Assembly (NCBI RefSeq): GCF_023380265.1
Contig: NZ_CP093366.1
Coordinates: 744,001 to 808,000, forward strand
Direction: 5' to 3'
Length of the DNA: 64,000 bases
From: Bombilactobacillus folatiphilus
GTDB taxonomy: Bacteria > Bacillota > Bacilli > Lactobacillales > Lactobacillaceae
The number at the start of each line of letters is the position of its first letter. Positions within the stretch are counted from its first letter, which is position 1. Below are positions 1-64,000 of this stretch, piece after piece. A program made the position numbers and the translations under genes. Under the pieces are notes generated by a model. The model did not search any database, was not told the origin of the DNA, and was given only the letters and a program-made list of their open reading frames with translations.

Positions 1-683
1 GTTTTGAAATTGAGTCACAGACTAAGATGGGGATTCAATTAAACGCGCTTTTATTGAAAAAAATTGCAGTAGAACGGATTCGCGATGAATGGTTAAAATT
101 AATGCAGGGCAGAGCTTGGCAAGCAGGTTTAACAACGATGCTACAAACGAAACTTTATCAATATTGTCCGCAGTTGATAGCTGAAGATTTAAATGGTTTG
201 TTAAAGCTGCCCGCTGTTAAGTTAAGCAGTGAGAAGCAAGTTTGGACCTTAGTGTGTTGGTGTTTACAATTTAGCGAGCAGCGAATCAAAACTGTTTTAA
301 AGTCCTGGAAAACAGCCAATGATGTTCAAAAAATTGTCTTGGCGAGTGTAAATCTTTTGAATCAAGCAGAGGTGACGGCTTGGAATTTGTATCAAGCTTC
401 GCCTGGAGTAGTGACGAATTGTTTGGCGATTCTCAATTTATTAGGCAAAACAACGCTGGCAAATGAATTACAACAGCAGTACGAGCAATTACCGATCAAA
501 AATGTGCGGGAGTTAGCAGTTAATGGTCGTGATTTAATGTCTGAATTGAAGATGCCAGCGGGTCCGCAGTTAGGCCAAACTTTGCTGTGGATTCAGCAAC
601 AGGTGGTTGCCCAGCAATTAGTTAATCAAAAAGCAGTAATTATTAATGAACTGAAAAATAGGTACGCACAAAGAGGCAGGTAA
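1..683 (+). CDS. cca: CCA tRNA nucleotidyltransferase, C-terminal part (cut by window edge)
   Basis: The reading frame is open from the first bases of the window, so the N-terminal catalytic head lies outside. What remains is the helical tRNA-binding body of a class II CCA-adding enzyme, which adds the 3' CCA to tRNAs. Family-like features are an FEIESQT stretch at the left edge, an AVERIRDEWLKLM helix, and a C-terminal LPIKNVRELAVNGRDLM...PAGPQLGQTL block. The first ATG in view (position 27) is internal and not the true start. It ends 4 bases before the next gene, so they are probably co-transcribed. The identification rests on the C-terminal pattern only. Confidence 0.85.
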   Translation, partial: FEIESQTKMGIQLNALLLKKIAVERIRDEWLKLMQGRAWQAGLTTMLQTKLYQYCPQLIAEDLNGLLKLPAVKLSSEKQVWTLVCWCLQFSEQRIKTVLKSWKTANDVQKIVLASVNLLNQAEVTAWNLYQASPGVVTNCLAILNLLGKTTLANELQQQYEQLPIKNVRELAVNGRDLMSELKMPAGPQLGQTLLWIQQQVVAQQLVNQKAVIINELKNRYAQRGR

Positions 684-687
684 AGTA

Positions 688-2574
688 ATGAAGATGTTGA
701 GTGTTAACGATTTGCAGCAATCTTTTGGTGCACGTAATTTATTTTCCCAAGTTAATTTTAAAATTCAAACGCATGATCGGATTGGTTTACTAGGATTAAA
801 CGGTGTCGGAAAAACCACTTTATTGAATTCGTTGGTGGATAAGCGATTATTACGACAAGGAGTTATTGATCGTTCTAAAGACTATCAGATTAGTTATTTA
901 TATCAAAATCCACAATTGGATCCTGAAAAAACTATTTTAGACGCAATTTTAGAAGGTAGTGAGCCGCTGTATGTAACGGTTCATCAATATGAAGTTGCTT
1001 TAAATCGTTATAGCAAGGATAGTGATAACTCCAAATCCGCACAAACATTTTTTCAAGCTCAGGAAAAAATGGATGCCATTGATGGCTGGGAGTTTCAATC
1101 GACTGTAGAAACGATTTTGACAAAATTAGGAATTAAGAATTTTACCCAGCAGATTAAGGAATTATCAGGTGGTCAACAACGTCGAGTGGCTTTAGCGCAA
1201 GTATTAGTTTCCGATTCAGACTTATTAATTTTGGACGAGCCGACTAATCATTTGGATGAACATGCAATTGCGTGGTTGGAAACATTCTTGAATAATTATC
1301 GCGGTGCAGTTATTTTTGTGACGCATGATCGATATTTTTTAAATGTGGTGGCTAATCGGATCTTGGAATTAAGTAATCAGAGAATCCAGGAATATAGTGG
1401 TAACTACGAAGCTTATTTGAGGCAAAAAGCTCAAAATGCAGCGACTCTAGCTGCCACGAAACAACACCAGCAAAACTTGTATCGCCATGAATTGGCTTGG
1501 ATGAGAGCTGGGGTCCAAGCCAGAGGAACTAAGCAAAATGCGCGTGTGGCCCGTTTTAAGGAATTGAGTCAAACATTAAAACAACAACCGGTGGCGCAAG
1601 GCCAATTAAATATTGATATTCAACAGCAACGTTTAGGTAAAGATGTCTTCGAATTACGGCATGCTCAATTGTACTTTGGTGAGGAACAATTATTACAAGA
1701 TTTATCTTTGCGGATTAATTCTGGTGAGCACTTGGGCATCATTGGTGCGAATGGTGCTGGGAAAACCACATTTTTAAATTTGTTAGCTGGTCGCCAAAAG
1801 CTAACTTCTGGGGAGCTTAATATTGGACAAACCGTCAAAATTGGTTATTATACGCAACAAGTTGAACAAATGGATCCAAATCAGCGTGTGATTACTTACT
1901 TAGAATCAATTGGGCAGAACGTGGCTAATCAAGAGGGTACGCAAATGTCGGCATCGCAATTACTGGAACAGTTCTTGTTTGCACCTGCTCAACAGGGTGC
2001 CTTTATTCGTGATTTATCAGGTGGCGAGCAACGACGTTTATATTTATTGGCTGTTTTGATTCGACAACCCAATGTTTTGCTTTTAGATGAGCCTACGAAT
2101 AATTTAGATATCGAAACAATGACGATTTTAGAAAATTATATTGAACAGTTTAATGGGACTGTGGTGACGGTTTCGCATGATCGTTATTTTTTGGATAAAA
2201 TTACTGATGATTTATTAGTTTTTCATGGAAAGGGTCAAATTCAGCGTTATTGGGGGTCTTACTCGAAATATTTAAAGCAGATGAAGACGTCTCTACCCAA
2301 AAAAGGGGTGAAGCCCAAAATGACAAAAGGAGTCCAGGCTCAGCCGCAAGCTGTTAAGCATAAGTTGACTTATGCGCAAAAATTAGAGTTAAAAGATTTG
2401 GAACCAAAGATTGATCACTTAGAACACCAACAAGAGCAGTTAGAACAACAGATGGCACAAGATGGTGATAATTATCAGGAAATCTTAAAGCATCAACAAA
2501 AATTGACACAGGTGAAAGCAGAGTTGGATGCAGCCACGAATCGGTGGCTAGAGTTGGCGGATAAGGAAGATTAG
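688..2574 (+). CDS. ABC-F family ATPase (Uup/YfmR type)
   Basis: This is a soluble protein of 628 residues with two ATP-binding cassettes and no membrane segment, as in ABC-F translation factors that act on the ribosome. Walker A motifs are GLNGVGKTT (residues 36-44) and GANGAGKTT (about 355). Signatures are LSGGQQRR and LSGGEQRR. The Walker B boxes read [12 protein letters not shown] and [12 protein letters not shown] Gln/Glu-rich coiled coil fills about residues 555-628, which favours the Uup/YfmR branch over antibiotic-resistance ABC-F proteins. It sits between cca and thyA, a common lactobacillus order. Start at ATG 688; ATG 694 is an alternative. Confidence 0.9.
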
Positions 2575-2576
2575 AT

Positions 2577-3536
2577 GTGACAGTTAATAACAATGAATGG
2601 CAATATTTAAATTTGTTAAAAGAAGTGTTGCAACATGGGCAATTTAAGGCAGATCGAACCCATACGGGGACTTATAGTCTGTTTGGTTATCAAATGCAAT
2701 TTGACTTACAGGCAGGCTTTCCTTTGTTGACAACGAAAAAAGTTCCGTTTGAATTAATTAAGTCTGAGTTATTATGGTTTTTAAGTGGCGATACTAATAT
2801 TAAATATCTATTGGAACATCAAAATCATATTTGGGATGAGTGGGCTTTTCAACGATTTGTTCAGAGTTCGGATTATCGGGGACCAGATATGACAGATTTT
2901 GGACGTCGATCGTTAGAAGATGCTCACTTCAATAAAATTTATCAGCAGCAAAAAAATTTGTTTTGTGAGCAAATTTTGGATGATCCACAGTTTGCACACA
3001 AGTATGGTGATTTGGGCAATGTGTACGGTAAACAGTGGCGTCATTGGCAATCTAATGGTAAAGAAATTGATCAAATTCAAAATGTAATTGACCAAATTAA
3101 GATTAACCCTGATTCACGTCGGTTAATTGTTAGTGCGTGGAATCCGGCGGAAATTGAACAAATGGCGTTGCCACCATGTCATACTTTGTTTCAATTTTAC
3201 GTTAATGAAGGGACTTTGTCGTGTCAATTGTATCAACGTAGTGGTGATTTATTTTTGGGAGTTCCGTTTAATATTGCGAGTTATGCTTTATTGACGCATT
3301 TGATTGCACAAGTGACCGGCTTGAAAGTGGGAAAATTCATTCATACTTTAGGTGATGCACATATTTATCAAAATCATTTGTCGCAAGTTAAGTTACAGCT
3401 CCAGCGGACACCACGGTCAGCACCACATTTATGGTTAGATCCTCAGATTACGGCGGTGGATAATCTAAGCGTGGAGCAGATTCAAATGAAAGATTATCAT
3501 CCTGCACCGAGTATTAAAGCTCCAGTGGCTGTTTAG
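2577..3536 (+). CDS. thyA: Thymidylate synthase
   Basis: It converts dUMP and methylene-tetrahydrofolate to dTMP and dihydrofolate. The protein has 319 residues, the longer form usual in lactobacilli, which carry an insert in the N-terminal half. The catalytic cysteine is C201 in [12 protein letters not shown]. The dUMP-binding [13 protein letters not shown] block and the C-terminal APVAV end are present. Start is GTG 2577, three bases after the previous stop, with AAGGAAG upstream. The next gene, 15 bases downstream, is dihydrofolate reductase, which recycles the dihydrofolate made here, so the two form a functional pair. Confidence 0.96.
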
Positions 3537-3551
3537 GGAGGAGAAATTTAG

Positions 3552-4055
3552 ATGTTGGCATTTATTTGGGCGGAAGATCAAAATCATTTGATTGGTCAAA
3601 ATGGTCATTTGCCTTGGTCTTTACCTGCTGATTTACATTATTTAAAGCAAACGACTCTGAATAGTACAATCGTGATGGGCGCCAAAACGTTTCAAAGTTT
3701 TCCTAATGGCGCTTTACCGCAACGCAAAAATTTGGTCTTGAGTCATGAGCCGCAAAAATTTAGTAATGAAAAAAATATCCAAGTTGCTAACTCAAAAGTA
3801 CAGTTGCAAAAACTATTTGCGCATGATTCGCGAGTGTTTATTTTTGGCGGGCCGGCTTTATTTCAAATGTTTTTATCGGAAGTTCAGTATTTATATGTAA
3901 CACAAATTACAGCACAATTTGTGGGTGACACTTGGATGATTCCCATTGATTATTCGCAATTTGAGTTGATCAAGAGAACTCAAGGGACTGTGGATAAAGT
4001 TAATTTATGGCCTCATGAATTTTTGTTATATCGTCGTAAGAATCTAGAGATATAA
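3552..4055 (+). CDS. dfrA: Dihydrofolate reductase
   Basis: It reduces dihydrofolate to tetrahydrofolate with NADPH and is the target of trimethoprim. The 167-residue length is normal. The N-terminus MLAFIWAEDQNHLIGQNGHLPW has the family's WA-x4-LIG...G-x-LPW pattern. IVMGAKTFQSF and the NADPH-binding VFIFGGPALF block follow. An AGGAGG-type site lies directly upstream of ATG 3552. The 3' end overlaps by 12 bases the end of the converging gene on the other strand. Confidence 0.95.
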   Translation: MLAFIWAEDQNHLIGQNGHLPWSLPADLHYLKQTTLNSTIVMGAKTFQSFPNGALPQRKNLVLSHEPQKFSNEKNIQVANSKVQLQKLFAHDSRVFIFGGPALFQMFLSEVQYLYVTQITAQFVGDTWMIPIDYSQFELIKRTQGTVDKVNLWPHEFLLYRRKNLEI

Positions 4056-4709
4056 ATAGACGGCTATAAACATTAAGGTTGTGCCCAGCATGACAAAAAC
4101 GTGCCAGATAACGTGAATATATTTAATACCCCGCATGGAATATAAAAGAGCGCCGATCGTGAAAGCCACGCCACCCAAAAATAAAAGAAGCACGCCGTTC
4201 CATCCCATTGAATTACTTAAGGGTTTCATTGCAATAATAACCATCCAGCCCATAATTACGTAAAGGCTGGTGTCAATGATGGGATGACTGCCAAGGTTAA
4301 AAATTTTGTAAATAATGCCACCGATTGTGGTCAACCAAATAATGCTCAGCAGAATCCAATTCAACGGTGTTGGAATTCCTAGTAAACAAAATGGTGTATA
4401 GGTTCCAGCAATCAGCAAAAAAATGGAACTATGATCCAAGATTTGGAAGACATGTTTAGCACGAGTAAAATATAAACTATGAAACAAAGTTGAACATAGG
4501 TATAAAAAAATTAGCGTGAAACAATAAATTAAATAGGCAACGATAGCTAATGCGCTGGGATGGGCTTGATGAAAAATTTTAATCATCAACAAAATAGTGC
4601 CGATAATTGATAGAATAATACCGATCCCATGGGTTATAGCACTAAAGATTTCGTTAGTTATGCGATAAACTTTGGTAGAATTTTGAGGTGCGGAAAAAAG
4701 TTTAGACAT
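4044..4709 (-). CDS. Hemolysin III / PAQR family membrane protein
   Basis: This is an integral membrane protein of 221 residues with about seven hydrophobic segments. It carries the family's conserved polar motifs: STLFHSLYF in the second helix region, DHSSIFLLIAGTYTPF in the middle and HVIWHVFVMLG near the C-terminus. These His/Asp/Ser residues form the putative metal site of the PAQR (YqfA/HlyIII) family. The physiological role of bacterial members is not settled; the haemolysin name is historical. It is monocistronic and divergent from the downstream DegV gene. Confidence 0.9.
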   Translation of the reverse strand: MSKLFSAPQNSTKVYRITNEIFSAITHGIGIILSIIGTILLMIKIFHQAHPSALAIVAYLIYCFTLIFLYLCSTLFHSLYFTRAKHVFQILDHSSIFLLIAGTYTPFCLLGIPTPLNWILLSIIWLTTIGGIIYKIFNLGSHPIIDTSLYVIMGWMVIIAMKPLSNSMGWNGVLLLFLGGVAFTIGALLYSMRGIKYIHVIWHVFVMLGTTLMFIAVYLYL

Positions 4710-4832
4710 CTGATATGCTCCTTGAATAATAGATGTGCGAATTTAAGAAACGTTTGATACAATTTTGTAAGTAACAAACAATTCTAAAAAAATTATAGCT
4801 TAAATAATATAAATGATAAAGGCAGGATAAAA

Positions 4833-5678
4833 ATGGCGAATGTCAAAATTTTAACAGATTCTTCTGTACAATTAACATCAGCAGAAATTGATCAATATCA
4901 AATTACAGTTGTTCCTTTAACCGTAGCAATTGACGGTAAGCAATATATTGATGGTCATGACATTACACGTCAAGAATTTGCTGATGAAATGTTATCTAGT
5001 ACTAATTTTCCCAAAACAAGTCAACCGCCGATTGGTCGTTTTTTAGATGCGTTTAACCAACTGGGTGAAGATGGTAGTGAAATTTTGGCGATCACTTTAA
5101 CCAAAGGGTTAAGTGGGACTGTTGATGCAGCCAGACAAGCTGCAGAATTGAGTGACGCAAAAGTAACCGTGATTGATAGTGGTTCCACGGATCGTGGGAT
5201 GGCTTTTCAAGTAATTGAAGCTGCTAAAATGGCTCAAAAAGGTGCTCAAATGTCGGAGCTGGTAGCTAAAGTTCAGGAAATTGTCAACAACATGGAATTA
5301 TATGTTTGTATTCCGCATCCTGAGAATATTATTAAGGGTGGTCGTTTGGGCAAAGTGGCGGCTTCATTAACTTCTTTATTGAATATTGATGTTGTTGTGC
5401 AGGTTAAAAATAACAAGTTATCTATTGCTCGTAAGGGACGTGGAGTGAAAGTTATCAAACGTTTTGTGGCAGAAACTTTATCACGCATTGAAACCGATAG
5501 TGATCGGATTTCTGAAGTGGGAATGTCTTATGTTAGTGATAAAACATTTCCCGAACAAATTGCACAAGAATTGCAGCAGAAATGTCCTAATGTTAAACCT
5601 TTTATTGAATTAACTAGTCCGATTATTATGACGCATACGGGTGAAGGGGCGTTTGCTATAATTTTTTACCGGCAATAA
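4833..5678 (+). CDS. DegV family fatty acid-binding protein
   Basis: This 281-residue cytosolic protein opens with VKILTDSSVQLTSAEI, the hallmark start of the DegV fold. It contains the TSQPPIGRF loop and the IPHPENIIKGGRLGK segment of the family. DegV/FakB proteins bind a fatty acid and present it to the kinase FakA for phosphorylation. Which fatty acid is bound cannot be read from sequence, and no fakA is in the window. It has its own ribosome binding site (AAAGGCAGG) and is followed by a clear terminator, so it is probably a single-gene unit. Confidence 0.9.
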   Translation: MANVKILTDSSVQLTSAEIDQYQITVVPLTVAIDGKQYIDGHDITRQEFADEMLSSTNFPKTSQPPIGRFLDAFNQLGEDGSEILAITLTKGLSGTVDAARQAAELSDAKVTVIDSGSTDRGMAFQVIEAAKMAQKGAQMSELVAKVQEIVNNMELYVCIPHPENIIKGGRLGKVAASLTSLLNIDVVVQVKNNKLSIARKGRGVKVIKRFVAETLSRIETDSDRISEVGMSYVSDKTFPEQIAQELQQKCPNVKPFIELTSPIIMTHTGEGAFAIIFYRQ

Positions 5679-5687
5679 GTAAAAAGT

Positions 5688-5717
5688 AAAGCTGAGAGAT
5701 GAATCAGCTTTTTCTTT
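5688..5717 (+). terminator. Rho-independent terminator after degV-family gene
   Basis: The 8-base arms AAAGCTGA and TCAGCTTT (5688-5695 and 5704-5711) enclose an 8-base loop. A T-rich tail follows. Confidence 0.8.
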
Positions 5718-5734
5718 AATTTAAGGAGTATATT

Positions 5735-6514
5735 TTGCGGATAATTAAACAGATAATTGTGAGCTTGATTCTGACAATTGGTCTGAGTTTTGGTTTCACT
5801 CATTCAGTTTTTGCGGCTAAAAAGCCACTCAATGTAGTCGCAGTAGGCGATTCTTTAACTTACGGAATCGGAGATCATCATCATGGTGGTTATACATCGT
5901 TAATTAAAAAGCCGCTGAAAAAAGCTAGTCAGCGACCAGTGCATGTTCAAAATTTTGGAATTAGTGGTGAAACTAGTACACAAATTTTGCAACGTGTGCG
6001 AGATAAGCCGGCGCTGATTAAAGCAATCAAACAAAGTGATATAATTACGATTACTGCTGGGGGCAATGATATAATGCATGTCTTGCAAAAACGCGGATTA
6101 AAATTATCACAAGAACAGTTTCAGCAAGCCAAAGATCATTATGTGAAACAAATGGTTCAAATGATTATGTTGATACGGCGCTACAATGAACGGGCTCCGA
6201 TTTACTTAATTGGTATTTATAATCCATTTGCAATTTATGTCAAAAAAGCTAAAAGTGTTAAGCAGGCAGTTATAGCTTGGAATCAAGCTAGTCAAGACAT
6301 TGCTCGTGATAATTATCGCATGCATTTTGTAGATGTTTCAGCATTGGCTAATCCTAAAAAAGTTAAGTACTCTAAAAAAGAGCAAACGACTATTAATCCA
6401 CTGCTTTATACCAAAGATTATTTTCATCCGAATCATAAGGGATATCAGATAATGACACAGAAGCTGTGGCAGCAAATGAAAAATACCAAGAAAGAGTGGC
6501 TTAAGTTATCATGA
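5735..6514 (+). CDS. Secreted SGNH/GDSL-family lipase/esterase
   Basis: A hydrolase of 259 residues with an N-terminal signal peptide (hydrophobic stretch then FAAKKP, about residues 8-28). SGNH blocks are visible: VAVGDSLTYG (nucleophile Ser), FGISGET, TAGGNDIM and the C-terminal DYFHPNHKGY with the catalytic Asp/His. It resembles the YpmR-type protein found upstream of ypmS in Bacilli. The substrate is unknown. The start is TTG 5735, with TAAGGAG 8 bases upstream. Its stop overlaps the next start (ATGA), so the two genes are translationally coupled. Confidence 0.88.
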   Translation: MRIIKQIIVSLILTIGLSFGFTHSVFAAKKPLNVVAVGDSLTYGIGDHHHGGYTSLIKKPLKKASQRPVHVQNFGISGETSTQILQRVRDKPALIKAIKQSDIITITAGGNDIMHVLQKRGLKLSQEQFQQAKDHYVKQMVQMIMLIRRYNERAPIYLIGIYNPFAIYVKKAKSVKQAVIAWNQASQDIARDNYRMHFVDVSALANPKKVKYSKKEQTTINPLLYTKDYFHPNHKGYQIMTQKLWQQMKNTKKEWLKLS

Positions 6515-7116
6515 GACGGAGCACAGAGCAAAAGCATAATTGGTGGAAATGGGCCTTTTTATTGTTAATTGGAATTTTGTTAATTGGTGGTGGAGTTATT
6601 TGGTATCAGGTTACATGCCCTGTTAGCTCAGCGCTTGTTTCCAAAAGTACGGTACCTGCAACTGCCAATCACAAACCGGTTTTTCAAGTGACGTTAGACA
6701 AACGGCAAGCCCAACGCTTAGCCAATCACTATATTTCTGAATATTTAAATAGCAAAGATATTAAGTATCATTTACAATTTGATCAGCATATTTCGTTAAT
6801 TGGCAGTGCTGATTTGTTGGGTTCTAAAATTGGATTTACGTTGCAAACAGATCCTTATCCGGATGAGTCTGGTGGAGTTCAATTGAAAGCTCGTCGTTTA
6901 AAGCTCGGCAGCTTAGGCATTCCGTTAGGTTTTGTTTTAGGTTATGTAGGTGGTAATTACCATTTTCCTAGCTGGGTGACAGTTGATAGTCATAAGCAGT
7001 TGATTAAGATTCATTTGCAACGTTACCAAACGAGTGATGGCTTTTATTTTAAGGTTAAACAGTTGAATTTAAAAAGAAATAAAATTGTTGTGAGTGTTTA
7101 TTCAAGTAAATTTTAG
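6511..7116 (+). CDS. YpmS-like (DUF2140) membrane-anchored protein
   Basis: This 201-residue protein has one N-terminal membrane anchor (about residues 14-33) and an extracellular beta-rich domain. The FQVTLDKRQAQRLANHYI segment, the ISLIGSADLLG block, the LKARRLKLGSLGIPLGFVLGYV core and the C-terminal LNLKRNKIVVSVYSS match the YpmS family. Function is not established. The 4-base overlap with the GDSL-family gene and the YozE-like gene 8 bases downstream reproduce a conserved Firmicutes order. Confidence 0.85.
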   Translation: MRRSTEQKHNWWKWAFLLLIGILLIGGGVIWYQVTCPVSSALVSKSTVPATANHKPVFQVTLDKRQAQRLANHYISEYLNSKDIKYHLQFDQHISLIGSADLLGSKIGFTLQTDPYPDESGGVQLKARRLKLGSLGIPLGFVLGYVGGNYHFPSWVTVDSHKQLIKIHLQRYQTSDGFYFKVKQLNLKRNKIVVSVYSSKF

Positions 7117-7124
7117 GAGTAATC

Positions 7125-7355
7125 ATGCAAAAATCTTTCTATCAGTATTTGATGACGCAGCGTGATCCTAACAGTTCTAGTCTGTTGGCACATTTTGCGG
7201 AATCAGCGTTTTTTGATCAAACTTTTCCAAAACAAGCACAAGATTATGCTGTGATTTCAGAATATTTGGAATTGAATGGTTCTTATTTGCCATCAATGGA
7301 TATTTATGACGATGCTTTTCGGCAATATCAAGAATCAGAGGCACACTTTAATTAA
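7125..7355 (+). CDS. YozE family (UPF0346) small protein
   Basis: A cytosolic protein of 76 residues starting MQKSFYQYLMTQRDP, with FAESAFFDQTFPKQAQDY and a C-terminal DAFRQYQE. This is the compact helical YozE/SAM-like fold. The family is small and conserved in Bacilli and its role is unknown. It lies in the same run as the ypmS-like gene and the following protease gene, with short gaps. Confidence 0.88.
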   Translation: MQKSFYQYLMTQRDPNSSSLLAHFAESAFFDQTFPKQAQDYAVISEYLELNGSYLPSMDIYDDAFRQYQESEAHFN

Positions 7356-7371
7356 GGAATCGAGAAGAAGT

Positions 7372-8781
7372 ATGAAGAAAAAATTTTCATGGATCACTTT
7401 GTTTTGTTCGCTCTTAGGCGGGATATTATTGGGGGTAATTGGAACTTTTGTGGTTTTAATCTGTACGATTAACCGTTCCACTTCAAGTAGTAATAATTTT
7501 GCACAAGTGCAGCAAGTGTATAACACGATCAGCCAAAGTTATTATAAAAAAGTATCATCTAAAAAATTGGTTAATGGTGCTATTAAGGGGATGGTTGATT
7601 CTTTGGATGACCCTTATTCAGAATTTATGGCAGATCAAGAGCAAGATTCTTTTAATAGCAATATTTCTGGCAAAATTTCGGGAATTGGTGCCACGATTGA
7701 ACAAGGAACTCAAGGAATTCAGATTGTAGCACCGACGGCTAAATCTCCCGCGGCTAAAGCGGGGTTGAAACCTAAGGATCTGATTGTTAAGATTAATCAG
7801 CGATCAACTAAGAAAATGACAGTAGATCAAGCTTCTTCTTTAACGCGTGGCAAAGCAGGGACAAAAGTACATTTACAAATTCGTCGGGGTAATCAAACCT
7901 TTAATAAGGTAATTACTAGGGCACCAATTAAAGTTGCAACGGTTATGAGTAATTTAGATAAAAACGATAAGCAAATTGGAGAGATTACGATTACCCAATT
8001 TTCCGAGCACACTGCTAAAGAGTTGAAGCAGCAAATTCAAAAGTTAAAACGCAAAGGTGCCAAAAAATTGATTATTGATGTGCGTAATAACCCTGGTGGC
8101 GTGATGGATCAGGCGATTGCAGCATCCAGTATGTTTATGTCAAATGGGCGCAAAATCATGACAATGGATTCGCGGATTGATGGGAAGAAAAGTTATTATG
8201 CTAATAAAAAATATTTGAATGATTATAAGTTCAAACTGCCCACGGTTGTCTTAGTTGATAAGGGAACTGCTAGTGCTGCTGAAATTTTTGCGGCTGCCTT
8301 GAAACAATCGGCAGGTGTTAAAATTATTGGTGAAAAAACGTTTGGTAAGGGTGTCGTGCAAACACTTAGTCCATTAAGTTCAAATTCGGAAATGAAGATT
8401 ACGACGGCTAAATGGTTAACTCCGAATGGTAGCTGGATTAATCATAAGGGGTTAACGCCTTCAATCAAAGTTTTGTATCCAGATTATTTAAATATTAAGA
8501 ATTTTACTAGTCAAAAGATAATTAAAGTTAACGAAAAGAGCTCAGATGTTAAGGTTGCTCAACAGATTTTGGTGGCATTAGGGCAAACAGTTCCAGTCAA
8601 CGGGACTTTGGATGAGCAAACAGTACAGCAATTGACAACCTTTCAAAGTCAGCAACAGTTACCAACAACAGGACAATTAGATTTGGCTACACGGCAGTCA
8701 TTGACTAAAGTGTTAATGGATAAAGCTCAAAAGGACGATCCGATGCAACGTCAAGCTTTGCAGAGCTTAAAGGAGCAATAG
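7372..8781 (+). CDS. S41 family C-terminal processing peptidase (CtpA-like)
   Basis: A membrane-anchored serine protease of 469 residues. A hydrophobic anchor (about residues 8-30) is followed by a PDZ domain (about 95-175), the S41 catalytic domain and a C-terminal peptidoglycan-binding-like domain (about 385-455, SSDVKVAQQILVALGQ...). The catalytic dyad is S301 (GTASAAEIFA) and K326 (FGKGVVQ). I placed the start at ATG 7372 (MKKKFSWIT), behind GAGAAGAAG. The frame stays open upstream to 7276, but that part overlaps the yozE-like gene and lacks a ribosome binding site. It directly abuts rbgA. Confidence 0.93.
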   Translation: MKKKFSWITLFCSLLGGILLGVIGTFVVLICTINRSTSSSNNFAQVQQVYNTISQSYYKKVSSKKLVNGAIKGMVDSLDDPYSEFMADQEQDSFNSNISGKISGIGATIEQGTQGIQIVAPTAKSPAAKAGLKPKDLIVKINQRSTKKMTVDQASSLTRGKAGTKVHLQIRRGNQTFNKVITRAPIKVATVMSNLDKNDKQIGEITITQFSEHTAKELKQQIQKLKRKGAKKLIIDVRNNPGGVMDQAIAASSMFMSNGRKIMTMDSRIDGKKSYYANKKYLNDYKFKLPTVVLVDKGTASAAEIFAAALKQSAGVKIIGEKTFGKGVVQTLSPLSSNSEMKITTAKWLTPNGSWINHKGLTPSIKVLYPDYLNIKNFTSQKIIKVNEKSSDVKVAQQILVALGQTVPVNGTLDEQTVQQLTTFQSQQQLPTTGQLDLATRQSLTKVLMDKAQKDDPMQRQALQSLKEQ

Positions 8782-9630
8782 ATGCAGATTCAATGGTATC
8801 CAGGTCACATGAATAAGGCCAAGAATCAGATTCAAGATCGATTAAAATTAGTGGATTTAGTTTTAGAAATTCGTGATGCTCGTTTACCACAATCATCCAC
8901 TAATCCGGTTTTAGAGCAAATCATTAAAGCTAAACAGCGGATTATTATTTTGAATAAAGCGGATTTGGCTGATCCACTAATGACGCAGCAATGGTTACGC
9001 GATTTGCAAGCACAGCAACAAATGGCACTGGCTTTGGATGCGCAGCATACAAATAAGCTTCAAGTTATTCAATCTGCGGTCCAAGAGTTGATGCAGGCCA
9101 AGATTCAAAAATACCAACAAAGTGGTGTTCGTAATTATAAACTTCGGGCAATGTGTATTGGTATTCCCAATGTCGGCAAGTCGACTATTTTGAATAAATT
9201 AGTCGGTAAAAAAGTTGCAGTGACAGGCAATAAGCCAGGTGTAACTAAAAACCAAAATTGGTTAAAAACAACTTCTAATTTGGAATTATTAGATACACCG
9301 GGAGTTTTGTGGCCTAAGATTGACGATGAACAAGTTGGATATAATTTGGCTTTGACAGGGGCAATTAGTGATCGACTCATTCCAGTGCAGGATTTAGCTG
9401 TGTATGCGCTGGAATTTTGGCAACATGAATATCCTGATAGGTTACAAACGAATTATCAGTTGACAGAACAAGAATTGGTCTTGCCACCAGCCAAATTGTT
9501 AGTATATTTGACTCAAAAATGGACAGGAAATGATGATTTTGAGCGGGCGAGTCGCCGCATAATTCAAGATATCCGTCAAGGTTTACTGGGACAATATACT
9601 TTAGATCGGGTGCAAGTTAATGGAGAATGA
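8782..9630 (+). CDS. rbgA: Ribosome biogenesis GTPase RbgA (YlqF)
   Basis: A circularly permuted GTPase of 282 residues needed for late 50S subunit assembly. The order G4 (LNKADL), then G1 (GIPNVGKST, about residues 127-135), then G3 (DTPGVLWPK) shows the permutation. The N-terminal IQWYPGHMNKAKNQI and the C-terminal DFERASRRIIQDIRQGLLG blocks are typical of YlqF. The start codon follows the ctpA-like stop without a gap. The 3' end overlaps rnhB by 11 bases, a widely conserved rbgA-rnhB pairing. Confidence 0.95.
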   Translation: MQIQWYPGHMNKAKNQIQDRLKLVDLVLEIRDARLPQSSTNPVLEQIIKAKQRIIILNKADLADPLMTQQWLRDLQAQQQMALALDAQHTNKLQVIQSAVQELMQAKIQKYQQSGVRNYKLRAMCIGIPNVGKSTILNKLVGKKVAVTGNKPGVTKNQNWLKTTSNLELLDTPGVLWPKIDDEQVGYNLALTGAISDRLIPVQDLAVYALEFWQHEYPDRLQTNYQLTEQELVLPPAKLLVYLTQKWTGNDDFERASRRIIQDIRQGLLGQYTLDRVQVNGE

Positions 9631-10396
9631 TTGGTCAAAATTAAGTATTACAAAAATCAAAACGGAACTGCAGTTACGAGAATTAACTGTGGATGACTGG
9701 TATCAGTTGGCCCAAGATTCACGTCAAGGCGTACAGCAAATTGTGAAACAGCATCAACGTCGACTGCAAAAAGAGCAAGCGTTGCAAGCTTCTTTTGTCG
9801 AACGGGAACACTTTGAACAGCCTTTTTGGCAACGCCGACAGTTAGTGGCTGGGATTGATGAGGTAGGGCGCGGTCCTTTAGCGGGACCAGTCGTCGTGGC
9901 CGCGGTTATTTTGCCACCAACAATTGATTTATTGGAAATTAATGATTCCAAGCAATTAAGTGATCAAAAACGTCATACTTTGTACACACGAATTGTGGCG
10001 CAAGCAGTTGATATCAGTGTAGCAGTCGGTAGTCCAGAATTAATTGATCAAGAAAATATTTATCATGCAACGGAATTAACAATGGCTAAGGCAGTCGCAG
10101 GCTTATTTCAAAAACCTGCCCACTTACTAGTAGATGCCATGCATGTGCCTGTTTCCATTGCACAAACAAAGCTGATCAAAGGCGACGCGCGTAGCGTTTC
10201 TATTGGTGCAGCTAGTATTATTGCGAAAGTTTATCGTGATGAATTAATGAAGAAATACGCTCAGCTCTATCCTGGATATGGTTTTGAACAGAATGCTGGC
10301 TATGGAACTAAAGTTCATTTAGCAGGTTTAAAAACACAAGGTATTTGTCCGATTCATCGAAAAACATTTGCGCCAGTTAAAAATTATTTAGGTTAA
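9620..10396 (+). CDS. rnhB: Ribonuclease HII
   Basis: It cleaves RNA in RNA-DNA hybrids and removes single ribonucleotides from DNA. The protein has 258 residues, including the roughly 70-residue N-terminal extension common in Firmicutes. The signature AGIDEVGRGPLAGPVVVAAV holds the catalytic Asp-Glu pair; KGDARSVSIGAASIIAKVYRD and the C-terminal PIHRKTFAPV are also present. It overlaps rbgA and is followed by a terminator. Confidence 0.95.
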   Translation: MENDWSKLSITKIKTELQLRELTVDDWYQLAQDSRQGVQQIVKQHQRRLQKEQALQASFVEREHFEQPFWQRRQLVAGIDEVGRGPLAGPVVVAAVILPPTIDLLEINDSKQLSDQKRHTLYTRIVAQAVDISVAVGSPELIDQENIYHATELTMAKAVAGLFQKPAHLLVDAMHVPVSIAQTKLIKGDARSVSIGAASIIAKVYRDELMKKYAQLYPGYGFEQNAGYGTKVHLAGLKTQGICPIHRKTFAPVKNYLG

Positions 10397-10433
10397 ACTC
10401 CGTAATTTTAAAAAAATTATGGAGTTGTTTTTT
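10396..10433 (+). terminator. Terminator between rnhB and dprA
   Basis: The 14-base arms 10396-10409 and 10413-10426 pair with one G-T wobble around a 3-base A loop and are followed by a run of T. It ends just before the dprA start at 10436. The tail leaves little room for a dprA ribosome binding site. Confidence 0.75.
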
Positions 10434-10435
10434 AT

Positions 10436-11272
10436 ATGTCATTACGAACATTTTTATATCAATTATCCAAGACACGTTGTGTGAGCAATCAATTATTGCT
10501 CAAAGTTTGCCAATTAGCGGTCGAAGAAAAAATGAATATAGAGCAATTGTTTCACTATGTGCGTAGTCAGTTGAAAGATCAGCAACGAATTTTATTTGAT
10601 CAAGTTTTTAACCAAGATACTAGTCAGGTTCCTGCCATGATAACATTTTTGGATTCAGTTTATCCGCAAAAATTACGTGAAATCTATAATCCACCGGCTA
10701 TTTTATATTATCAAGGTAATTTGCAATTATTGCAAAAAACGACCGTTGCCATTGTGGGGGCACGTCAGAGTAATCGTTACACGCAAACGGTTGTGCGTAG
10801 TTTGGTTCCTACCCTTGTCCGCCAAGATATTGTGACAGTCAGTGGTTTAGCGCAAGGTGCGGATAGTTGGTGTCATCAGGTAACTTTGGATGAAAATGGT
10901 CAAACCATTGCAGTGGTCGGTAATAGTATTGATTATTATTATCCAGCGCAGAATCAAAGCTTACAGCAACAAGTTAGCAAAAGGGGGTTACTCTTGTCCG
11001 AATATCCACCAACCACTAATCCACGGAAATATTTTTTTCCGCAACGCAATCGAATTATTGCTGGATTATGCGAAACACTCGTAGTAACGCAAGCTAAAAA
11101 GCGCAGTGGTAGTTTAATTACGGCTCAGTTGGCCTTGCAAGAAAATCGCAACGTCTGGGCGGCCCCAGGACCGTTGGATAGTTCATTATCTAAGGGGTGT
11201 AATGAGCTAATTGCGGCTGGCGCAAGGCCCTACTTTTCGGCGCAAGATTTAATAGATGAACTCCGAGATTAA
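10436..11272 (+). CDS. dprA: DNA-processing protein DprA
   Basis: It loads RecA on incoming single-stranded DNA during natural transformation. The protein has 278 residues. The Rossmann-like core is seen as IVGARQSNRYT, VSGLAQGADSWCHQ, AVVGNSIDYYYPAQN, LLSEYPPTTNPRKYFFPQRNRIIAGL and KRSGSLITAQLALQENRNVWAAPG. An N-terminal SAM-like region spans about 80 residues. There is no purine-rich site in the few bases between the terminator and ATG 10436, so translation initiation may be weak. The dprA-topA order is conserved. Confidence 0.94.
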   Translation: MSLRTFLYQLSKTRCVSNQLLLKVCQLAVEEKMNIEQLFHYVRSQLKDQQRILFDQVFNQDTSQVPAMITFLDSVYPQKLREIYNPPAILYYQGNLQLLQKTTVAIVGARQSNRYTQTVVRSLVPTLVRQDIVTVSGLAQGADSWCHQVTLDENGQTIAVVGNSIDYYYPAQNQSLQQQVSKRGLLLSEYPPTTNPRKYFFPQRNRIIAGLCETLVVTQAKKRSGSLITAQLALQENRNVWAAPGPLDSSLSKGCNELIAAGARPYFSAQDLIDELRD

Positions 11273-11282
11273 CGAAAAAGAT

Positions 11283-11312
11283 TTGACAAATAGGAAACGA
11301 CTAGCATATTAT
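11283..11312 (+). promoter_or_regulatory. Sigma-A type promoter of topA
   Basis: TTGACA (11283-11288) is separated by 18 bases from TATTAT (11307-11312). It lies 34 bases upstream of the topA start. Confidence 0.6.
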
Positions 11313-11346
11313 GTGAAGCGACTTGATTTATGAAAGGAGCTTCGTT

Positions 11347-13458
11347 TTGGTTAGCTCAAAAACAACCAAACGCAAACCGGCGAAAAAAAATTTAGTAATC
11401 GTGGAATCACCTGCTAAAGCTAAAACAATTGAAAAATATTTAGGACGTAATTATAAAGTTTTAGCTAGTAAAGGCCATATTCGCGATTTACCGAAAAGTC
11501 GGATGGGCGTTGATATTGAACATAATTATGAACCAACTTATATCTCCATTCGTGGTAAAGGAGATACTATTAAAGAATTAAAAAAAGAAGCTAAAAAAGC
11601 TAAAAAAGTTTATTTGGCAGCCGATCCGGATCGTGAAGGAGAGGCAATTGCCTGGCATGTTGCGCATATCTTGGGTTTAGATTTAGATGATAGTAATCGT
11701 GTCGTTTTTAACGAAATTACAAAAGACGCGGTCAAAGAATCGTTTAAGCATCCACGCAGTGTCGATATGGACTTAGTTGATGCTCAACAGGCACGACGTG
11801 TTTTGGATCGTTTGGTAGGCTATTCAATTAGTCCCATTTTATGGCAAAAAGTCAAAAAAGGTTTGAGTGCAGGACGTGTTCAGTCAGTGGCTTTAAAACT
11901 AGTGATTGATCGCGAAAAAGCTATTCGTAATTTTCAACCGGAAGAGTATTGGACAATTCCTAGTCGTTTTCAAGCCGGAAGATTAAAAAAGAATCAGTTT
12001 GCAGCTAATTTTTATGGTGTTAACCAAAAGAAGAAAGAATTAAAGTCACAAGCTGATGTTCAAGAAGTTTTACAACTATTAGATCAAAAAGCGTCGTTTG
12101 AAGTAACGAAAGTGGTTAAAAAGGAGCGTAAACGTTATCCTGCAGCGCCTTTTACAACGAGCTCTTTACAACAAGAGGCTAATCGTAAGTTAAATTTTAA
12201 GACGCGTAAAACGATGATGTTGGCACAACAATTATATGAAGGAATTAATTTAGGTTCACGACAAGGTAGTGTAGGCTTAATCACGTACATGCGAACCGAC
12301 TCAACAAGAATTGCGGCTGTGGCCAAACACGAAGCGTCGCAATTTTTGCAAAAAGAATATGGTGTTGAATATGCGGCAACGAAGGTCCATGCGACTAAGA
12401 ATCCTGAAGGGGCGCAAGATGCCCATGAAGCAATTCGTCCGACTTCATTGCAACGTACACCAGCATCATTGGCAAAAATTTTAACGCGTGATCAAATGCG
12501 GTTGTATACACTGATCTGGAATCGCTTTTTAGCTAGTGAAATGACGCCTGCTATTTTGGATACAATGACGGTGACGATTGACCAAAATAATGTTCAGTTT
12601 CGCGCTAATGGTTCCAAAATTAAATTTGACGGTTTTTTGAAGTTATATAAAGATGATCAAAAAACGAAGGATAATTGGTTACCTGATTTAACCGAAGGTC
12701 AAAAGGTTAAGATGGTCGAAACTAATCCTGAACAGCATTTTACACAACCCCCGGCTCGTTTTACGGAAGCATCATTGGTTAAAACGTTAGAAGAAAATGG
12801 TGTAGGTCGTCCTTCAACTTATGCTCCAACGATTGATACAATTCAAAAGCGCTATTATGTTAAATTGAATGGTCGCAGTTTTGAACCGACAGAACTAGGC
12901 GAAATTGTTGATAATTTGATTGAGCAGTATTTTCCAGATATCGTTAATGTTGATTTTACGGCAAATTTAGAAAATGAATTAGATGGCATTGAAGTCGGTA
13001 AGGAAAATTGGACTAAAGTAGTGGATGAATATTATCAGCCTTTTTCCAAAGAATTGAAAGACGCTGATGAGAAAATTGAGAAACTGCAAATTAAAGATGA
13101 GCCAGCTAACATGGACTGTGACATTTGTGGCGCACCCATGGTGATTAAGTTGGGCCGTTACGGCAAGTTTATCGCTTGTAGTCGTTTTCCGGATTGTCGT
13201 AATACGAAAGCGATTGTCAAAGAAATTGGCGTAGTTTGTCCCAAGTGCAAGGAGGGGCAAGTTGTGGAGCGTAAATCCAAAAAGAATCGGATTTTTTATG
13301 GTTGCTCTCGTTACCCGGATTGTGATTTTGTAGATTGGAATAAGCCGATTGGGCGAGATTGTCCTAAAGATGGTCATTATTTAGTTGAGAAGAAAGTTAA
13401 AGGCGGTCGGCGGGTGATCTGTCCTAATGACGATTATCAAGAAGAAATTCAAAAATAA
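11347..13458 (+). CDS. topA: DNA topoisomerase I
   Basis: A type IA topoisomerase that relaxes negative supercoils. It has 703 residues from TTG 11347, chosen because AAAGGAGC ends 6 bases before it. The TOPRIM domain ([19 protein letters not shown], and [12 protein letters not shown]) comes first. The active-site tyrosine is Y314 in [12 protein letters not shown]. Two C-terminal zinc ribbons follow: CDICG...CSRFPDC and CPKC...CSRYPDC. A third, degenerate unit (DCPKDG...CPNDD) ends the protein. In many Bacilli trmFO and xerC come next; here hslV follows directly. Confidence 0.96.
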
Positions 13459-13558
13459 GAAACGTTGGCATCGTAGTTTTACTTTATGGTATGGTAAAGA
13501 AGTAAATTACGGTGTTTTTGTTTTAAAAATTAATAATTATCAAAAGTTGAGGTAAGTT

Positions 13559-14083
13559 ATGACAACAATTTGTGCGGTTCGACATCAAAATAAGATTGCG
13601 ATTGCAGGTGACGGACAAGTGACTGCCGGAGAAAAAACAGTGATGAAGGCGTCTGCTCATAAAGTCCGGCGGATTTTTGGAGATCAAGTAATTATTGGTT
13701 TTGCGGGTGGCGTTGCAGATGCGTTCACCTTGGAAGATTGGTTTGAAAAAAAACTGCAAACTTATGCCGGAAATTTAAAACGTTCAGCGGTTGAATTAGC
13801 TCAAGATTGGCGTAAAGATCCGACTTTACAAAAATTAGAGGCAATGATGATTGCTTTTAATAAGGAGGATCTATTGTTAATTTCTGGTAATGGAGAAGTC
13901 ATTGAACCCGATGAAGACGTGATTGCGATCGGCTCTGGTGGTAATTTTGCACAAGCGGCTGCGATTGCTATGATTCGCCATAGTTCTGATTTGACAGCAC
14001 AGCAAATTGCATACGAGGCAATAAATATTGCATCAGGGATTGATATTTTTACAAATCAGCAAATTTTGACGGATCAAATTTAG
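13559..14083 (+). CDS. hslV: ATP-dependent protease subunit HslV (ClpQ)
   Basis: The peptidase half of the HslVU (ClpQY) protease. It has 174 residues starting MTTICAV, so removal of Met exposes a threonine nucleophile. GDGQVTAGEKTVMK, GFAGGVADAFTL, a central SGNGEVIEPDEDVIAIGSGG block and a helical C-terminus match the proteasome-beta-like family. GAGGTAAG precedes ATG 13559. The ATPase partner hslU starts 12 bases after the stop. Confidence 0.95.
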   Translation: MTTICAVRHQNKIAIAGDGQVTAGEKTVMKASAHKVRRIFGDQVIIGFAGGVADAFTLEDWFEKKLQTYAGNLKRSAVELAQDWRKDPTLQKLEAMMIAFNKEDLLLISGNGEVIEPDEDVIAIGSGGNFAQAAAIAMIRHSSDLTAQQIAYEAINIASGIDIFTNQQILTDQI

Positions 14084-14095
14084 GAGGACACGTAG

Positions 14096-15511
14096 ATGGC
14101 TAAACAAATGACCCCTAAACAAATTGTTCAAGCTTTAGATCAATATATTGTTGGACAAGATGAGGCCAAGCGTTCGGTGGCGATAGCTTTATATAATCGC
14201 TATCGACGGACACAATTATCGCAACAAATGCAAAAAGATATTACACCCAAGAATTTATTAATGATCGGGCCTACAGGTGTTGGGAAAACGGAAATTGCGC
14301 GACGGTTAGCAGACATTGTTCAGGCACCTTTTGTCAAGGTGGAAGCTACCAAATTTACGGAAGTTGGCTATGTGGGACGTGACGTGGAATCCATGATTCG
14401 CGATTTGGTCGATGTCGCAGTCAAAATGGAAGAGAAACAACGTTATCGTGAAGTACGTTCACAAGCGGCCCGACAAGCGGATAAAATTTTGGTGAAATTA
14501 TTGGTGCCGGCGCAAAAAGCTGAGTCAAAAAGTGGATCTCGTCAGGGAATTCCTGACTATATGTCAATATTGAATTCTTTAAGTCAAGGTAAAGCCCCAC
14601 AAGAGTGGCAACAATCAGAAGAAGAAATTACAGATGAGATTCGTGACCAGCGTTTGAGCGTTAAAGAACAATTAGATCGTGGATTATTGGAAGATGAAGA
14701 AGTTACAATTGAAGTTCCTGAGAATAATAAAGTCAATCCGATGAATGACTTGATGGGTCAGATGGGTATTGACTTGAATAATGCAATGGATGCAATGCTT
14801 CCCAAGAAGAAAATTAAGCGTACTTTGCCTGTGAGTCAAGCACGCGAGGTTTTGATTGAGCAAGAATCGGCTCAATTGGTTGATCATGATCAAATTTATC
14901 AAGCAGCTATTCAACGAGCAGAAAATGATGGAATTATTTTTATTGATGAAATTGATAAAATTACGGCTGGCAATAAGAAAAATTCTGGTGAAGTTTCGCG
15001 TGAAGGTGTGCAGCGAGATATTTTACCAATTGTCGAAGGTTCTAGTGTGAAAACCAAATATGGTAGTGTGCAAACTGATCATATGCTCTTTATTGGTTCC
15101 GGTGCATTTGCTGAAAGCAAACCGAGTGATCTTATTGCGGAATTGCAAGGTCGTTTCCCGATTCGTGTTGAATTAAATGATTTAACTGAAGCTGACTTTA
15201 TTCGGATTTTGACATCACCAGACAATGCTTTAGTGAAACAGTATATTGCTTTAGTCGGTAGTGACGGCATTAAACTAACCTTTACGCAAGAATCAATTGA
15301 AACGATTGCTAAAATTGCAAATCAAGTGAATCACGAAAATCAAAATATAGGTGCCCGCCGATTGGCAACTATTTTGGAGAATGTCTTGGCTGATATTATG
15401 TACGAAGCTCCCGATATGCAAATGGGCGATATTTTAATTACGCAGGAATATGTTGAAGATAAAGTGGGTAAAATTGCCAGCGACAGTGATTTAACGAAAT
15501 ATATTTTATAG
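14096..15511 (+). CDS. hslU: ATP-dependent protease ATPase subunit HslU (ClpY)
   Basis: The AAA+ unfoldase that feeds substrates to HslV. It has 471 residues. It begins MTPKQIVQALDQYIVGQDEAKRSVAIALYNRYRR and carries Walker A GPTGVGKTE (about residues 60-68). The pore-loop-like KFTEVGYVGRDVESM, Walker B IIFIDEIDKI and GSGAFAESKPSDLIAELQGRFPIRVEL follow, as does the C-terminal sensor block NIGARRL. The inserted I domain lies about residues 110-240. The AGGAGG site and short gap show it is co-transcribed with hslV. Confidence 0.96.
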   Translation: MAKQMTPKQIVQALDQYIVGQDEAKRSVAIALYNRYRRTQLSQQMQKDITPKNLLMIGPTGVGKTEIARRLADIVQAPFVKVEATKFTEVGYVGRDVESMIRDLVDVAVKMEEKQRYREVRSQAARQADKILVKLLVPAQKAESKSGSRQGIPDYMSILNSLSQGKAPQEWQQSEEEITDEIRDQRLSVKEQLDRGLLEDEEVTIEVPENNKVNPMNDLMGQMGIDLNNAMDAMLPKKKIKRTLPVSQAREVLIEQESAQLVDHDQIYQAAIQRAENDGIIFIDEIDKITAGNKKNSGEVSREGVQRDILPIVEGSSVKTKYGSVQTDHMLFIGSGAFAESKPSDLIAELQGRFPIRVELNDLTEADFIRILTSPDNALVKQYIALVGSDGIKLTFTQESIETIAKIANQVNHENQNIGARRLATILENVLADIMYEAPDMQMGDILITQEYVEDKVGKIASDSDLTKYIL

Positions 15512-15521
15512 GATGTAACTA

Positions 15522-16376
15522 ATGACAGTCATTACGTTAAAGAATGCTGATTTAACTGTTCAAATTGATAGCTTAGGTGCGCAAATTCTGAGTATTTTGG
15601 ATCAAACGGCGACGGAAAGAATTTGGACAGCCGATCCAAAGATTTGGGGACGGCATGCGCCAATTTTGTTTCCAATTGTGGGTCGTTTGAAAGATAATCA
15701 ATATCAATACAAAAATCGCGTTTACCAGATGAATCAGCATGGTTTTGCCCGTGATTTGGAGTTTCAAGTTTTGTCACACAATGCACGAGCGGTGACATTT
15801 GAATTAAAAGTTGCGCCGCATTCAATAGATAATTATCCATTTAGTTTTTCATTGCAAATTGCGTTTGTGTTAAAAAATAATGGTTTGCAGGTTAATTATA
15901 GTGTTCAAAATTTAGATCAGCAGGCCATGTATTTTTCAGTAGGTGGTCATCCTGGTTTTATGTTTGCATATCAACAATCAGGTGCTCAATTGGTAATCAA
16001 GCATCCCGAAAATTTGCGACAGTTTGCGTTAAATACGGCTAATTTAGTTGATTTAACTACAAGACAACAACCCCAAGCCAAAATCTATTTTCATGGAACG
16101 AGTTTTGAAAAAGATGCTTGGATTTTTGAAAATCGTGGTCTTAATAGTTATGAATTATGGCAAAATAATTGTAAAAAAGTTAGTTTGACTAGTAATGCTC
16201 CGTATTTCGGAGTTTGGTCACCTTATCCACAAACTGCAGATTTTGTTTGCTTAGAACCTTGGTGGGGCATAGCTGATGTAGCAAGTACTAGCGGACAATT
16301 AGTAGATAAGTTTGGCATTAATATTTTACAACCGCAGCAAGTTTTTAACGCACAATGGAGTGTGGAATTTGATTAG
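15522..16376 (+). CDS. Aldose 1-epimerase family protein (LacX-like)
   Basis: A 284-residue protein of the galactose mutarotase-like fold. Visible features are IWGRHAPILFPIVGRLKDNQY near the start, GFARDLEF, the GGHPGFMFAY loop and the C-terminal CLEPWWGIAD with a conserved Glu. Members interconvert alpha and beta anomers of sugars or sugar phosphates; the actual substrate is unknown. It begins 10 bases after hslU, a frequent neighbour in lactobacilli. Confidence 0.87.
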   Translation: MTVITLKNADLTVQIDSLGAQILSILDQTATERIWTADPKIWGRHAPILFPIVGRLKDNQYQYKNRVYQMNQHGFARDLEFQVLSHNARAVTFELKVAPHSIDNYPFSFSLQIAFVLKNNGLQVNYSVQNLDQQAMYFSVGGHPGFMFAYQQSGAQLVIKHPENLRQFALNTANLVDLTTRQQPQAKIYFHGTSFEKDAWIFENRGLNSYELWQNNCKKVSLTSNAPYFGVWSPYPQTADFVCLEPWWGIADVASTSGQLVDKFGINILQPQQVFNAQWSVEFD

Positions 16377-16479
16377 GATAAGCAATTTGGATAGCTGAAA
16401 GGCTCTTTTTTGCATTAATTGTATGTTGGCAGTTGCTGGTAGTATATAATTGATTTTCAATTGTAGAGGAGGCGCCGTG

Positions 16480-16968
16480 ATGAGCAAACCACGAAAAATT
16501 GCGCAGATTCGTTTTAGTGATAGTGCTAAGCAACATTTGAGTGATTGGTTAGTTAAAGACGCTAATCGGACGAAAGTTATTCAGCAAACTAATTTAAGCA
16601 AGAGCACTGTGTTGCGTTATATTAAAAAAATCCAAACAAAAACTGGTAAATTAGAAGATTTATTTTCTCTCTCACAGATTCAAACACTGATTGATTTAGC
16701 GAATGAAGATTGGCGTCAGTACAAAGAACTGCTGCAAAAGAAAAATCAGCCACTGAATCGGATTGATTTGAGCGAGCAAGAGACGTTATTGAATCAAACT
16801 TTGAAAAAGCAAGGTTGGGGTTTATCCACAGAACAGTTGGATTTTGCTAAATTATTACGCTTAGAAAAGAGTGACCATGATCAACAACAAAAAATTTTTC
16901 AGAGTTGGTCACAGTCTAAACAAAATCGTTACATTAAATATAAAACTGAGGTGACTAACCATGAGTGA
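16480..16968 (+). CDS. Putative helix-turn-helix DNA-binding protein
   Basis: A 162-residue protein, not recognised as a named family. Residues about 30-55 (DANRTKVIQQTNLSKSTVLRYIKKI) look like a helix-turn-helix with a typical recognition helix. The rest is charged and helical. Start at ATG 16480 behind a strong AGAGGAGG; GTG 16477 is an alternative. A TATAAT lies at 16445-16450. The stop overlaps the RusA-like gene by 8 bases, so the two are coupled. Small HTH proteins of this kind next to rusA are common in phage replication modules. A regulator or replication-initiation role is inference. Confidence 0.7.
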   Translation: MSKPRKIAQIRFSDSAKQHLSDWLVKDANRTKVIQQTNLSKSTVLRYIKKIQTKTGKLEDLFSLSQIQTLIDLANEDWRQYKELLQKKNQPLNRIDLSEQETLLNQTLKKQGWGLSTEQLDFAKLLRLEKSDHDQQQKIFQSWSQSKQNRYIKYKTEVTNHE

Positions 16969-17410
16969 GTGGCACGCAGTCATTCCTATCGCACCTATGG
17001 CTACTCCACGACCACAGTTCAAACAAATTACTACCGGTGGTAAGAAGCGTACAATTACTTACTATCCAACACGTTACTTTGATTATATGCATGATGTACA
17101 GCAGTATTTGGTGGATCATCAGTTGTACAATGATGAATTTTATCAAACAGTTAATGCTCCGTTTGGCACCTTGGCGGAGGTTGTTTTTTATTTGGCGGTT
17201 CCTAAAAATCAAAAGCAAGTTAAAAGTTTATTACGTAAAGCGGCACCAGACATTGATAATTTACAGAAGGCTATTTTGGATAGTATTTTTAAGGATTTAA
17301 AGGTTCGTGATAGTCGGATTGTAGGAATTAATGCATTGAAATTGAATGAAAAAGATTATCCGCGTACGGAAATTAAGTTAGTGGGAATTGATCGTGATGA
17401 AAAAGATTAA
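16961..17410 (+). CDS. RusA family Holliday junction resolvase-like protein
   Basis: A 149-residue protein. The N-terminal IPIAPMATPRPQF and the acidic core APDIDNLQKAILDSIFKDLKVRDSRIVGI match the RusA pattern D-x-D-N-x2-K, whose aspartates bind the catalytic metal. RusA enzymes cut four-way junctions and are mostly prophage encoded. It is preceded by the HTH gene (8-base overlap) and followed by the coiled-coil gene (14-base overlap), forming one translation-coupled operon. No integrase, capsid or other prophage gene is nearby. Confidence 0.82.
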   Translation: MSEWHAVIPIAPMATPRPQFKQITTGGKKRTITYYPTRYFDYMHDVQQYLVDHQLYNDEFYQTVNAPFGTLAEVVFYLAVPKNQKQVKSLLRKAAPDIDNLQKAILDSIFKDLKVRDSRIVGINALKLNEKDYPRTEIKLVGIDRDEKD

Positions 17411-18083
17411 TAATAATGACAAAATTCTGCATCTGATAGCTGGATATCAGCAATTAAAACAAAAAGTTCCCAATTATTTGGAAAAATTACATCATTATCA
17501 AGAACAGCAAAATCAAGATCAGAAATTGGTTAATCAATTACGTCAACAATTGCTAACTTTTAATCGACAGCTCCCTCCTGCTACGAAAAAAGTCGATGAT
17601 GTTAAAAAGCAAATCAAAGGTTTACGAACTGGTCCATTTAAAAGTTATCGTCAATATCGGACTTATGGTCGAAAAAATGTAGTAGATTTACTAGAGAATT
17701 TGATTCAAGAAGCTCGTCAAGTGAATTTGGCTGAAAAATTTGTCTCACCGCTACAAGTTTTGGTGGAGCAATTGGCCCAATTAGATTTATCAGAGCGCCC
17801 TCAGGCAGGGGAGTTGGTCACGATTATTCATGCAATCCGGCATCGCAATATGTATATTAAACGTGGTTATCAGATTTTAAAGTACGTTCAGCCAGTTTAT
17901 CAAGCATTAACTAATTTGCGAACAGCTTTAGTCCAGGGTGCTAAATATTTGCGAACTTTACATGCTTGGCAAAAATATCAGCAGGCTTTCCAAAATCTAG
18001 ATAAGTATTATCGGATGCATTATGTACAAGCTGGTGGGCGCCCACGAAATTATCATGGTCATCGCAGTGGTGAACATAATTAA
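17397..18083 (+). CDS. Coiled-coil protein of unknown function in the RusA cassette
   Basis: About 228 residues, unrecognised. Residues about 15-75 are Gln/Leu/Lys-rich heptads (HYQEQQNQDQKLVNQLRQQL) and suggest a coiled coil. The remainder is helical, with a basic, Gly/Arg-rich tail (GGRPRNYHGHRSGEHN) that could bind nucleic acid. ATG 17397 is preferred; a TTG at 17388 in frame is possible. It is the last gene before a strong bidirectional terminator. Confidence 0.65.
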   Translation: MKKINNNDKILHLIAGYQQLKQKVPNYLEKLHHYQEQQNQDQKLVNQLRQQLLTFNRQLPPATKKVDDVKKQIKGLRTGPFKSYRQYRTYGRKNVVDLLENLIQEARQVNLAEKFVSPLQVLVEQLAQLDLSERPQAGELVTIIHAIRHRNMYIKRGYQILKYVQPVYQALTNLRTALVQGAKYLRTLHAWQKYQQAFQNLDKYYRMHYVQAGGRPRNYHGHRSGEHN

Positions 18084-18090
18084 AGATGAT

Positions 18091-18130
18091 AAAAAATCCT
18101 TGAACTGTTGCCAAGTTTCAAGGATTTTTT
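18091..18130. terminator. Bidirectional terminator between convergent operons
   Basis: Perfect 14-base arms (18091-18104 and 18117-18130) with a 12-base loop carry A-run and T-run ends. They serve the RusA cassette on + and the transporter on -. Confidence 0.88.
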
Positions 18131-18156
18131 GATATTTGGTATATCTGTAACGACAA

Positions 18157-19341
18157 CTATAAAAGTTTTAAAAATACGGAAGCAATAATAACTGAAGCTA
18201 CCGAAACGGTGGCAAAGCCGCCGACTAACATTTTGGGTAAAATTTGATCTAGTAAAACAGCTTCTTCTTTTGCATCGGCTGCAACATTGTGACAGACTTC
18301 AGTGGTTAAAATATAATCAGCTGGGAAACCAAAGAGTGAAGTTAATGCACATGCGAAAGCCATGGGACCGCTCATTCCAAATGGCTTGGCTAAGATCCAT
18401 GAAGCTAAAAACATTCCTGAAAGACCTAACAAAATTAAAACAATAATTTGGATGATGACGTGTCCCATAATTGCTGGTGTTGTAATATTTAATTGCGAAA
18501 AGATATATGCTAACAAGCCGTACATCAACCATTGAAAGACGCCAGCTTTGTTTAAGGAATTAGTTTCCAAAAATCCTAATTGATGTGCGATGACACCAAA
18601 GATTAGGCAAATTACATTGGCGTTAATTGTGTTGTGAATTAAGAGGGTAAAACCATTAGCCAAGATGGCTACTAATCCGACACGAAAGATAATGAATGCG
18701 GAGGTTTGGTACTCATTTGGTAATCCTAGAAAGTTGCGACTTTTGTTTGTTTCAGTATCTGCCTTACTTGAATTATTGTCAGCAATAGCTGTTAAATTAC
18801 CAGCCCGATATTCTTTAGCGACACGCCGACCCTCTTTTTTTAACATAAAGGATGTTAGCGGATAGCCAATGACAGAATGAATAACGAACATAGCGACGGG
18901 CAAAGCGATTAAAGAAGTTGCATGGACAGCCTTCAAGCCATCACTCATCAAAAGCGCGGCGACTAAACCACCTGTTAATGGCGGAATTGCTGCAATGACT
19001 GTACGCCAGCTAAATAGCCAAGTGCCAATAGTTAAAGTTAAAATAATGGTCCCTAGCACGCCTAATAAGGCAATACAAACAGCTTTCCATTGTTGTAATA
19101 ATTCTTTTAGATTCATTAAGGTTCCTAAATGAACTAATAAAAGGGAAATACAGACACCGGAAAATGTTGGACCAAAACTGGCATCTGCAACGACGGTTTT
19201 GGGTAAAATAGTCCAATAACCGATTACAAAAAGCACTGCACTGACAAAAACGGATGGTATATATGATTTAGTTGCTGTAGAAACCCATTCGCCGATAAAC
19301 ATGAATAACATGACTACGGATAAAGAAATGACAAATTTCAT
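18157..19341 (-). CDS. Multi-pass membrane transporter, GltS-like fold suspected
   Basis: A 394-residue protein with about ten to eleven hydrophobic segments. The PPLTGGLVAALLMSDGLKAVHATSLIALP segment and a symmetric second-half segment (SGPMAFACALTSLFGFPADYILTTEV) recall inverted-repeat symporters such as GltS, but I do not recognise the exact family. A cytosolic loop rich in charged residues lies about 175-210. It is divergent from two amidohydrolase genes starting about 160 bases away, so it may import their substrate. Start ATG at 19341 is preceded by GGGGGAAG on the minus strand. Confidence 0.7.
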   Translation of the reverse strand: MKFVISLSVVMLFMFIGEWVSTATKSYIPSVFVSAVLFVIGYWTILPKTVVADASFGPTFSGVCISLLLVHLGTLMNLKELLQQWKAVCIALLGVLGTIILTLTIGTWLFSWRTVIAAIPPLTGGLVAALLMSDGLKAVHATSLIALPVAMFVIHSVIGYPLTSFMLKKEGRRVAKEYRAGNLTAIADNNSSKADTETNKSRNFLGLPNEYQTSAFIIFRVGLVAILANGFTLLIHNTINANVICLIFGVIAHQLGFLETNSLNKAGVFQWLMYGLLAYIFSQLNITTPAIMGHVIIQIIVLILLGLSGMFLASWILAKPFGMSGPMAFACALTSLFGFPADYILTTEVCHNVAADAKEEAVLLDQILPKMLVGGFATVSVASVIIASVFLKLL

Positions 19342-19503
19342 AACGCTTCCCCCTATGTTAAAAATTAAAACAGATAAAATAATCTAATTTCTTCTAATAA
19401 ATTATACTGCAAAAAATTAATTTGGCAATGATGACTTCAACAGGAAAAAGTGTTATTTTAATATGTAATCAACAAGTTAGATTTGATTTAGGAGATGTTT
19501 TTG

Positions 19504-20709
19504 ATGAAAACTTTATTTAAAAATTCCAATTTATTCACGGGCACAACCAATGAAGTGATACCTAATGCTTGGTTTTTGATTGATGAGACTGGCAAAATAA
19601 CGGCTAGTGGGACTAAAGAAAATGTGCCAACTGCCGATCAAGTGATTGACTTGGATGGTAAATATGTCATGCCAGGGTTGATTGATGTGCATACGCATGC
19701 CATGATGGATCCGGTTGGTAACGAAATGGAGTACTTATCAGAAACCGAGGCCACCGTGGCTTCTTTGCATAATTTCAAAGAATTATTAAAGGGTGGCGTT
19801 ACCACGGCCAGAGAGTGTGGCAGTGTCTTTGATGTTGATATTAAATTAGCTAAAATGGCGGCCCAAGGTACTTATAGTTTTACTGCACCACAAATCATTC
19901 CATCGGGACGCCCAATGTCGATGACTGGTGGACATGGCGATTTTGTTGAAGGCTGGGATGGTAGTCAGACTTGGGGCTATTTAACGGATTCGCCTGATGA
20001 AATGCGTAAAGCCGTACGTACAGCCTTTAAATGGGGTGCAAAAAATATTAAGGTGATGGCGACAGGTGGTGTGATGTCAGCTACTGATCAGATTGATGAT
20101 ACTGAATTAAGTTTGGAAGAGCTTCAGGTTGCCGTTGAAGAAGCGCATTCTAAGCATATGACAGTTGCAGCACATGCAGAGGGCGCACGGGGAATTCATA
20201 ATGCAGTTGTGGCGGGCGTGGACTCTGTTGAACATGGTTCGTATGTGACTGATGAAGATATTCAATTGATGATTGATAAAGGTATTTATTTAACACCAAC
20301 TTTGATTGCTGGATATACTATTCCAAAATATGGTGACGGTAAATTACCCCAATATATGTTAGATAAAGCGCGTTCTTTTTTGGATACGTATTTTGAACGG
20401 GTTGGCGCAGCTATTAAAGCCGGTGTAAAAATTTCATTTGGGACTGATTCTGGGACACCGTTCAATCGTTTCAGTGAAGCTTCTAAAGAATTAGAGCTGA
20501 TGGTTAGCGTTGGGGCAACTAATTATCAAGCACTGGTGGCAGCAGGATCTTCAGCGGCACAGTTATTGAAAATTGATGACGAGTATGGAACTTTAGAGAC
20601 AGGCAAGTATGCTGATTTTCTAGTCTTGGATGGTAATCCTTTAGTTGATATTAAGGCTGTTCAACAAGTAGACAAGGCAGTTTATCAGCATGGTAACAAA
20701 GTCTTTTAA
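19504..20709 (+). CDS. Metal-dependent amidohydrolase (imidodipeptidase-like), copy 1
   Basis: A 401-residue TIM-barrel amidohydrolase. The first metal motif is DVHTHAM after GKYVMPGLI. The KVMATGG block supplies the bridging Lys, VAAHAEG and SVEHGSY supply further His ligands, and SFGTDSGTP holds the catalytic Asp. The overall pattern resembles prolidase-like/Xaa-dipeptidase members of the superfamily. I chose ATG 19504 because GGAG ends 9 bases before it; ATG 19495 would touch the binding site. The adjacent gene is a close paralogue of the same length. Confidence 0.87.
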   Translation: MKTLFKNSNLFTGTTNEVIPNAWFLIDETGKITASGTKENVPTADQVIDLDGKYVMPGLIDVHTHAMMDPVGNEMEYLSETEATVASLHNFKELLKGGVTTARECGSVFDVDIKLAKMAAQGTYSFTAPQIIPSGRPMSMTGGHGDFVEGWDGSQTWGYLTDSPDEMRKAVRTAFKWGAKNIKVMATGGVMSATDQIDDTELSLEELQVAVEEAHSKHMTVAAHAEGARGIHNAVVAGVDSVEHGSYVTDEDIQLMIDKGIYLTPTLIAGYTIPKYGDGKLPQYMLDKARSFLDTYFERVGAAIKAGVKISFGTDSGTPFNRFSEASKELELMVSVGATNYQALVAAGSSAAQLLKIDDEYGTLETGKYADFLVLDGNPLVDIKAVQQVDKAVYQHGNKVF

Positions 20710-20739
20710 ATTGGCTATGGCTGAGGTTAGGGAGAATTA

Positions 20740-21945
20740 ATGACAACTTTTATTAAAAATATTTCTCTGTTTGATGGTTTGCATGAGCAGTTTGAAGAAA
20801 ATGCTTATCTAGGTTTTGATCCCCGAACAGGCAAAATTACAGAATTGGGTACGGGTCAGTTTGTTTGTGATGCGACAGATTCGGTCGTTGATGGTAAAAA
20901 TCAATATCTATTGCCCGGGTTGATCAACGCACACACGCATATTATGTGGGATCCTAATGCCAATAAATTAGAATATTTATCTGAGAGTGAAGTAACCGTC
21001 AATGCGTTACACAATTTGAAATTGCTGTTAAATGCTGGTGTGACCTATATTCGAGATTGTGGGAGTGCCTTTGGAATTGATGTCAAATTAGCTCGCTTGA
21101 TTCAGCAAGGTCAAATTAGCGGTCCAGATATTATAGCTTCTGGTCGACCAATGTCGATGACTGGTGGACACGGAGATCTTATTGAAGGCGCCCATGGTGA
21201 AGTTGTTTGGGGACATCTTGTAGATTCCAAGGATGCTATGCGTCAAGCTGTTCGTGAGGAATTCAAACATGGTGTTAAAAATATTAAAGTAATGGCGACA
21301 GGTGGTGTGATGTCGGCCACTGATGAGATTGACGATATCGAATTAAGTGAATCAGAATTGAGTGTGGCAGTCGCAGAAGCACATACAAAGCATATGACAG
21401 TGGCTGCACACGCCCAAGGTAATCAGGGCATTACTAATGCTTTGCGAGCAGGTGTCGATTCTATTGAACATGGAATTTATCTAGATGAACGACAAGCTCA
21501 GTATATGAAAGATCATCATATATTTTTGGTGCCTACGCTCAATGCGCCAACTTGTATTGCTGAACAAGGTGTAGGTATTTTGCCTGATTATATGTTACGT
21601 AAAAATGATCAAGTCAAAGATGATTTTTTTCAAAATATGAGAATGGCTTTCAAACTGGGGGTACCTATAGTTGTTGGGACAGACGCAGGCACGTCGTTTA
21701 ATCAGTTTGATACAGGCACAGCAAAGGAAATGGCGTTGTTGGTTTCCGTCGGTGCGACGAATGCTCAAGCTTTACAGGCAGCAACGCGTTATGCGGCAGA
21801 ATTGTTACGGATTGATGAGGCTTATGGTACTTTAGAAGTAGGCAAGAATGCTGATTTATTATTGCTAGATCAAAATCCATTGGAAGATATTACCGCTATG
21901 GAATATGCTCAAAAACGAGTTTATAAAAATGGACATTTAGTTTGA
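20740..21945 (+). CDS. Metal-dependent amidohydrolase (imidodipeptidase-like), copy 2
   Basis: A 401-residue paralogue of the preceding gene, with the same motif order: NAHTHIM, SGRPMSMTGGHGD, KVMATGGVMSATDEIDD, AAHAQGN, SIEHGIY, VVGTDAGTS. Divergence is greatest in the substrate-facing segment around residues 260-300 (HHIFLVPTLNAPTCIAEQGV versus YLTPTLIAGYTIPKYGDGK). That suggests related but distinct substrates. It lies 30 bases downstream, in the same transcript, and is followed by a terminator. Confidence 0.87.
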   Translation: MTTFIKNISLFDGLHEQFEENAYLGFDPRTGKITELGTGQFVCDATDSVVDGKNQYLLPGLINAHTHIMWDPNANKLEYLSESEVTVNALHNLKLLLNAGVTYIRDCGSAFGIDVKLARLIQQGQISGPDIIASGRPMSMTGGHGDLIEGAHGEVVWGHLVDSKDAMRQAVREEFKHGVKNIKVMATGGVMSATDEIDDIELSESELSVAVAEAHTKHMTVAAHAQGNQGITNALRAGVDSIEHGIYLDERQAQYMKDHHIFLVPTLNAPTCIAEQGVGILPDYMLRKNDQVKDDFFQNMRMAFKLGVPIVVGTDAGTSFNQFDTGTAKEMALLVSVGATNAQALQAATRYAAELLRIDEAYGTLEVGKNADLLLLDQNPLEDITAMEYAQKRVYKNGHLV

Positions 21946-21966
21946 AAATGATTGTTTGATTAAAAA

Positions 21967-21998
21967 CTTATTCTTTACAAAAGAATAAGCTTTTTTTA
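21967..21998 (+). terminator. Terminator after the amidohydrolase pair
   Basis: Arms CTTATTCTTT and AAAGAATAAG (21967-21976 and 21980-21989) enclose a 3-base loop. A seven-T tail follows. Confidence 0.85.
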
Positions 21999-22008
21999 TA
22001 ATTTTATT

Positions 22009-22022
22009 TGGAAACGCTTTAA
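22009..22022 (+). promoter_or_regulatory. cre-like catabolite control site
   Basis: TGGAAACGCTTTAA matches the CcpA operator consensus TGWAANCGNTNWCA at 9 of its 11 specified bases. It lies 26 bases upstream of the GH1 gene, where binding would hinder transcription in the presence of preferred sugar. CcpA itself is not in the window. Confidence 0.5.
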
Positions 22023-22048
22023 ATTATGGAAAGGATAGGAAGATTAGT

Positions 22049-23422
22049 ATGTCGAGAACAATGCCGGAATCATTTTTGTGGGGGAATTCGACTTCGAGTA
22101 TGCAAACCGAAGGTGCCTTTGACGAGGGAGGTAAAGGTAAGTCTGTTTATGATACATATCCAGCGACGGCTCATAGTTCTGATTGGCATGTTGCGATTGA
22201 TGAATATCATCGCTATCTTGAAGATTTCGATTTAATGGCTCAACAAGGAATTAATTGTTACCGATTTCAAATTTCTTGGAGTCGCGTGAATCCGCAAGGT
22301 GACGGTGATTTTAATTCTGAAGGAATTGATTTTTATTCACGTATGATTGATGAATTGTTGGCACGGGGAATTCAGCCGATGATTTGTCTCTATCATTTTG
22401 ACATGCCGCTGCATTTAGCCGAAAAGTACAATGGTTTTATTGATCGTCATGTTGTAAAAGCATTTGTGCGTTACGCTCAAAAAATGATTGATTTATTTGG
22501 TGATCGAGTCCAATACTGGTTAACTTTTAATGAACAAAATTTATATTTAACGACCCAAGGATTTAAAATTTCGGGTTATCTTCATGGTCCTAGATCCTCA
22601 GCGGAATTGTTTAAAATTACTCATCATTTGTTTGTAGCACATGCTCAGATTGCCAATTATTTACATGCCAAAACGAATGCTCAGATTGGTGGCATGTTGG
22701 CTTATAGTGAAGTCTATCCTGTATCTGCTGACCCCAAGGATAATTTATTTGCGCGCCAAATTGATGAATTTATGAATAAAAATTTTTTGGATGTGTTTGT
22801 CAATGGAAAATATTCCACGGAAGTTCAACAATTTATCGCTAACCAGCAAATTGATATAGACTGGCAAACGAGTGATCAAGCACTATTTAATCAGCTATCT
22901 AGTGATTTTATTGCTTTTAGCTATTATCAAAGTTTGACAATTAGTAGTCGCTTAGTCCCAGCGGGGATGGCTCCAAATTTGTATTTGGATTATGGTGCTA
23001 AAGAAAATCCATTTTTGAATGTGAATGAGTGGGGTTGGTCGATTGATCCGTTAGGTTTTCGGGATGTCTTGAGTAAAACTTATAATCAATATCACATACC
23101 AATGTTTCCGATCGAAAATGGCTTGGGAGTACGGGAAGAATATCATGGTGAAATCTTACAAGATGATTACCGCATTGCATATCATCGAGCCCATTTGCAA
23201 GCACTGCAAGATGCTATGTTTGAAGATGGGGTTCAAGTGTTAGGTTATTTGGGCTGGGGCTTGATTGATATTCCGAGCTCATCGGGTAATATGGATAAGC
23301 GCTATGGAATGGTTTATGTGAATCGAACAAATCATGATTTGCGTGATTTACAGCGAATTCCGAAGCAAAGTTATTGGTGGTTTCAAAAGGTAATCCAAAG
23401 TAATGGTGCTAATTTGGATTAA
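22049..23422 (+). CDS. Glycoside hydrolase family 1, probable 6-phospho-beta-glycosidase
   Basis: A 457-residue enzyme. The N-terminal FLWGNSTSSMQTEGA is the GH1 signature. The acid/base Glu is in LTFNEQN and the nucleophile Glu is in PIENG. The C-terminal SSSGNMDKRYGMVYV supplies the Ser, Lys and Tyr that bind the 6-phosphate in phospho-glycosidases, so a PTS-imported disaccharide phosphate is the likely substrate. No PTS gene is adjacent. AAGGATAGGAAG precedes ATG 22049. A fucosidase gene follows by 30 bases, which suggests joint use of host or plant glycans. Confidence 0.9.
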   Translation: MSRTMPESFLWGNSTSSMQTEGAFDEGGKGKSVYDTYPATAHSSDWHVAIDEYHRYLEDFDLMAQQGINCYRFQISWSRVNPQGDGDFNSEGIDFYSRMIDELLARGIQPMICLYHFDMPLHLAEKYNGFIDRHVVKAFVRYAQKMIDLFGDRVQYWLTFNEQNLYLTTQGFKISGYLHGPRSSAELFKITHHLFVAHAQIANYLHAKTNAQIGGMLAYSEVYPVSADPKDNLFARQIDEFMNKNFLDVFVNGKYSTEVQQFIANQQIDIDWQTSDQALFNQLSSDFIAFSYYQSLTISSRLVPAGMAPNLYLDYGAKENPFLNVNEWGWSIDPLGFRDVLSKTYNQYHIPMFPIENGLGVREEYHGEILQDDYRIAYHRAHLQALQDAMFEDGVQVLGYLGWGLIDIPSSSGNMDKRYGMVYVNRTNHDLRDLQRIPKQSYWWFQKVIQSNGANLD

Positions 23423-23451
23423 TGTTGTTAGATTTTTAGTAAGGAAGATAA

Positions 23452-24756
23452 ATGAATCAAAAAATTAGGCAAGACATTGTTAAAAATCAGGCTGCAGTTG
23501 CAGAAAATTATCAAAATTTATCGTCCATTTTACGAGATAAATTAGCATGGTTTCAAGATCAAAAATTGGGTGTTCTTATCCATTGGGGGCTGTACTCGCA
23601 AGCTGGGATTATCGAATCATGGCAGTTATCTAAAGAAGATACTTGGGCTCGCAAAAACGGTGCTTGGCGAGCTGATTTGCAGACTTTGCGTCATGATTAT
23701 TGGAATTTAAATCATGATTTTAATCCAGTGTTCTTTGATCCCCAGGATTGGGCGCAACAATTAAAAGCAGCAGGTTTTAAGTATACACTTTTCACGACCA
23801 AGCACCATGACGGTTTTAATATGTATGATACTAAGTTTAGTGATTATAAAATAACAGCTGACGATTCGGCTTTTGCGAAAAATCCTTACGCTGACGTCTT
23901 TAAACACTTAAATCAAGCTTTTCGTCAAGTCGGTTTGGCAACAGGTGCTTATTACTCTAAAGCTGACTGGCATTCTGAAGATTATTGGCTTCCCGGCTCC
24001 AATCCACGCGGACGTTACGCCAGTTACGATCCACAAACGGATCCTAAGCACTGGCAGCGATTTAACAACTATGTGCAAAATCAATTAGTGGAAATTTGTC
24101 AAGATTATGGTTCGATTGATATTTTGTGGCTGGATGGTGGTTGGGTTAATAGTCAAAACCATGAGCAATTAGACATGGACCAAATTGTGACTCAAATTAG
24201 GACGATCAAACCTGATACGTTGATTGTTGATCGAACAATCGGTGGCCAATATGAAAATTATGTAACACCTGAACAACAAATTCCGGATATTGCGCCTAAA
24301 AAAGTTTGGGAGAGTAATTTAACTTTGGCTCAAAATTGGGGTTACGTACCTCATGACAAGTATAAGAGTTTTGCTGAAATTTTAGATTCTATTGTAAAAA
24401 TCATTACATTAGGGGGAAATGTTGTTTTAGGGATAGGACCGAAGCCTGATGGAACTTTTCCTGTTGAAGCGCAGAAAATTATGCAACAGTTAGGAGCTTG
24501 GCTGCAGGTGTTTGGAGAAGCGGTTTATGAAACGCGTGCTGGAGCGGTCGCGCCGCTATTGTGTACTAAAAAAAATCATACATTGTATTTGTTTTTTAAA
24601 CAGCAATCTGTGGGCCAAAAGTTAAACCTATCACGTTTATTAACGCATTCATCCCAAGTTTTGGTCCTTGAAACAAAACAGTTTATCACCGTACAACAGG
24701 GGCAAATAATTTTACCAGTAACCAAGTTTCCATATGGAGTCTTAAAAATAGAATAA
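23452..24756 (+). CDS. Alpha-L-fucosidase, GH29
   Basis: A 434-residue protein without signal peptide, so probably cytosolic. GVLIHWGLYSQAG, YTLFTTKHHDGFNMYDTKFSDYK and DILWLDGGWVN (nucleophile Asp) are the GH29 landmarks. LTLAQNWGYVPHDKYKS and the GGNVVLGIGPKPDGTFP block close the catalytic domain, and a short C-terminal beta domain follows. GH29 enzymes release alpha-linked L-fucose from mucin-type or milk-type glycans. No fucose catabolic genes are seen nearby. It follows the GH1 gene as the last gene of the unit. Confidence 0.93.
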   Translation: MNQKIRQDIVKNQAAVAENYQNLSSILRDKLAWFQDQKLGVLIHWGLYSQAGIIESWQLSKEDTWARKNGAWRADLQTLRHDYWNLNHDFNPVFFDPQDWAQQLKAAGFKYTLFTTKHHDGFNMYDTKFSDYKITADDSAFAKNPYADVFKHLNQAFRQVGLATGAYYSKADWHSEDYWLPGSNPRGRYASYDPQTDPKHWQRFNNYVQNQLVEICQDYGSIDILWLDGGWVNSQNHEQLDMDQIVTQIRTIKPDTLIVDRTIGGQYENYVTPEQQIPDIAPKKVWESNLTLAQNWGYVPHDKYKSFAEILDSIVKIITLGGNVVLGIGPKPDGTFPVEAQKIMQQLGAWLQVFGEAVYETRAGAVAPLLCTKKNHTLYLFFKQQSVGQKLNLSRLLTHSSQVLVLETKQFITVQQGQIILPVTKFPYGVLKIE

Positions 24757-24778
24757 TTAATTGCTTAAGTAAAAACTA

Positions 24779-24808
24779 TTGCTTAATCTTTTTTAATTTG
24801 GGTATAAT
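24779..24808 (+). promoter_or_regulatory. Promoter of exonuclease III gene
   Basis: TTGCTT (24779-24784) is 18 bases from TATAAT (24803-24808). It lies 32 bases before ATG 24841. Confidence 0.55.
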
Positions 24809-24840
24809 AAGTTATAAAATTTGAGAAAAGAGTTAAGTCG

Positions 24841-25671
24841 ATGAAGTTCATTTCATGGAATATTGATAGTATTAACGCTGCTGTAGAACATAAGTCCAAT
24901 CGTGGTGAAATGACGTGGCAGGTTTTACAGAAGTTGGCAGCCGAACAACCAGATGTTTTGGCCATCCAAGAAACCAAATTGCGACCATCAGGGTTAACCT
25001 CGAAACAAGCGGATGCTTTAACTGAATTGTTTGGTGGTTACTATCGTTATGTTCGATCAAGTACAGGCCGTAGCGGTTATTCAGGGACGATGATGTTTAC
25101 TAAAATTAAGCCGGTCAATGTGACATATCCTAAACTAAATGCTCCAGAGGCAATGGATTTGGAGGGCCGTGTGATTACTTTGGAGTTTCCTCATTGCTAT
25201 GTAACCACGGTTTATACACCTAATTCTGGTCGAAAATTAGATCGTTTACCTCAACGAATGCTCTGGGACGATACCTATCGGGATTATTTACAAAAATTAA
25301 ATCAACATAAGCCAGTCATTGCGTCGGGGGATTTTAACGTAGCTCATCGAGATATTGATCTGAAACATCCAGCTGCTAATCATCATCATGCTGGTTTTAC
25401 TGATGAAGAACGTCAAAAATTCACTTTATTATTACATGCAGGTTTTACAGACACTTTTCGTTATTTACATCCTGACCAGTCCGGTGTTTATACTTGGTGG
25501 TCGCAAATTTCTAAAACGGCTAAGGTGAATAATTCAGGTTGGCGCATTGATTATTACTTAGTTTCCGAAAGTTTGAACCAGCAAATTGCGGCTTTTAATG
25601 TGGTAAACACTGGCGAACGTCAAGATCATGCCCCAATTAAGTTACAAATGAAGTCTACATTTAAATTATAA
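24841..25671 (+). CDS. xth: Exodeoxyribonuclease III / AP endonuclease
   Basis: A base-excision repair nuclease of 276 residues from the EEP superfamily. Catalytic blocks are SWNIDS, IQETKL (metal-binding Glu), VYTPNSG, ASGDFNVAHRDIDL and the terminal ERQDHAPIKL with the Asp-His pair. WRIDYYLVS carries the conserved Asp before the tail. A plausible promoter lies directly upstream. The pnuC-like gene begins 21 bases downstream. Confidence 0.94.
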   Translation: MKFISWNIDSINAAVEHKSNRGEMTWQVLQKLAAEQPDVLAIQETKLRPSGLTSKQADALTELFGGYYRYVRSSTGRSGYSGTMMFTKIKPVNVTYPKLNAPEAMDLEGRVITLEFPHCYVTTVYTPNSGRKLDRLPQRMLWDDTYRDYLQKLNQHKPVIASGDFNVAHRDIDLKHPAANHHHAGFTDEERQKFTLLLHAGFTDTFRYLHPDQSGVYTWWSQISKTAKVNNSGWRIDYYLVSESLNQQIAAFNVVNTGERQDHAPIKLQMKSTFKL

Positions 25672-25692
25672 GAAGGTATATAAAAAGGGAAT

Positions 25693-26391
25693 ATGTGGGA
25701 AAAATTAGCAAAATCTATTTGGTTTGATTTGTTAGGTGTCGCGATTGTTGTTGCCATTTCTTTGGCGTCGGGATATTTAACGGAAAGTTTAAACGATGTG
25801 ACACATTGGGGTACTTGGGCGCAATTTGTTCCGTTTGGCATCATTAGTATTTTGAATACAGTTTTGTCGGTAATGTCGACACGCTTGACGGGACGAATGT
25901 TGAATGCGGGCAATGTTGTCGGGATTATCAATACAATTTTGTCAGGGGTTATTGATTACTTGTTAGGAAATCAGGCAGCAGTGATCACGTATCCAATTAC
26001 TTTTTTGATTTATGTTTTAGCGATCAATAAATGGACGCACAGTGAAAAGTATCAAGCAGCTGCCCCATTAACTGGCCTGAAGGGGATTTTGGTGACGATT
26101 GTTATTTTTGTTGCCAGTTTCATTTTTAGTTTTTTGACGAACTATTTAGGATACCACGGCCAAACTAATGTGCTCTTTTGGATTACGACGATTGTTTTTG
26201 GCTTGTCAATGGGGTCTAACATTTTGAATGCAATGAAATTGACCTTGCAGTGGCCATTTTGGTTAGTCTACGATTTGGCGCAGTTGATGAAAGCTTTCGT
26301 GCAAGGTAATTTTGCAAATGTTGGCAAGTATATTTATTATATTATTAATTCTGTGGCGGCACTTAGTTTTTGGCAAAAGCGCACGGTTTAA
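25693..26391 (+). CDS. pnuC: PnuC family vitamin (nicotinamide riboside-like) transporter
   Basis: A 232-residue membrane protein with about seven or eight hydrophobic segments. GTWAQFVPFGIISILNTVLSVMSTRLTGRMLNAGNVVG and the C-terminal STRL...NLAQ-like region fit the PnuC family. That family takes up nicotinamide riboside or related vitamin precursors by facilitated diffusion. The exact vitamin cannot be decided; no NadR or riboswitch is visible next to it. The ribosome binding site (AAAGGGAA) is modest. Confidence 0.82.
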   Translation: MWEKLAKSIWFDLLGVAIVVAISLASGYLTESLNDVTHWGTWAQFVPFGIISILNTVLSVMSTRLTGRMLNAGNVVGIINTILSGVIDYLLGNQAAVITYPITFLIYVLAINKWTHSEKYQAAAPLTGLKGILVTIVIFVASFIFSFLTNYLGYHGQTNVLFWITTIVFGLSMGSNILNAMKLTLQWPFWLVYDLAQLMKAFVQGNFANVGKYIYYIINSVAALSFWQKRTV

Positions 26392-26490
26392 TAATTAAGC
26401 CAGTTTGTGGTTGATTATGAAAACAGTTGCAATTAATTGAGATGAGGAGTAATTTGAGATTAGGTGTTGTTTTGGAAAGAAGATAATGCA

Positions 26491-27027
26491 ATGTTAACTT
26501 TTGGAAAAAGAGCATCCTATCGACCGTTATTAACAAGTATTTTGACGGGGTTAATCTTTAGTCTGATTATTGGAGATATTTTGGGTTTAACTTTTGGGAT
26601 CGTGACATTTGTGGTAGTTATGGTGTTGTGCCTATTGTGGTATGTTCATCGCTTGCCGCATATTTATGGCTATTTGCATATGGGGCATGATCAAATTAAT
26701 TATTATGATATGCGTAATTTTTGGTCAAGATTGTATTTGCTCTTTTGGCCGTTCGCTCAAACTACACAGTTAACTTTTGATCAGATTGCTGCCGTAACTC
26801 TTAATGGTGATTTGGTTTCTGAACCTGAGTTTGATACGCTAATTCCAACCACAGCTAGGTATGGGTGGTGGTATTCAACGATTCAGATGGGCAAGCATCC
26901 CATGAGTTTAAAATTAAAGTTGATAGATGGACGAGAAATTGCTATAGATTTGTCGCGAGATTATGTCTATAATCCGGTGCAATTTAAAGATCGAGTGCAA
27001 CAATTTAGTCTAAAATTAGTTCATTAA
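26491..27027 (+). CDS. Uncharacterised membrane protein, paralogue of the 60812 gene
   Basis: About 178 residues from ATG 26491, placed behind GGAAAGAAG; the frame is open to 26464. Two hydrophobic segments lie at about residues 14-50. A soluble C-terminal domain follows, with YYDMRNFWSR, LYLLFWPF, a MTTAYG-like TTARYGWW stretch and IAIDLSRDYVYNPVQFKDRVQ. The same motifs in the same order occur in the protein at 60812-61351, also starting ML-x-FG. I do not recognise the family. It is 80 bases upstream of the C39 exporter, possibly functionally linked. Confidence 0.75.
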   Translation: MLTFGKRASYRPLLTSILTGLIFSLIIGDILGLTFGIVTFVVVMVLCLLWYVHRLPHIYGYLHMGHDQINYYDMRNFWSRLYLLFWPFAQTTQLTFDQIAAVTLNGDLVSEPEFDTLIPTTARYGWWYSTIQMGKHPMSLKLKLIDGREIAIDLSRDYVYNPVQFKDRVQQFSLKLVH

Positions 27028-27106
27028 CATATATTTGTTTGAGGCAGGCTTAGTAGTTATATTCAGTTTGCTTTTTATTAATATAAAAAATGGAAATGGA
27101 TAAAAA

Positions 27107-29278
27107 ATGTTGAATATCAAACGAATTTATACACCCCAAGTCGACGAGCAAGATTGTGGTGTGGCAGCATTAGCGATGATTTTAAAAAATTATGGGTCTC
27201 GCGTTTCGTTAGCTCAATTGCGGATGTATACGAAAACTACGACGGCTGGTACCACTGCTTTTGGAATAAAAAAAGCAGCCGAACAATTTCACTTGGATGT
27301 TCAAGCTGTTCAAGCGGACCTGGCCTTATTTCAAACTAAACAAGTTCCATACCCCTTTATCGCACATGTTGTGAAAAAAGGTAATTTAGAACATTATTAT
27401 GTAGTGCTAAAGGCTAATAAACATCATATTGCCATTGCGGATCCGAATTCAGCCGTTAAAATAGTAAAAATGGATTATCAACAATTTGCACAAGAATGGA
27501 CAGGGGTGGCTTTATTTTTTCAACCAACAGCCGATTATCACCCTGTTCAGAATCAGCAGCGAGAATCTTTGTTACAATTTATTCCCGTTATTTTTAAGCA
27601 AAAACGGCTTTTAGCTAAAATTATCTTAGCGGCTTTGATTGTCACCATCATTAGTATCCTAGGTTCTTATTTTGTGCAGAGTTTGATTGATACATACATT
27701 CCTCAGCAACTGGTTAACACTTTGTCCATTATTGCAATAGGCTTATTAGTAGCCTACGTTTTCCAAGCAGTGTTTTCTTATATCCAAAATTGCTTGTTAG
27801 CTGTTTTGGGGCAACATTTATCTGTTGATATTTTGTTGGATTATGTGCGCCATTTGTTTGAATTGCCCATGTCCTTTTTTGCCACTCGGAAGACTGGTGA
27901 TGTAATTTCGCGCTTTAACGATGCTAGTAAAATTACCGATGCTTTAGCGAGTTCCATTATTTCGATTGGATTAGATTTGACAATTGTTTTATTGACGGGC
28001 GTCGTATTAACAATCCAAAACCGGCTATTATTTATCATTACTTTGTTGGTATTACCTGTTTATATGGTAATTATTTGGTCATTTAACAAGCCATTTGTGA
28101 AGTTGAATCAAAAGCAAATGGAAAGTAATTCACAATTAAATTCTACAATTATTGAAGATTTGCATGGTATGGAAACCATCAAATCGTTATCCAGCGAACA
28201 CCAGAGTTATCAAAAAATAGACCACGAATTTAGTGATGTCTTAGAAAAAAGTTTGAAATATATAAAAGCCGACCAATTACAGCAAGCTTTGAAGCTGTTT
28301 GTGCAATTAGGATTGAGTGTGGTTATTTTGTGGGTAGGAGCCATCTTGGTTGTGCACAAGGTTTTAACGGTGGGGCAATTGATGACTTTCAATGCTTTGT
28401 TAACGTATTTTACGAACCCGTTGCAAAATATCATTAATTTGCAACCGAAAATCAAAAGTGCTCAAGTAGCTAATAATCGTCTCAATGAGATTTATTTAGT
28501 GGAATCTGAGTTTAAGCAATCACGCCCGCTTCAAGATCCCACATTATTACAAGGTGATATTACTTTTAACAATGTTAGTTACCATTATGGCTATGGTGCA
28601 GATGTAGTTCGTGATGTTTCTTTAACGATTCCTGCACAGACCAAATTGACGATTGTGGGTATGAGTGGCTCAGGTAAGTCCACTTTAGTCAAATTGTTGG
28701 TGGATTTTTTTACACCAACACAGGGTCAAATTTTGATTAACGGGCACCAGCTTACGGCAATTGATAAAATGACTTTACGGCAGCAGATTGTTTATGTACC
28801 GCAGGAGCCATATATTTTTTCAGGTACCATTTTAGAAAATCTCCAGCTTGGTAATCGATCGGGCGTACAATTAGCTGATGTTCGACAAGCTTGCCAAATT
28901 GCACAAATTCAAATGGAAATTGAGCAGCTGCCTTTACAATATGAAACCAAATTAGATGAAAACGGTGATATGTTATCGGGCGGGCAAAAACAACGGTTAA
29001 CAATTGCGCGTGCATTACTGTCGCCAGCGCAAGTTTTGATTTTTGATGAATCAACGAGTGGTTTGGATGCTATCACGGAAGCCAAATTAGTCCAAGCGTT
29101 GCTGTGTTTGCCTCAAACTGTGATTTTTATTGCCCATCGACTAGCGATTGCTCAAAAAACGAATAATATTGTGGTCCTAAAACAGGGCAAACTCATTGAA
29201 CAAGGAACACACCAAGCATTGGTAGCACAGCAAGGTGAGTATTATCGTTTGTTGAAGGCTACAGGATCAGGATTATAA
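27107..29278 (+). CDS. Peptidase-containing ABC exporter (C39 family bacteriocin/peptide transporter)
   Basis: A 723-residue exporter that cuts double-glycine leader peptides and secretes the product. The C39 peptidase domain (residues 1 to about 125) has C17 in DEQDCGVAALAMI, H96 in EHYYVV and D112 in ADPN. Six membrane helices follow (about 160-450). The C-terminal ATPase has Walker A GMSGSGKST, signature LSGGQKQRL and Walker B VLIFDES with an H-loop IFIAHR. All catalytic residues are present, so it appears functional. No leader-peptide gene, immunity gene or HlyD-type accessory protein is seen beside it. Confidence 0.93.
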   Translation: MLNIKRIYTPQVDEQDCGVAALAMILKNYGSRVSLAQLRMYTKTTTAGTTAFGIKKAAEQFHLDVQAVQADLALFQTKQVPYPFIAHVVKKGNLEHYYVVLKANKHHIAIADPNSAVKIVKMDYQQFAQEWTGVALFFQPTADYHPVQNQQRESLLQFIPVIFKQKRLLAKIILAALIVTIISILGSYFVQSLIDTYIPQQLVNTLSIIAIGLLVAYVFQAVFSYIQNCLLAVLGQHLSVDILLDYVRHLFELPMSFFATRKTGDVISRFNDASKITDALASSIISIGLDLTIVLLTGVVLTIQNRLLFIITLLVLPVYMVIIWSFNKPFVKLNQKQMESNSQLNSTIIEDLHGMETIKSLSSEHQSYQKIDHEFSDVLEKSLKYIKADQLQQALKLFVQLGLSVVILWVGAILVVHKVLTVGQLMTFNALLTYFTNPLQNIINLQPKIKSAQVANNRLNEIYLVESEFKQSRPLQDPTLLQGDITFNNVSYHYGYGADVVRDVSLTIPAQTKLTIVGMSGSGKSTLVKLLVDFFTPTQGQILINGHQLTAIDKMTLRQQIVYVPQEPYIFSGTILENLQLGNRSGVQLADVRQACQIAQIQMEIEQLPLQYETKLDENGDMLSGGQKQRLTIARALLSPAQVLIFDESTSGLDAITEAKLVQALLCLPQTVIFIAHRLAIAQKTNNIVVLKQGKLIEQGTHQALVAQQGEYYRLLKATGSGL

Positions 29279-29392
29279 TCGTATAACTTGAAACTAATTA
29301 TAATACTTTGTTGTGAATTTGCCTTTTATTGCGAAACTATTTTTGATCTTAAATATAATGATTGAATAATTAATTTGGAGGAGGACTTCGTC

Positions 29393-30064
29393 ATGCGCAT
29401 GAATATTCTGCAACACACGCCTAATGAAGGTCCGGGCACAATTTTAGATTGGGCGCAAAGTAGGGATAATGAAGTATTTATTTATCATCCAGCGCAGTTT
29501 CAAATTTTACCGAAAGCTTCAGAAACGGATTTTCTGGTGATTTTGGGTGGTCCCATGAGCCCCAATGATCAATTGTCTTGGATTCAACAAGAACGATTCT
29601 TAATTCAGGAATTATTGAACCAAAATAAGCCTATCTTTGGAGTTTGCTTTGGTGCGCAGCAAATTTCCAAAACATTGGGTTATGCCGTGGTGAAAGCACC
29701 GATCAAAGAAGTTGGCTGGGGTAACGTTGTATTACAAAGTCAAGCTATTCCTAAATTGCCTACAAAATTAGACGTTTTACATTGGCATGAAGAAACATTT
29801 GTGATGCCGCAACAAGCGAAATTGTTGTTTTCTAATCAATATTTAGCTAATCAAGGTTTTTTGTTAGGCCATCATGTGGCGGGATTGCAGTTTCATCTGG
29901 AACCTAAGTTGTTAAATGTGCGTGAAATGGCGATTAATGACCAGCAATACGTACAAAATTCAATTTTTCAGCAAAGTGTCACCGAAATTTTGGAGCATCC
30001 AGTGCCAAGCGTTAATCGTCAAGCAATGTTTGTACTTCTTGATTATTTGGTTACGCAGGATTAA
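29393..30064 (+). CDS. Type 1 glutamine amidotransferase-like protein (GMP synthase-like)
   Basis: A 223-residue protein of the class I glutamine amidotransferase fold. The nucleophile elbow is FGVCFGAQQISKTLG and the catalytic His/Glu are in GLQFHLEPK. ILGGPMSPND forms the oxyanion region. Such stand-alone proteins are often annotated as GMP synthase-like, but true guanine synthesis needs an ATP-pyrophosphatase domain that is absent. I chose ATG 29393, 8 bases after GGAGGAGG. It converges with the hydrolase pseudogene and overlaps its end by 14 bases. Confidence 0.83.
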   Translation: MRMNILQHTPNEGPGTILDWAQSRDNEVFIYHPAQFQILPKASETDFLVILGGPMSPNDQLSWIQQERFLIQELLNQNKPIFGVCFGAQQISKTLGYAVVKAPIKEVGWGNVVLQSQAIPKLPTKLDVLHWHEETFVMPQQAKLLFSNQYLANQGFLLGHHVAGLQFHLEPKLLNVREMAINDQQYVQNSIFQQSVTEILEHPVPSVNRQAMFVLLDYLVTQD

Positions 30065-30901
30065 TTTTTTCACTTTGGACCAAATAATTAGCGATGAACT
30101 GAGCCATCAATTTGGGATGTAACCAGTGTAAAAAGTGATGTCCGTTAAGTTTGATTTGGATTGAATATGGATTTTGGTTGAAGTATGGGTTGCCATATTG
30201 TTCATATCCTGCAGCATTTAGGGATGAAATGAAACTTAAGGCGGATATTTCGTCAGGTAACTGGAGATTTTTCATGGACTCTAGCGTTTGAGGTGCTGCT
30301 TTTAATTCGGCAATTTCAGTGGTTGAACCGGATAAGTCAGTATAAAGTTTTTGACAACGTGTTGCTAAATCAGCTGGTAATAATGGATTGATGTCAGCAT
30401 CTGGAATAATTGATTGCCTCTGAGCTTTCAACTGTCGATTGGTCTGGGCTGGGATTCTTCTAAACTATCTTGAAAGGGATCAGTGTAAGATTTCATAATT
30501 TCGACAGTGGTTGGATCAATGCTAATGAATCCCTTGATATTGGTGTTCAGTGTTGCTTGATGGAGGGTAGCCAATAAATACAAAGAACTAAAGCTATGAC
30601 AACATAGATAAACTTCGTTGAGCGGTAATTGATTTAAAAATATTGTAATTTCTTGAACAATATTTTGTGAATTACGTTTCAAATTGTGCGGTTGAGAACT
30701 GGAACCAGATCCTAACAAATCTACACAGAGGCAGTTTATAGTTTGCGGAAGTTCATTCACCAGGCCGTAAAAATCAAAATAAGAACAACCAATTCCCATT
30801 GCTGTGAAGAAAAGCAAATTGATGTGTGGTGAAGTTAATTTTTGCGTTGATATATAAGAAAAAGTACCTGCTTTGGTTGTTAGTTTGTGGTGAAAAATCA
30901 T
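30051..30901 (-). pseudogene. Alpha/beta hydrolase split by a frameshift
   Basis: Two minus-strand frames together read as one hydrolase of about 283 residues. The N-terminal part (30428-30901) has VDLLGSGSSSQPH and the nucleophile elbow LCCHSFSSLYLL. The C-terminal part (30051-30431) has LNGHHFLHWLHP, which can supply the catalytic His. The first frame stops at a TGA near 30428, and the second has only an overlapping TTG there without its own ribosome binding site. The upstream frame starts at ATG 30901 behind AGGAG. Alternatives are two coupled short genes or a sequencing error. Confidence 0.7.
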
Positions 30902-31103
30902 ATATATTCTCCTGACTCAATTTGATTAAAACTTCCTCTACCTTATAGAGAAAATTTTTTATTTGCTTTCATTTTAGCAATTAATAAATTAAAAATTTAA
31001 CTTGCTTATTTATAAGGTTTGGATTCAAATGTATTTTTTGGATTAAAAGGTTATAATGTTCTAAAGTAAGCGTTTTTAAAATTGGAGTATAAAGGAGATC
31101 GTT

Positions 31104-34100
31104 ATGACTAAAGTCAAGTAGGATTACATTGTGTGCTTAGATATTGGAACTAATTCTTGTGGTTTTGCAGCCATGGATATGAAAAATCAATTACTACATC
31201 TTCAAGGCAAAACTGCGATTGGTGCGCGGTTGTTTGAAGAAGGAAAATCTGCTGCTGAACGACGCGGTTTTCGTACGACGCGTCGTCGTCTGAAACGGCG
31301 AAAATGGCGTTTGCGCTTATTAGAAGAATTTTTTGATGATGAGATGTCTCAAGTTGATCCGTATTTCTTTGCCCGAATGCGCGAGTCGGGCTTATCACCT
31401 TTGGATCATCAAAAAACTGCGCAAGCAATTGTTTTCCCTACTCCCAATGAAGATCATGCTTTTTATTGCGATTATCCAACCATCTACCATTTACGAAAAG
31501 CTTTAATGACTCAAGATAAAAAATTTGATTTACGTTTGGTATATTTAGCAATTCATCACATTGTTAAGTATCGTGGGAACTTTTTACAGAAGGATGGTGT
31601 TGATAATTTTAACGCTTCCAAAATCGAAGTTGGTAAAGTTTTAAAAAAGCTCAATTATTTTTTTGCTGAAATCAATCCAGATCATCCAATCCAATTAGCT
31701 ATTCAAAATTCTGCCGAGATTGAAGCTGTTTTGCGTGATGTCAAAAAATCTAAAACTGATAAAGTTAAAAGCATTGGTGAATTATTGGTTTCTGATTCCA
31801 ATCATGATAAAAATACGAAAGCCATTGCGAGTCAAATTGCGAAAGCTATTATGGGTTATAAAACACAATTTGAAACTATTTTATCGCAAGAGATTGATTC
31901 TGATAGTAAAAGTGAATGGCAGTTTAAATTAAGTGATTCAGATGCCGATGATAAATTAGCGGCAATTACGGATCAGGTTGATGAAACTGGTCAAGAAATT
32001 ATTGAAGTTATTCAATCATTATTTGGTGCAATTACGCTGAGTGGAATTGTGGATGAAGGTAAAAGTTTATCCGAGTCAATGGTTCGTAAATATGATGATC
32101 ATAAAAAAGATTTAAAGTTATTGAAACAAGTTATTAAGCAGCATCCCGATCGCGATAAAGCTCAAAACTTGCAACTAGCTTATGATTTGTATGTTAATAA
32201 TCGCCATGGGCAACTGCTAAAAGCTAAAAATAAGTTCAGTGCTAAAAAAGTTATGAGTAAAGAAGAATTTTATAAAACGATTGAGAAGAATTTAGATGAT
32301 TCTTCTGAAGTTAATGCAATTCTAGAGAAAATAGCTTTGGATACATTTATGCCGAAGCAAAGAACCAGTGCCAATGGTGTGATTCCTTTTCAACTTCACC
32401 AAATTGAATTAGATCAAATCATTAAAAATCAGAGTAAATATTATCCATTTTTAGCGCAGCGTAATCCTATCATTGAACATCAAAAGCAAGCCGCTTATAA
32501 GCTTGATGAATTAATTCGTTTCAGAGTGCCATATTATGTAGGACCAATGATTACAAAAGAAAACCAAATTAAAACTTCAGGGACTGAGTTTGCGTGGATG
32601 ATCCGTAATCAAAATGACCCTAAGCCTAATGAAGCTATTACACCTTGGAATTTTGATGAAAAAGTCGATCGGATGGCAACGGCTAATCAATTCATTAAGC
32701 GGATGACCACGAAGGATACTTATTTGTTGGGTGAAGACGTTTTGCCGGCGAATAGTTTGCTATATCAAAAATTTACAGTTTTAAATGAGCTAAATAACCT
32801 TCGAGTTAACGGTCAACATTTAAAAGCAGCTACAAAACAAGATGTTTATGAGAATCTGTTTAAGCAAAACAAGACTGTTTCTAAAAAATGTTTGAATGCG
32901 TATTTATGTCAAAGCTATCAAATGGCGAGTGTGAAAATCGAGGGTCTGGCTGATGAACATAAATTCAATTCCAGTTTAAAAACATATAATCAATTTAAAA
33001 AGTTTATTCCACTATCTATTTTGGATAATGCTGACTATCAAGCTGATTTAGAGAAAATCATTGAGTGGTCCACAATTTTTGAGGATCGTCATATTTATCA
33101 AGCTAAATTGGAACAAGCCCAGACTGAACAAATTTCTTGGTTGACTGGTAAGCAAATTGGTTGCTTACTGAAATTACGCCATCAGGGTTGGGGAAGCTTG
33201 TCGTATAAATTGTTGATCAATTTGCATGATGATAATGGTCAGAACATTATCGAACGGTTATGGGATAGTCAATTGAATTTTATGCAAATTGTCAAAGAAC
33301 CTGCTTTTAAATCGGTAATTGATCAAGCCAATTCATCTTTAGTTAAAGATAACCAAGAAAATGCGGTAGAAGATGTGCTGGCAGATGCTTACACCTCACC
33401 TGCTAATAAAAAAGCCATTCGCCAAGTAGTGAAGGTAGTTGCCGATATTGTTAAAGCAGCAGGCGGGAAAATTCCAGCAAAATTTGCCATTGAGTTTACT
33501 CGCGAACCGCAAAAAAATCCGCAATTGTCTAAGCAGCGAGGCAAACAATTAAAAGAAGCTTATAAAGAAATTGCTAATCAATTAGTTGAGCAAGGTGTTA
33601 AGGATGAATTAGATTCAGCTATCCAGAGCAAGCAATTAGTTAGAGACAAATATTATCTATACTTTATGCAGGGTGGACGCGATGCGTATACTGGTCAGAC
33701 TATCAATATTGATGACATTACTACTAAATACCAAATTGATCACATTTTGCCACAATCTTTTATTAAGGATGACTCTTTGAATAATCGTGTTCTAACAGCT
33801 TCTGCACTAAACAATGCTAAATCTGATGATGTTCCGTTCAAGCATTTTGCCAATAAGCTAGTCCCTGATTTAAAGATCAGTGTATCTGAAATGTGGAAAC
33901 AATGGCAAAAAGCGGGGATGATTAGCAAGTTTAAATTAAATAACTTACAATTAGATCCCGATAATTTGGATAAGTATAAACGTGCAGGTTTTGTTAATCG
34001 CCAATTGGTCGAAACAAGTCAAGTAATTAAATTGGTAACGATTATTTTGCAGACCAAATATCCTGAAGCGGAAATTATTACTGTTAAAGCTAGTTATAAT

Positions 34101-35291
34101 CATGCTTTGAGGAAACGATTAGATTTGTATAAAAGTCGAGAGGTTAACGACTATCATCATGCAATCGATGCATATTTGTCGGCAATTTGTGGTAATTATC
34201 TATATCAAATGTATCCTAATTTGCGCCAATTTTTTGTCTACGGAAAATTCAAAAAGATGAATGCCGATTCTGATAGAAATCATGCTGCTATCAAGGAACT
34301 CAATAATTTTAATTTTATTGGTTTACTGTTGCAAAAAGATCGACCAGGTCATTCAACTGTTGAGAAAATCTATCGTCCACATACTGATGAGTTACTTTTT
34401 GAAAAACATCCGGATATTTTTGATCCGTTGCGGCACGCTTATAGTTTTAAGCATATGTTGATTTCTAGAGAAACTTATACGCAAGATCAAGAAATGTTTG
34501 GCATGACACTTTATCCTAGATTGGAACGCGATACTAAGAAGACTAGAACGTTAGTTCCTAAGTCTAAGAACTTGGATCCAAACATTTACGGTGGTTATTC
34601 TAGTAATACAAATGCTTATCTGGCGATTATAAAGATTAACAAAGCCAGCGAATCAACCTATAAAGTGGTTAGTGTGCCTATGCGTATTTTAGGTAAATTA
34701 AATCAAACCCAAAATGTTATCGAACATGATAACTTATTAAAAGAATATCTAGCGCCAACAATTTTAGATAAACGTGGGGTTAGAGATTTTTCAATTGTCA
34801 AAGGGAAAGTTCATTACAAACAAGTCGTTTGGGATGGCAATCGGAAATATATGTTAGGATCGGCAACTTATCTTTATAACGCCAAACAATTAACATTATC
34901 AACTGAAGCTATGCGTGTGGTAACGGGTGATTTTAAGACTAATGATGACGAATCTTTATTGTTAGACCAGGTTTTTGATGAAATCTTAACCAAAGTTGAT
35001 CAATATTTGCCACTCTTTGATGTTGGAAAAGCACGTGAAAAATTGCACCACGGTCGAACTAAATTTTATGATTTGTCTGTTATTGACAAAAAATATGTTG
35101 TTCATCAATTACTCATTGGTTTACATGACAATCCGGCCCAAGGTGATACACTTAAGATTGGTTTTAGTAATGGTATGAAATTGGGATTGATGAAATTAGG
35201 TTCAGGTATTACTTTGTCTCCGAATACTAAATTAATTTATCGATCTCCAACGGGATTGTTCGAAAAGCGGATCAAAATTACTGATTTGTAA
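31104..35291 (+). CDS. cas9: Cas9 endonuclease, type II-A, with in-frame stop near the start
   Basis: RNA-guided DNA nuclease of the CRISPR locus. The natural start appears to be ATG 31104 (AAAGGAGATC upstream), but codon 6 is TAG (31119-31121). A GTG at 31131 gives 1386 residues, with AGGA 7 bases upstream, and could allow re-initiation. Numbered from that GTG, the nuclease residues are intact: RuvC-I D4 (LDIGTNS), the Arg-rich bridge helix (RGFRTTRRRLKRRKWR), RuvC-II E788 (AIEFTREP), HNH H871 (IDHILPQSF) and RuvC-III H1009/H1010 and D1013 (YHHAIDAYL). Re-initiation would drop the first strand (DYIV). The normal Gly in VGLDIG is Cys here. A TATAAT lies at 31052-31057. Confidence 0.88.
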
Positions 35292-35295
35292 GCAA

Positions 35296-35329
35296 ATAGA
35301 GAATCCAATTTTCGGATTCTCTATTTTTA
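35296..35329 (+). terminator. cas9 terminator
   Basis: Perfect 11-base arms (35296-35306 and 35314-35324) with a 7-base loop and five T residues follow cas9 by a few bases. Confidence 0.88.
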
Positions 35330-35335
35330 GGCAAT

Positions 35336-35449
35336 AAAAAATCCCAGCCATAGGGTTAGGGATAAGTGTTGAAACTTTGCTTTCGCATTGTTTGATTTTA
35401 AATCTAGTTGTTAGATCAATAAGGTTTATTGCTGGGAGCTACCCAACAA
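35336..35449 (-). ncRNA. tracrRNA
   Basis: On the minus strand 35429-35406 is complementary to the CRISPR repeat over 24 bases with one mismatch; the paired core is TTGATCTAACAACTA. It is followed by a bulge and a second A/T-rich pairing segment. A small nexus-type hairpin (TGC GAAA GCA near 35387-35378) comes next. A terminator hairpin then pairs ATCCC with GGGAT (35363-35341 region) ahead of a run of T. The RNA would be about 110 bases, transcribed against the cas genes from the promoter at 35455-35483. This matches type II-A tracrRNA layout. Ends are estimated. Confidence 0.85.
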
Positions 35450-35454
35450 GGACA

Positions 35455-35483
35455 ATATACCATTAATTAGACTAAAAGACAAG
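35455..35483 (-). promoter_or_regulatory. tracrRNA promoter
   Basis: On the minus strand, TTGTCT (35483-35478) is separated by exactly 17 bases from TATATT (35460-35455). Transcription would start about 35449. It overlaps the cas1 ribosome binding region on the other strand. Confidence 0.75.
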
Positions 35484-35495
35484 GAGAAATGAGGT

Positions 35496-36413
35496 ATGGC
35501 ATGGCGATCGGTTATTATTACGCAACATGCAAAGTTAACTTATTCAATGAACATGATGATTGTACAAACACGTGATGGGATTAATCAGATTCCCATTGCA
35601 GATATTAAGTTATTGTTGGTGTCGACATCACAAGCGGTGATTACTAGTGCTTTAATTAGCAAGTTAGCGCAGAGTCAAACAAAAGTTATTTTTGTAGACG
35701 AGCATTATCAGCCAGTATCGGAAACAATGGATTATTATCCAGGCAGTCGTAATTTACAGAAATTGCGCCAACAATTTGGTTGGGACTTACAGCGTCAAAA
35801 AATTTTATGGACCAAAATTGTGAATGCGAAAATCAAAAATCAAATTGCAGTTTTAGATAATTACCAAATAGATTCTTGTAAACTGCAGACAGAGTTAGAC
35901 GCTTTAGAATTAGATGATGTAACTAATCGAGAAGCAGTTGTCGCGCGAAAATATTTAAAATATTTTATGATGTTATTTGGTCACCAATTTGTCCGTCGCA
36001 GCGTAGAGGCGATCAATGCAGCTTTAGATTATGGCTATGGCATATTATTGGCCAGTTTTGATCGGGAGATTGCAGTTAATGGTTACTTAACTTATTTGGG
36101 AATCCATCACCATTCAGAAGAAAACGAATTTAATTTAGGTTCTGACTTAATGGAACCGTTTCGACCAATTGTGGATTATTGGATGAAAGATCATGATCAA
36201 ATTTCAGAGTTTACGCCTGATATTAAATATGGTTTGGTAGAACTTTTAAGTTTAGAAATTCAGTTCAATGGGCAAACAACGTTATTAACTAACGCGATTA
36301 CGACTTATACAAGAAATTGTTTTCGTTTTTTGAATGGAGAAACAGATGAAATTAAAATGGAAATGAGTGTGACAAATGAGGTACCGAATAATGCGCTTAA
36401 TGATAATGTTTGA
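35496..36413 (+). CDS. cas1: CRISPR-associated integrase Cas1 (type II)
   Basis: The metal-dependent integrase that inserts new spacers with Cas2. The 305-residue length is normal for type II. It starts MAWRSVIITQHAKLTYSMNMMIVQT, a typical type II-A Cas1 N-terminus. The C-terminal half holds NAALDYGYGILLA, LGIHHHSEENEFNLGSDLMEPFRPIVD (active-site His and acidic residues) and VELL. AAGGAG precedes ATG 35496. The end overlaps cas2. Confidence 0.95.
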   Translation: MAWRSVIITQHAKLTYSMNMMIVQTRDGINQIPIADIKLLLVSTSQAVITSALISKLAQSQTKVIFVDEHYQPVSETMDYYPGSRNLQKLRQQFGWDLQRQKILWTKIVNAKIKNQIAVLDNYQIDSCKLQTELDALELDDVTNREAVVARKYLKYFMMLFGHQFVRRSVEAINAALDYGYGILLASFDREIAVNGYLTYLGIHHHSEENEFNLGSDLMEPFRPIVDYWMKDHDQISEFTPDIKYGLVELLSLEIQFNGQTTLLTNAITTYTRNCFRFLNGETDEIKMEMSVTNEVPNNALNDNV

Positions 36414-36696
36414 TTTGCCAATGGAGACCACTGCCGAAAAAAGAGAGTACCGCCAATTTCGGAAAAAATTAATTAATGAGGGTTTCTTGATGATTCAATA
36501 TTCTGTTTATGAGCGCGTGTGTGTAACACGCCAAACTGCAACTTTCCTAGAAAATCGCGTTCGGCAGTTTTTGCCTCGAGGTGGTGTAGTTCAATCACTA
36601 ATGGTAACTGAAAAACAATATAACGATATGCATTTTTTAGTTGGTAAGCCAATTAAAGATGTGCGTAATACATCCGATCGGACGGTGATTTTATGA
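36391..36696 (+). CDS. cas2: CRISPR-associated protein Cas2
   Basis: The partner of Cas1 in spacer integration. I prefer ATG 36391, which gives 101 residues beginning MRLMIMFDLPMET, the canonical type II-A Cas2 start. GAGGT lies 9 bases upstream. An earlier in-frame ATG at 36376 would add five residues (MRYRI). YRQFRKKLINEGFLMIQYSVYERVC matches the ferredoxin-like core. The gene overlaps cas1 by 23 bases and csn2 by 4, so the three are translated as a unit. Confidence 0.94.
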   Translation: MRLMIMFDLPMETTAEKREYRQFRKKLINEGFLMIQYSVYERVCVTRQTATFLENRVRQFLPRGGVVQSLMVTEKQYNDMHFLVGKPIKDVRNTSDRTVIL

Positions 36697-37379
36697 TTTT
36701 GTCCTATTTAACGCACAAAAAGTGGCAATGGCAGACTAAAGGAATTAAGTTGATCGCCACTAATAGTTCAATTGCTTATCGGGACTTAGTACAGGGATTT
36801 CAGAGTCAAAAAGATAGTTTGCTGTGTACCAGTGATCATTATGAGCAATTAGAGATTAGCAAAACGTTTGATTTTGTGGGTGATTTGTTATTAAGTGGTG
36901 ACGTTACCAAAAAATATCTTGCACATATTGTCAAGAGTTATATCACTAACCTGGATGAAGACAATCGTAATAAAATTATGATTGCTTTCCATCATTTAGA
37001 GGCTACTGTACAGGTAGAGGCTACTGTACAGGATTCGTTATTGTTAGAAGACTTGCCCTTGGAAATAGATTTTGATGAAGATCTAAGGAAATCTTTAAAA
37101 ATGTTGAATGTACATTTAGATCAGCAGATGTTGCTTGATCCGTGTGCTATAACGAAAACAGTTCTAAAGATTCATGAGATTTGTCATCTCAAAACAATTC
37201 CTGTAGTTTGTAATCTCGCTAATTACTTAGAATTACAGGAACTGTCTGAAATCAATCAATTAGTTAATGAATTAAATTTAACTTTCATTGTTTTAGAGTT
37301 TGTGACTCCTGATTTGCTAAAGGTCCCACTAGGAGTGCAATTCTATTACATTGATGAAGATCTTGTTGATTGGTATTAA
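36693..37379 (+). CDS. csn2: CRISPR-associated protein Csn2 (type II-A)
   Basis: A ring-forming DNA-end binding protein needed for adaptation in type II-A systems; it fixes the subtype. It has 228 residues, starts MILSYLTHKKW and ends FYYIDEDLVDWY, as Csn2 does. A tandem 18-base duplication at 36999-37034 inserts six extra residues (EATVQV EATVQD) in the charged lever region. It overlaps cas2 by 4 bases and ends 32 bases before the first repeat. Confidence 0.92.
   Translation: MILSYLTHKKWQWQTKGIKLIATNSSIAYRDLVQGFQSQKDSLLCTSDHYEQLEISKTFDFVGDLLLSGDVTKKYLAHIVKSYITNLDEDNRNKIMIAFHHLEATVQVEATVQDSLLLEDLPLEIDFDEDLRKSLKMLNVHLDQQMLLDPCAITKTVLKIHEICHLKTIPVVCNLANYLELQELSEINQLVNELNLTFIVLEFVTPDLLKVPLGVQFYYIDEDLVDWY
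36999..37034 (+). repeat. 18-base tandem duplication inside csn2
   Basis: Two consecutive copies of GAGGCTACTGTACAGGTA, the second with a final T in place of A (GGAT). They are in frame and add six codons. Confidence 0.9.
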
Positions 37380-37411
37380 CGGCTGAATTAAAATTTGATT
37401 ATAAAAAATCG

Positions 37412-37513
37412 GTTTTAGGTAGTTGTTAGATCAATGAGGTTTAAAATGCACTGGACGGGCAGACTTAAAAACATCCTGTTTTAGGTAGTTGTTAGATCAA
37501 TGAGGTTTAAAAT
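37412..37513 (+). CRISPR. Minimal CRISPR array: two identical repeats, one spacer
   Basis: Two identical 36-base repeats (37412-37447 and 37478-37513) begin GTTTTAGGTAGTTG and end GAGGTTTAAAAT. They flank one 30-base spacer (37448-37477, starting GCACTGGACGGG). The G-start and near-perfect pairing with the tracrRNA region mark it as the active repeat type for this locus. The leader is the short A/T-rich stretch after csn2. No further copies of the repeat are seen elsewhere in the window except the anti-repeat. Confidence 0.92.
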
Positions 37514-37541
37514 ATAATTTTTAAATTTTTATGGTAAAATT

Positions 37542-38216
37542 ATGGAATTTTTGATACATAAAAGTACCGCTTGGGGTAAAAATAATTTATTTTATCCTGT
37601 TTTCCAATCAAGGTCAGGTCATTATTGTTGATCCGCCTAGCGATGTGGAACAGTCTAATTCGTTTTTACAAAATTATGGTGTGAAACGCTTGAACATTTT
37701 TTTGACGCACAGCCATCATGATCATATTGATGGTATAACTTTTTTGTTGAATCATTTTCAGTGTCAACTCTATGTGTCAGCGTTAGAATGGTCCATTTGG
37801 TCCCATAAGCCCGATTTGGTTGAACAAAATGTAACTAAATTCAAGCATGCACAAGTTTTAAAATTTGATGATGTGCGATTAAAATGTCTATTGACACCAG
37901 GTCATACGCAAGGCTCAAGTTGTTTTATGGTCAACGATCGGTATCTCTTGTCGGGAGATACGCTATTTATTGAGGGTTGTGGTCTTTGTGGCGATTATCC
38001 TCAATCTGACGGCGAAATGTTTACCTCGTTACAACAAATAAAAACTTTGGCAGATGACTTATAGTTTACCCGGGACATACGTATCGGCGACCTCCGGGAC
38101 TTACGCTCCAATATGTGAAAGAACGTAATATTTATTTACGGTTTCGAAAATTAGATCAATTTATTAGTTTTCGTAATCGAGGTCAGCAAAAAAATTATTG
38201 GATTTTAAGTAAATAA
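37542..38216 (+). pseudogene. Metallo-beta-lactamase-fold hydrolase with two frameshifts
   Basis: Three frames together give one glyoxalase II-like protein of about 224 residues. The N-terminus MEFLIHKSTAWGKNNLF is in frame from ATG 37542. A T-run at 37590-37593 shifts it to ILFSNQGQVIIVDPP and the zinc motif THSHHDHIDG, with TPGHTQGSSCF and LSGDTLF. A stop at 38062-38064 follows DDL. The next frame reads VYPGHTYRRPPGLTLQYVKERN and ends at TAA 38214-38216. Each break is explained by one base. It starts 28 bases after the last CRISPR repeat. Confidence 0.8.
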
Positions 38217-38242
38217 ATACTTGCTAGTCTTTTTAATTATGT

Positions 38243-38350
38243 TAAAATTGATTTGGAATTGTTAGAGGATTGTTACTCGCTTTTTGAGGCGTTACCCTTT
38301 TCTATTTTAGAAAGGAGGTTTTGTGCTTTAAAAAGCTTTTTTTATTTTTT
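38243..38350 (+). promoter_or_regulatory. LicT/BglG-type RAT antiterminator site with terminator
   Basis: The stretch 38265-38297 (GGATTGTTACT...GAGGCGTTACCC) has the conserved halves of a ribonucleic antiterminator. A short hairpin (GCTT...AAGC near 38326-38337) with a run of seven T follows at 38343, before the first PTS gene. A TAAAAT at 38243-38248 may be the -10 box. When the sugar is imported, the LicT-like protein encoded downstream would bind the RAT and prevent termination. The RAT call is stronger than the exact terminator stem. Confidence 0.7.
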
Positions 38351-38362
38351 AAGGAGGGTGAG

Positions 38363-38860
38363 TTGATTTTGAAATTTTTGAGAAGTCGAAATGTTAACAG
38401 CCTTAAGGTTGCGGCACCGATTGCTGGTCGTTGTGTATCTTTGACCAAAGTTCATGATGAAGTTTTTGCACATAAAATGATGGGGGAGGGTTTTGCCATT
38501 CAACCTTTGGAAACAGAAAACATTATTGTGGCACCAGTCACGGGCAAAGTTGTGGCTTTGCCCACTTCCAAACATGCAGTTGGGATTAAAGTAGCGCGGT
38601 TTAATTTAGAAATATTGATTCATATTGGCTTAAACACTGTTTCATTGAAAGGGCAGGGTTTTCAAGCTTTAGCTAAAGTTAATAGTTATGTTAAACAAGG
38701 CATGCCTTTAATTCAATTTGACAATGAATTAATGAAGCAAAAGCAATTAGATATGACTACAATGGTGATTTTCACTGAGGGATACGCTCACCCTATCAAT
38801 TTAGGAAAATTAGCCGATTCTGCCGTAAAAAGCGGTCAGGTATTGTTACAAGCGGAATAA
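38363..38860 (+). CDS. PTS glucose-type EIIA component
   Basis: About 165 residues of the EIIA-Glc/crr fold. VAAPIAGRCVSLTKVHDEVFAHKMMGEGFAIQP is the N-terminal signature. The phosphorylated His is in LEILIHIGLNTV, and the domain ends NLGKLADSAVKSGQVLL. It passes phosphate from HPr to the EIIB domain encoded two genes downstream. Start is assigned to TTG 38363, just after AAGGAGGGTGAG; TTG 38369 is also possible. The frame upstream to 38321 runs through the regulatory terminator. Confidence 0.87.
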   Translation: MILKFLRSRNVNSLKVAAPIAGRCVSLTKVHDEVFAHKMMGEGFAIQPLETENIIVAPVTGKVVALPTSKHAVGIKVARFNLEILIHIGLNTVSLKGQGFQALAKVNSYVKQGMPLIQFDNELMKQKQLDMTTMVIFTEGYAHPINLGKLADSAVKSGQVLLQAE

Positions 38861-38876
38861 TTTTGAGGATAACAAA

Positions 38877-39725
38877 ATGCAGGTTGTTAAAAAAATTAAT
38901 AATAATGTAGCTTTGTGTTGTGATAATAATGGTCAGGAATTAGTGGCTTTTGGCAAGGGGATAGGTTTTCCCAAAGTTCCTTATGAATTGACTGATTTGA
39001 GTCTGATTGAGATGACTTTTTATAAATTAAATGCTCAATATCGGCGGTTACTAACGGAATTACCAGAAGATATTTTGACTCTGAGTTCGCAAATTGTTCA
39101 GCATGCGCGCGCAACGATTGATCGGCCCTTGAACCCTAATATTGTTTTTAGTTTGGCTGATCATCTTAATTTTGCGATTATTCGTTTACAAAAACAACAA
39201 GATGTACCCTTGTTATATTCATACGATATCGAGCAGTTTTATCCACAAGAAATGGCTGTTGGGCAATACGCTGTTCGTTTAATTAATCAACAATTAAAGA
39301 TTAAATTACCAACTGCGGAAATCACAGCAATTGCAACGCATTTTTTGAATAGTCAAGTCAATGTAGATATAAAAGTCCAGCAAGAACAACAAATCATTGA
39401 ACAAGTTATGCGGTTAATTGAACGTTGCTTTCAATTACAAATTGATCGCCAAAGTTTTACGTATAATCGTTTTGTATTACATCTCAATTATTACTTACGA
39501 CGTTTGCAACAGTCACAACCAACGCCAAGTCATGACCAGAATCGTTTGTATCAAATTTTTAAACAACAATTGCCTCAAATTTATCAATGTGCCTGTGATG
39601 TGAGCGCTTTGATTGATCAGGCTTATCAAACAACCAGTAATCAGGCAGAACAAGTATATTTGATGATATATCTGCAAAGAATTATTGATAATTCACAAAC
39701 TGAACAATTAGGGGGAGAGAAGTAG
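38877..39725 (+). CDS. BglG/LicT family transcription antiterminator
   Basis: A 282-residue protein. The first about 55 residues (VVKKINNNVALCCDNNGQELVAFGKGIGF) form the RNA-binding CAT domain. Two PTS regulation domains follow, with phosphorylatable His residues such as LADHLNFAI and the ATHFLNSQ region. It binds the RAT upstream of its own operon when unphosphorylated at PRD1. Placed between EIIA and EIIBC, it gives positive autoregulation. It ends at the base before the EIIBC start. Confidence 0.88.
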   Translation: MQVVKKINNNVALCCDNNGQELVAFGKGIGFPKVPYELTDLSLIEMTFYKLNAQYRRLLTELPEDILTLSSQIVQHARATIDRPLNPNIVFSLADHLNFAIIRLQKQQDVPLLYSYDIEQFYPQEMAVGQYAVRLINQQLKIKLPTAEITAIATHFLNSQVNVDIKVQQEQQIIEQVMRLIERCFQLQIDRQSFTYNRFVLHLNYYLRRLQQSQPTPSHDQNRLYQIFKQQLPQIYQCACDVSALIDQAYQTTSNQAEQVYLMIYLQRIIDNSQTEQLGGEK

Positions 39726-41186
39726 ATGATTCCAAAAAAACAGCAGGAATATCAAGCTATTGCACAACAGATTTTGCAAGAAGTGGGTGGCAGTAACAAT
39801 ATTGAATCTGTCACACATTGTATGACGCGCTTACGTTTCATTTTAAAAGATAATAGTTTACCTGATGACCAAAAAATCAGCGAGATTTCGGGAGTTATTG
39901 GGGTTCGCAGAGCGGCAGGGCAATATCAAGTGATTATTGGGCAAACGGTTACACAAGTTTATGAACAATTATGCCAGTTAGCAGATTTACAGCAGACGCA
40001 AGTCATTGATGAAAATTTAGATTTAGACCTAGCAACTAAAACGCGTCCACATTTAACTTTCAAATCCATTGGGTCTGCAATTATGAACAAATTAGCAGGT
40101 AGTTTGACTCCCTTGATTCCCGTTTTGGTAGCGGCATCGATGTTTAAAATGTTTGCAGCAGTCTTGGGTCCGAGCATGTTAAATTGGCTTAGTGCGACAA
40201 GCGATACTTATCAACTATTTGTGTTCGTTGGTGATGCTGGTTTTTATTTTTTCCCAATTTTAATCGGTTACACTGCTGCTAAACAGTTTCACGCTCAACC
40301 TTTGGTCGCCATGTTTTTGGGAGCTATTATGGTTCACCCAACTTTATTAAAATTAGTGACTGATAAGAAAAATTTTGCGATTTTTGGCTTGCACATGCCA
40401 TTAGTTAATTATAGTGCTACCATTATTCCCATTATTTTGTCTGTATGGATTATGTCTTATATTGAACGGTTTTTGAAAAAGTGGATTCCGGCATCTTTGA
40501 GTACAATTTTTGTTCCTACTTTGACGATTTTAATTATGTTACCGATTACTTTGTGCATTGTTGGACCAGCGGGTGGTTTCTTAGGTAAATATATTTGTGA
40601 TACGATTATTGGTTTTGGCAAATTAGGTGGAATTTGGAGTATTCTGGCGATTGCGCTCATCGGTGCACTTTGGGAGTTACTAGTGATGACTGGAATGCAC
40701 CTTGTTTTGATTTCGGCGATGATGATGGTAATTGCTCAGAATGGTTTTGATAATTTTACAATATTGGGTTCGATTGCAGCTAGTTTGTCCGTGGCTGGAA
40801 TGTGCTTGGGAGCAGCTTTAAGGTTGCGTGATAAAAAGCAAAAAGCCCTAGCTTGGAGTTACTTGATTGCTAGTTTTGTTGGTGGCGTCACGGAACCGGC
40901 ACTGTATGGAATTGCGGTTCGTTATAAACGCAGCTTTTGGGGGATGATGATTGGCGGTTTTTGTGGAGCCTTGTATGCGGCTTTGTGCCATGTAAAAGGT
41001 TATGTTTTGGTTCCAGTTGCGAACTTCATGTCCTTGACTGCCTATGTTCATAATGATCCTACTAATTTGATTAATGGGATTATTAGTGGTGTTATTGCGT
41101 TTTTAGTCGCAGCGCTCGCTACGTATCTGATTGGTTTTGACAAATCGCCAAAAGTAATCCATGAATTGAAACCGGTGGAGGGATAA
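39726..41186 (+). CDS. PTS beta-glucoside-type EIIBC permease
   Basis: A 486-residue membrane transporter. The EIIB domain (residues 1 to about 85) has the phosphorylated Cys in SVTHCMTRLRFILKD. The EIIC domain has about ten helices and the substrate-site motif GGVTEPALYGIAVRY. EIIA is not fused but is supplied by the gene at 38363. The sugar is probably a beta-glucoside, or a chitobiose-like compound given the deacetylase next door; the sequence does not settle this. Confidence 0.9.
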   Translation: MIPKKQQEYQAIAQQILQEVGGSNNIESVTHCMTRLRFILKDNSLPDDQKISEISGVIGVRRAAGQYQVIIGQTVTQVYEQLCQLADLQQTQVIDENLDLDLATKTRPHLTFKSIGSAIMNKLAGSLTPLIPVLVAASMFKMFAAVLGPSMLNWLSATSDTYQLFVFVGDAGFYFFPILIGYTAAKQFHAQPLVAMFLGAIMVHPTLLKLVTDKKNFAIFGLHMPLVNYSATIIPIILSVWIMSYIERFLKKWIPASLSTIFVPTLTILIMLPITLCIVGPAGGFLGKYICDTIIGFGKLGGIWSILAIALIGALWELLVMTGMHLVLISAMMMVIAQNGFDNFTILGSIAASLSVAGMCLGAALRLRDKKQKALAWSYLIASFVGGVTEPALYGIAVRYKRSFWGMMIGGFCGALYAALCHVKGYVLVPVANFMSLTAYVHNDPTNLINGIISGVIAFLVAALATYLIGFDKSPKVIHELKPVEG

Positions 41187-41189
41187 GTT

Positions 41190-41948
41190 ATGTCTAGACA
41201 AATTATTATTCGTGCTGACGATTTAGGATATAGTGAAGCGGTCAATTTAGGAATCATAAAGACGGTACAAAATGGTTTAATCAAAAATGTTGGCGTCATG
41301 GTGAATATGCCAACGGTTCTTGAGGCCGTTCAAATTTTGCAGAAAATTAATCCGCACATTGATTTAGGTTTACATGTTGTTATTTGCATGGGTCGACCGC
41401 TACAAAATGCTTGTCAGTTACCCAGTCTAACCATGCCCGATGGGACCTTTAAAACTTCTAAAATGTACCGCAAGGCGACCCGAGATTTTGTTTCTCTAGA
41501 CGAAGTAGTTTCGGAGATTGAGGCGCAATATCAACGATTTGTCAAACTGGTCGGTCGCCAACCAGATTATTTTGAAGGACACGCCGTCGTAAGTGATAAT
41601 TTTGTTAAAGGGTTAAAAATTGTAGCGCAACGTCATCATTTGAAGTATTTAGAATACCATTTTGATGATCAACCGACATTGGTAGCGAGACAAAAGTTAT
41701 ATATAGAAATGGATAGTATGGAACCGAATTATGACCCATACCGAACTTTAAGAACGACAGCTTTAACTAAGCATGATGATGGTTATGAAGTAATGGTGTG
41801 TCACCCAGGTTATTTAGATAATTTTATTTTACAACATTCGAGTTTAACTATTCCTAGAACCCAAGAAGTGGCCATGTTATGTGATCCGCAAACTAAGATT
41901 TGGCTTTGGGATCATGAGGTTGAATTGATAAAGTACAGTCAGTTGTAA
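41190..41948 (+). CDS. ChbG/YdjC family carbohydrate deacetylase
   Basis: A 252-residue protein. IIRADDLGYSEAVNLGI supplies the metal-binding Asp pair, DLGLHVV the His and PDYFEGHAVV a further His. The C-terminus has EVMVCHPGYLD. The family removes acetyl groups from chitooligosaccharide phosphates or similar N-acetylated sugars. It starts 3 bases after the EIIBC stop, so it is the last gene of the PTS operon. That suggests the imported sugar carries an N-acetyl-hexosamine. Confidence 0.88.
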   Translation: MSRQIIIRADDLGYSEAVNLGIIKTVQNGLIKNVGVMVNMPTVLEAVQILQKINPHIDLGLHVVICMGRPLQNACQLPSLTMPDGTFKTSKMYRKATRDFVSLDEVVSEIEAQYQRFVKLVGRQPDYFEGHAVVSDNFVKGLKIVAQRHHLKYLEYHFDDQPTLVARQKLYIEMDSMEPNYDPYRTLRTTALTKHDDGYEVMVCHPGYLDNFILQHSSLTIPRTQEVAMLCDPQTKIWLWDHEVELIKYSQL

Positions 41949-41966
41949 AAAATAGTTCATTTTCAT

Positions 41967-41995
41967 TTGACAGATTTTCTGTTATATGTTTAAAT
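41967..41995 (+). promoter_or_regulatory. Promoter of the ABC importer leader
   Basis: TTGACA (41967-41972) is 17 bases from TTAAAT (41990-41995), giving an expected start near 42002. About 270 bases of leader follow before the first importer gene. Confidence 0.65.
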
Positions 41996-42028
41996 GTTGT
42001 TAATTTATTTCGAGAAAGGTCGATCAAA

Positions 42029-42085
42029 ATGTCATTTTTATTTAATTCTTTATTATCTGTTTCTTGGCAAAGCCAGCATAGTTGA
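42029..42085 (+). CDS. 18-residue leader peptide with one Trp codon
   Basis: ATG 42029 is preceded by GAGAAAGG and encodes MSFLFNSLLSVSWQSQHS, stopping at TGA 42083-42085. Trp is residue 13 (TGG 42065-42067). The peptide lies at the start of the transcript and its 3' half overlaps the first hairpin elements. The bases CGATCAA (42021-42027) can pair with TTGATCG (42082-42088), linking its binding site to its stop codon. A role in sensing tryptophan or a related amino acid by ribosome stalling is inference. Confidence 0.55.
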   Translation: MSFLFNSLLSVSWQSQHS

Positions 42086-42100
42086 TCGTACTTCCGGAGA

Positions 42101-42237
42101 ACGGATACGATCTGGCAAACAGTTTGTATCCGTGCTGACTTCTTTTTAATGTTATTGTGCAAAGTCTGCATGGTTCGTTGACAGCAGGCTTTGGTCCACG
42201 TGGGCAGACCAGAAGATTGCTGGTTTGCCTTTTTCTT
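42101..42237 (+). promoter_or_regulatory. Attenuator: alternative antiterminator and terminator hairpins
   Basis: A first hairpin pairs ACGGATAC (42101-42108) with GTATCCGT (42126-42133). The terminator pairs GGCAGACCAG (42203-42212) with CTGGTTTGCC (42220-42229), one G-T, loop 7, then a T-rich tail. A competing structure pairs CAGCA (42182-42186) with TGCTG (42218-42222) and TGGTC (42192-42196) with GACCA (42207-42211), which would break the terminator. The layout is that of transcription attenuation. The usual T-box core (GGTGGTACCGCG) is absent. Confidence 0.65.
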
Positions 42238-42271
42238 TTGCCCACTTTTAATTTTATCGAGGTGGACACTG

Positions 42272-43279
42272 ATGAAACGCATGCTTACTTTTATTACGGC
42301 AATTATCTTATTTTTAGGAATTGCTTTTGTTAAAATGCCAGCGAAAGATCAAACTTCCGCGCCTGTAGAAAATACTAAAGTCGTTCATGTGGGCATTCTC
42401 CAAATGGTTACCCACCCTGCTTTAGACCAAATTCACCAGGGCATTATCAGCGGTTTGAAAGCGAAAGGGTTTGTGGCAGGGCGCAATTTGAAGATTGACT
42501 TTTTAAATGCTCAAGGTGATCAAAGCAATCTCAAAACGATGTCCCAAAAATTAGTTAATCAAGATGATTTAGTCTTTGGCATCGCCACGCCAGCTGCTCA
42601 AGCTTTAGCGAATAGTGCTAAGAATAAACTACCGATTATTTTAGCGGGGATTTCAGCGCCTGCTAGTAGTGGTTTAGTGAAAACGGAGCAGCGTCCGGGG
42701 GGCAACATTACCGGTTCTTCAGGAAGTTATCCCGTCATGGGGCAATTAAAACTGATTCAAGCTTTACTGCCACAAGCACACAAAATTGGTATTATTTACA
42801 CTTCTTCAGACCATGGTGGGCAAATTAATGCTCATGCTTTCGAAAAAGTTGTGCGCAAAGCGGGGTTGACGCCTAAAATGTATACGATCGCCAATACGAA
42901 TGATTTACAACAAGTGGCTACCCAAATGGTCAGCGAAGTTGATGCCGTTTATGCGCCACAAGATAATGGCATTGCTTCTGCTATGAAAACTTTAGTTAAT
43001 GTTACCAATAATGCAGGTATTCCAGTATTTCCTAGCGCTGAAACCATGGTTCCAGATGGTGGTAGTGCTGCTTATGCCATTAATCAACGTGACATGGGCG
43101 TTTTGGCTGGTAAAATGGCGGGGAATGTTTTGCACGGTAAAAAGCCAGCTACTTATCCCATTTCATATGTCAAAAAGGGACATTATATTATTAATCAAAA
43201 ACAAGTCCGCAAGTTGCATTTGAAAATTCCAGCTGATGTGATGCAACAGGCCAAACAAACGGGGAGGATCATCAAATGA
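42272..43279 (+). CDS. ABC importer substrate-binding protein (TrpX-like)
   Basis: A 335-residue extracytoplasmic binding protein with an N-terminal hydrophobic anchor (residues 5-22) and no lipobox cysteine. VVHVGILQMVTHPALDQIHQGIISGLKAKGF and GIATPAAQALAN belong to the ABC_sub_bind family. So does the VYAPQDNGIASAMKTL hinge region. Members next to this kind of permease and ATPase include the streptococcal tryptophan transporter. Start ATG 42272 follows GAGGTGG; the frame is open further upstream but crosses the terminator. The 3' end overlaps the permease gene by 4 bases. Confidence 0.85.
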   Translation: MKRMLTFITAIILFLGIAFVKMPAKDQTSAPVENTKVVHVGILQMVTHPALDQIHQGIISGLKAKGFVAGRNLKIDFLNAQGDQSNLKTMSQKLVNQDDLVFGIATPAAQALANSAKNKLPIILAGISAPASSGLVKTEQRPGGNITGSSGSYPVMGQLKLIQALLPQAHKIGIIYTSSDHGGQINAHAFEKVVRKAGLTPKMYTIANTNDLQQVATQMVSEVDAVYAPQDNGIASAMKTLVNVTNNAGIPVFPSAETMVPDGGSAAYAINQRDMGVLAGKMAGNVLHGKKPATYPISYVKKGHYIINQKQVRKLHLKIPADVMQQAKQTGRIIK

Positions 43280-44175
43280 GTTTAATTACATCCAGTATCG
43301 GACAAGGTTTATTGTGGGGTATTTTAGGAGTGGCGCTATTTTTAACATTTCGCATCTTGAATTTTCCAGATATGACTGTTGAAGGAACGTTTCCATTGGG
43401 GGCGGCAGTGACAGTAGCTGCCATTACGCACGGTTTTTCACCATTAGTTTCGACTTGTTTTGGCTTTTTAGCTGGTTGCGCTGGTGGCTTAACAACGGGA
43501 TTACTGTATACGAAGGGCAAAATTCCCATTTTATTAGCAGGTATTTTGGTAATGACGGGCTGTGTGTCGATTAATTTGCGGATCATGGGTGGTTCGAATA
43601 TCTCTTTATTGGGTCAAAAGACTTTTTTTACAGCACAGATTTTCCAATATTTGCCACATTACTTTGATGGAGTAGTGATTGGTGGCGTGACCGTAATTGT
43701 TTTGACGGGATTGATTGTGCTCTTTTTAAATACTGATTTAGGTCAAGCATTTGTGGTGACCGGTGACAATCCGGTAATGGCTAGTTCTTTAGGAATTAGT
43801 ACTGATCGGATGCAGATTGTTGGTTTGACTTTGTCTAATGGTTTAATCGGTCTAGGAGGAGCTTTAATTGCGCAAAATAATGGTTACGCAGATGCCAATA
43901 TGGGGATCGGAATTATCGTGATTGCTTTGGCTTCCATAGTGATTGGTGAAGTAGTGTTTGGCGAGTTAACCTTGGGTCAGAGGCTGGTAGCGGTAATTTT
44001 GGGCAGTATTATTTACCGTTTAATTTTGCTCATTGTCTTGCAGTTGGGTTTTTCGACGAATGATTTTAATCTGATTTCGGCGATTATTTTGGCTTTGTGT
44101 TTAATGGTGCCGAACCTGAGTCACAAATTAAAATTAGATCTGTTCTTCAAGGGAGGTAAAAAACGTGGACATTAA
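43276..44175 (+). CDS. ABC importer permease (TrpY-like)
   Basis: A 299-residue membrane protein with about eight hydrophobic segments. FPDMTVEGTFPLGAAVTV near the start and DNPVMASSLGISTDRMQIVGLTLSNGLIGLGGALIAQNNG are typical of branched-chain-type permeases that pair with ABC_sub_bind proteins. It overlaps the genes on both sides (4 and 11 bases). Confidence 0.87.
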   Translation: MSLITSSIGQGLLWGILGVALFLTFRILNFPDMTVEGTFPLGAAVTVAAITHGFSPLVSTCFGFLAGCAGGLTTGLLYTKGKIPILLAGILVMTGCVSINLRIMGGSNISLLGQKTFFTAQIFQYLPHYFDGVVIGGVTVIVLTGLIVLFLNTDLGQAFVVTGDNPVMASSLGISTDRMQIVGLTLSNGLIGLGGALIAQNNGYADANMGIGIIVIALASIVIGEVVFGELTLGQRLVAVILGSIIYRLILLIVLQLGFSTNDFNLISAIILALCLMVPNLSHKLKLDLFFKGGKKRGH

Positions 44176-44932
44176 GCAACCGATTTTAGAATTGAAAAAC
44201 ATTACAACAATGGTCAATCAACAAACGAATCAACCAGTAGCCATTTTACAGAATTTAAATTTGGCAGTTTATCCAGGTGATTTTATTACAGTTTTGGGTA
44301 CCAATGGTGCTGGCAAATCCACTTTATTTGAAACAATTGCTGGCAATATTGTTCCAACTTATGGGAAGATTAAATATCATCAAAAAGATATTACGCAGTG
44401 GTCCGTAACGAAAAGGACTCGTTTTTTAAGCCAAGTTTTTCAAGATCCTAAATTAGGTACTGCCCCTCGTATGACGGTGGCCGAAAATCTATTGTTGGCA
44501 GCTAAACGCGGTCAACATCGAGGCTTCCACTTACGCAAATTAAAGTCGACCAAAGTAAAAATGATACAATCTTTGCAACAAATGCAGCATCCATTAATTG
44601 ATAAATTAGATTTGCCAACAGAAAATTTGTCTGGTGGTCAACGCCAAAGTTTAAGTTTTTTGATGGCAACCCTGAATCAGCCAGAAATATTGTTGTTGGA
44701 TGAACACACTGCGGCGTTGGACCCAAAAAGTAGTATGCAACTGATGGCCCAAACTGCGCAGAAGATTGCTCAGGAACATTTGACTTGTTTAATGATTACG
44801 CATCATTTGGAAGATGCGTTAAAATATGGCAATCGCTTAATTATTTTACAAGAAGGTCAAGTTGTTTTGGATCTATCACAAGCTCAAAAATCCCAATTAA
44901 CTAAAGAACAATTAGCTGGTTATTTTATCTAA
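44165..44932 (+). CDS. ABC importer ATP-binding protein (TrpZ-like)
   Basis: A 255-residue ATPase. Walker A is GTNGAGKST, the signature is LSGGQRQSLSFLMA and Walker B is ILLLDEHTAALDP. The usual D-E-P is D-E-H here, as in this importer subfamily. It starts at GTG 44165 behind GGGAGG. It is the third and last gene of the importer operon, followed by a terminator. Confidence 0.9.
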   Translation: MDIKQPILELKNITTMVNQQTNQPVAILQNLNLAVYPGDFITVLGTNGAGKSTLFETIAGNIVPTYGKIKYHQKDITQWSVTKRTRFLSQVFQDPKLGTAPRMTVAENLLLAAKRGQHRGFHLRKLKSTKVKMIQSLQQMQHPLIDKLDLPTENLSGGQRQSLSFLMATLNQPEILLLDEHTAALDPKSSMQLMAQTAQKIAQEHLTCLMITHHLEDALKYGNRLIILQEGQVVLDLSQAQKSQLTKEQLAGYFI

Positions 44933-44949
44933 GCGTAGTGATCACTTTG

Positions 44950-44983
44950 AAGTGTTGCCAAATTTATTGGTAGCACTTTTTTG
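44950..44983 (+). terminator. Terminator of the ABC importer operon
   Basis: 12-base arms (44950-44961 and 44967-44978) with two wobble pairs and a 5-base loop are followed by T residues. Confidence 0.82.
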
Positions 44984-45039
44984 ATGGTCATTGCGTAATC
45001 TCTTAGAATTCATTATGCTAAATAAGAGAGGTTTTGAAG

Positions 45040-46581
45040 ATGTTAAAACAGCAGATAGCCCGACCACGAGTGGATAGTGTCCGTTTTCGACTGATTTTCC
45101 AAGGTTTCCTGGTGGGGATTGTAACGGGAATTGTCGTATCATTATTTCGATTATGTATTGAAAAATTATTAGGATTAGTTCAGATTAGTTATATCCATGG
45201 TCATGTCAAAACATTCTGTTTAATGCTTGTGGTTAATTTGGTTTTGACCATCTTTGTTGGTTGGCTAATCAAAAGTGAGCCCCATATTGCGGGTTCAGGT
45301 ATTCCAGAAGTGGAAGGCCAATTACAAGGTAAATTTACTTTTCATTGGTGGCCCATTTTATGGAAAAAATTTATAGCTGGTGTTCTCAGTATTGGGTCAG
45401 GCCTTTTTTTGGGACGTGAGGGACCGTCAATTCAGTTAGGCGCGGCTGTGGGTCAAGGCATAGCTAGTAGTTTTAAACAACATGGCTCCAAAAATCGAGC
45501 CCTGATTGCTGCTGGAGCTACGGGTGGGTTGGCAGCTGCTTTTAATGCTCCGATCGCAGGAACAATGTTTGTATTAGAAGAAATTTATCATAATTTTAGC
45601 CCCTTAATTTGGCTGACAAGTTTGAGTAGTGCAATTGGCGCGAACTTTGTTTCCTTAAAAATTTTTGGTGAAGTGCCGATTTTGCATATGGTTTATAATC
45701 ATCCTTTACCTGTCAATTTATATGGTCATTTGTTGCTGCTGGGAAGCATTTTAGGACTTTTAGGTTTTGTGTACCAGCGTGTCTTATTGATGATGCCCAA
45801 ATTATATCAATTAACGAAATTACCACGGGCATTCCAAGGAGTTATCCCGTTTGTCTTAGTAATTGGAATAGGTTTTTGGCAACCAAAATTATTGGGTGGT
45901 GGCAATAATCTAGTATTAGCTTTAGGTGAACATCATTTTGTGTTGACAAGTTTGCTGATAATTTTAGTTGTACGTTTTCTTTTTTCAATGATTTCTTATG
46001 GTTCTGGTTTGCCTGGTGGCATCTTCTTGCCAATTCTGTCTTTAGGGGCAGTCATTGGTGCGATTTATGCAGGCATCATGATTCGACTAGGATGGCTACC
46101 GCGGATATACTTAACGAATTTGATTATTTTTTCGATGGCAGGTTACTTTGCTGGTATTAGTAAAGCCCCGTTTACGGCGATACTGTTAGTGACTGAAATG
46201 GTAGGCAATTTGACTAATTTGATGGCAATGGCTATTTTAACTTTGGTGGCGTACTTAGTGGTCGATTGGTTGGGTGGCGCCCCAATATATGAATCGTTGT
46301 TGCAGCGAATGATTGTGCCACAACGAATATCGCAACCGCAACATTTTGAACAAATTGAAGTTCCTGTTTTTGAAGGTAGCGTTCAAGATGGGCAACAGGT
46401 GCGGGCTATTTATTGGCCCTCGGAGGCGCTGTTAATCAGTATTCATCGTGGCTCACAAACAATTTTGCCGCACGGTGATACGATGATTTATGCAGGGGAT
46501 ACTTTGTTGTTATTAGTTGATGCATCACATATGGCACAGGTACGCAGACAAGTGGCAGAATTGTTAAAGCCACCGACATAG
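45040..46581 (+). CDS. ClC family chloride/proton antiporter with TrkA-C domain
   Basis: A 513-residue protein. The selectivity-filter segments GSGIPEVEG, GREGPSIQLGAAVGQG and GLPGGIFLPIL are present. The Glu in GREGP is the gating residue of proton-coupled exchangers, so this is an antiporter rather than a pure channel. A C-terminal RCK_C-like domain (about residues 435-513, ALLISIHRGSQTILPHGDTMIYAGDTLLLL) may bind a regulator. The start is ATG 45040 after AGAGAGG; an upstream in-frame TTG at 45034 is less likely. Probably monocistronic. Confidence 0.92.
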   Translation: MLKQQIARPRVDSVRFRLIFQGFLVGIVTGIVVSLFRLCIEKLLGLVQISYIHGHVKTFCLMLVVNLVLTIFVGWLIKSEPHIAGSGIPEVEGQLQGKFTFHWWPILWKKFIAGVLSIGSGLFLGREGPSIQLGAAVGQGIASSFKQHGSKNRALIAAGATGGLAAAFNAPIAGTMFVLEEIYHNFSPLIWLTSLSSAIGANFVSLKIFGEVPILHMVYNHPLPVNLYGHLLLLGSILGLLGFVYQRVLLMMPKLYQLTKLPRAFQGVIPFVLVIGIGFWQPKLLGGGNNLVLALGEHHFVLTSLLIILVVRFLFSMISYGSGLPGGIFLPILSLGAVIGAIYAGIMIRLGWLPRIYLTNLIIFSMAGYFAGISKAPFTAILLVTEMVGNLTNLMAMAILTLVAYLVVDWLGGAPIYESLLQRMIVPQRISQPQHFEQIEVPVFEGSVQDGQQVRAIYWPSEALLISIHRGSQTILPHGDTMIYAGDTLLLLVDASHMAQVRRQVAELLKPPT

Positions 46582-46657
46582 CATTGCTTAAATTTTTAAT
46601 AATTAAAAAATAATCGATGGTATACTGAAATTAATGTAAATTAACAGAATAAATTTA

Positions 46658-47240
46658 ATGAAAATTAAACATATATTGCTACTTGTACTATTGGCGCTAG
46701 TTGGCGGTGTTGCTTTTGAATCTACACAAACGACGCAAGCTGCAATTACAGTGCAACCGCAAAGTTGGCTGATTTATAATTGTGAACATCAAGTGTACCA
46801 TGTTTACGCAAATTGTTTCTTATGATTTAGGTGGTAATCAGTGGGTTAGTCCCGTGCAGGTTTCTAAACAAATACAGGCAGCAGATATTTTAGAGGCAGT
46901 GTCTGATGATTCAACGATTCCGTTGTATCAAAATTCGGATGCTATGAGTGTCGTTGATGGCTCTTTAAGTCCAGCCATTCATGAATGGCGCGTGATTCAG
47001 TTTGGCTTTACTGGTGAAACTACCATTTCCGTTGATCGGGTTGATTTAGGGAATAATCAGTGGGCGTGGATCAGTCCAAAACCCGGTTTAAATTTAATTT
47101 ATCGAAAGTATGCTCATGAACAAAATACACCTCTATATAATCAAGCAGGGCAACCAACTGGTAAAATTGCAGCTAATAGTTTTTATCGCGTCTATGGTGT
47201 CCGAAGAATTGATGGCAGTTGGTTACGTGCGGTTGGGTAA
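46658..47240 (+). pseudogene. Small secreted SLAP/SH3-like protein with frameshift
   Basis: ATG 46658 opens a frame with a clear signal peptide (KHILLLVLLALVGGVAF...TTQAA) that continues to VYHVYANCFL and stops. A second frame, from about 46800 to 47240, carries on with QIVSYDLGGNQWVSPVQVSKQ. It has two similar halves with GNNQWAWISP and IDGSWLRA endings, as in repeated cell-wall-binding modules. One base change near 46810 would join them into a protein of about 193 residues. The second frame alone has no credible start. Confidence 0.7.
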
Positions 47241-47297
47241 TGATCAACAATGAGCTAAACTTGCTCAGGGTGTTCACGCTTAAAATTTTCATAAAAT

Positions 47298-47344
47298 AAA
47301 AGTAACCAAGATAAGGAAATTTTCCAGTCTTGGCTACTTTTTTT
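47298..47344. terminator. Terminator between the secreted-protein pseudogene and toxin gene
   Basis: Arms 47298-47311 and 47328-47341 pair with one mismatch. Runs of T on either strand allow use in both directions. Confidence 0.7.
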
Positions 47345-47366
47345 GCTACATAAATCATGATGATTA

Positions 47367-47699
47367 TTACAATGTTTCCTTAATGTTGTTTAGAACTTCC
47401 ATCAAGATATTATTTGGCACTTTTTCTATATAAATCACTTTTCGTTTGAGAAAATCAATTGACTTTAATTGTTCGACAAAAATTGTTCCGTCTGTTATGG
47501 TTCCTTTATCTAGTTTGATGTGCAAAGGATGGTCATAGTTTCCATGTGAGATCGGAACAATCCAAATAAATGGTGAAGTCAAGCTCATTATATCTTGGCT
47601 AATTATTAAAGCCGGTCGATACCCCTTTTGTTCATGCCCTAAAGAAGGATCGAAATGTACTTTAACGATATCCCCCTGGTGAGGTTGATATTTTTCCAT
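47367..47699 (-). CDS. MazF/PemK-like mRNA interferase toxin
   Basis: A 110-residue protein of the CcdB/PemK fold. QGDIVKVHFDPSLGHEQKGYRPALIIS is the N-terminal signature with the conserved Arg-Pro. IWIVPISHG and a C-terminal FVEQLKSIDF follow, with the second active-site region. Such toxins cut mRNA at short sequence motifs. The gene begins one base after the antitoxin stop on the minus strand, the normal antitoxin-toxin order. Confidence 0.9.
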   Translation of the reverse strand: MEKYQPHQGDIVKVHFDPSLGHEQKGYRPALIISQDIMSLTSPFIWIVPISHGNYDHPLHIKLDKGTITDGTIFVEQLKSIDFLKRKVIYIEKVPNNILMEVLNNIKETL

Positions 47700-47975
47700 T
47701 TATAGGAGTTCTCTTCCAAGTGGTTTGACATTTTCCCAGTCCTTTAAATCTTTAGGGTATTCATAACTATCTGGTGTTCCTTGGTAATTGGCGTACTTCT
47801 CGGCTAAAGATTGTTTTTTAATTGGATTTAGGACAACGACAACGTGATCATTTCTTTTTTCGGTTTCTATTTGTACCTTGGAACCTGTGATTAATCCAGC
47901 TGCTTGCAGGATTTCTTTTGTTAGAATGACACCATTACTATGGCCCCAAGACATTATTTTACTTTCTTTAGTCAT
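47700..47975 (-). CDS. MazE-like AbrB-family antitoxin
   Basis: A 91-residue protein. IMSWGHSNGVILTKEILQAAGLITGSKVQIET is the swapped-hairpin DNA-binding domain. The acidic, Tyr-rich tail (YANYQGTPDSYEYPKDLKDWENV) would wrap and neutralise the toxin. It probably represses its own promoter (48006-48034). AGGTGA lies upstream on the minus strand. Confidence 0.88.
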   Translation of the reverse strand: MTKESKIMSWGHSNGVILTKEILQAAGLITGSKVQIETEKRNDHVVVVLNPIKKQSLAEKYANYQGTPDSYEYPKDLKDWENVKPLGRELL

Positions 47976-48005
47976 AGGATATCACCTCACATTATTTTTG
48001 GTTTT

Positions 48006-48034
48006 AATATATTCTTTTGTTTATTCTTTTTCAA
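48006..48034 (-). promoter_or_regulatory. Promoter of the toxin-antitoxin pair
   Basis: On the minus strand, TTGAAA (48034-48029) and TATATT (48011-48006) are 17 bases apart, about 30 bases before the antitoxin start. Confidence 0.7.
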
Positions 48035-48087
48035 GGATTATACATTTTTCAATTATCGCGTATATGTGATCTAAATCATAGTTTAAT

Positions 48088-48126
48088 AAAAACAGCCAAT
48101 CATAAAATTGATTAGCTGTTTTTTTA
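48088..48126. terminator. Terminator of the M60-like gene
   Basis: AAAAACAGC...AATCA pairs with TGATT...GCTGTTTTT around a short A/T loop. It lies 4 bases after the minus-strand stop. Confidence 0.8.
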
Positions 48127-48129
48127 AAC

Positions 48130-50325
48130 TTAATTGAAAGCTTGTTTTGAATATTGTGTTTTGTATGGTTCATTTAACGAATCAATTGCCACCAATAAAT
48201 TCTTTTTAGCAGGTGTATCGGCAGGATCATTTTGGAGTTGCGAACTTTGTTGAGTAATCTTTTTTATTAAATCTTGTTGGGGATCGTTTTTTAAAGTCTT
48301 ATTCTGTAAGCCCCATTTGGTAACCGTCCATTGATTGGTTGTCTTTGTTTTGTCAATAATGTTGTCGCTACTGCGCAAACGTGTCCGCGTTTCCGCGTGA
48401 TAAACTTCAATCGTGTCACCAACTGCTAAAGGAATCTTCGTGGTGCCCGTTTGGTTATTTGTACCCAAAATTGTTCGGTTAAATTTCACCTTGTTGTCAC
48501 TGTCTTTGACTGTGATTTTAGCGTAAGTCTCACCAACGTAACGATTATGCGGACTACTTTTAAGCACATCTAAAACAGCTTGTCGGTTGTTCAAATTGGT
48601 TTTTAACGTAGCGAATTTAACATCGCTCAAGCCTAATAAATCTAATTCTTGATTGGTCAAACTACTGTTATTAATTTTGGTTAACTTAACATTGGCAGTA
48701 TTGTTGGCTTCTTTGACGTAAACATAATTTTGGTCAGGCAAATAGTTATCCATCTGTTTACCAGCAAAGTCAAGTGTATAAACACCGTTAGCAATATTTT
48801 TAAAATTAACTGTATCGCCATTGATAGTTTGTGTTGCCACAACTTGTGCACCGTCTTTTAAGGACACTTTGGTGCCGGCTAATTGTTTAAGATCGTCAGC
48901 GTTTAATTTCAAGGTTAGATTACCGTGCAAATCCATCGGGACAATATCTTGATCTTGAACCATCTCAAAGTTGGAGTTAATCATAATCTTGTCGTCTAAT
49001 AAAGCGTGTGCTCGGGGCAATTGGCTCTTTGGAATCACGTCAGCCAACGAAGCGACTGCGGGATAATTGGCGGCACGATTTTTAGCAGCTTGATTATTAT
49101 TTAAACTGAGACCCCATTTTTGTAAAACGGGCGTAAAGTCTTGATGACTATTTTCACTGTAAACTTGGTTCATGAGGTCAGGCAATGGGTAGTTATTTTT
49201 GTTAAAACCAGGTTGATTAGCCAGTTGGCGATACTCTTGATACATCTTGGTAAAGGAAGCATCGCCAGCTTTTTGTTTAATCATGGTCAATAAAATCAAT
49301 TTTTCACGTAAGTCAACCGAACTATAAGTGCCGTGATTCGTAATCAAATCTTTATATAAACCATTTTCGACAGCATCTTTTTTACCATAGTTGAAGAGCC
49401 AGCCGATTTGGTCAGCTTTTTTACCATATTTGGTGTATTGATATTGAACGCCGAATAAGTTGTTGGAAACTTCACCGGTGTACATTCCAACGCCATCAAA
49501 GCCTGCTTGGTAGCCGTGGGCAATTTCATGAAGTGTTGCCCAATCATTTTTCTTAAGCCACATGTCAGCAGTTTTGGCAGTATTAGCGGCCCATTGGTCA
49601 CTATAATAAGCACCACCATCGCCGTGTGCATCAGCTTTTAAGAAATAACGATTTTGACCGTTTAGATTAAGTGGGGTGGAACCATCAAAACCGGCCATCT
49701 TATTGTAAAAGGCAAATAGTTCGTTGTAATGTTCGATCAATTCGTCTAAGTTTTTGTAATCTTGTAAGTGACGAACTTTCTCTTTATCTGATTTCGGAAT
49801 TAATAGTTGGAAATCTTTGCCTTTAATCAAAGCAAAGTTAGCGTCGTAATCATCCCAAGTTTTGAAGAAAGCTGTTTGATTACCATATTCTTGATAAATA
49901 GGTAACGGCTTTTCTTTGTGAGTATCTTCCACTTCGTATTCAATTTTGGCAGAAGTGTTGCCGTAAGGGGTATCAATAAACGGGACTAACGGACTGTCGG
50001 CACTGACGGTTTGCCATTGAGAAGTCACATTTAAGCTTTTCTCCATCTTGGAGTCGAAGCCTAATAACCGTAAAGTTAGCTTACCTTTAAAATCAGGATT
50101 AACTTGGCGAACTTTGAGCACCTTGTTTTCCCGTAGGATAAAACCAAGGTCTTGGCGATCATGATATTTACCTTTGCTCATGCCGGAATTAGAAATCCAA
50201 GTTGGTTCCGGTAAACTGGTGATATTTTGTGTCTTGATGTCTTGCGCTTGGACGGATGAGTAACTGAATAGCATAAAAGTCACCAATCCGAGCCAGAACC
50301 ATAACGATTTTTTAGTTAAATGCAC
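48130..50325 (-). CDS. Secreted M60-like zinc metallopeptidase (putative mucinase)
   Basis: A 731-residue secreted protein from GTG 50325, chosen because GGAGTG lies upstream and the signal peptide (KKSLWFWLGLVTFMLFSYSSVQAQ) follows at once. The gluzincin motif is H266-E-I-A-H270 with a downstream E285 (HEIAHGYQAGF...TGE), as in the M60/enhancin family, whose members cut mucin-type glycoproteins. An N-terminal domain of about 200 residues precedes the peptidase. Repeated beta domains (LKLNADDLKQLAGTKVSLKDG and similar) follow. No LPXTG or WxL anchor is seen, so it may be released. Confidence 0.85.
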   Translation of the reverse strand: MHLTKKSLWFWLGLVTFMLFSYSSVQAQDIKTQNITSLPEPTWISNSGMSKGKYHDRQDLGFILRENKVLKVRQVNPDFKGKLTLRLLGFDSKMEKSLNVTSQWQTVSADSPLVPFIDTPYGNTSAKIEYEVEDTHKEKPLPIYQEYGNQTAFFKTWDDYDANFALIKGKDFQLLIPKSDKEKVRHLQDYKNLDELIEHYNELFAFYNKMAGFDGSTPLNLNGQNRYFLKADAHGDGGAYYSDQWAANTAKTADMWLKKNDWATLHEIAHGYQAGFDGVGMYTGEVSNNLFGVQYQYTKYGKKADQIGWLFNYGKKDAVENGLYKDLITNHGTYSSVDLREKLILLTMIKQKAGDASFTKMYQEYRQLANQPGFNKNNYPLPDLMNQVYSENSHQDFTPVLQKWGLSLNNNQAAKNRAANYPAVASLADVIPKSQLPRAHALLDDKIMINSNFEMVQDQDIVPMDLHGNLTLKLNADDLKQLAGTKVSLKDGAQVVATQTINGDTVNFKNIANGVYTLDFAGKQMDNYLPDQNYVYVKEANNTANVKLTKINNSSLTNQELDLLGLSDVKFATLKTNLNNRQAVLDVLKSSPHNRYVGETYAKITVKDSDNKVKFNRTILGTNNQTGTTKIPLAVGDTIEVYHAETRTRLRSSDNIIDKTKTTNQWTVTKWGLQNKTLKNDPQQDLIKKITQQSSQLQNDPADTPAKKNLLVAIDSLNEPYKTQYSKQAFN

Positions 50326-50911
50326 TTTATTCACTCCATTTTTTAAGAATAGAATGACCATTATATTGATAAAAGGGGTAATGTTCAAATTTTTATTTTG
50401 ATTAATATGGGCACCATCAATCATTAAAAAAGATTTTAGACATATGGAAACCATAAAAATATTTTTTGGGGATAGACCTTGGTAATAGGAGCTTCACTCA
50501 AAAAATATATTTTGAAAATATTACCGAAAAAATCGGCTTATTTTTAATTTGTTTTTCATAGATAAGTTTGAAATTGATAATATTTTTATTTTTTAAATCA
50601 AATAGAAAAAAATTATTCAAAATAATTGAATAATAAAACCTGATGTAATTGACAAAATCTGTCTTGATGATAAATTTTGTACATTATTAAGGAATTAATT
50701 GGCTAAAAGAAATTATTTTGGAAAAGAATCTAGGTATAGTTAAACATGATAACTGTATCGTAATTACTGAATATGCAAATGAGTTATTAGCTTTTATACT
50801 TAGGTCGTCAACTCAAGAGAGTCGATAAATATTGAGAAAGTCCTTTTAGTAACATTGAAGTAAGTTACTAGGACGAAACTTATTGTATGTAATGAAGGAG
50901 TGGAAAAGATA
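50326..50911 (+). other. Long A/T-rich leader region upstream of GAPDH
   Basis: There is no convincing gene in these 586 bases. A 9-base inverted repeat (50612-50620 and 50626-50634, ATTATTCAA/TTGAATAAT) lies just upstream of TTGACA (50649-50654) and TAAATT (50671-50676), 16 bases apart. A TATAGT lies about 50735. A hairpin pairs GTCC/AGTAAC with GTTACT/GGAC between 50840 and 50874, just before the GAPDH ribosome binding site. The transcript would have a leader of up to 230 bases. Confidence 0.45.
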
Positions 50912-51913
50912 ATGGTTACGAAATTAGGAATTAACGGTTTTGGTCGAATTGGTCGTTTGGCTCTAAGAAGAATTATTACAACATCTAATGATTTAGAAGT
51001 GGTGGCGATTAATGATTTGACATCACCAAAAGTATTAGCTCATTTATTAAAATATGATACGGGTCAGGGTACCTTGGATGGCGAAATTACGGCGACAGAA
51101 AACGCGATTGTTGTTAATGGACATGAAATACCAGTTTATTCACAGTCAGATGCTTCACAGATTCCCTGGGTAAATAACGATGGTGTAGAACTTGTTCTAG
51201 AATCTAGTGGGTTTTATACATCACAAGAAAAGGCGCAAGCTCATTTGCGAGCGGGGGTAAAGCGAGTTTTAATTTCTGCTCCTGCAGGTGAGATGAAAAC
51301 GATCGTTTATGGTGTGAATGATGATATTTTAACTCGTCAAGATCAGATTGTTTCTGCTGGATCATGTACCACAAATTGTTTGGCTCCTTTGGCGCAAGCC
51401 ATGAATGATTCTTTTGGAATTAAAGTGGGATCAATGACAACGATTCATGCGTATACTAATAGTCAATCCTTACAAGATAGTCCTAAGAGCAATTTGCGTG
51501 CTGCACGGGCTGCAGCTATGAACACGGTGCCGTTGTCAACAGGGGCAGCCAAAGCGATTGGTTTAGTCATTCCTGAATTAAAGGGCAAGTTGAATGGTCA
51601 TGCTCAAAGGGTACCGGTGATTGCGGGTTCTGTGGTGGAATTAGATACGGTTTTAAATCAAAGAGTAACTGCAGAGCAGGTTAATCAAACAGTTAGTTCG
51701 TTGGCTAATAATGACAGTTTTACAACGGTGACTGATGAGATTGTATCTTCTGATGTCATTGGTTCGACGTACGGTTCGATATTTGACCCGACCCAGACAC
51801 AGGTTGTTGATGGGGGCGATTTACAAATGGTTAAGACGGTAGCGTGGTATGATAATGAATACGGATTTACGTCACAAATGATTCGAACCTTAGATAAATT
51901 TGCGCATTTTTAA
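50912..51913 (+). CDS. gap: Glyceraldehyde-3-phosphate dehydrogenase, type I
   Basis: A 333-residue glycolytic enzyme. [16 protein letters not shown] binds NAD. The catalytic Cys is in [16 protein letters not shown], with HAYTNSQ and the C-terminal [12 protein letters not shown] block. The residue before the SCTTNC core differs from the common SNASCTTNC. ATG 50912 is preferred over GTG 50900, which overlaps the AAGGAG site. It stands alone, not with pgk/tpi/eno, so it may be a second or moved copy. Confidence 0.92.
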
Positions 51914-51939
51914 TAAGTAATTAGTCTTTAAATAGAAAA

Positions 51940-51982
51940 AACTTGAGAACTATTTTTATAACTAGTTCTCAAGTTTTTTTGA
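51940..51982 (+). terminator. GAPDH terminator
   Basis: 13-base perfect arms (51940-51952 and 51963-51975) are followed by seven T. Confidence 0.9.
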
Positions 51983-51987
51983 TCAAT

Positions 51988-52572
51988 AGTGATCACGTAC
52001 CGATAAAATGTATATTGTGTTACTTTCTCTTGTTGGTGACTAACTTGGTTATATATGCGGTTTTTGTTGGCGTTTTAGTTTTATTCCGACATCAATTTAC
52101 GGCAATCAATCATATTTTTGAATTCATTCAGAATTTAACCAATGGGAATTTGACTAGTATCATCTTATTAGATGGGGTGTTTATTTTCTTTGGCGTGGCT
52201 TTGTTTTTGTTAGTATCTTCTTTTGCTGGCATTGGTGTCACTAAACAAGAGGATATCTCCAAAGTTTCGACGCCGGTTGGATTAATAGTTATGGTGTTAT
52301 ATATGGCGACCATATGGACATTAACGTTGGCTAAGCCGATTAATTACGTCACAAAAATCTTATCTGTTTTACCGTTTACTTCGTCTTTTTTCTTGCCGAT
52401 CTGGGTTTCCACAGAAGCTGTTCCGATCTGGATTATTTTGGCAGCCATTATCCTCGCTGTCGGTACAATTATTCTTTTATCGTGGGTCTTTTCGCAACTG
52501 TACCAAATATTGGCGTTATATAAAGGCAGTAAGCCCATTAAGTATGCATTCAAACATTTCTTAAAGCAGTGA
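51988..52572 (+). pseudogene. C-terminal fragment of an ABC-2 type permease
   Basis: An open frame of about 200 residues with five or six hydrophobic segments. KVSTPVGLIVMVLYMATIWTLTLAKPINYVTKILSVLPFTSSFFLPI is typical of the C-terminal half of NatB/YhaP-like ABC-2 permeases, normally about 400 residues. The frame begins inside the GAPDH terminator, without a ribosome binding site or a plausible start. No ATPase partner is adjacent. I read it as a remnant whose 5' half has been lost; a short functional protein is less likely. Confidence 0.65.
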
Positions 52573-52616
52573 ATATATCATAAAAATAGTGTTTGTGAAT
52601 AGTTCTGTTTCAAATT

Positions 52617-52650
52617 AACGATCAAGATGTCAGTATCTTGGTCGTTATTT
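52617..52650 (+). terminator. Terminator after the permease fragment
   Basis: 12-base arms (52617-52628 and 52635-52646) with one wobble and a 6-base loop precede a short T run. Confidence 0.75.
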
Positions 52651-52698
52651 TAGTGAACAACTAGATTCCTTTGCTTTGAAAGCTATTCTTATCAAATA

Positions 52699-52714
52699 AT
52701 GAATTATAATTCAT
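52699..52714. promoter_or_regulatory. Perfect 16-base palindrome, candidate TetR operator 1
   Basis: ATGAATTATAATTCAT is its own reverse complement. The same half-site (ATGAAT/ATTCAT) recurs at 52888-52907, in the promoter of the TetR-family gene. The remaining 52650-52870 stretch shows no gene. Confidence 0.5.
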
Positions 52715-52872
52715 AACTGGCTTGGCAAAAATGGATTTTAATTAGCTCTTTTCCTTTAGACTTGACTTGAATTCCTTGTTAAAGCAAAGAATTGAATGTT
52801 TTTAATGTTGCTACTTGATTGCAGTTATGTCCATAGCTACTCATCTATGATGACAACAAGTTCATAAAATGG

Positions 52873-52907
52873 TTGATTTTTGTTTTAATATGAATTAATA
52901 TTCATAT
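52873..52907 (+). promoter_or_regulatory. tetR-family promoter overlapped by palindromic operator 2
   Basis: TTGATT (52873-52878) is 17 bases from TAATAT (52896-52901). An inverted repeat ATATGAAT-TAAT-ATTCATAT (52888-52907) covers the -10 box. This is the expected position for autorepression by the TetR-type protein that follows. Confidence 0.6.
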
Positions 52908-52940
52908 ATGGACATCAAGAATTACTTTGAGGGAGGAAAG

Positions 52941-53525
52941 ATGGCTAAACAAGATAATAAGCAAAAATTAATTGAAGCGACCGACAAGCTACTTCAAACC
53001 AATAGTTTGTTTGCGATCACCACGAAGGAAATTACGACGACCGCGGGGCTTTCGGTGGGGGTGTTTTACAATTACTTTAAGGCCAAAGAAGATGCGTTTA
53101 AAGAAGTTGTGAATCGTTTTTTTAAGTATACAGTTGCAACTTTAGAAAGATTGAAACAGGAACTGACTGGCAATAATATTCGTTCGGAAATTAAGTTTAA
53201 AGAGGCCTTAATCAATGGCATTGATAAACAATGGGAAAATAATTTTTTGAATGGTGACATCATCATCTTGTCCCGTCAGGATCATCAGTTTAGGGACACT
53301 ATTAATCGTTACAATGACCAAATCATTGAACTGATTATGGATATTTTGATGATCACTAACCCTTTAATAAAAGAAAAACCTAAAGTCAAAGCAATGCTGG
53401 TCATGAATCTAATTGAAAATTCGGGCCCCGCATTCTTTAAATTTGACTCTGCTGCACAACAAGAAGCTTATATTGATGAGTTAGTTATGACGATCTACAA
53501 GATTTGCTTTGGGAAAGAGTCATAA
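52941..53525 (+). CDS. TetR/AcrR family transcriptional regulator
   Basis: A 194-residue repressor-type protein. The N-terminal helix-turn-helix is LIEATDKLLQTNSLFAITTKEITTTAGLSVGVFYNYFKAKEDAF, the TetR hallmark. The C-terminal ligand-binding domain is variable. I set the start at ATG 52941, 6 bases after GAGGGAGG; ATG 52908 in frame lies at the operator edge. It sits directly upstream of a multidrug-type exporter and probably controls it. Confidence 0.9.
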   Translation: MAKQDNKQKLIEATDKLLQTNSLFAITTKEITTTAGLSVGVFYNYFKAKEDAFKEVVNRFFKYTVATLERLKQELTGNNIRSEIKFKEALINGIDKQWENNFLNGDIIILSRQDHQFRDTINRYNDQIIELIMDILMITNPLIKEKPKVKAMLVMNLIENSGPAFFKFDSAAQQEAYIDELVMTIYKICFGKES

Positions 53526-53727
53526 GCATGACCAATATGTTAGAAGGTAAAACTTAAGTAAACCGTATCAAACAGGAAAATGCGCTCTAACTGAAAGTAT
53601 TGGTAACAGTGAGCTTATATATTGGAGTATTTTTATCATTGCTTGGTGTGCTCGGAAAAAGAGAGTTAATTAGAAAAATTAATATTAAAAATCATTTTAA
53701 AAAATTATGGATTGAAGGAAAGTTGAG
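53526..53727 (+). other. Gene-poor interval with a possible degraded membrane segment
   Basis: The interval holds no convincing gene. A frame from about 53600 reads LVTVSLYIGVFLSLLGVLGKREL, a single hydrophobic helix, and continues into the exporter gene in another frame, without a ribosome binding site. It may be a remnant of a lost gene between regulator and exporter. Confidence 0.3.
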
Positions 53728-55524
53728 ATGTCCAATACCAAAAAATTAATTAGTTTTGTTGGTTTAACAATTGCAATGTTCATGGGAACGTTGGATAGTA
53801 CAATTATTAATATTGCTTTGCCTAGTATTATGGATCAATTTCATGCCAGTCTGAATGATACGAGTTGGGTGACCACCATTTATACTTTAGCGTTGGCTGT
53901 GTTTATGATCACAGGTTCTAAATTAGCGGATCGTTACGGTCGCAAAAAGTTAATGCTCATTGGCTTGGTGCTCTTTGGTGGCTTTTCAGCGGCTTGTATG
54001 TTTGCACCCTCATTATTGGCTTTAATTGTTTTTAGATTTTTCCAAGGCATTGGCGGGGCGATTATCACACCAATTGTGTTGCCTATGGGGATTGAAATTT
54101 TTGGGAAAGAAAATACGTCTAAAATTTCGAGTGTCGTTGGTGCCATTACAGCGTTGGCGGCTGCTGGTGGACCACCGATTGGTGGCGTTATTTTACAATA
54201 TGGTTCCTGGCGCGGTGTGTTTGGGATTAATTTACCATTATCCATTCTTGCCCTATTAATTGTGGTCTTTTTCATTCAAGAATCATATGACAACACACTA
54301 TCTGGCAAAATTGATTGGTTTGGTATGCTGGCACTGTCTGTTTCACTAGGCGGAATTGTCTTCGGCTTGCTGGAAGGTCGACAATTAGGTTGGCATTCAG
54401 TGATTATTGTGACTAGTTTAGTAATTGGCGTTTTAGCGCTATTGGTCTTTTACCTAATTGAAAAACGCGTTGCGGAACCGTTAATTGAACTAGATCTAAT
54501 CAAGGAAAAGACTTTTACAGCATCCAGCTTAGTTTATTTTGTGACAGGCTTTTCATTAGTCTGCCCTATGTTAATTATTAATTATTTTTTACAAGATTTA
54601 CTCAATTACAGCGCACTGCATGCCGCGTTGATTATTATTCCGGTATCGTTGACGGTGGTTGTAGCGATGCCTTTGGGAACGAAAATTTTTGATGCAATGG
54701 GTGCCAAATGGGTCACAGGAATCGGACTATTATTGATTGCGGGTAGTTTAGGCTTGCTATCATTAATCAAAATGAATACCCCAACCATTATTATTGTTGT
54801 TTTTCTGATTATTAATGGTTTTGGCTTTGGTTTTTCATCGGTTTCACTTGTTGCTTCGGTCCAATATTTGCCTAAAGAAAAAACGGGGATTGGTTCGGGA
54901 ATCGTTAATTCGATGCGTCAAATTGGTACGTGTCTAGGCATGGCGTTATTGGTGACAGTTTTAAACAACAATGTTTTAAATGCGAAAAATGAAATTAGAA
55001 GTGATGCAGTTCAAACGATTCAAACCCATCGTTTGGCGCCACAGGTTCAGAATGTGGCAGAAAAAGAAGTTAAACGTCTTTTTAAAACGAATTCCAAGGG
55101 TAAAAATATTAAAACGAAAACTTCTGGTTTACAGAAAAAAATCAAACGGGTAGCTCAGCAAACTAATAATTTACCTGAACCTGCTAAAAAGAGTTCTTTA
55201 GGAATCATTTATCAAAAACAAAAAATGATGACTGATGGCACCAGAACGCTCAATACTGGTCTCACTAAATTGGTGAAAGATAGCAATAATCCTTTGTTGA
55301 CGGCGACTGGTGGTTTAGTGAAGGGACAACAGAAGATGTTGACCGGTATTAAGTTGTTGGCACAAAAGAACGAAATCAGAACCACGTTAAGGGACATTAA
55401 GAAACAAAAAAATAAAAAACTAACGGCTGCATTTAGTAAAACTTATTTACTTGCCGCGATCATTGTCTTGCTGTGTTCGCCAATTGCGTTGTTAACGGAT
55501 TATCAAAAGAAAAAAGTAGCTTAA
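53728..55524 (+). CDS. DHA2 family MFS drug exporter with a long C-terminal loop
   Basis: A 598-residue transporter with about 14 membrane segments. MFMGTLDSTIINIALPSI and GSKLADRYGRKKLMLIG are the motif C/A regions of EmrB/QacA-type proton antiporters. The last extracellular or cytosolic loop (about residues 415-570) is unusually long and strongly basic (VKRLFKTNSKGKNIKTKTSG, LQKKIKRV...). It precedes a final helix AAIIVLLCSPIALLTDY. The partner regulator TetR is just upstream. The substrate is unknown. Confidence 0.9.
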   Translation: MSNTKKLISFVGLTIAMFMGTLDSTIINIALPSIMDQFHASLNDTSWVTTIYTLALAVFMITGSKLADRYGRKKLMLIGLVLFGGFSAACMFAPSLLALIVFRFFQGIGGAIITPIVLPMGIEIFGKENTSKISSVVGAITALAAAGGPPIGGVILQYGSWRGVFGINLPLSILALLIVVFFIQESYDNTLSGKIDWFGMLALSVSLGGIVFGLLEGRQLGWHSVIIVTSLVIGVLALLVFYLIEKRVAEPLIELDLIKEKTFTASSLVYFVTGFSLVCPMLIINYFLQDLLNYSALHAALIIIPVSLTVVVAMPLGTKIFDAMGAKWVTGIGLLLIAGSLGLLSLIKMNTPTIIIVVFLIINGFGFGFSSVSLVASVQYLPKEKTGIGSGIVNSMRQIGTCLGMALLVTVLNNNVLNAKNEIRSDAVQTIQTHRLAPQVQNVAEKEVKRLFKTNSKGKNIKTKTSGLQKKIKRVAQQTNNLPEPAKKSSLGIIYQKQKMMTDGTRTLNTGLTKLVKDSNNPLLTATGGLVKGQQKMLTGIKLLAQKNEIRTTLRDIKKQKNKKLTAAFSKTYLLAAIIVLLCSPIALLTDYQKKKVA

Positions 55525-55547
55525 GTATTTAAATTAACACTTCCCAG

Positions 55548-55576
55548 AGAGCTGATGAAAATCGGCTCTTTTTTTG
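55548..55576 (+). terminator. Terminator after the MFS exporter
   Basis: 9-base arms (55548-55556 and 55561-55569) with one wobble and a GAAA loop, then seven T. The rest of 55577-55829 holds no gene. Confidence 0.85.
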
Positions 55577-55829
55577 GTTACAATTGTTCCACATCATACT
55601 TATACGGAGATTGTTATTGCTTATATATAATCTGGAAATTAATTAAATTGAAGATAAATTATTAAGTTAATTGCAAACTTTCAGCTGAGGGTTTAAGATG
55701 AAGATGATTTCGCAAACATATTATTAGCTAAAAGGATAATTAATATGTTAAAATGATAAGTTTTGTTTATTGAAAATCTGTAATCGTGATGGCGTCTTTG
55801 GTTAACATTAGTGAGAGGACAAGAGCCTG

Positions 55830-58800
55830 ATGTTTAAAAAAGTTGTGAAAGTCGTTTTACTTTTAATTTTTGTCGGTAGCGTTTTCTTATTTAAAAGATT
55901 CATTTTATCCCAAGCTGCTAATGTTCAACCAACTGTCATGATTAATACCAAAAATAAAGATGTGGTTAATTTTTTACAAAAATTACAACAATTATCTGAG
56001 AATACAATCCAAGATCAGGAAGCAACAGATCAGCCTGACCAGCACCAATTGATTAGTACGAAAGTGTCTGCCGACATTCCAGCTACGGGTGTGAGCGGAA
56101 CTGATGGAACTTGTGCATGGACTTTAGATGCAGCTGGTAATTTAACGATTAATAGCGGCACTTTAAATCAGAGTAATGATAGAGGTATTGGTTGGGACAG
56201 TGATCATTCTGGCTTTTATGCTTATAGAACGAATATTAAACAAATTGATTTTGCGGGTCCAGTCACTGCACCAGTTAATAGTCAATATTTGTTTCAGGAA
56301 ATGTCAAACCTTGTATCATTTACCAATCTGTCTAATTTCATAACAAATCAGACTGTTGATACGTCTTATATGTTTTATGACTGTCGGGGGCTAATCAAAT
56401 TGGATGTAAGTAATTTTGATACTAGTAATGTAACTAATATGTCTGGTATGTTTAGTAGTTGCAACAACGTAACTCATTTGGATGTAAGTAATTTTGATAC
56501 TAGTAATGTAACTAATATGTCTGGTATGTTTAGTAGTTGCAACAACGTAACTCATTTGGATGTAAGTGGTTTTGATACCAGTAAAGTTACGAATATGTCT
56601 AATATGTTTAGTAATTGCCGCAATACTGATCTGGATGTAAGTAATTTTGATACTAGTAATGTAACTAGTATGTCTGGTATGTTTAGTAGTTGCAACAACG
56701 TAACTCATTTGGATGTAAGTGGTTTTGATACTAGTAATGTAACTAGTATGTCTGGTATGTTTAGTAGTTGCAACAACGTAACTCATTTGGATGTAAGTAA
56801 TTTTGATACTAGTAATGTAACTAATATGTCTGGTATGTTTAGTAGTTGCAACAACGTAACTCATTTGGATGTAAGTGGTTTTGATACCAGTAAAGTTACG
56901 AATATGTCTAATATGTTTGATGGTTGCCGCAATACTGATCTGGATGTAAATGGTTTTGATACTAGTAATGTAACTAATATGTCTGGTATGTTTAGTAGTT
57001 GCAACAACGTAACTCATTTGGATGTAAGTGGTTTTGATACCAGTAAAGTGACTAATATGTCTTATATGTTTAGTATTTGTAGTCACTTAACTAGTTTAGA
57101 TTTGAGTAATTTTGATACTAGTAAAGTGACTAATATGTCTTATATGTTTCAGGATTGTAGCAAATTGCCCAAGTTAGACGTCGGCAATTTTGATACTGGT
57201 AAAGTGAACTATATGTCTGGTATGTTTTCTATGTGTTATGGTTTAACTAAATTGGATTTGAATAATTTTGATACTAGTAAAGTGACTAATATGTCTAGTA
57301 TGTTTACAGCTTGCAGTGGTTTAACTAAATTGGATTTGAGTAATTTTGATACCAGTAAAGTTACGAATATGTCTGATATGTTTGATAGTTGCACTAGATT
57401 AACTAAATTGGATTTGAATAATTTCGATACTAGTAAAGTGACTAATATGTCTGATATGTTTGATTTTTGTCCTAGTCTTTGGGGGATTCAATTTGGTTCG
57501 CAATTTATAATTCCATCCAATGTATCACCTTCTTTAGCTATGCCTACAATAGGTAATACTTTTATTGATAATGACAAAACCTATCTTGTCACTGCTGCTG
57601 CATGGCAAGATGTCGGCAATGGCAGTGACCATAAGCCTACGGGTCCTGTCTATGATAATAATCAATCACTTGTATCATCTTTAAGTTCGCCACACGCACC
57701 GTTTACTTATGTTTGGCAAAATGAGTTGCAGGATGTGAAGCCAACATTATCCAATGTATCGGTTACAGATGCAAGTACGAATCAAACTGGGACAACAACT
57801 TCCGCATTAACTTATTGTTATGATTCAGCGGTTGCTGAGTTGCCTAGTTTAACTGTGAGACTCGGGATTACCGATACCGATAGCACCAAATTTGATGTTT
57901 ACTATGGTATTGATCCTGTAACCGCTATTACGGATGCTAAAGATATCGTGAATAATGCCAATTTTCATAAGCTTCCTGCGTCTGATTTGAACCCTGGTAG
58001 TTATTCGATCACCGATCAAACTGATTTATGCCAAGTAGCTCAACCTAAGTCTGGTGGCCATCGGTTAGTCTTTTATGCTGTGACCAAAGATGCCCAAGGC
58101 GAAGCTGTTAGCCCGGGGAAGATTTCACAGCCGATGACGATTACGACCAAAGAGAATCTTTACGCTAGATTGCATTATAAGAATTCAAACGGTGTTGTCA
58201 TTAAAAGTGCTCAACCTGTTATTTTCGGAACTGCGGGTGATGTTATCAAAACTGACGGTTCTGACGATTTAATCCCTCCTTTTATTAGTCATAGGAACAC
58301 TCGTTATCAACTCAGCACTGCTAATTCATTCCCTAAAATTGATGCTACGACCTCAGCTGGCATTTCTAAAAATAATCCTAAAGATTTAGATGTCCTTTAT
58401 GACGTTGAGGGTGCGGTCACAGTTAATGCGCCGAGTCTTGATTTTGGTAAGGGGGTGCCTTTGGTTAAAAAGCAATATCACTTGCAGAAAGATTCCGCCG
58501 AAAAGTTAATTGTGACAGATACCACGGGAGCTCCTTGTTGGCAGCTATCGTTAGCGATCACACCTTTTTCAAGTGATAAGCAAAATCAAAGTATTGATGG
58601 AATTATGAATTATCAGCCTGTGGGCTTAATTGGCGCCAGTCCGATTCTGATTAGTCAATTTAATGAAACGGATGCTAATAATGTACAGACGGGTTCTGAA
58701 TGTATTACCAATATTTCGAATGGTTGGTGGCAAGATAGTCAGCAAACGAGTGGTCCGATGCTAGATATTTCGAATCAATCTGCCGAGATTATACCTGGTA

Positions 58801-58847
58801 ACTATCAAGCTACGGCGACTTGGTCGGTGGTCGATTCATTAAATTGA
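55830..58847 (+). CDS. BspA family leucine-rich repeat surface protein with WxL domain
   Basis: A 1005-residue secreted protein with an N-terminal hydrophobic signal (about residues 5-25). A domain to about residue 190 includes TDGTCAWTLDAAGNLTI. Fourteen BspA-type repeats (residues 191-552) of 25-26 residues follow, with the core LDxSxFDTSxVTxMSxMF. Beta domains come after. A C-terminal WxL-type domain (about 860-1005) has APCWQLSLAITPF and ends YQATATWSVVDSLN, which fixes such proteins non-covalently to peptidoglycan. The first eight repeats are nearly identical in DNA, so copy number may vary. Adhesion is the usual role of the family; the ligand is unknown. Confidence 0.9.
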   Translation: MFKKVVKVVLLLIFVGSVFLFKRFILSQAANVQPTVMINTKNKDVVNFLQKLQQLSENTIQDQEATDQPDQHQLISTKVSADIPATGVSGTDGTCAWTLDAAGNLTINSGTLNQSNDRGIGWDSDHSGFYAYRTNIKQIDFAGPVTAPVNSQYLFQEMSNLVSFTNLSNFITNQTVDTSYMFYDCRGLIKLDVSNFDTSNVTNMSGMFSSCNNVTHLDVSNFDTSNVTNMSGMFSSCNNVTHLDVSGFDTSKVTNMSNMFSNCRNTDLDVSNFDTSNVTSMSGMFSSCNNVTHLDVSGFDTSNVTSMSGMFSSCNNVTHLDVSNFDTSNVTNMSGMFSSCNNVTHLDVSGFDTSKVTNMSNMFDGCRNTDLDVNGFDTSNVTNMSGMFSSCNNVTHLDVSGFDTSKVTNMSYMFSICSHLTSLDLSNFDTSKVTNMSYMFQDCSKLPKLDVGNFDTGKVNYMSGMFSMCYGLTKLDLNNFDTSKVTNMSSMFTACSGLTKLDLSNFDTSKVTNMSDMFDSCTRLTKLDLNNFDTSKVTNMSDMFDFCPSLWGIQFGSQFIIPSNVSPSLAMPTIGNTFIDNDKTYLVTAAAWQDVGNGSDHKPTGPVYDNNQSLVSSLSSPHAPFTYVWQNELQDVKPTLSNVSVTDASTNQTGTTTSALTYCYDSAVAELPSLTVRLGITDTDSTKFDVYYGIDPVTAITDAKDIVNNANFHKLPASDLNPGSYSITDQTDLCQVAQPKSGGHRLVFYAVTKDAQGEAVSPGKISQPMTITTKENLYARLHYKNSNGVVIKSAQPVIFGTAGDVIKTDGSDDLIPPFISHRNTRYQLSTANSFPKIDATTSAGISKNNPKDLDVLYDVEGAVTVNAPSLDFGKGVPLVKKQYHLQKDSAEKLIVTDTTGAPCWQLSLAITPFSSDKQNQSIDGIMNYQPVGLIGASPILISQFNETDANNVQTGSECITNISNGWWQDSQQTSGPMLDISNQSAEIIPGNYQATATWSVVDSLN
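56400..57485 (+). repeat. 14 tandem 75/78-base coding repeats in the surface protein
   Basis: Twelve units are 78 bases and two are 75, filling 1086 bases exactly. Units 1-8 (to about 57017) are close to identical, differing mainly in AGTAAT/AGTGGT and in the two short CRNTD units. Units 9-14 are more diverged. The pattern suggests recent amplification of the 5' units and makes assembly of this stretch uncertain. Confidence 0.9.
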
Positions 58848-58906
58848 TGGAAGCATCACGCATTATCATCGTGTTGTTCGGATTAATTATAGAATCTGTG
58901 GAAATC

Positions 58907-58952
58907 ATAAGCCTTTTGAGCAGGCTAAATCTGGTCTGCTTAAAAGGCTTAT
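58907..58952 (+). terminator. Long hairpin after the surface protein gene
   Basis: A 17-base stem (58907-58923 with 58936-58952, one wobble) has a 12-base loop. The T run is weak, so it may be a terminator or an RNA-stability element. No gene is seen between it and 59040. Confidence 0.65.
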
Positions 58953-59110
58953 TTAGTACGGCTTTTTAGTTAATAAAATTATTTTTTAATTTATTTTAAC
59001 ACTAACTTTAATAAACGAATGATTTAATTCTTTTAAAAGGAGAATACGATTTTAATGATCTGGATAGATATTTTTATGAAATAAACCAAATAGATAGATT
59101 CGAAAATGAA

Positions 59111-59299
59111 ATGCCAGTTTATATAAATGATAAACGTAGGGATTTGTTAGAAAAGATAGCTCTAAGTAATACAACAGATTTAGAATTTGTGCGCCCTATC
59201 AAAGCTGATTTAGGAGTAATCCTTTCTAAGGAAGCGCTATTATATGAAACAAATCAGTTGCTTGCTAACAAGTGGACTACTGATCCAGAAACCGTATGA
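59111..59299 (+). CDS. Unrecognised fragment A of the 59-60 kb cluster
   Basis: 62 residues from ATG 59111 (MPVYINDKRRDLLEKIALSN...). The same frame is open upstream to 59015 and reads NDLDRYFYEINQIDRFENE, but has no start codon there. A good AAAAGGAG at 59035-59042 points to ATG 59055 in another frame. This suggests that a base was lost near 59055 and that the natural protein began there. The stop overlaps ATG 59296 (ATGA). It could be the N-terminal part of one larger protein with the next two frames. Function unknown. Confidence 0.45.
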   Translation: MPVYINDKRRDLLEKIALSNTTDLEFVRPIKADLGVILSKEALLYETNQLLANKWTTDPETV

Positions 59300-59568
59300 A
59301 CCAAGATTTGGCTGAGAAAGCTGATCTGTTAGTTATCGGTTTGTTCCAAGATTTTACTGAGAATAAAATTTTAGAGCTGCTTAATTTTGCTGACCAGAAA
59401 GATATAAATATTTACTTTTTGTTAGGTCGAGATATGTCGTCTTTGTCTTGGCTAGTAGCCAAACAGTTTTTGAGAAAGAAAAATGTTCAGCAATTGCCTA
59501 ATGGATTGTTTTCACATAAAAAAATGAATTCTTATCAGGATCAAACATCTTGGCAGATTTTACACTAA
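59296..59568 (+). CDS. Unrecognised fragment B of the 59-60 kb cluster
   Basis: 90 residues. It begins with a helix and then ADLLVIGLFQDFTENKILELLNFADQKDINIYFLLGRDMSSLSWLVAKQFL. This reads like a Rossmann-type alternation of hydrophobic strands and helices. It lacks its own ribosome binding site and begins in a 4-base overlap. Its end overlaps the next frame by 19 bases. I do not recognise the family. Confidence 0.45.
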   Translation: MNQDLAEKADLLVIGLFQDFTENKILELLNFADQKDINIYFLLGRDMSSLSWLVAKQFLRKKNVQQLPNGLFSHKKMNSYQDQTSWQILH

Positions 59569-60200
59569 GCGGCTTAAATGCAGCGCTACCATATAATGGT
59601 CCTTTTGCTCCTTCAGTTGGTCATGCAGGACAATCCTTTTTTAAAGATGCCAGTAAAGCCATCAAAACCTCAGAGATTCAATGTCAAACCTTTTTCTTTT
59701 TATCCTGCAATAATTTAATTTTTAATGATACGAAATTATATGGACCAAGATACAATTTAGTACTCAATGCTATTGATGGTTATGCTTCGACCATAGTTGC
59801 CGCGATAGGTGTTCAATCAGCAGATAATCCGGAATTAGATTTAGTCATGAAGCACGCGGGAAATAAAAATATATCACGGATGTTAAATAAAAAATTGTCC
59901 GATGTGCAACCTTTTGTATCTATTATTCATGTGGGACTACCTGAAAATAGTGAAGTTGATGGAACAACATCCGCAGCTGTTAGGTTAACTCCAACCACAA
60001 AAATTATTTTATCTAGATTGTCGTCATATATTTCTTCCATGATGCTAGGACAAGAGCATTTAATTTATAAATTAGCAAAAAACATTTTGTTTGACTTTAT
60101 GCAACGTACTCGGCGTGGAACTTTTGGTGTTTCTGATGCTGAAGCTAAAGATTTTGAATTGTCGTTGATCAATCGTGTGAACCCTTTTTCTAAAAAATAG
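59550..60200 (+). CDS. Unrecognised protein C of the 59-60 kb cluster, caspase-like motifs possible
   Basis: Up to 216 residues, starting with a TTG inside the preceding frame. Features are PSVGHAGQSFF, then FFFLSCNNLIFNDTKLYGPRYNLVLNAIDGYASTIVAAIGV. A His followed by a strand ending in Ser-Cys resembles the His...Cys arrangement of caspase-like/CHAT or gingipain-like peptidases. The match is by eye and weak. Together with fragments A and B it would give a protein of about 380 residues. A basic tail (MQRTRRGTF) precedes the stop. Confidence 0.5.
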   Translation: MADFTLSGLNAALPYNGPFAPSVGHAGQSFFKDASKAIKTSEIQCQTFFFLSCNNLIFNDTKLYGPRYNLVLNAIDGYASTIVAAIGVQSADNPELDLVMKHAGNKNISRMLNKKLSDVQPFVSIIHVGLPENSEVDGTTSAAVRLTPTTKIILSRLSSYISSMMLGQEHLIYKLAKNILFDFMQRTRRGTFGVSDAEAKDFELSLINRVNPFSKK

Positions 60201-60208
60201 CTGAATTA

Positions 60209-60400
60209 ATGATGAATAATTCAGTAGATTCACTGCAAGAATTCGATAGTTATAATGTTTATCGTTCGGTTCTAGATAAGATGAGTATTCAAAAAATGCG
60301 CTGTGAATGTGGGAATGTAGCAACTTTTTGTCAGTATTTGCCAGAAGTTAATGGGATATTTCCGGTTGCTATCGTTGTGGTGATAAGACAACAGGAATGA
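60209..60400 (+). CDS. Small protein with a CxC...C motif, unknown function
   Basis: 63 residues. The N-terminal half is polar (NSVDSLQEFDSYNVYRS). The C-terminal half has MRCECGNVATFCQYLPE and a hydrophobic end (GIFPVAIVVVIRQQE). There is a weak ribosome binding site. It overlaps the next start by 4 bases. The size and Cys-rich C-terminus would fit a peptide precursor, but no recognised maturation enzyme is present, so this is speculation. Confidence 0.5.
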   Translation: MMNNSVDSLQEFDSYNVYRSVLDKMSIQKMRCECGNVATFCQYLPEVNGIFPVAIVVVIRQQE

Positions 60401-60738
60401 AAAACATGTCTAATTTAAAATTTAGTTGTGATTCCTATAACAATGATGACTTAACGATCCATTATAGGATTGAAATTACCCCCAGTGAGAAGGGTGATAT
60501 TTATTATGGGATACAACTGCCTAGTTATGTAGAACAATATTCTACAACACAGTTTAAAGTGACTCGAATCAAAATGAAAACACCGCAGACTAAAATTATT
60601 ACTGGAGAGATTGCCTTTTCTGAGCAAACCCAGTTACAAAGTTATTATATGAAACTAATCATCGTTCAAAATGGAGGAATCCAAATCAGTAGAAGCTTTT
60701 TTAATTTGATTGAACCAAACAAAGCTAAACTAATTTGA
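60397..60738 (+). CDS. Small beta-rich protein of unknown function
   Basis: 113 residues beginning MKNMSNLKFSCDSYNNDDLTIHYRIEITPSEKGDIYYGIQLP, with alternating strands to the end and no membrane segment. It looks like a small beta-sandwich. The start is coupled to the upstream gene by an ATGA overlap; ATG 60406 is an alternative. Not recognised. Confidence 0.5.
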   Translation: MKNMSNLKFSCDSYNNDDLTIHYRIEITPSEKGDIYYGIQLPSYVEQYSTTQFKVTRIKMKTPQTKIITGEIAFSEQTQLQSYYMKLIIVQNGGIQISRSFFNLIEPNKAKLI

Positions 60739-60811
60739 TGTACAATTTATTTTGGACGTTATGGGTAATGAATAATATTGTTAATATTTGTGTTGGGAGT
60801 GGTGATACATT

Positions 60812-61351
60812 ATGTTATCTTTTGGTAGAAAACCACTATATCGACCGTTAATGGTTAGTTTTGTTATTAGTGCAGTTTGTGGTTTGTTTGTTGGTTCCGT
60901 GTTTAGATACGATTTGGGCTTTTTAACTTTTATCATTTGCTTTATTTTGGCTATTTTAAATTATGCCAGCAAGATTGATATTTTAGATGGTTTTTTAAAA
61001 ATTAAGCGCCCAAAAATTTATTACTATGATATGAGTACTTTGACGAAACGTATTCTGTTAGTGATATTTCCGTTTAGGCGGCCGCAAAATATCGATCTAA
61101 GTTCTATTGCAGATTATCAATTGCAAGGTGACTATAATAAGTTTGAGGATATCAAATTACCCTTGACCATGACTACTGCTTATGGCCTCTTTTTTCCGGC
61201 TATCTTATCAATTAAAAATTCTATGGTTTTCAATTTGTATCTTAAGAATTCAAAAGTGATTGTTATTAATTTATCAATGGACTATGTTTACTATCCTGAT
61301 GAATTTAGACAAAAGATAGATTCACTACAATCTTATTTGCCACGCAGATAG
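60812..61351 (+). CDS. Uncharacterised membrane protein, paralogue of the 26491 gene
   Basis: 179 residues from ATG 60812 (MLSFGRKPLYRPLMVS), with two hydrophobic segments (about residues 14-52) and a soluble C-terminal domain. It shares with the 26491-27027 protein, in order: ML-x-FG-x4-YRPL, YYYDM, a LxxFPF segment, TTAYG, and INLSMDYVYYPDEFRQKI. This is clear homology over the whole length. The family is unknown to me. Here it follows the unknown small-gene cluster; there it precedes a peptide exporter. Confidence 0.72.
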   Translation: MLSFGRKPLYRPLMVSFVISAVCGLFVGSVFRYDLGFLTFIICFILAILNYASKIDILDGFLKIKRPKIYYYDMSTLTKRILLVIFPFRRPQNIDLSSIADYQLQGDYNKFEDIKLPLTMTTAYGLFFPAILSIKNSMVFNLYLKNSKVIVINLSMDYVYYPDEFRQKIDSLQSYLPRR

Positions 61352-61488
61352 AGTGGTGAAAAATTGATGACAAAAAAAGTTACTTATTAATAATAAATTA
61401 TTCCGAATTCAATTCAGTATTTTATAAAAAAATGCTGTATCGTAAAAGTATGTATTCAATATTTTTTTGTTAAGGAGATAGTGTTTCG

Positions 61489-62034
61489 ATGGCCAAGTTA
61501 GATCCCCGAGTCCGGAAAACGAAATCAAGAATTCAACACGAGTTAGTATTGATGCTCAGTTATCAAGATATTAATGATATTTCTATTACTAAATTGTGTA
61601 ATCAAGCGCAAATTAACCGTTCGACTTTTTACAAGCATTACGATTCAACCCTTGAAGTCTTGGAAGAAATTGAATCTGAAGTGATTCAAAAATTTGAAGA
61701 ATATTTACGTCAACAACGTCGGAAGATTGATGTGTCCAATCGTGAACAAATGTGGACGATGTATTTACAGCTGTTGCAGTTTTATCAATCCAATCCAGAC
61801 ATGATTCAAGCTTTGTTTGTGTATCCGATCAATAAAACTTTCAAAGCAGATTTGCTCAATTTTTCGATTCAATACAATACTTATACGGATAGTTATTATC
61901 AACAAGCTTATACAATTGCGGGTGGCTTAGAGATGATTGAATTGTGGGTCAAGCGTGACTTTGATTTGTCACCGGAGCATCTTTGTCGGTTAATGATGGA
62001 GATGGGACCATTTCATGATGATTCTTCCAAGTAA
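61489..62034 (+). CDS. TetR/AcrR family regulator (DhaS-like)
   Basis: 181 residues. The N-terminal domain (RVRKTKSRIQHELVLMLSYQDINDISITKLCNQAQINRSTFYKHYDSTLEVL) is a typical TetR helix-turn-helix. The C-terminal domain (about 75-180) resembles the DhaS-type variant. AAGGAG precedes ATG 61489. No obvious target gene is adjacent; it may regulate the small anchored protein downstream or act elsewhere. Confidence 0.88.
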   Translation: MAKLDPRVRKTKSRIQHELVLMLSYQDINDISITKLCNQAQINRSTFYKHYDSTLEVLEEIESEVIQKFEEYLRQQRRKIDVSNREQMWTMYLQLLQFYQSNPDMIQALFVYPINKTFKADLLNFSIQYNTYTDSYYQQAYTIAGGLEMIELWVKRDFDLSPEHLCRLMMEMGPFHDDSSK

Positions 62035-62104
62035 AGTGCATTCTCAATTATTGTCTGCTATAATTTTCATTTAAATTATAAATTTGGTAAAGGGGTCTAG
62101 TCTT

Positions 62105-62485
62105 ATGGAAATAGGCAGTTTAGCCGAGTGGATTACTGGCATTGCAGAGGTGGCGGCCGTGGTTGTAGCTCTATTTTTACCATCTTATCAGGCTCGCAAA
62201 GCGCGCAAAGTTAGTCAGCAGCGGATAATGAATTTAGTGCGCAGCTTGTTGAATGACTTATTGTCTAAAGTTAAAGCAACTCCGGATATGGATATTGCAG
62301 CGTCTGATGAATATAGTGATTTTCAAAAGCTAGTTTCCATCTTGGCAGTTACCGATGCTGATTTAGTCAATATTGATATTTTGCGACAAATTGAGGGCTT
62401 ATTAACAGATAGCGATCGTGGAGATACAACCGAACAACTTGTCGTTAAAGTAGAAAACCTGATGAATAATTATCTGTCAAAATAG
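62105..62485 (+). CDS. Small membrane-anchored protein of unknown function
   Basis: 126 residues from ATG 62105 (AAAGGGG upstream). A hydrophobic segment (about residues 5-28, WITGIAEVAAVVVALFLP) is followed by a basic patch (QARKARKVSQQR) and a charged helical cytosolic region. N-terminus out, C-terminus in is suggested. Such short one-pass proteins often come from mobile or phage-derived regions, but nothing else nearby supports this. Confidence 0.6.
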   Translation: MEIGSLAEWITGIAEVAAVVVALFLPSYQARKARKVSQQRIMNLVRSLLNDLLSKVKATPDMDIAASDEYSDFQKLVSILAVTDADLVNIDILRQIEGLLTDSDRGDTTEQLVVKVENLMNNYLSK

Positions 62486-62514
62486 TGATTCACATCGTGT
62501 TGACTGATCTTTTC

Positions 62515-62543
62515 TTGACAAACACCAAATAATATTGTAAATT
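62515..62543 (+). promoter_or_regulatory. Promoter of the T-box leader
   Basis: TTGACA (62515-62520) is separated by 17 bases from TAAATT (62538-62543), giving a start near 62550. Confidence 0.7.
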
Positions 62544-62567
62544 GCTCATAACAATTAAAATAAAATT

Positions 62568-62828
62568 AAGGCTCATGAAGGAAACTTTATCTTGTGGGTA
62601 CAGTCAGCGAGTTGTCGGTTGGTGCAAGACAATCTGTCAAACAAGATTATGATCAGCCTAAAAGAGTGCAGTGCTGAAATTTAGTAAGCACTGCTGGTGG
62701 ACAATCATTAACATGGATGCAAAATGAATACGTTTTGTAGAGTGGTATTTAAGCTGTTTAAATAACTAAAATAAGGTGGTACCGCGTTAATTGACGCCCT
62801 TAGCAAAAAATGCTAAGGGCGTTTTTTT
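62568..62828 (+). promoter_or_regulatory. T-box riboswitch with terminator
   Basis: The conserved AGGTGGTACCGCG lies at 62774-62786. A terminator pairs CGCCCTTAGCA (62795-62805) with TGCTAAGGGCG (62811-62821), followed by seven T. Stem I begins at 62568 (AAGGCTCAT), is capped by a GGTTGGTGCAAG-type loop and closes with ATCAGCCT. TGGT in the T-box fits a tRNA with an ACCA end. In the specifier loop the codon reads best as TAT (tyrosine), with ATT (isoleucine) as an alternative. Uncharged tRNA would switch on the hydratase-family gene at 62901. Confidence 0.9.
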
Positions 62829-62900
62829 AATTTAAGGAGGTGAGGCAAAATTTCAGATCTTGTTGGGATTAGTTTAGGAGCCAATTTAGGAGGAAAAAGG

Positions 62901-63701
62901 ATGACCGATTTTAACGATTTAACAGACGACCAAATGAGTTTAGCAGAGAATTTATATCAAGCTTATGAAAATCATCAGCCGTTAGACCAAGCTAAATATG
63001 CAAAAGTTTTGGATGATGAGGATACGGCTTACCAGGTTCAACAATATTTAATGCAACTAAAAAATGAACCGATTGGTGGCTACAAGGTGTCTTTGACGAG
63101 TGAGGAAACTCAAAAAATGTTTGATTCTCAAAATCCGCTATATGGTGTGCAAGTAGTTAGTCATTTCGTACCATCACCTTCGCATTTTCGAACTTCACAA
63201 CTGATGGATCCACTAGCCGAGGTGGAATTGATGTTTACAGCCACGCAAGATTTACAACCAAATGATAGCTTAGAAGATTTAATGCGAAAAACGACGATAG
63301 CCCCCGACATTGAGGTTCCTGATTCCCGTTTTTCGGATTGGTTTCCCGATTTGTCTAAGTACTTAGTGGTTGCTGACGCAGCTGTGGGCGGGTACGTTGT
63401 TTATGGCCGACAAGTTCCCACCACTCAAGCTTTTGCCTCAGTTGATGCCGTTACGCAAGTAACTTGTGAATTATTGCATGACGGTCAAACACTCAAGACA
63501 GGTGCTGCAACAGAAGTTTTGAGTAACCCATTGTTGTCTTTACAATGGTTGGTACAGAAACTGGCGGCTCAAGGTGTTCAATTTTTAGCAGGACAGCGTG
63601 TTTCCAGCGGAACTTTTTTGTTGCCGGAACGTGTCACTACAGGTCAATGGCAGGCCGAATTTAATCATGATTTAGGTGATGTAGAGTTGACAGTGCAGTA
63701 A
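62901..63701 (+). CDS. 2-keto-4-pentenoate hydratase / fumarylacetoacetate hydrolase family protein
   Basis: 266 residues. IGGYKVSLTSEETQKMF is the N-terminal family block. PLAEVELMF carries the metal-binding Glu residues, APDIEVPDSRFSDW a second acidic site, and ADAAVGGYVVYG, SNPLLSLQWLVQKLAAQG and RVSSGTFLLP the C-terminal fold. MhpD-type enzymes add water to 2-hydroxy-dienoates in aromatic degradation; in lactic acid bacteria the substrate is unclear. TTAGGAGG precedes ATG 62901. It is under T-box control, an odd combination for this family. Confidence 0.88.
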   Translation: MTDFNDLTDDQMSLAENLYQAYENHQPLDQAKYAKVLDDEDTAYQVQQYLMQLKNEPIGGYKVSLTSEETQKMFDSQNPLYGVQVVSHFVPSPSHFRTSQLMDPLAEVELMFTATQDLQPNDSLEDLMRKTTIAPDIEVPDSRFSDWFPDLSKYLVVADAAVGGYVVYGRQVPTTQAFASVDAVTQVTCELLHDGQTLKTGAATEVLSNPLLSLQWLVQKLAAQGVQFLAGQRVSSGTFLLPERVTTGQWQAEFNHDLGDVELTVQ

Positions 63702-63769
63702 ATGCTAGATACTGATTTGTCCTGCGTTTATGTCTAAAGGTTTCTACAGTTTAAATCAAAAAAATATTA

Positions 63770-63812
63770 AAGGACTAACTTCGAAATTTAATCGATTTTA
63801 GTCCTTTTTTGT
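63770..63812. terminator. Bidirectional terminator at the right end
   Basis: 10-base arms AAAGGACTAA and TTAGTCCTTT (63770-63779 and 63799-63808) enclose a second small TCGA hairpin. T runs occur on both strands, between convergent genes. Confidence 0.75.
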
Positions 63813-64000
63813 TAATTTTTATAATCCTGCAAGTTGATTTTATAAGAGGTTCCTACAGACTTACTATCCACGTTATGCATATCTTTTTTGGCAGTAGCAA
63901 AAACCGGATGCTTCTTATTATTTAATTCATAGCCCCGGACTACTTTGATGCTTTTACCAGGTAATAATTGAGCGTTTAAAGGTTTAACGTATTTTTGGTT
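63812..64000 (-). CDS. C-terminal part of an unidentified protein (cut by window edge)
   Basis: A minus-strand frame open from the right edge encodes 62 residues and stops at TAA 63814-63812. It reads KYVKPLNAQLLPGKSIKVVRGY, then VFATAKKDMHNVDSKSVGTSYKINLQDYKN. The alternation of strands and a LPGKSIKVVRGYELNNKKHPV hinge resemble extracellular beta domains of secreted or lipoproteins in this group. The rest lies outside. The family is not assigned. Confidence 0.6.
   Translation of the reverse strand, partial: NQKYVKPLNAQLLPGKSIKVVRGYELNNKKHPVFATAKKDMHNVDSKSVGTSYKINLQDYKN

Follow-up and report, generated by a model that had tools for sequence, protein, structure and literature searches.

An early stop codon in cas9 of a type II-A CRISPR locus in Bombilactobacillus folatiphilus

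In the 64,000-nucleotide stretch of the Bombilactobacillus folatiphilus genome analysed here (NZ_CP093366.1, positions 744,001 to 808,000; hereafter the window), the cas9 gene of a type II-A CRISPR locus cannot be read from its native start, since its sixth codon is TAG; the disabling lesion thus precedes most of the cas9 frame. The probable explanation is that this cas9, part of a spare locus, has recently acquired a genuine nonsense mutation, with production of Cas9 strongly lowered or abolished. The genome is 1.64 Mb in two contigs, and the host is probably a bee-associated lactobacillus.

Results

The cas9 start and the early stop codon

Re-reading of the sequence from position 31104 gives the codons ATG ACT AAA GTC AAG TAG GAT TAC ATT GTG, and the claim of the preliminary description that a TAG is the sixth codon of a reading from an ATG with a strong ribosome binding site is exact; that site, AAAGGAG, lies 6 bases ahead of the ATG. 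The frame beyond the TAG, which had been described as open for 1386 codons from GTG 31131, was confirmed as such by ORF listing and translation, the latter revealing no further stop or frameshift in these codons, up to 35291. The encoded protein has the Cas9 motifs LDIGTNS, AIEFTREP, DHILPQS, NNAKSDD and YHHAIDAY, in which we presume the catalytic residues to correspond to those of SpCas9. The protein database holds the 1386-residue, GTG-started version (P0002), listed as an ordinary Cas9. The coordinates of the features of the locus are collected in Table 1.

Table 1. Features of the type II-A locus, with positions in the window
Feature	Position	Strand	Basis and remarks
TATAAT, possible -10 element of a cas9 promoter	31052..31057	+	Sequence only; not in promoter scan, weak
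AAAGGAG, ribosome binding site of native start	31091..31097	+	Sequence; pairing energy -8.8 kcal/mol
Native cas9 start ATG, MTKVK codons and premature TAG (31119-31121)	31104..31121	+	Sequence; P0003 also MTKVK
AGGA, possible restart ribosome binding site	31120..31123	+	Sequence; -4.3 kcal/mol
Open Cas9 frame from GTG, 1386 aa	31131..35291	+	Translation; TIGR01865, 880.4 bits; RuvC and HNH motifs
Cys codon, Gly in 77/77 relatives	31134..31136	+	Alignment
tracrRNA candidate	35320..35448	-	Antirepeat 35394-35429; inferred ends
cas1	35496..36413	+	TIGR03639, 273.6 bits
cas2	36376..36696	+	TIGR01573, 70.3 bits; ORF, true start possibly a few codons in
csn2	36693..37379	+	TIGR01866, 109.7 bits (cut-off 35); Pfam Csn2 just below cut-off
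In-frame perfect 18-bp tandem duplication within csn2, six residues	36997..37032	+	Repeat search
CRISPR array	37412..37513	+	Repeats 37412-37447 and 37478-37513 (36 nt); one 30-nt spacer, 37448-37477

Were the TAG decoded as an amino acid, by readthrough or suppression, full-length Cas9 would be made, and an inserted residue might be tolerated, given that relatives differ at this codon position (D, E, K, S, N, Q, T or G). Such decoding is, however, extremely improbable: no suppressor tRNA with the amber anticodon, CUA, was found among 58 tRNA genes (anticodons by ARAGORN; 150 of 169 first-look candidates scored), and TAG ends 12 of the 40 listed ORFs of the window, i.e. it is an ordinary stop here.

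Comparison with relatives

The GTG-started protein was aligned with 77 of the 119 other proteins (P0003-P0079) obtained by homology search as the best 120 of 2,815, the protein's own entry (P0002) and P0080-P0121 being left out of the alignment. All 77 have a residue at the column of the TAG (D in 31, E in 17, K in 12, S in 7, N in 6, Q in 2, T in 1 and G in 1), and in all 33 loci taken from named genomes the frame, followed back from the aligned position, meets no stop before a start codon that lies five or more codons upstream. It follows from these proteins and loci that ATG 31104 is the native start; an alignment of relatives' cas9 5' ends had been proposed in the preliminary description. 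A relative starting at the equivalent of GTG 31131, the case that would have spoken against the whole proposal, was looked for and appears in none of the 77 proteins and none of the 33 loci. Among the sequences compared, the TAG occurs only in the cas9 of the window and, with a stop in 0/77 proteins and 0/33 loci, it exceeds chance as a cas9 lesion. The variability of its column implies that the lesion acts by termination and not by loss of a key residue.

The closest protein among the matches listed (the best 120 of 2,815), P0003, is 71% identical and has MTKVK before the TAG column, as does the window. It belongs to the same Cas9 lineage, as do the Cas9 of Lactobacillus sp. ESL0785 (P0004, 61%) and that of the Lactobacillus MAG UW_TS_LAC3_1 (L003, 56%), the latter with cas1, cas2 and csn2 in the window's order; unlike the window, all three can be read without a break from the native start and have Gly ahead of LDIG. 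The same lineage and gene order are found at a locus of Nicoliella spurrieriana (L129). This related type II-A locus lies on a 344-kb plasmid, NZ_CP093360.1, in an isolate obtained from Tetragonula carbonaria, a stingless bee, and matches with 66% DNA identity over 30% of the query; its location hints at plasmid-borne spread of this CRISPR lineage. As to same-species strains, the database cluster of the window's own Cas9 has 3 members, and a scan of viral contigs gave no relative.

State of the rest of the protein

Apart from its start, the protein has changed little. In a test with 37 representatives below 85% identity, it departs from the others at 5 of 295 otherwise invariant columns, the other 36 departing at 0 to 9. 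Relative-rate counts are higher for the window protein than for P0003 with all six outgroups, with chi-square values of only 0.49-3.76; at columns at least 95% conserved there are 9 window-only changes and 5 P0003-only changes, and at columns of 70% conservation 39 and 36. The codon make-up of the gene implies that a stop would arise from 4.1-5.4% of point mutations, and fewer than about 55-73 substitutions, or 1.3-1.8% of the gene, would be expected under neutrality after complete loss. The lack of a second lesion, together with a number of departures within the range of relatives, supports recency; either the lesion is recent or the gene is still in use.

Of the five departures, the most radical (BLOSUM62 -3) is the Cys that the preliminary description had noted in place of the usual Gly before LDIGTNS, a Gly that all 77 aligned relatives indeed have. 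The change begins 13 bases past the end of the TAG and concerns residue 2 of the GTG-started protein. Since residues 2-5 hold 4 of the 295 invariant columns, the chance of such a placement, if uniform, is about 1.4%, a figure judged after the fact. The substitution may reflect a further mutation in an already dead gene, lapsed constraint at a new N terminus, or a local sequencing fault.

Flanking genes and the possibility of a sequencing error

The genes on both sides of the locus look damaged. Upstream, a frame break near 30430 seems to divide an alpha/beta-hydrolase gene (30051-30901, minus strand); downstream, an MBL-fold hydrolase gene (37542-38216) has both ends in another frame than its middle and looks broken in two places. 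The second piece of the alpha/beta-hydrolase has no Pfam match, which makes its break a weaker case than that of the MBL-fold gene, and a stretch taken for a paralogue of this hydrolase gave no match to the broken gene. Further along the window, a PemK/MazF-like toxin gene (47367-47699, within 47367-47975, minus strand) directly follows a 91-residue ORF that may encode an antitoxin.

With these breaks in both neighbouring genes and two unusual changes within 18 bases, it might be supposed that the TAG, perhaps along with the Cys codon, is a sequencing or assembly error and that the real gene is intact. This is improbable: some 6 kb of cas9, cas1, cas2 and csn2 carry no frame break while the flanks do, a pattern that uniform error would not give, and the error would have to be a substitution creating a stop. 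The assembly, moreover, consists of only two contigs, though its completeness is 97.24% as against 99-100% in five of six congeners.

The DNA of the upstream flank has partial matches in 5/6 congeners, the best being 2.1 kb at 69% (G001), that of the downstream flank has partial matches in 4/6, none over 86 bases, and a Cas9 match is present in 3/6, at 25-38%. Given such partial flank matches and distant Cas9s, the congeners have no positional counterpart of the locus.

Possible restart at GTG 31131

A different fate for the interrupted message would be reinitiation at GTG 31131, nine bases past the TAG, after synthesis of MTKVK, giving a Cas9 that lacks its first nine residues. Its output would be lower, and its RuvC activity might be weakened, leaving a nickase or DNA binder, or still be present. 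We regard such a restart as possible, but rather unlikely. The frame is intact and little changed, and the placement of the Gly to Cys change at residue 2, being the most radical of the five departures, leans towards a restart, subject to the after-the-fact nature of the 1.4% estimate. As the preliminary description had it, and as was confirmed, an AGGA lies 7 bases before the GTG and is formed in part by the stop codon, with which it has two bases in common; any NAG codon before the GAT would give AGGA too. In a pairing-energy comparison with a hand list of 40 of the 76 ORFs in the window, the GTG is at least as strong as 11 of the 40 listed starts, itself counted among them, and 29 of the 40 (GTG 31131 included) are as strong as its -4.3 kcal/mol, the native ATG reaching -8.8. 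The same value is, however, reached by about 19% (53/276) of internal in-frame GTGs and, as a restart signal, the AGGA does not exceed chance.

The comparison with relatives also weighs against a restart, in that none of the 77 relatives and none of the 33 loci uses the GTG as a start. Furthermore, the restart product would have three residues before the catalytic Asp, whereas 223 of 224 Cas9s keep at least six; this count took in 239 other Cas9 proteins, 224 with a findable motif and 15 without a motif match, and the starts given in the database are predictions. The one exception, P0107, comes from a contig of 4,439 bases and may be truncated.

Restart of translation is a known consequence of early nonsense mutations in lacI; a literature search for restarts of this type returned no match. 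Reinitiation is regarded as frequent in prokaryotes (PMC5972666) and strict coupling is reported in 13 of 14 gene pairs tested (PMC6728339). Bacterial short-leader reinitiation and coupled gene pairs (PMC4833913; PMC6728339; PMC5972666) likewise involve a short reading that ends a few bases before an SD-like start. GTG 31131, too, follows its stop closely and has an SD, but here the arrangement is absent in 77/77 proteins and 33/33 loci, and the restart product is a prediction. The distance between leader and gene in Firmicutes peaks weakly at 15-16 bp (PMC4833913), as against nine bases from stop to start here. As to whether the product would be tolerated, dead SpCas9 (dCas9) accepts small deletions in much of its structure (PMC8476515), but the text of that study does not contain the words N-terminus or N-terminal.

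The type II-A locus around cas9

By its content the locus is of type II-A, an assignment that concerns its genes and makes no claim that it works. The cas1, cas2 and csn2 genes adjoin cas9, with NCBIfam scores over the cut-offs. A candidate tracrRNA would be encoded leftward between cas9 and cas1; it includes a repeat-like copy at 35405-35428, and repeat and antirepeat are predicted to form 32 pairs (-36.7 kcal/mol), its own fold being only mildly better than those of shuffled sequences (z -1.77). On the same strand, a promoter-like site at 35482-35454 is identified by consensus only, and the scan found no more such sites than in shuffles. No Rfam family reached its gathering score in the window.

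The tandem duplication in csn2 is absent from all 14 comparable relatives, which have a six-residue gap thereabouts, not always at the same residue (24 Lactobacillaceae loci were searched, of which 15 had a csn2 match and 14 covered the stretch).

The repeat core does not occur elsewhere in the genome at up to 3 mismatches. For the single spacer, no exact match to 27 of its 30 bases was found in viral contigs, and a weak match to a Vibrio phage in a phage collection (24 bases, E 0.2) was taken as chance. Self-targeting was considered as a cause of cas9 loss and rejected, the spacer having no other match in the genome at up to 3 mismatches; with autoimmunity thus removed as a motive, this result was counted against loss.

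A second type II system in the same genome

A second locus at C1:567-573 kb comprises cas9 (1140 aa), cas1, cas2, a 341-residue gene and an array of 9 repeats. The 341-residue gene occupies the csn2 position and has no NCBIfam match, so the system is named type II and not type II-A. Further arrays of its repeat family, of 10 repeats (C1:365.5-366.1 kb; 1 mismatch per repeat) and 3 repeats (C1:967.9-968.0 kb; 4 mismatches per repeat), bring the second system to 19 spacers in three arrays, 18 of them distinct, as against one at the window locus. No break was seen in the second system, whose Cas9 is covered from end to end in alignments with relatives. Beside a system with more spacers, the window locus looks spare.

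The array of the second system contains two adjoining identical repeat-spacer units (L072:17038-17169), one spacer being duplicated, and another spacer (L072:17272-17301) matches 27 of 30 bases of a BppU-like phage gene (L072:6430-6459) in an adjacent prophage-like stretch some 10.8 kb off; this near self-match may reflect escape by the prophage. At L126:3108-3176 (C1:527.6 kb) a solitary repeat with 7 mismatches is followed directly by a hairpin and T-run, with a phage integrase gene (L126:3454-4578, minus strand) about 300 bases off. In its arrangement this putative unit resembles solitary repeat units that have been described as RNA anti-CRISPRs, or Racr (PMC10651486). At L115:2861-3063 (in the C1:967.9-969.0 kb region) a two-spacer mini-array of the same repeat family (4 mismatches each) has a terminase small-subunit gene and a HicB-like gene nearby. 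About 0.9 kb from it a solitary repeat is again followed by a hairpin and T-run (L115:3930-4000); the two features may represent an array carried by a phage and another Racr-like unit. A further solitary repeat-like copy, with 6 mismatches, is found at L117:333-368 (C1:145.1 kb).

Discussion

In our view these observations are probably explained by a nonsense mutation that a spare locus has recently suffered in its cas9. Ribosomes loaded at the strong native site would for the most part be released after MTKVK, so that full-length Cas9 would not be made and the system would be off or nearly off, with leaky restart at GTG 31131 possibly yielding a little N-truncated protein. Such a loss would be tolerated, there being one spacer at this locus and a second type II system that keeps more memory, and the perfect duplication in csn2 fits an operon in which constraint has recently lapsed. 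We count in favour of loss the native start fixed by relatives, the frame without a second lesion and the lack of a suppressor anticodon, and also the one-spacer array, the second system, the csn2 duplication and the broken-looking neighbours on both sides. Against it count the absence of general decay in the protein (5/295 departures compared with 0 to 9), as in a gene still in use, the position of the sole radical change at the would-be restart N terminus, and the presence of a start with a usable SD nine bases past the TAG. Of the alternatives offered in the preliminary description, recent inactivation or internal restart, the recency has thus gained support, whereas the restart is possible but rather unlikely.

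A more speculative proposal, which we consider quite unlikely, is that the early stop has created a five-codon leader feeding low-level reinitiation of an N-truncated Cas9, with the Gly to Cys change marking the shift of the N terminus, where constraint would have lapsed, and the rest of the protein remaining under selection. The outcome would be a natural, down-tuned Cas9, possibly weak in RuvC activity and thus acting as a nickase or binding DNA, retained alongside a second type II system.

A naturally interrupted cas9 has already been published for a lactobacillus (PMC11288051), and in kind the present case is therefore known; a literature search on natural nonsense mutations of cas9 found none by title. 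The precedent, a split cas9 in Ligilactobacillus salivarius NCK 1355, is likewise a lactobacillus type II-A gene that a small lesion has interrupted in nature, and its genome too carries a further CRISPR-Cas system. The NCK 1355 gene is split into two coding sequences, whereas the stop in the window cuts off only the codons of the first nine residues; NCK 1355 had self-targeting spacers, whereas the window spacer has no other genomic match. In cell-free tests the split L. salivarius protein kept some activity and may still bind and cut to a degree (PMC11288051).

Taken as a loss, the locus would exemplify a genome that gives up one of its two type II systems and retains the other, at a stage so early that gene calling hides the break. 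If, by contrast, translation does restart at GTG 31131, the locus would reveal how small a part of RuvC strand 1 suffices for a natural Cas9, and that a single stop codon can turn a nuclease down rather than off.
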